Part shown: positions 1 through 13,335 of the stretch, piece after piece
Position numbering within the stretch: the first letter of the stretch is position 1
Layout of the letters: each line of letters opens with the position of its first letter
Program-made: the position numbers and the translations under genes
The notes under the pieces: generated by a model
What the model was told of the DNA's origin: nothing
Seen by the model: only the letters and a program-made list of their open reading frames with translations
The model's database searches: none
NCBI GenBank assembly: GCA_025201845.1
Contig: MU603990.1
Span: 65,248-78,582, forward strand
Source: Martensiomyces pterosporus
Taxonomy: Eukaryota > Kickxellomycota > Kickxellomycetes > Kickxellales > Kickxellaceae
Reading direction: 5' to 3'
Length of the DNA stretch: 13,335 nucleotides

Positions 1-2
1 CG

Positions 3-203
3 TTCCGCACCACCCCCATGGACAAGGAGGAAACCGTGCCAGCACCATTGGCCCCAAAGAACAGGAGGAACAGAAAGAACACCAAGAAGAGGGAATCTGC
101 CGCCGCCCCTCCAGCAAGCAACGCCGAGGTGAGCGCAGAAATCCACGCCCTGCGAGAGCAGGTAGCCAATGTCGCTGAGCTTTTTCATCAGCACCATTTT
201 TGA
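3..203 (+). pseudogene. Retrotransposon gag C-terminal fragment (copy A), cut by the window edge
   Basis: The frame is open from the left edge and ends at TGA 201-203. It encodes a lysine/arginine-rich stretch (NRRNRKNTKKRESAAAPPAS) and then a short amphipathic helix ending in HQHHF. Copies B and C in this window end the same way (ITQHHF, DQYHF), so these are three copies of one element. A basic linker plus a coiled-coil-like tail just before a protease frame fits the end of a Gag protein of an LTR retrotransposon. No CCHC knuckle is visible. The upstream part lies outside the window. The start is unknown; the ATG at 18 is probably internal. Assignment to Gag rests on its position before the protease, not on a domain match. 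Confidence 0.6.
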
Positions 204-474
204 GGCGGCCGGGGGCCGTGAGTGTTAACAATACATTGATTGACAACACAAACGACCGTCCGGCCATTGCCAAGGGCAAAACAATGGTGCAAGCTATCAG
301 CGGAAGCAACCACAACGGAAGCGTCGCGACGGTAACGGCCGAGATTTCGGGCCAGCTCGTGGAAGCAGTGGTGGACACTGGTGCCGGCGCCGCATTTGTC
401 GCAGAGGCACTCTGCCAAGAGCTTGGAATCGATGTCGACCAGAGTCTGGCCACCCAGTACACCACAGTGAATCT
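200..474 (+). pseudogene. Retropepsin-like protease fragment (copy A)
   Basis: The frame is -1 relative to the gag fragment and overlaps its stop codon. It carries EISGQLVEAVVDTGAGAAFV, which holds the D-T-G-A active-site loop of retropepsins with the hydrophobic strand before it and the usual A-F-V after it. Homology with copy B ends near 472, where the sequence turns into the spacer of an inverted repeat. Everything downstream in this frame is antisense of copy B, so the protease is truncated after about 90 residues and no reverse transcriptase follows. This is a dead fragment of a Ty3-like or related LTR element; the clade cannot be fixed from a protease alone. Confidence 0.7.
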
Positions 475-830
475 ACTACGTGGGCATCCATCAGTGCCGA
501 CACTCCGCCGATCCGTATGGAAATCTTTGCCATGCCCGTTGTGCTGTGTCGCCCAGGATTTACTGTGGTGTAATGGGTGGCCAATCTCCGGTCAACCTCG
601 ATTCCAAGCTCTTGGCAGAGTGCCTCTGCGACAAATGCGGCGTCGGCACCCGTGTCCACCACTGCTTCAACGAGTTGACCTGAGATCTCTGCCGTTACCG
701 TCGCGACGCCTCCGTCGTGGCTGTTTCCGCTGATAGCTTGCACCATTGTTTTGCCCTTGGCAATGGCCGGACGGTCGTTTGTGTTGTCAATCAATGTATT
801 GTTAACACTCACGGCCCCCGGCCGCCTCAA
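475..830 (-). pseudogene. Retropepsin-like protease fragment (copy B)
   Basis: On the minus strand this repeats the copy A protease (LVEAVVDTGADAAFVAEALC) and continues about 28 residues further, through a segment containing MAKISIRIGGVSALMDAHVV. That segment looks like the second half of a retropepsin, with alternating hydrophobic strands. The frame then runs into the antisense of copy A, so the rest of Pol is missing. As in copy A, it starts in the -1 frame across the gag stop. It is the longer of the two protease copies. Confidence 0.7.
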
Positions 831-1045
831 AAATGGTGCTGGGTAATAAGCTCGGTGAGTTTGGCTACCTGCTCTCGTAGGGCTTTGAAGTTGGCCATCT
901 GGTCTCGGAACTGGGCGGTCAGCTTAGCGATGCCGGCTGGAGGGGCAGCCGCGGGCTCCGCCTTCTTGCCGCTCCTCTTGCCCTTCCTGTACTTGGGAGT
1001 CGATGGTGGTGGAATCGACTCCTTCTTGTCTTTGAGGGTGGCGCT
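827..1045 (-). pseudogene. Retrotransposon gag C-terminal fragment (copy B)
   Basis: The minus-strand frame encodes a proline/lysine-rich stretch (STPKYRKGKRSGKKAEPAAA) and then a heptad-like tail (QMANFKALREQVAKLTELIT) ending QHHF and TGA. It aligns along its length with copy A (shared AAAPPA, REQVA, QHHF). Homology stops near 1045, where copy C begins on the opposite strand. The open frame that continues to 1213 beyond this point is antisense of copy C and should not be taken as part of the protein. Confidence 0.6.
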
Positions 1046-1195
1046 GACCGCCCAGTTCCAAGTCATGCAAGAACAGATGGCCAAATTCCAAGCCATGCAA
1101 GAGCAGATGGCCAAATTTGCCGAGCGTCTAGACCAGTACCATTTTTGAAGCGACCGGAGACCGTGAGTGTAGGCAATAAATTGATTGGGCGAGCG
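1042..1195 (+). pseudogene. Retrotransposon gag tail and protease start (copy C)
   Basis: The plus-strand frame starts at ALTAQF (matching KLTAQF of copy B), passes through two 10-residue repeats, and ends DQYHF and TGA at 1146-1148. The protease frame starts again in -1 with the same context as A and B and reads RPETVSVGNKLIGRAK before a stop. Copy C is more diverged than A and B. Its 3' boundary is not clear; recognisable similarity ends near 1190. Confidence 0.55.
1056..1115 (+). repeat. Two 30-bp tandem repeats in gag copy C
   Basis: Units 1056-1085 and 1086-1115 differ at two positions. They encode FQVMQEQMAK and FQAMQEQMAK, a predicted helix or coiled-coil segment. Copies A and B have a single version, so this is a duplication specific to copy C. 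Confidence 0.8.
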
Positions 1196-1473
1196 AAGTG
1201 AGGTAGCAAGCAAGTGTATTAGAATAAAAGCGAAGGGGCTGTTTGCGAAGCTAAAGAACCTCTGAGGGGGAAAGCTGGATCATCAAAGTATTTATGTACG
1301 AATCTGCCCAAGCCTTGCAGACAATCCCGACAACAGCATCAACAAATACAGTGTTCTCATTCGCATTACTGCTGCGTGTATTTAGATCGCGAGGCACAAA
1401 AAGCATGTTTGACATGCTTTGCTTTCAAAAGCAAAACCTCGACAAGTGAAAAGCGTACGATGAAATTGGTTAT
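1196..1473. other. Gap holding the 3' flank of F-box-like gene 1, with two adjacent hairpins
   Basis: No gene is visible. The stretch may include more retroelement sequence next to copy C, but I could not find LTR ends. Two perfect hairpins sit side by side just past the stop of the minus-strand F-box-like gene. The first has arms 1401-1408 and 1412-1419 (8 bp, 3-nt loop). The second has arms 1418-1424 and 1429-1435 (7 bp, 4-nt loop). In the gene's orientation they would lie in its 3' UTR, about 40-75 nt after the stop. A minus-strand ATAAAT-like A-rich element occurs near 1288-1296. Any role in 3' end formation is inference. Confidence 0.4.
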
Positions 1474-3102
1474 CTATGCTGCCTCAGAGTTCATTACACG
1501 CAGGCTGAGAAGGTGTGGAAACCTGTCTCCATGCTCGGCAACAAAGGTTCTCATACCAGGGACATACAAGCCAGGGACAAACAAGAATTCCAGAGATGGC
1601 GCTAGTAGCACAGAGCAGCGCACCACACTCAAAACAGCGGTCAATGGCCTCTGTCCGTACGCATAAATCCACAGCTCCTTCACATTTGTCGTAATAGATG
1701 GCACACGTGCCGAGTCTTCTCCAAGTATCTCCTGAAGGCTGGATTCAGTGTCGTTCCCATCTTCGTATATATTTCCCACCTGGAACTTCCGTAGCCTTGG
1801 CAGCTGAGTGACAACCCTGGCAAACGAAGACAAGTAAACGTTTGCAACGATGTTGAGCTCTTGAAGCATGACCCAGTTGATTTGCTTGACAATAAACGTG
1901 GGCAGCGCGGCGCCATCTACTCTCAGTTCGACGTATCTGACAGCGGATTCGCAGCTGAACAAGTCGCAAGAAAACCGGTCAAAGTCGCCATGTTCCTTGT
2001 GCGCAATCCCGCCGATTTGGATCCTCATGCACGAAATATCCAGCAGGACCCGAAGATCGAAGGACTTGACAGATTGGAGCGACCCAGAGACGTCAACAGA
2101 CTGCAGGGGCGATTTAACAAACATCGAGTAGAACCCACTGTCGTCGTGTGGGCTGTTGCGGATTTCCAGAAATCTCAGCTCTGGGAAATATAATTTATGA
2201 AATTGATGGCTAGGCACAGCATTTCCAGCCTCATTGCTGTTCATGCTGCTAGACTCGCGTTCACTTGCCGCCGGAAGTCGAAATACAAGTGTCAAGTGGC
2301 GTAGCTTTGTGAATAAAACGTATCCAGGAGTGCTGTTGATGAACGGTCGCCAAGAATAGCCGTGCGGGACATTTTGTAGTGACAAGACCTGGAGCGATGG
2401 CGCCAGCACATATGGCAGCTTGTATGTTGCCTCGGAACCCAGTCTGATCTGTAAGTTGGCCAGATGCGACGAGAACGATGGCCAGTCGAAGGAAATTGGC
2501 ACCTCCTTGCAGACAAGTGAGTGCAGCTGACAAATATATCTACTAGTCAGTGCGCTGGATAGGAGCCCGGAGAAGCTGGATGGGTAGCCAAAGGACATAT
2601 TCAAACAACCAATGTTTGGAGCGTGTCGCGCAAAGTAGTCTGTTAGCCGTGCAGCAAACGCCTCGCTATCACTCTTGCCTGAGCTAGGGATGGTGCTGTC
2701 CATAGGGTCGCTTTGAAAGTAACCCGTGATTTCGAGCTTGCACGCCTTCACCCACCGCACTGAACCAAACCCGAGAGTATCCAGGTCATGGATAATATCT
2801 GCAAGGCCGTGTGGAGACTCAACAAGCTGTATTTTTAACCTTTTAGCCACACTGCTGCAACGTTGGGAAACGAAGAGACTGATGTTTGACAACGGGGTGT
2901 AGCAAGCCCCTTTGAAGCAGTACTCCAAGTACACTGCGTTGTACACGTATTTAAACATATACTCTCTCCAAACACGGCAGACTGAAGCGAGTGGCAGCAG
3001 CTGTCTGAACTCGCTGATGCTGTCTTCCTCTTTCAATCCATGGTAAAAGTACGCGAATATCTCTTGCAGTATATACACGCACAAATTAGTAATGTGCGCC
3101 AT
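1474..3102 (-). CDS. F-box-like/leucine-rich-repeat-like protein 1
   Basis: Single-exon frame of 542 residues from ATG 3102 (G at -3, G at +4) to TAG 1474. The N-terminus has an F-box-like pattern: LCVYILQEIFAYF, a short linker, then LLPLASVCRVWREYMFKYVY, with the leucine/proline and cysteine-arginine-x-tryptophan positions typical of F-boxes. The rest is about 450 residues of irregular leucine-rich segments (for example LRFLEIRNSP, SLEFLFVPGLYV), as expected of a solenoid substrate-binding domain. F-box proteins usually recruit substrates to an SCF ubiquitin ligase through Skp1; whether this divergent box binds Skp1 is unknown. It is paralogous to gene 2 at 6155: both begin MAHI, share FYSMF-x-x-SPLQ in the middle and FPHL near the end. 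No signal peptide or membrane segment is seen, and no internal stop. Confidence 0.8.
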   Translation of the reverse strand: MAHITNLCVYILQEIFAYFYHGLKEEDSISEFRQLLPLASVCRVWREYMFKYVYNAVYLEYCFKGACYTPLSNISLFVSQRCSSVAKRLKIQLVESPHGLADIIHDLDTLGFGSVRWVKACKLEITGYFQSDPMDSTIPSSGKSDSEAFAARLTDYFARHAPNIGCLNMSFGYPSSFSGLLSSALTSRYICQLHSLVCKEVPISFDWPSFSSHLANLQIRLGSEATYKLPYVLAPSLQVLSLQNVPHGYSWRPFINSTPGYVLFTKLRHLTLVFRLPAASERESSSMNSNEAGNAVPSHQFHKLYFPELRFLEIRNSPHDDSGFYSMFVKSPLQSVDVSGSLQSVKSFDLRVLLDISCMRIQIGGIAHKEHGDFDRFSCDLFSCESAVRYVELRVDGAALPTFIVKQINWVMLQELNIVANVYLSSFARVVTQLPRLRKFQVGNIYEDGNDTESSLQEILGEDSARVPSITTNVKELWIYAYGQRPLTAVLSVVRCSVLLAPSLEFLFVPGLYVPGMRTFVAEHGDRFPHLLSLRVMNSEAA

Positions 3103-3300
3103 TTCTGTCCATTGGAAGAGAAAAAAAAAAAGTGCAAGGAAAATATATTTAACGACGAGGGCATGGAAAAGAGCAAGGCTTTACTTGGGTGGTTGCCATA
3201 AATAAGAACAGCAGCGTGCACAAGACCACACATCACACCGTATACATGTGCATGCATGCCAACTCGCTAATTCGGTTCAATGAGCCAGGTATAGAACCAT
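3103..3300 (-). promoter_or_regulatory. Upstream region of F-box-like gene 1
   Basis: On the minus strand, a run of 11 T (3121-3131) lies about 19 nt before the start codon. A TATA-like AAATATATTT (3141-3150) lies about 40 nt before it. A pyrimidine-rich leader just before ATG also occurs upstream of gene 2. The TATA assignment is by position and sequence only. The remainder to 3300 shows no gene. Confidence 0.35.
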
Positions 3301-3466
3301 GTAATGTCCCCTAGACAGCTGCAGAGGACAGCGTGTGCTTGCCTAGTTTGTCGCTCCGGTGACATTGTTTCTTGTGCTCCTTTGCTGACCCCGCTACGGG
3401 GGCGCTTCTAGTTTCTTGACTCTTAGGTTTACTGGAAATGCATCGGCACCATCACTCACATCACAC
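3301..3466 (+). mobile_element. Short LINE-tail repeat, copy R1
   Basis: The sequence begins AATGTCCCCTAGACA and ends GGAAATGCATCGGCACCATC plus a CA-rich tail. It aligns along its whole length with copy R3 (12671-12827, opposite strand) and with R2 (12213-12320). The diagnostic core TGACCCCGCTACGGGGGCGC corresponds to the GCCGGCCCTGCTATGGGGGC-type core of R3. The 3' half is also homologous to the end of the LINE at 11300. It is diverged (stops in every frame), and I see no flanking duplication. Confidence 0.65.
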
Positions 3467-3559
3467 TATTAACGCAAGGGCTGCTGGTTTGGGTGTGATC
3501 CAAAATAATATGCCCTTCTATTACCCCTTCACTTGTTGCTCGTTCCTTCTGTCGCGGTC

Positions 3560-3725
3560 GTTAGCAACTGTAAGGGTCACATCTGGGAATGCAGTGGTGA
3601 GAGCGTATGAGTGCTCACTAGTGCGCAGCAAGCTACAGATTGATAAGGAGCTTTGCTCCCTTATCCCACCCGCTGGTTCTTCTAGCTTGTCTTTTAGTCA
3701 AGTCCATTAGAAAGTACATAGGCTC
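3560..3725 (+). mobile_element. LINE 3'-end fragment, copy L2, internally deleted
   Basis: The plus-strand translation RAYECSLVRSKLQIDKELCS matches the minus-strand LINE at about 11430-11500 (SLVRNKLQIDRELC). Over 18 aligned codons I count 7 purely synonymous third-position changes, so the parent was protein-coding here. About 75 bp are missing between CCGCTGG and the tail, shifting the frame. The tail then reads AAAGTACATAGGCTC, the LINE terminus. The stop of the AAA/nuclease gene lies only about 20 bp downstream on the other strand. Confidence 0.6.
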
Positions 3726-3743
3726 ACAGGAACCCAGGAGAAC

Positions 3744-4960
3744 TCAGCTATCAAACACTCTGAACTTGTCGTTGGTGCGCTCAGTTATCCAGCCATGCTC
3801 GTTCACCCACCCGGTGTTGTCGCTGGCAATGTACTGCTGGTCCCACTCCTCGATCGTTGTCCCGCCATTTGTGTCGGTATACCGGACATTCTGCCTTGGC
3901 TGTGCGCGTGCTCTCTTCTCTCCCGATGCCGGCCTCCACATGCGTTGCCTGGTAGCCACAGTCCCCATTCCAATTGCCACGCCAACATCGAGCCTCCTGT
4001 GTGCGTGGCTGATGTCTGTTGCATGCCTCCTGCCTATGATATGCTCGAGCCCCTCCTGCGCCTTTCTGAACTGGTGGTTAGAGGTCTGGCTGCTACCTTC
4101 GCCGATCCGCTTGAACTCGAATGTCACACACAGTGGCTTTGGCCTGTCTGGACCGCAGCTCGGAAACACGACACTCCAGTCAAAGCAGCCAGCACCGCTC
4201 TGCCCCTCATTCATGGAGATCGGCCTCATCTCGCCCTGGGGCAGCGGCAGCACCATTTTCAGCAGGATGAAAGTGTGGAAGACGTATGCGCTTGTTACCT
4301 CGTGCATGGTTCTGCTGGCATTCGAGAGGCGCTGCAGAACGTCCTTGAACTGCTGGTGGATGTCGCGCATGTTACCAGCATACAGTTTGTCCAACATTGA
4401 CTTGCACTCGTTGGTCCACGCAATGCTGCTGTCGTTGTCGAAGATGACTGCCAGCAACACGTCGTCCCATGTCCTGCGGTGCTCTCCATCGCGGATCTTC
4501 AAGGCACTCGACTACTGCAGTGCCAGGTGGTTGGTGCACAAAAGCAGAGTGAATAGCAAGGGCATCTCACCATACTTACCTTGAGTTCGAGGCGAATCAC
4601 TGGATGCTTGCAAAAGTACTGGTTCAGGAACTCTGGCTCCCTCTCTTTCAGCAGAGTGCTCTCAAACAGCCTCTCGTGTGCACAGTGGCATGCCTGCTCA
4701 TCTATCTGTCCATCCATGGGGTGAGCGTTGCTGCTGTTGACCACGTTGAGGAGCTCTTCGACGATCGACAGGTTGAACGTCTTGCCAAAGCGCCTTGGCA
4801 GGCAAACGCACACTGGTGCTCTTCCACGCTTCACAAACGCCTTGCATATCAGCGTTTTGTCGACAATGATGCCCGCGTTCCGCGCCATCACGCCAAAGCC
4901 CAAGCCCAAGCCAGTCTGGATTCGCGTTCCTGGCACCTTTGACAGCGCTACACGACACAC
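3744..4960 (-). CDS. AAA-ATPase-like domain joined to PD-(D/E)XK nuclease domain, middle missing
   Basis: Two exons are visible on the minus strand. Exon 1 (about 4960-4580) carries IIVDKTLICKAF and the phosphate-binding loop LPRRFGKT, followed by a predicted helix, then HPVIRLELK. This is the start of the AAA-ATPase-like (DUF1703-type) family. Exon 2 (4511-3744) carries VFHTFILLKM, NEGQSGAGCFDWSVVFP and VTFEFKRI, then KAQEGLEHI. That is the usual order of the PD-(D/E)XK domain found at the C-terminus of this family, with catalytic aspartate at about 4181, E-x-K at 4118-4110 and the downstream helix all present. The joined product lacks the second half of the ATPase (no Walker B or sensor region). 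The first in-frame ATG (4888) falls inside the domain, so an upstream exon is likely. A basic segment with a GG/GTAAGC donor near 5190-5290 is a candidate, but no splice joins it cleanly. Role unknown; it may be a decayed copy. Confidence 0.65.
4512..4579 (-). other. 68-nt spliceosomal intron in the AAA/nuclease gene
   Basis: The donor is CTCAAG/GTAAGTATG (exon ends at 4580), a near-perfect consensus. The acceptor is a tandem CAGTAG. Splicing after TAG (4512) keeps phase 0 and gives LELK joined to SSALKIRDG. Splicing after the first AG (4515) would begin exon 2 with an in-frame TAG stop. The frame is broken without splicing. No strong branch-point consensus is obvious. Confidence 0.75.
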
Positions 4961-6154
4961 TCAAGCCAGCCAGCCATGCAGCCGCCCTGTGCTTACCCTG
5001 TGGGTGTGCTGCCCTCCTGCTGCGACGTGTCAGGTTGCCACAGAGTGTACTCTACACCAAAGAGCGGTTTGCCGAAGGGAGCCAGAGAAAAGGTCAGCGT
5101 CAACCCACGTCATGCAAGGCTCGGAGCTGATGTTGGAGCCTCGTTTCCTGCAAACTACGGTGCTTGCTTACCCAAGTCATTTGGGCCACCAACACCACCA
5201 CTGCTGCTGCCAGTGTTTTGAGACTGCGCGCTTTGTGCTGCTCTGCGGCGCTTGTTCTGGCCCGAGCCTGGTGCCACCCGCCGCTTGTGTCTGCGAGTGC
5301 TGGAGGCAGTTATTTCCCTTTGTATGTGTGAGTAAGCAGAATGCGAATGCAAGAGCGAGTGGTGTGCAGCGAGTGGAGAAAAAGGGGAGCAGCAGAGGCA
5401 AGATGCTGCGCCAGGCGAGTTTCGTGAAGCTCGTTGGCAGCGCGCTCTGTGGCGGAGGGCTGGGGGCGGGAGCAGCTGGCATGCCGCCCTTGCCACCCAC
5501 CAATCGCAGCGTTGATCACCCGATTTGGTGCTGCGCAATCAGGCAGGCTGGGCGGGCAGGCGGAGTGGCTGCGGCAGTGCCCAGCCTATGCCCCGCACAT
5601 GCCTCGCTCCAGCGCAAGGCGCCTGCCACCACCCGCACACCCACGCTCAGCGGCACCACTGGTTTCATTGGAGTCCAAGGCGCGTGCAGGGGACGAGTCT
5701 CCTCTGTGTGGCCGCGTAGTGGCTTTCTCAAGTCTTCTGGGGCTGCCTCCATCTGTGGACAGCCCGTGGGCTGGTGCCAAGGGCGACAGCAGCCAGCAGG
5801 CTTTGGCTCTCTCGGAGAAGCCCAACAAGTCTCCAGCTGCTGCTGCGAGCAAGCACCGTCTGTCTATAGCCAGCCCTGGCAGTGTGGATGCACGCAATGC
5901 TGTTGCTTTCAAAGCTGGTGCACTACCTCCCTCTGCGGAGTGACTAAGAGCTTAGTGATTCGCTCACAGAGCCAGGCCAGAAAACAAACACCCTTGTGGT
6001 TTGCATACATGCATAAGCAGGTATTGCTTCTGTGGTTGATGTGGTGTAGAGTCCGCCGTTTTGACAACAACCCCAGCGGAAATACCCACTGCTCGCTCTT
6101 CTCCTCTGTTCACACTTCAGATACTCCACTTTTTCATTACTTTCTTTTCTCAAC
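4961..6154. other. GC-rich low-complexity gap between AAA/nuclease gene and F-box-like gene 2
   Basis: About 1.2 kb rich in CAG/CTG, GCC and CT runs. Long frames are open here on both strands (for example 4728-6167 plus), but they overlap each other, lack recognisable domains and have repetitive Ser/Ala/Pro/Cys composition, so I read them as chance frames in GC-rich DNA. On the minus strand, a basic stretch (QNKRRRAAQSAQSQ) followed by a GG/GTAAGC donor near 5190 could be a 5' exon of the AAA/nuclease gene. The last 60 bp before 6155 are a pyrimidine-rich leader typical of fungal promoters. Confidence 0.4.
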
Positions 6155-7936
6155 ATGGCGCACATAAAGGACCTGCACGTGAACATCCTACAGAAGGTAT
6201 TCGCGTACTTCCACGGCAGGTTAATGTTGTATTCACCAAGTCTTAACGAGTTTATGCAGCTGCTACCTCCTGCTGCAGTCTGTCGTGCTTGGAGGGAGTG
6301 CATGCTTCCATATGTCTATCATACAGCATATCTCGACTACCATATCAAAGAAACAAATGAGGGCAGCAAGACCAAACAGGTCAAGTGCAAGTGGAAGTCA
6401 AACATAGACCTTATTGTCTCACAACGCCTCAGTAGCGCAACCAGAGAACTGCGGGTAAAGTCGTTCTGCTGCTCAGTCAGTCCTTCATATATACATCGTG
6501 CCCTGGATGCTTTTGGTTTTAACTCAACCCACTGGAGAGCGGTTAATGTACTAGTTATCAAAATGGTCTTTGAAAGAGATATTGCTCGCTATAGTACAGG
6601 TGGTTATATTGGCAGCGAAACGTCAGCAACACAGTTTACCGAGTACTTTGGACAGCACCTTCCACATATCAGTGATTTGTCTATAGATTATTTTCTTCTA
6701 TCATATATCCCTAGTGACATATGGCCTAGGCTGGTCAACCTGTATGCTAGCCAGTTACACGCGCTCATTTGCAGTGCCACCCCTATCACCTTCGATTGCC
6801 GCTCATTTTCGCCTAGACTCAGACATTTACATGTTAGTATTGGCTCTGGAGTATCGAATAGGCTTCCGCAACTGCCAGCTTCACCACTAGAGAAGCTGGA
6901 GTTGTTTGATATCCCACACAATTTCGCTTGGTGGACGTTTATTGGTACAACGCCTGGTTTCATCGAGTTTACAAATCTGCGTGAACTTAGGCTTGAATTT
7001 CGCCATCCACCGGGGAAGGCAGTGGAGCAAAGCAACTCCACCAGACAAGTGCAAGCGAGTAAGGCTTCATTCAACATTGGTTGTTGCAAGTTATTCTTTC
7101 CAAAGCCGAAGGAATCCAACAGACAAGTGAATACATCGGCTCCATCATCGAAGGAATCCAACAGACAAGTGCGCACGAGTACGGTTTCACTCGATATTGG
7201 CTGTTACAAAATGCTCTTTCCAAAGTTGAAACAGCTAATTATAGTAAACAGTCCGTACAATGATGGTGAATTTTATTCAATGTTTGCCCACTCGCCTCTC
7301 CAACATGTGGAGATTCGCGGTTCGTTCAAATCAGTCCATCACGTGTATCCTCGTAATCTGTTTAATGCGGCAAATGTGCGTTTCGGCATTCAACGTATTG
7401 CTCCTGATGACTACAAAAATTATCCTGATTTTTATCACAGACTGCTTGGTACACCCTCTAATGCAAGAACTGCTACATTGCATACATATAATAACAGAGT
7501 GCCTTTGCCTATACCCAGCAAAATTGAATGGATAAACTTAGTGCATCTATATCTTTATGCTGACATACATTTTGCTTCAGTTATTCAAGTCGTGATTCAG
7601 ATGCCAAAACTACGCACGCTTATAGTTGGCTGCGTTGTCGATAAGATCAACGAAGCTGGTTCAACCCTGCAAGCGATCCTCGAAGACAAGTTAACACAAA
7701 CGCCGTCTATCTCTACTACTCTCAAGAGCATTTCTATTTATTTGTGGTTTGACTCGTCACGGGTATTCAGTCTGGATGTTACGTGCTACCTGACCATTCT
7801 TGTTCATTCGCTGGTCAAGGTTGCTGTACCTAGCATGTATGTTTCTGATATCGAGGAGTTTGCTGCCCACCATGCTAACGCGTTTCCCCATCTGCGCAAT
7901 ATTGAAGTGCGTGGCTCTACTCCGTGGTATGACTGA
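6155..7936 (+). CDS. F-box-like/leucine-rich-repeat-like protein 2
   Basis: Single-exon frame of 593 residues; ATG at 6155 in context TCAACATGG and stop TGA at 7934. The N-terminal F-box-like segment reads MAHIKDLHVNILQKVFAYF, then LLPPAAVCRAWRECMLPYVY. The remainder is a leucine-rich solenoid-like region ending in FPHLRNIEVRG. It is clearly paralogous to gene 1 at 3102, with the same MAHI start, FYSMF-x-x-SPLQ block and C-terminal FPHL block. Its base composition is more AT-rich than gene 3 or the AAA/nuclease gene. It differs from gene 1 by a 40-residue expansion at about residues 297-362: a 26-residue duplication plus a 14-residue segment derived from a mobile-element tail. Partner and substrate are unknown; a Skp1-dependent ubiquitin-ligase adaptor role is family-level inference. 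Confidence 0.82.
   Translation: MAHIKDLHVNILQKVFAYFHGRLMLYSPSLNEFMQLLPPAAVCRAWRECMLPYVYHTAYLDYHIKETNEGSKTKQVKCKWKSNIDLIVSQRLSSATRELRVKSFCCSVSPSYIHRALDAFGFNSTHWRAVNVLVIKMVFERDIARYSTGGYIGSETSATQFTEYFGQHLPHISDLSIDYFLLSYIPSDIWPRLVNLYASQLHALICSATPITFDCRSFSPRLRHLHVSIGSGVSNRLPQLPASPLEKLELFDIPHNFAWWTFIGTTPGFIEFTNLRELRLEFRHPPGKAVEQSNSTRQVQASKASFNIGCCKLFFPKPKESNRQVNTSAPSSKESNRQVRTSTVSLDIGCYKMLFPKLKQLIIVNSPYNDGEFYSMFAHSPLQHVEIRGSFKSVHHVYPRNLFNAANVRFGIQRIAPDDYKNYPDFYHRLLGTPSNARTATLHTYNNRVPLPIPSKIEWINLVHLYLYADIHFASVIQVVIQMPKLRTLIVGCVVDKINEAGSTLQAILEDKLTQTPSISTTLKSISIYLWFDSSRVFSLDVTCYLTILVHSLVKVAVPSMYVSDIEEFAAHHANAFPHLRNIEVRGSTPWYD
7043..7240 (+). repeat. 78-bp in-frame duplication inside F-box-like gene 2, split by a later insertion
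   Basis: Unit 1 starts at 7043 and encodes RQVQASKASFNIGCCKLFFP. Unit 2 starts at 7163 and encodes RQVRTSTVSLDIGCYKMLFP. The present period is 120 bp. Removing the 42-bp insertion at 7130-7171 gives 78 bp (26 codons). Paralogue gene 1 has only one equivalent (HKLYFPEL), so the duplication is specific to gene 2. The units have diverged, so it is older than the insertion. Confidence 0.75.
7107..7171 (+). mobile_element. 20-bp LINE-tail sliver (R4) flanked by 23-bp direct repeats inside a coding sequence
   Basis: Positions 7130-7149 read AATACATCGGCTCCATCATC. This is identical to the 3' end of repeat R3 and of the LINE at about 11300. The sliver is bracketed by perfect direct repeats at 7107-7129 and 7149-7171 (the single C at 7149 can be counted with either the sliver or the repeat). 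Sliver plus one repeat copy is 42 bp, so it adds 14 codons (residues 326-339, NTSAPSSKESNRQV) without breaking the frame. Read as a retroelement insertion truncated almost to its tail, with a target-site duplication. Confidence 0.7.
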
Positions 7937-9355
7937 AAACCAAATACCATGCTGCTTTTAATTTTCGCATATATTTTCTCTCTTTCACTTGTCTCCACAC
8001 GTCATCTGATAAAATAATTCTCACAAAACTCTCGTTTGCATAGTCTAACTTGAGTTGTTGTTGTATGAAGCGCACTCTGGCGGATGATAGTGAATCTGTG
8101 ATGTCTGTAGTCTACCACCCCATGCGCATATGCCATTCTCACCTGGTGTGTTTGGTGACAGGCATACTGTAGACAGTCTTTGGAGGAGAGATTGTAGGAA
8201 TTCTGGCCTGCTCCAGAGGTGTATCCTGTGGCTTGAAAGAAAGAAGTAGTATCCCTGTCATCTGCAACAAGTGTTGCATAGTGCAGATACCACTGGTATC
8301 CTCTACACTATCAGAAGCTGGGTGTTTCGCTGTTGTTCATGTATATAAACCACTCATGCCCCACTTGGAATAGGGTTCGATGACTGGCGTTACCCTTCTC
8401 TTTTCTACAATGCTGCTGGCAGTGCATTCACCAACAATCTACGGCATACACAATATGGTGCCATTCCTCAAACTGGCGGAGTGTGCTGTGCATAGGTTGA
8501 CCGTCTAGCGCACGGGAGAGCATGGGTGGTTGCAACCCCTTGCCGCAAGAGACAAGAGCGAGTGCTCCATCCACACAAGCGCAGCCAGCAGTGCAGTCGG
8601 GTGGCCCAGGCACACAAGAGCGAGAAAGTGGGCTGAGGTGGCAGTGTGCACAGTGGCCACCACCATCCAGCTGCTGTGGCGCATGGGCAGGAGGAAAGCA
8701 CCGCTGCTTGCTGCTGCCTGTGTGTGGCGCACCGCCCTCTCTCGCCTCTGCTGCTTTTCTTTTGTGTGCGGCTGTCCCTCTCATGCCTCTGCTGTTCACC
8801 ACGCAAACACGCCTTTCTCTCTCGCTTGCTGCTCTCTTCGCTTCCCTCCTCACTCCCCGCTTTGTACTTGTTCTCCCCTTGTCTTCCTGTCTGTGCTGCT
8901 TTTGGCTCATTCGGAGCACGCTTGGCAATTCAGAGCAGTCGACTAAGCGGCTTTGCACACACAGCTGGTGGGTTTGCGGGGAGTGGCAGAGGCACTTGCG
9001 GATAGCAGCAGCGCCCTTGGACATGGGCAGCAGCGCTTTCGGTGGCAGCAGGCACAGTGCTGGTGGTTGCAGCACACACCCACAGCCTCGACGCACCGGC
9101 TGGAGCAGCAGCGAGCAACAGCTCACCACCCAGCCCTGCCACAGGTTTGCCTTGCACACAGCGTTGTTCAGGCGGAAGCAGCAAAGCAAGCAGTCGATCT
9201 GAGCTGTGCCGATCAGCAGGGCATTGCGTTGACCTTGGCTGCTGTTACTATGGCCGCAGTACTATCAATGCTGCATTAAAGCAATGCAAAACAGCAACCC
9301 GCGTTTTATCTCCACTTGCTATCCCTACATTATTGCCTTTCTCAATACTCTCACC
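7937..9355. other. Intergenic region between F-box-like genes 2 and 3
   Basis: Positions 7937-8430 are AT-richer and hold the presumed 3' UTR of gene 2, with an A-rich GATAAAATAATT element near 8008-8020. Positions 8430-9280 are a GC-rich, CAG/CTG- and CT-rich block like the gap before gene 2. It again has overlapping open frames on both strands (8428-9189 minus, 8522-9202 plus) without recognisable domains, which I do not call as genes. The last 60 bp before 9356 are pyrimidine-rich and are the likely leader of gene 3. No RNA gene was seen. Confidence 0.4.
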
Positions 9356-10993
9356 ATGGCTTTCTTGGACGACTTACCTTTGGATATCTTGCTCGCAGTT
9401 GTTAGGTGGCTCTACAAAAAGCCCCTGTATAAGTCTGGGTTTTGCAGGCTGTTGCCTGTGGCGAGCGTCAGTACAAGGCTGCGCCAGTCCCTGCTACCCC
9501 TGCTCTACAGTGACCTAGTATTCGAGTTTCTAAGTGACAGAAATTATAGCACTCGCCACAACGCCTCTCTTGCGAGATCGGCCGGATGTTCAAAGTATGT
9601 GCAGCGAGTGTCACTGTTTGTGGAGGAGTACACAAATCCGGATGATATCGTCAGAGCGGTGCGAGATGACATGGATGCTGGAAGCGAGACCAAATGGCCA
9701 AACCTGCGCTCATACGCTTATACCCACGGGTATGATTTTGACGTTGATAACTTTAATTCTTGCTGGAACATCATTAAGCAGGTTGACAAGGAGCTCCCTA
9801 AGCTACGCCAAGCAGCTCCAGTTACTTGTGACGTGTCTTCAGGCATCCCACTGCTTGCCTACAATCCACCCTCCGTGTCCTTGTTGTCCCAGCTCACATC
9901 GCTTTTTCTATACTATAACAATCAAGGCGTCGACGCCAACTACTGGCCACCCATTTTTGCGCCTACTTTGGTTGACCTCGCACTCTACGGTGTTAATCCC
10001 GAAAGCATATGGAACATATTCTACGACGGTCAAGAAGGCCAGACCGTGGTGTTTGCGAGGCTCAAGCGCCTAATCATTGGGTTTGAAAACCCACTACATT
10101 GGGGACAGAGCGGTGGTTTGCCGCCTCACTTGCAAGGTGCTACGAACAGTGCACTGGCAAAAAGGTCTGTGTGGACAGCCGGGGCTGCCAGTGGCGAGCT
10201 AGGCTGCCGAGTGCCTTTGTTCCCGGTTCTTCATACACTATGGTGCACGAATATGGCGTACAACTTTTGTGATTTCATCACTCGCACCCAGGGCCACGAT
10301 AGTCTGGTATCGCTTGTCGTGGGCAACAAACTTGTGTACTTTGATTTCGACGTCAACATGTTCAAAAACCTAGAATCGGTCAAGTTTTTCACTCCTATTC
10401 AGGACACAGACGAAGAAAGAACAGGTTCTGTGGATCTGTACAAGTCTGCGTTTACCAGCCTGCTGCGCACGAAGACGAACATACAGAGTATGGCATTCAC
10501 GTCCACTGCGCGTGATACGCTCTTCCAAGTGCCGCCGGATATTGGGTGCGTCAATCTGCGCTCGCTCATCCTCGGCGTGGACGTCGACTTCAAGTCAATG
10601 CTTCTACTTCTCAGCAGCCTGAAGCACCTTGTCAAGTTGGAGCTAGGTGTCAATTATGCCTTTATCTACGATGGTAACGATGAGCAAGAGGATGCAGCCG
10701 AGTACATCGACGAGCTTCAGCCGCTTCAAGCGGATTACCCGCCCGTGAGCAGCACTCTGCGCCGTTTTACTTGCCGCTTGCACGATCCAAGGGTGCGTCG
10801 TTGCTACACAGCAGCCTATGCATTCGAGCTAGCACTACACCTCCCTGCGCTTGGACGCATGGATCTGAGTGTGCGCCAACAAAGCGATGTGGGTTTCTAC
10901 GAAGCACTGCTATGCAAGTTCCTTCAAGAGCTGTCAGGGTCTCCATACATGAACAATGGGCTCTTGAATGCCAAAGTCGCGCCATGCTCTTGA
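9356..10993 (+). CDS. F-box-like/leucine-rich-repeat-like protein 3
   Basis: Frame of 545 residues ending at TGA 10991-10993. I prefer the ATG at 9356 (CTCACCATGG, strong Kozak context) over the in-frame ATG at 9284, because the protein then begins directly with an F-box-like segment: MAFLDDLPLDILLAVVRWLY, then LLPVASVSTRLRQSLLPLLY. This is the clearest F-box pattern of the three (L-P-x-D-I-L-L). The following region is leucine-rich and irregular, with segments such as LVDLALYGVNPESIW and NLRSLILGVDVDFKSM that resemble degenerate leucine-rich repeats. It is more distant from genes 1 and 2 than those are from each other and has more GC-ending codons. Likely a substrate-binding F-box-type adaptor, substrate unknown. 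No internal stop or frameshift seen. Confidence 0.82.
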   Translation: MAFLDDLPLDILLAVVRWLYKKPLYKSGFCRLLPVASVSTRLRQSLLPLLYSDLVFEFLSDRNYSTRHNASLARSAGCSKYVQRVSLFVEEYTNPDDIVRAVRDDMDAGSETKWPNLRSYAYTHGYDFDVDNFNSCWNIIKQVDKELPKLRQAAPVTCDVSSGIPLLAYNPPSVSLLSQLTSLFLYYNNQGVDANYWPPIFAPTLVDLALYGVNPESIWNIFYDGQEGQTVVFARLKRLIIGFENPLHWGQSGGLPPHLQGATNSALAKRSVWTAGAASGELGCRVPLFPVLHTLWCTNMAYNFCDFITRTQGHDSLVSLVVGNKLVYFDFDVNMFKNLESVKFFTPIQDTDEERTGSVDLYKSAFTSLLRTKTNIQSMAFTSTARDTLFQVPPDIGCVNLRSLILGVDVDFKSMLLLLSSLKHLVKLELGVNYAFIYDGNDEQEDAAEYIDELQPLQADYPPVSSTLRRFTCRLHDPRVRRCYTAAYAFELALHLPALGRMDLSVRQQSDVGFYEALLCKFLQELSGSPYMNNGLLNAKVAPCS

Positions 10994-11225
10994 TGGCCTT
11001 ACCCCTTTCCTCCGACTAGCACGCTTGTCGCATAGGACACTCAGCACTGTTCCTCCTGGGCTGGCTATTGGCTGCCAATGCCTTTTGCTTGGCGTCTAGT
11101 AGCATTTTAGTCAACACACCACCCACATGAGGCTCAGGGACTTCTCATGGCTTATTCCTACTCTGACCTGTTTTGTAATCGCTATCAGCAATACATTCTC
11201 GTTCCATCCTAGTTTACATATGTGA
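10994..11225. other. Gap between F-box-like gene 3 and LINE fragment
   Basis: Presumed 3' UTR of gene 3 and the flank of the LINE insertion. An antisense frame at 11111-11329 overlaps the LINE tail but lacks any recognisable domain. Nothing else was supported. Confidence 0.35.
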
Positions 11226-12130
11226 CTATCCCTTCTTGCGGTCATGTTGAACGTGTCCTTCTCTTCGTTGTTTGAGCGGGCGAGGCAGATCACTGAAACC
11301 GCTGATGATGGAGCCGATGTATTTTCCAATGAACTTAGCTAAGAGCCAAGAAACCAGAAGAGTCCCCATAGCAGGGTCGGCTAAGGAGTACAAGAAGTCA
11401 TGTCGCCACATAATGTTGCGGCCGGTAGCAGGTTGGATAGGGGGACAGAGCTCTCGGTCTATTTGCAGCTTGTTGCGCACTAGCGATCAGTAGTACGCGT
11501 TTGCCACCGCGTTTCTGAACGTGACCCTACATCTGTGAGTGAAATCTTCTGTGAAGGTTTGATTTAGTGGGCGGTTGTATTGCCGATAGTCCCGTTCGAG
11601 GGCCTGTTTGAAGTTGTCGATCCAGTGCTGGTCCAGGATGAGATGTCCATGGCGCTCTGCAGTAAAGCGAGCACTCATGTCATCCGCTGCCGGGGTCGCG
11701 CTGGTGCTGGGAGGCGGCGGCTCTGCCTCCTGTTCGCCGTGAGCGCAGGTAAGCATGTGCACCACTGACTCTGTGATCTGCTCACACCGCGGGCAGAATC
11801 GCATCTCGCGGGCATCTGGGTATGCTGCCGGGTACCATGCAGTGTTGCGCTTCATCGTCGGCAGGGAAACGCACCGCTCGTTCAATAGTTGAATCCTACA
11901 ATTATAACCACTCATACCAACCGACCCCACGAATGGGCAAGTAAATCAGCTCTCTCTCTCTCTCTCTCGCCACTTCGCAGCACAGATCTTGTTATTAAAT
12001 GCCGGCTCTCTTTTCAGTTCCCGCACAAAATGCCTCCATGTTTTTGTGTTCCATTCTAATGTGCGCCCAGCATTTATCAATCATTGTGAAGTTGCTAATA
12101 TCCTGAGTTGCAGTACGCTCGGTAGCAAGG
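11226..12130 (-). mobile_element. 3'-end fragment of a non-LTR retrotransposon (LINE), inactivated, copy L1
   Basis: The minus-strand frame can be followed from about 12130 to 11226 through several stops. It reads TLEWNTKTWRHFVRELKREP and ICAAKWRERERES, then a stop next to a (GA)n run, then RIQLLNERCVSLPTMKRNTA. Next comes the cysteine/histidine knuckle CPRCEQITESVVHMLTC (C-x2-C-x8-H-x4-C), which typically sits after the reverse transcriptase of LINEs. After NAYY there is an in-frame TGA (11487-11489), and the same frame continues with SLVRNKLQIDRELCP and ADPAMGTLLVSW to KYIGSI. Copies L2, R1, R2 and R3 share this tail. The reverse transcriptase catalytic core is not in the window. The 3' terminus is probably near 11300, at GGCTCCATCATC. 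Confidence 0.75.
11950..11968. repeat. (CT)9 microsatellite inside LINE L1
   Basis: A pure CT run lies within the LINE reading frame, as a GA run encoding alternating R-E on the minus strand. It is followed directly by an in-frame TGA, so slippage here may have contributed to decay of the LINE frame. Confidence 0.85.
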
Positions 12131-12212
12131 GGTCACAGCAGTGCCTAGGTAATTTTGTTCACGGGCTCCTCTGGATGGCATGGGTTTTCATGTGCAATGG
12201 TTATCTCTCATG

Positions 12213-12320
12213 GATGTCCTCTGGACACCTGTGCGAGACAGCATGCATTTGCTTAGTTTCCAGTCACTCTGGCGACATGGTTTCTTATGCTCATTGGAGA
12301 TACATCGGCTCCATCACCAT
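12213..12320 (+). mobile_element. Short LINE-tail repeat, copy R2, internally deleted
   Basis: The copy begins GATGTCCTCTGGACACC and reads DSMHLLSFQSLWRHGFLC, matching R3 (DSVCLLSFLSLWGHGFLC). It then lacks about 45 bp that R3 has and resumes with TTGGAGATACATCGGCTCC and CATCACCAT. The 5' boundary is at the same ATGTCC as in R1 and R3. No clear target duplication. Confidence 0.7.
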
Positions 12321-12430
12321 TTAACCACGTCAAGTTTAGAGTCACCCCGAACATCGTTATGTTTAGAGAGCCCAAGCGGTACTCTACACCCACTGTCGTT
12401 TGGAGAAACCCGCTGCTCAAAGAAATCTGA
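12320..12430 (+). pseudogene. 36-codon coding-like relic of unknown gene
   Basis: Directly after repeat R2 a frame reads FNHVKFRVTPNIVMFREP, continues KRYSTPTVVWRNPLLKEI, and stops at TGA 12428. The codons are balanced and the composition is that of a folded protein rather than of random frames. There is no ATG of its own. I do not recognise the family. It could be the end of a gene whose upstream part was displaced by R2, or chance. Confidence 0.35.
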
Positions 12431-12489
12431 GCCAGGGTGTAGCCGTGAGCAGGGTTGCTCAGTTTAATTCAGGCAGCAGAGCGGTTCAC

Positions 12490-12642
12490 CTAGTCCTTGG
12501 GTTTCACAACAGGGTGGTTTTCCAGGTGGAGTGATGCACACACGACTGCGGTCTGAGCCAGCTCGCCTTTTCTTCGCTTTCTATACTCCTCATTTCCGGT
12601 TATCCACATCTTGTTAGGGATCCATGTCCCCAATATATCCAT
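12490..12642 (-). CDS. Small 50-residue frame or last-exon relic
   Basis: Minus-strand ATG at 12642 to TAG at 12490. It begins MDILGTWIPNKMWITGNEEY, has a basic RKRRKGELAQ stretch, and ends HPVVKPKD. Composition is plausible for a real protein. A CAG acceptor-like site lies about 10 nt upstream of the ATG (minus strand GTAAGCAG/GATGG), so it may instead be a terminal exon. The R3 element inserted just upstream. Family not recognised. It faces the relic at 12320-12430 tail to tail. Confidence 0.35.
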   Translation of the reverse strand: MDILGTWIPNKMWITGNEEYRKRRKGELAQTAVVCASLHLENHPVVKPKD

Positions 12643-12647
12643 CCGGC

Positions 12648-12850
12648 CATCCTGCTTACACTAATCACTTCTTGATGATGATGGAGCCGATGTATTTCCA
12701 GTAAACTTAGAGCTAAGAAACTAGAGGGCCCCCATAGCAGGGCCGGCTAAGAAGCACAGGAAACCATGTCCCCAGAGTGACAGGAAACTAAGCAGGCAAA
12801 CGCTGTCCTGCACGGTTGTCCATGGGACATCTTGCTTACACTAATCACTT
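12648..12850 (-). mobile_element. Short LINE-tail repeat R3 with 23-bp target-site duplication
   Basis: The element occupies 12671-12827 (157 bp, minus orientation) between direct repeats 12648-12670 and 12828-12850. The repeats match at 22 of 23 positions (core TGCTTACACTAATCACTT). In element orientation it starts near ATGTCCCATGGACAACC and ends GGCTCCATCATCATCAAG, a short ATC-repeat tail. A stop-interrupted frame reads DSVCLLSFLSLWGHGFLC and LAGPAMGAL, homologous to the LINE L1 tail (MWRHDFLYSLADPAMGTL). This is the best-preserved copy of the short family. Confidence 0.8.
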
Positions 12851-13088
12851 TATCACTCCTTGCCCCTCTTTCACCATTTAAGACCAGCCCTTGCCAAATC
12901 TTTCCTGGCTTTCTTCAGGACAGCTCTCATCTTCGCTTAACAGGCCTCACAGCCACCAACTCTTCAAGAGCCATTGCACATTTACACTCAATTCTGTATT
13001 CGCCATTTGAATTTCTTTGCGGGGCTCTTACCACATCTTGCTGCTATAGTGTCCGTTGTCTCTGCTCAATTTCTTCTATTCTTGCTAG
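12851..13088. other. Gap upstream of the right-edge gene
   Basis: Pyrimidine-rich on the plus strand (CTCCTTGCCCCTCTTTCACC, and TTTCTTCTATTCTTGC just before 13089), compatible with a fungal promoter and leader. The plus frame 12832-13158 is rejected as chance. No other gene seen. Confidence 0.35.
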
Positions 13089-13335
13089 ATGGCCAGTACT
13101 ACTGAGTTCTCAAGAAGCGAGTGCTGCAAAGCACTACTGTTTGTATCCTTTCAATTGATGATTGGTGATATAAACATGCGCCAGTGTGTTGCGCGAGGTC
13201 TGAGAATAATGGATAAATGCAATATGGATTCTGATGACTTGGAGAAAACTTGTCAAGTTGAGTTTGACAGTTTGATGCAGTGGGCAAAGGATTACAAGCG
13301 GGACGAAAGGATAGATGATTCATCAGACTCTTCAG
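13089..13335 (+). CDS. 5' part of an unknown protein, runs off the right edge
   Basis: From ATG 13089 the frame is open through the last base (82 codons). It starts MASTTEFSRSECCKALLFVS, contains MIGDINMRQCVARGLRIMDK, and continues with an acidic, helix-rich part (CNMDSDDLEKTCQVEF, QWAKDYKRDERIDDSSDSS). Alternative in-frame starts are 13158 and 13176. The even amino-acid composition and the pyrimidine-rich leader before the ATG favour a real gene. I do not recognise the family. No signal peptide or membrane segment is seen in the visible part, and an intron cannot be excluded. Confidence 0.5.
   Translation, partial: MASTTEFSRSECCKALLFVSFQLMIGDINMRQCVARGLRIMDKCNMDSDDLEKTCQVEFDSLMQWAKDYKRDERIDDSSDSS

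Follow-up and report, generated by a model that had tools for sequence, protein, structure and literature searches.

Tail-only LINE insertions with target duplications in Martensiomyces pterosporus, one of which probably added 14 in-frame codons to an F-box-like LRR gene

A 42-bp in-frame addition to an F-box-like gene of Martensiomyces pterosporus is most probably the footprint of one LINE retrotransposition event, a reading to which we assign a probability of about 0.88. The window, by which we mean the whole stretch of 13,335 bp that was analysed, is C62:65248-78582 of the M. pterosporus genome (17.38 Mb, 216 contigs), and its features are listed in Table 1. A preliminary description of this DNA had reported a perfect 23-bp direct repeat around a 20-bp LINE tail, and its coordinates, lengths and arithmetic were right. 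Positions 7130-7148 plus the C that opens the second repeat read AATACATCGGCTCCATCATC, whose reverse complement is found without mismatch at 11304-11323 and 12677-12696 in the window; the 20-mer is therefore, as claimed, the 3' end of LINE-tail repeats found elsewhere in this stretch. The net gain of 42 bp corresponds to 14 in-frame codons, the tail 20-mer being translated as NTSAPS, and the intact 593-aa host frame confirms that the addition left the gene open.

Table 1. Coordinates of the host gene, the insertion and the LINE-related sequences in the window
Feature	Position	Strand	Basis
Host gene, LRR-fold protein of a large F-box-like family	6155..7936	+	ORF, 593 codons/aa
Paralogue of the host gene (542 aa), lacking the 40 extra residues (L052)	1474..3102	-	ORF, alignment
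Older private tandem duplication, copy 1 (78-bp period after subtracting 42 bp)	7037..7110	+	77% identity to copy 2
Older private tandem duplication, copy 2	7157..7230	+	80-81% match to paralogue DNA
Target-site duplication copy 1, 23 bp, CGAAGGAATCCAACAGACAAGTG	7107..7129	+	exact direct repeat
LINE 3' tail fragment, 19 bp (20 bp with the C at 7149 common to repeat 2)	7130..7148	+	sequence match
Target-site duplication copy 2, 23 bp, 100% identical to copy 1	7149..7171	+	exact direct repeat
Truncated source-LINE copy: C-terminal coding part and 3' tail	11304..11863	-	90.7%/460 bp, 87.4%/103 bp to C41 element
ORF of LINE C-terminus with presumed Cys/His motif (CPRCEQ..VHMLTC)	11487..11930	-	91%/126 aa to C41 element
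Second LINE 3'-tail copy	12677..12828	-	80%/157 columns
Third LINE 3'-tail copy, tail diverged (one mismatch)	12120..12320	+	12120-12297 at 79%
Fourth LINE 3'-tail copy, diverged	3349..3454	+	83.6%/110 columns
Small LINE-related piece	3603..3673	+	78.9%/71 bp

The host gene was compared with its relatives in the same genome. Its family gave 59 genome matches, pieces counted separately, and related frames were drawn from the loci of 30 of these and from 5 further loci. Nineteen frames, 49-56% identical to the host gene where aligned, were used; 16 span the insertion region and 3 stop short of it. All 16 region-spanning relatives lack 40 residues present in the host gene, and these 40 residues derive from two events, a 78-bp tandem duplication and the 42-bp insertion, which together give the spacing of 120 bp between the tandem-duplication copies. 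The 42-bp insertion sits at the junction of this older duplication, which the preliminary description had not recorded. As the target duplication spans the copy junction and is nevertheless perfect, the 42-bp insertion would be the younger of the two.

The proposal that paralogues should reveal the insertion was borne out in part. The extra residues are missing from every spanning relative (16/16) and the site is uninterrupted in the paralogues, but these are without the 78-bp duplication as well as the 42 bp (120 bp less in all), and no allele short of exactly 42 bp was seen among them. Neither a 20-mer without its flanking repeat nor a variable number of 42-bp units was observed at the window locus in the one assembly. 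An extremely 5'-truncated LINE insertion with a target duplication, as had been suggested, is supported by the identity of the insert with the LINE 3' terminus, by these 16 relatives, and by 14 further insertions of the same kind elsewhere in the genome.

We also assessed the protein encoded by the host gene. The Pfam F-box profile PF12937 scored 12.6 bits with the host gene and 16.0 bits with its neighbour at 1474-3102, both below the curated cut-off of 24.3 bits. A structure model (mean pLDDT 72.9, built from a 10-sequence alignment) matched the folds of COI1, TIR1, FBXL17 and FBXL2, together with many non-F-box LRR proteins, and the LRR substrate-binding fold of FBXL/COI1/TIR1 proteins is present in the model. 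The earlier designation as an F-box-like gene was thus weak in its F-box part, while the LRR fold and the FBXL-type fold matches spoke for it; judged from the model, the LRR fold is the better supported of the two, and F-box-like LRR protein is a fair but unproven label. A protein search with the window host gene returned 6,327 candidates, none of them significant. Residues 287-342 have pLDDT values below 50 and are predicted to be disordered, and the 42-bp insertion falls among them; the 14 added codons may have been tolerated because this loop is disordered.

The 17.4-Mb genome contains 23 occurrences of the tail 20-mer, against none in the reversed control, which excludes a chance match. 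At 21 of the 23 places homology extends over 100 bp upstream or as far as the compared sequence reaches, the exceptions being the window insertion and L021. The sequence common to the copies ends ...GGCTCCATCATC, and some copies carry additional ATC units. Going by its sequence, the source repeat is a LINE family. In the copy on contig C41, a frame with Cys/His and HMLTC motifs lies approximately 0.4-0.8 kb upstream of the tail; further upstream is a 432-aa RT frame, the end of which is approximately 1.7 kb from the tail. This frame gave a partial RVT_1 match (profile positions 93-202 of 205, E 3.4e-12), and in the PDB it is related to R2-type RT proteins. Further 5', where the endonuclease domain would be expected, the C41 element reads N in the stretch compared; the copy looks degraded and not like an intact source. 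Relative to it, the window copy at 11304-11863 carries a deletion. The open frame at 11487-11930, which is without a Pfam match, contains CPRCEQ..VHMLTC, which we take to be the Cys/His motif of the LINE C-terminus. A plasmid search with the LINE tail gave no match.

The genome was searched for the 17-nt tail, allowing 2 mismatches at most, then for shorter versions of the tail, and the flanks of the matches were examined. The 17-nt search returned 72 matches, compared with 5 for the reversed control. Among 70 distinct tail matches, the tail is directly flanked by a perfect or near-perfect direct repeat in 16, and these represent 15 events, two being adjacent units at one place. Their flanking-repeat scores range from 13 to 33, against a shuffle maximum of 9 (11 across any of the 70). 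Of the other 54, 45 are longer copies and one, L091, is an ambiguous case of tail on tail; the remaining 8 lack both homology and a convincing repeat, the best score among them being 9 (L075, plus strand), and their number is near the 5 of the reversed control. Searching the coding sequences for the tail 20-mer together with flanking repeats had been recommended beforehand; the genome-wide tail searches described here recovered 14 tail-only insertions beyond the window locus.

The 15 tail-only sites, each defined by a tail and its target duplication, share a common design. Their target duplications measure 13-25 bp and are mutually unrelated, nine being exact and six having one mismatch. Tail lengths, read by hand, were 14 nt (one site), 15 nt (five), 18 nt (three), 19 nt (one), 20 nt (three), 24 nt (one) and 28 nt (one). 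The (ATC)n end of the tail abuts the second target copy at 15 of 15 sites. One or two bases are common to tail and target at some junctions, and 1-3 unmatched bases are present at the 5' junction in L089, L101 and L061. No endonuclease or target motif was found around the 15 sites. Every short copy with the exact 17-nt tail carries a target duplication (7/7), whereas among longer copies with a definable 5' end only 6 of 31 have duplications of 15-23 bp within 2 bp of the homology boundary, a size range like that of the tail-only sites, and 25 do not. Short and long copies may therefore differ in age or in pathway.

The tail-only insertions also form a separate size class. They span 14-28 nt, the longer copies start at 54 nt (L066) and continue from 79 nt upwards, and none was found at 29-53 nt. 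A uniform density derived from 30 longer copies (5' ends at 79-450 nt) predicts 1.2 copies at 14-28 nt, where 15 were found (Poisson P = 4e-12), and on this basis we separate the class from the longer copies. Two values of 105 nt (L014 and L016) were left out because an internal deletion, rather than a 5' end, lies behind them; with both kept, 1.3 copies are expected and P is 1e-11. A zone of rare truncation ends at 29-78 nt is only suggestive, with 1 end observed (L066) against 4.0 expected (P = 0.09; 4.3 and P = 0.07 with L014 and L016).

The 3' end of the LINE was then considered as a possible source of this size class. Its last 107 nt have a mean column identity of 80% in an alignment of 41 of the 45 longer copies. 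In the predicted fold AGCCGA closes with UCGGCU of the tail, enclosing two inner hairpins and an unpaired AAAUACA linker. This closing stem is predicted in full in four of five single sequences and in part in the fifth; 96% of cells pair, and the fold is better than slid versions of itself. It was clearly better than shuffles in only 2 of the 5 single sequences, and covariation showed no excess over shuffles. The 5' ends of 13 of the 15 micro-inserts, at 14-20 nt, coincide with the predicted linker or the edge of the closing stem, a correspondence that was noticed post hoc.

The sequence of events that we propose for the window locus begins with the LINE endonuclease, which would nick the host gene, after which the (ATC)n end of the LINE RNA would serve as the starting point for target-primed reverse transcription. 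The cDNA would stop growing after approximately 20 nt; the second strand would still be cleaved, 23 bp away, and repair completed, leaving a target duplication and a tail-only insert. The halt point would be fixed if the RT copies the tail and the 3' strand of the predicted stem (UCGGCU) and then meets the hairpin. More generally, although at slightly under even odds, this LINE would have a second, discrete product class, in which the RT stops in a fixed zone of 14-28 nt at the base of the 3' UTR structure and integration is nonetheless completed, so that the genome is sown with cassettes of 33-48 bp. Within the same tentative reading the class would arise at a sizeable share of integrations, through failed escape from initiation; the counts behind it are 15 tail-only events against 56 longer copies (15/71, about a fifth).

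The LINE enzyme might alternatively have used as its template a 3' RNA fragment of approximately 14-28 nt, cut in the single-stranded AAAUACA linker. Such a template would account for the discrete class at 14-28 nt with none found at 29-53, and for the clustering of 5' ends in the predicted unpaired, A/U-rich linker. However, the linker belongs to a predicted fold that covariation does not support, and an abort at the base of the hairpin predicts identical ends. We consider this route unlikely, at perhaps one chance in four, and prefer a structure-limited abort as the putative sub-mechanism.

Break repair was weighed against retrotransposition with several controls. Patch- or filler-type repair of breaks gives tandem duplications with filler of varied origin, and yields the same repeat-filler-repeat shape as seen here; a staggered double-strand break, its ends filled in and a short copied filler joined without LINE machinery, would resemble our sites, and the missing target motif at the 15 sites agrees with this. 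In our case, however, the filler is one LINE terminus: the insert is the 3' end of that LINE at 15/15 sites (all found by that tail), with its (ATC)n end at the second target copy. Shorter or weaker tails, namely the exact 11-mer GCTCCATCATC and 13-mers with one mismatch, had a target duplication at 0 of 34 loci, and tails below 14 nt with a duplication were accordingly not found. These 34 loci (19 in one set and 15 in another) consist of 8 one-mismatch 13-mers, from the first 100 of 128, and 11 + 15 exact 11-mers, the remaining exact 11-mers falling among the 70 tail matches; L124, one of 20 regions examined for short tails, had no match.

An internal 17-mer probe from the 3' part of the LINE gave 46 genome matches, 45 of which belong to copies with a tail. 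Thirty-two lie 55-65 bp from tail matches, and 11 of the 12 others examined run into a tail, sometimes a diverged one. The match at C37:69150 is 92 bp from the L091 tail, that at C62:68634 is the window copy at 3349-3454, and the single match without a tail, on C6, is due to chance; isolated internal LINE fragments were absent from the 46 matches. This control argues against random break-repair filler. Because no duplication accompanied the 34 weaker matches and the internal probe was never found apart from the tail, the tail-only insertions look like retrotransposition products rather than random filler.

A scan for near-perfect direct repeats 6-60 bp apart in 180 kb of non-redundant DNA detected 15 pairs, of which 13 enclose a LINE tail; as many of the scanned loci had been chosen for their tail, this indicates a low background and not an unbiased rate. 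The cut-off omits L102 (13 bp), and L075 is also absent from the pairs. The two pairs without a tail are L044, which is of low complexity, and L036, a 14-bp pair around an unrelated, AAG-rich insert of 20 bp. The latter favours break repair to the extent that a repeat-insert-repeat shape can evidently arise otherwise. Taken with the tail-enclosing pairs and the controls above, we regard filler joined without LINE machinery as improbable.

Still less probable is an insertion that was initially longer, of LINE or SINE origin, and from which an internal deletion later removed the 5' part. Long copies that have suffered such deletions do exist (window 11304-11863), but this account needs 15 separate deletions, every one of them stopping at the target-duplication junction and sparing 14-28 nt, while no copy with 29-53 nt was found. 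Least credible is a coding minisatellite, in which slippage made a partial 42-bp repeat that resembles the LINE tail by chance: the older 78-bp tandem duplication in the host gene and the repeated 45-bp units of the L075 micro-insert lend it some colour, but repetition covers just 23 of the 42 bp and the remaining 19 are identical to the LINE terminus, so that an ordinary tandem repeat at the window locus was rejected, and the 20-mer of that terminus is found 23 times genome-wide against 0 in the control, with the same arrangement at 14 other sites.

We next assessed what the tail-only insertions would mean for genes. All three forward frames of the 20-nt tail are free of stop codons, and the total gain is divisible by 3 at 9 of the 15 sites (one-sided P = 0.03), although this bias is only a hint because several of the sites are probably non-coding. 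As far as open frames can tell, the window case is the only firmly coding tail-only insertion. L089 is an MFS transporter gene (Pfam MFS_1) with a tail-only insertion at the gene start, where the 42 bp added on balance keep the reading frame of an upstream ATG; the public model of the protein (P0001) starts at an ATG inside the second target copy, and the insert may therefore belong to the 5' UTR. No Pfam family above cut-off was found for the open frames around L063, L101, L064 and L075, nor for the N-terminal piece of L089. One further micro-insertion lies 43 bp beyond the end of homology to a relative's coding sequence. On contig C68 (L075) the micro-insert is present as two successive units of 45 bp, and tail scars can on this evidence grow into tandem repeats.

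It had also been proposed that such micro-insertions lengthen coding sequences of the F-box-like family. Micro-insertions within 1 kb of a family match numbered 2 of 15 against 0.09 expected, and longer LINE places 7 of 61 against 0.38 expected, the 61 including near-identical places on C62 and L091. Outside the window the figures were 1 of 14 against 0.08 expected (P = 0.08) for micro-insertions and 5 of 57 against 0.36 expected (P = 3.5e-5) for longer places. LINE copies are thus enriched near the family, which lends some footing to a link between the element and these genes, but lengthening of a coding sequence was seen in one gene only.

Insertions reduced to a tail have been described in human genes. 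In excerpts of PMC3219598, tail-only LINE-1 and Alu insertions are, like the one proposed for the window locus, products of LINE machinery truncated to the tail and located in coding sequence; one of them, a poly(T) insertion in an NF1 exon, was interpreted by its authors as a possibly severely truncated Alu or L1. The human case is disease-causing and has a homopolymer A/T tail (60-178 bp among the retrotransposon insertions studied there), whereas the insert in M. pterosporus is a unique sequence of 14-28 nt that terminates in (ATC)n, recurs within one genome and is in frame at the window locus. In the stringent-type LINEs UnaL2 and ZfL2 the enzyme binds a 3' stem-loop and the RNA ends in short repeats, according to excerpts of PMC4176376 and PMC3747384. 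A conserved, possibly structured 3' end and a terminal short repeat, here (ATC)n, would be common to these elements and the fungal LINE; the 3' structure of the latter is, in contrast, a prediction to which covariation adds no support, and binding by its enzyme is putative. The excerpts of those two papers describe no discrete tail-only class for UnaL2 or ZfL2.

MGL, a LINE of the rice blast fungus, forms template-switch chimaeras with switch sites next to possible hairpins (PMC2104539, in excerpt). Like the element studied here it is a fungal LINE with 5'-truncated copies, its target duplications measuring 10-20 bp; it differs in that its chimaeras contain LINE parts of 230-5461 nt fused to another RNA, and the excerpt describes no tail-only class. 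Excerpts of PMC13009371 and PMC13174262 likewise contain no description of a discrete tail-only class. A non-exhaustive survey of titles and abstract openings on short LINE insertions, structured tails and fungi revealed no discrete class of non-homopolymer tails of 14-28 nt. Within the literature so sampled, tail-only insertions in human genes are already known and the discrete size class is the new part.

If our reading is true, a cDNA of approximately 15-20 nt is enough for LINE integration to be completed, and second-strand cleavage and joining need not await a long first strand. If the 3' RNA structure sets the size class, the step from initiation to elongation of a LINE RT would become testable from genome sequence. 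Short in-frame insertions with flanking repeats that are met in coding genes may be retrotransposon scars below the length that masking programs recognise. Cassettes of 33-48 bp would then be able to lengthen proteins and to seed tandem repeats, as at L075, and would be likely to escape repeat annotation.

The host gene, which encodes a leucine-rich-repeat-fold protein of the F-box-like family, carries a private tandem duplication of 78 bp that predates the LINE scar. In a genome search, the first copy of this duplication also matched the paralogue L006 at 81% identity, and because of this match gene conversion between paralogues may have taken place at the duplication. The coordinates of this and the other repeats are collected in the table below.

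Repeats in the window and on its contig, C62
Feature	Coordinates	Identity
Tandem duplication, 78 bp, private to host gene	window 7037-7110 and 7157-7230	77%
Inverted repeat, 332 bp	window 142-473 and 557-888	91%
Inverted duplication, large, close to the end of C62	C62:78000-83100 and 97875-101718	97.6-99.9% over 2.3-2.6 kb

The 332-bp inverted repeat was identified as a fragment of a gag-type aspartyl protease (Pfam Asp_protease_2, E 3.7e-6) and probably consists of LTR element remnants arranged head-to-head. Window positions 12059-13333 match part of the large C62 inverted duplication at 92%.

A micro-insertion of the LINE tail was also found at the start of a gene for an MFS transporter (L089 and L143, C25:59700-61103). 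The start ATG of the public model falls within the second target copy, and the two target copies differ by a single base, at the codon of that ATG. At locus L075 (C68), the micro-insert is itself repeated in tandem as 45-bp units, with 24 nt of tail and the target copy GACTTGATGCGTGATGGCTGC; this array is a minisatellite grown from a LINE scar.

At L091 (C37:69058), a diverged tail (...CCGTCATCACCAGGTTTACTGGAAATACATCGG...) is followed without a gap by a second tail; one LINE end may have been inserted into another or templated beside it. At position 1294 of locus L036, a 20-bp AAG-rich insert lies between perfect 14-bp direct repeats; it differs from the tail of this LINE and represents either a different type of short insertion or chance.

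Genome-wide, F-box-like family matches were located less than 1 kb from LINE copies at 9 of 76 places, compared to approximately 0.5 expected (contigs named for this proximity: C62, C114, C169, C31, C1, C119 and C28). When the window's own places were left out, 6 of 71 LINE copies were within 1 kb of a family match. LINE copies thus neighbour F-box-like family matches in excess of expectation.
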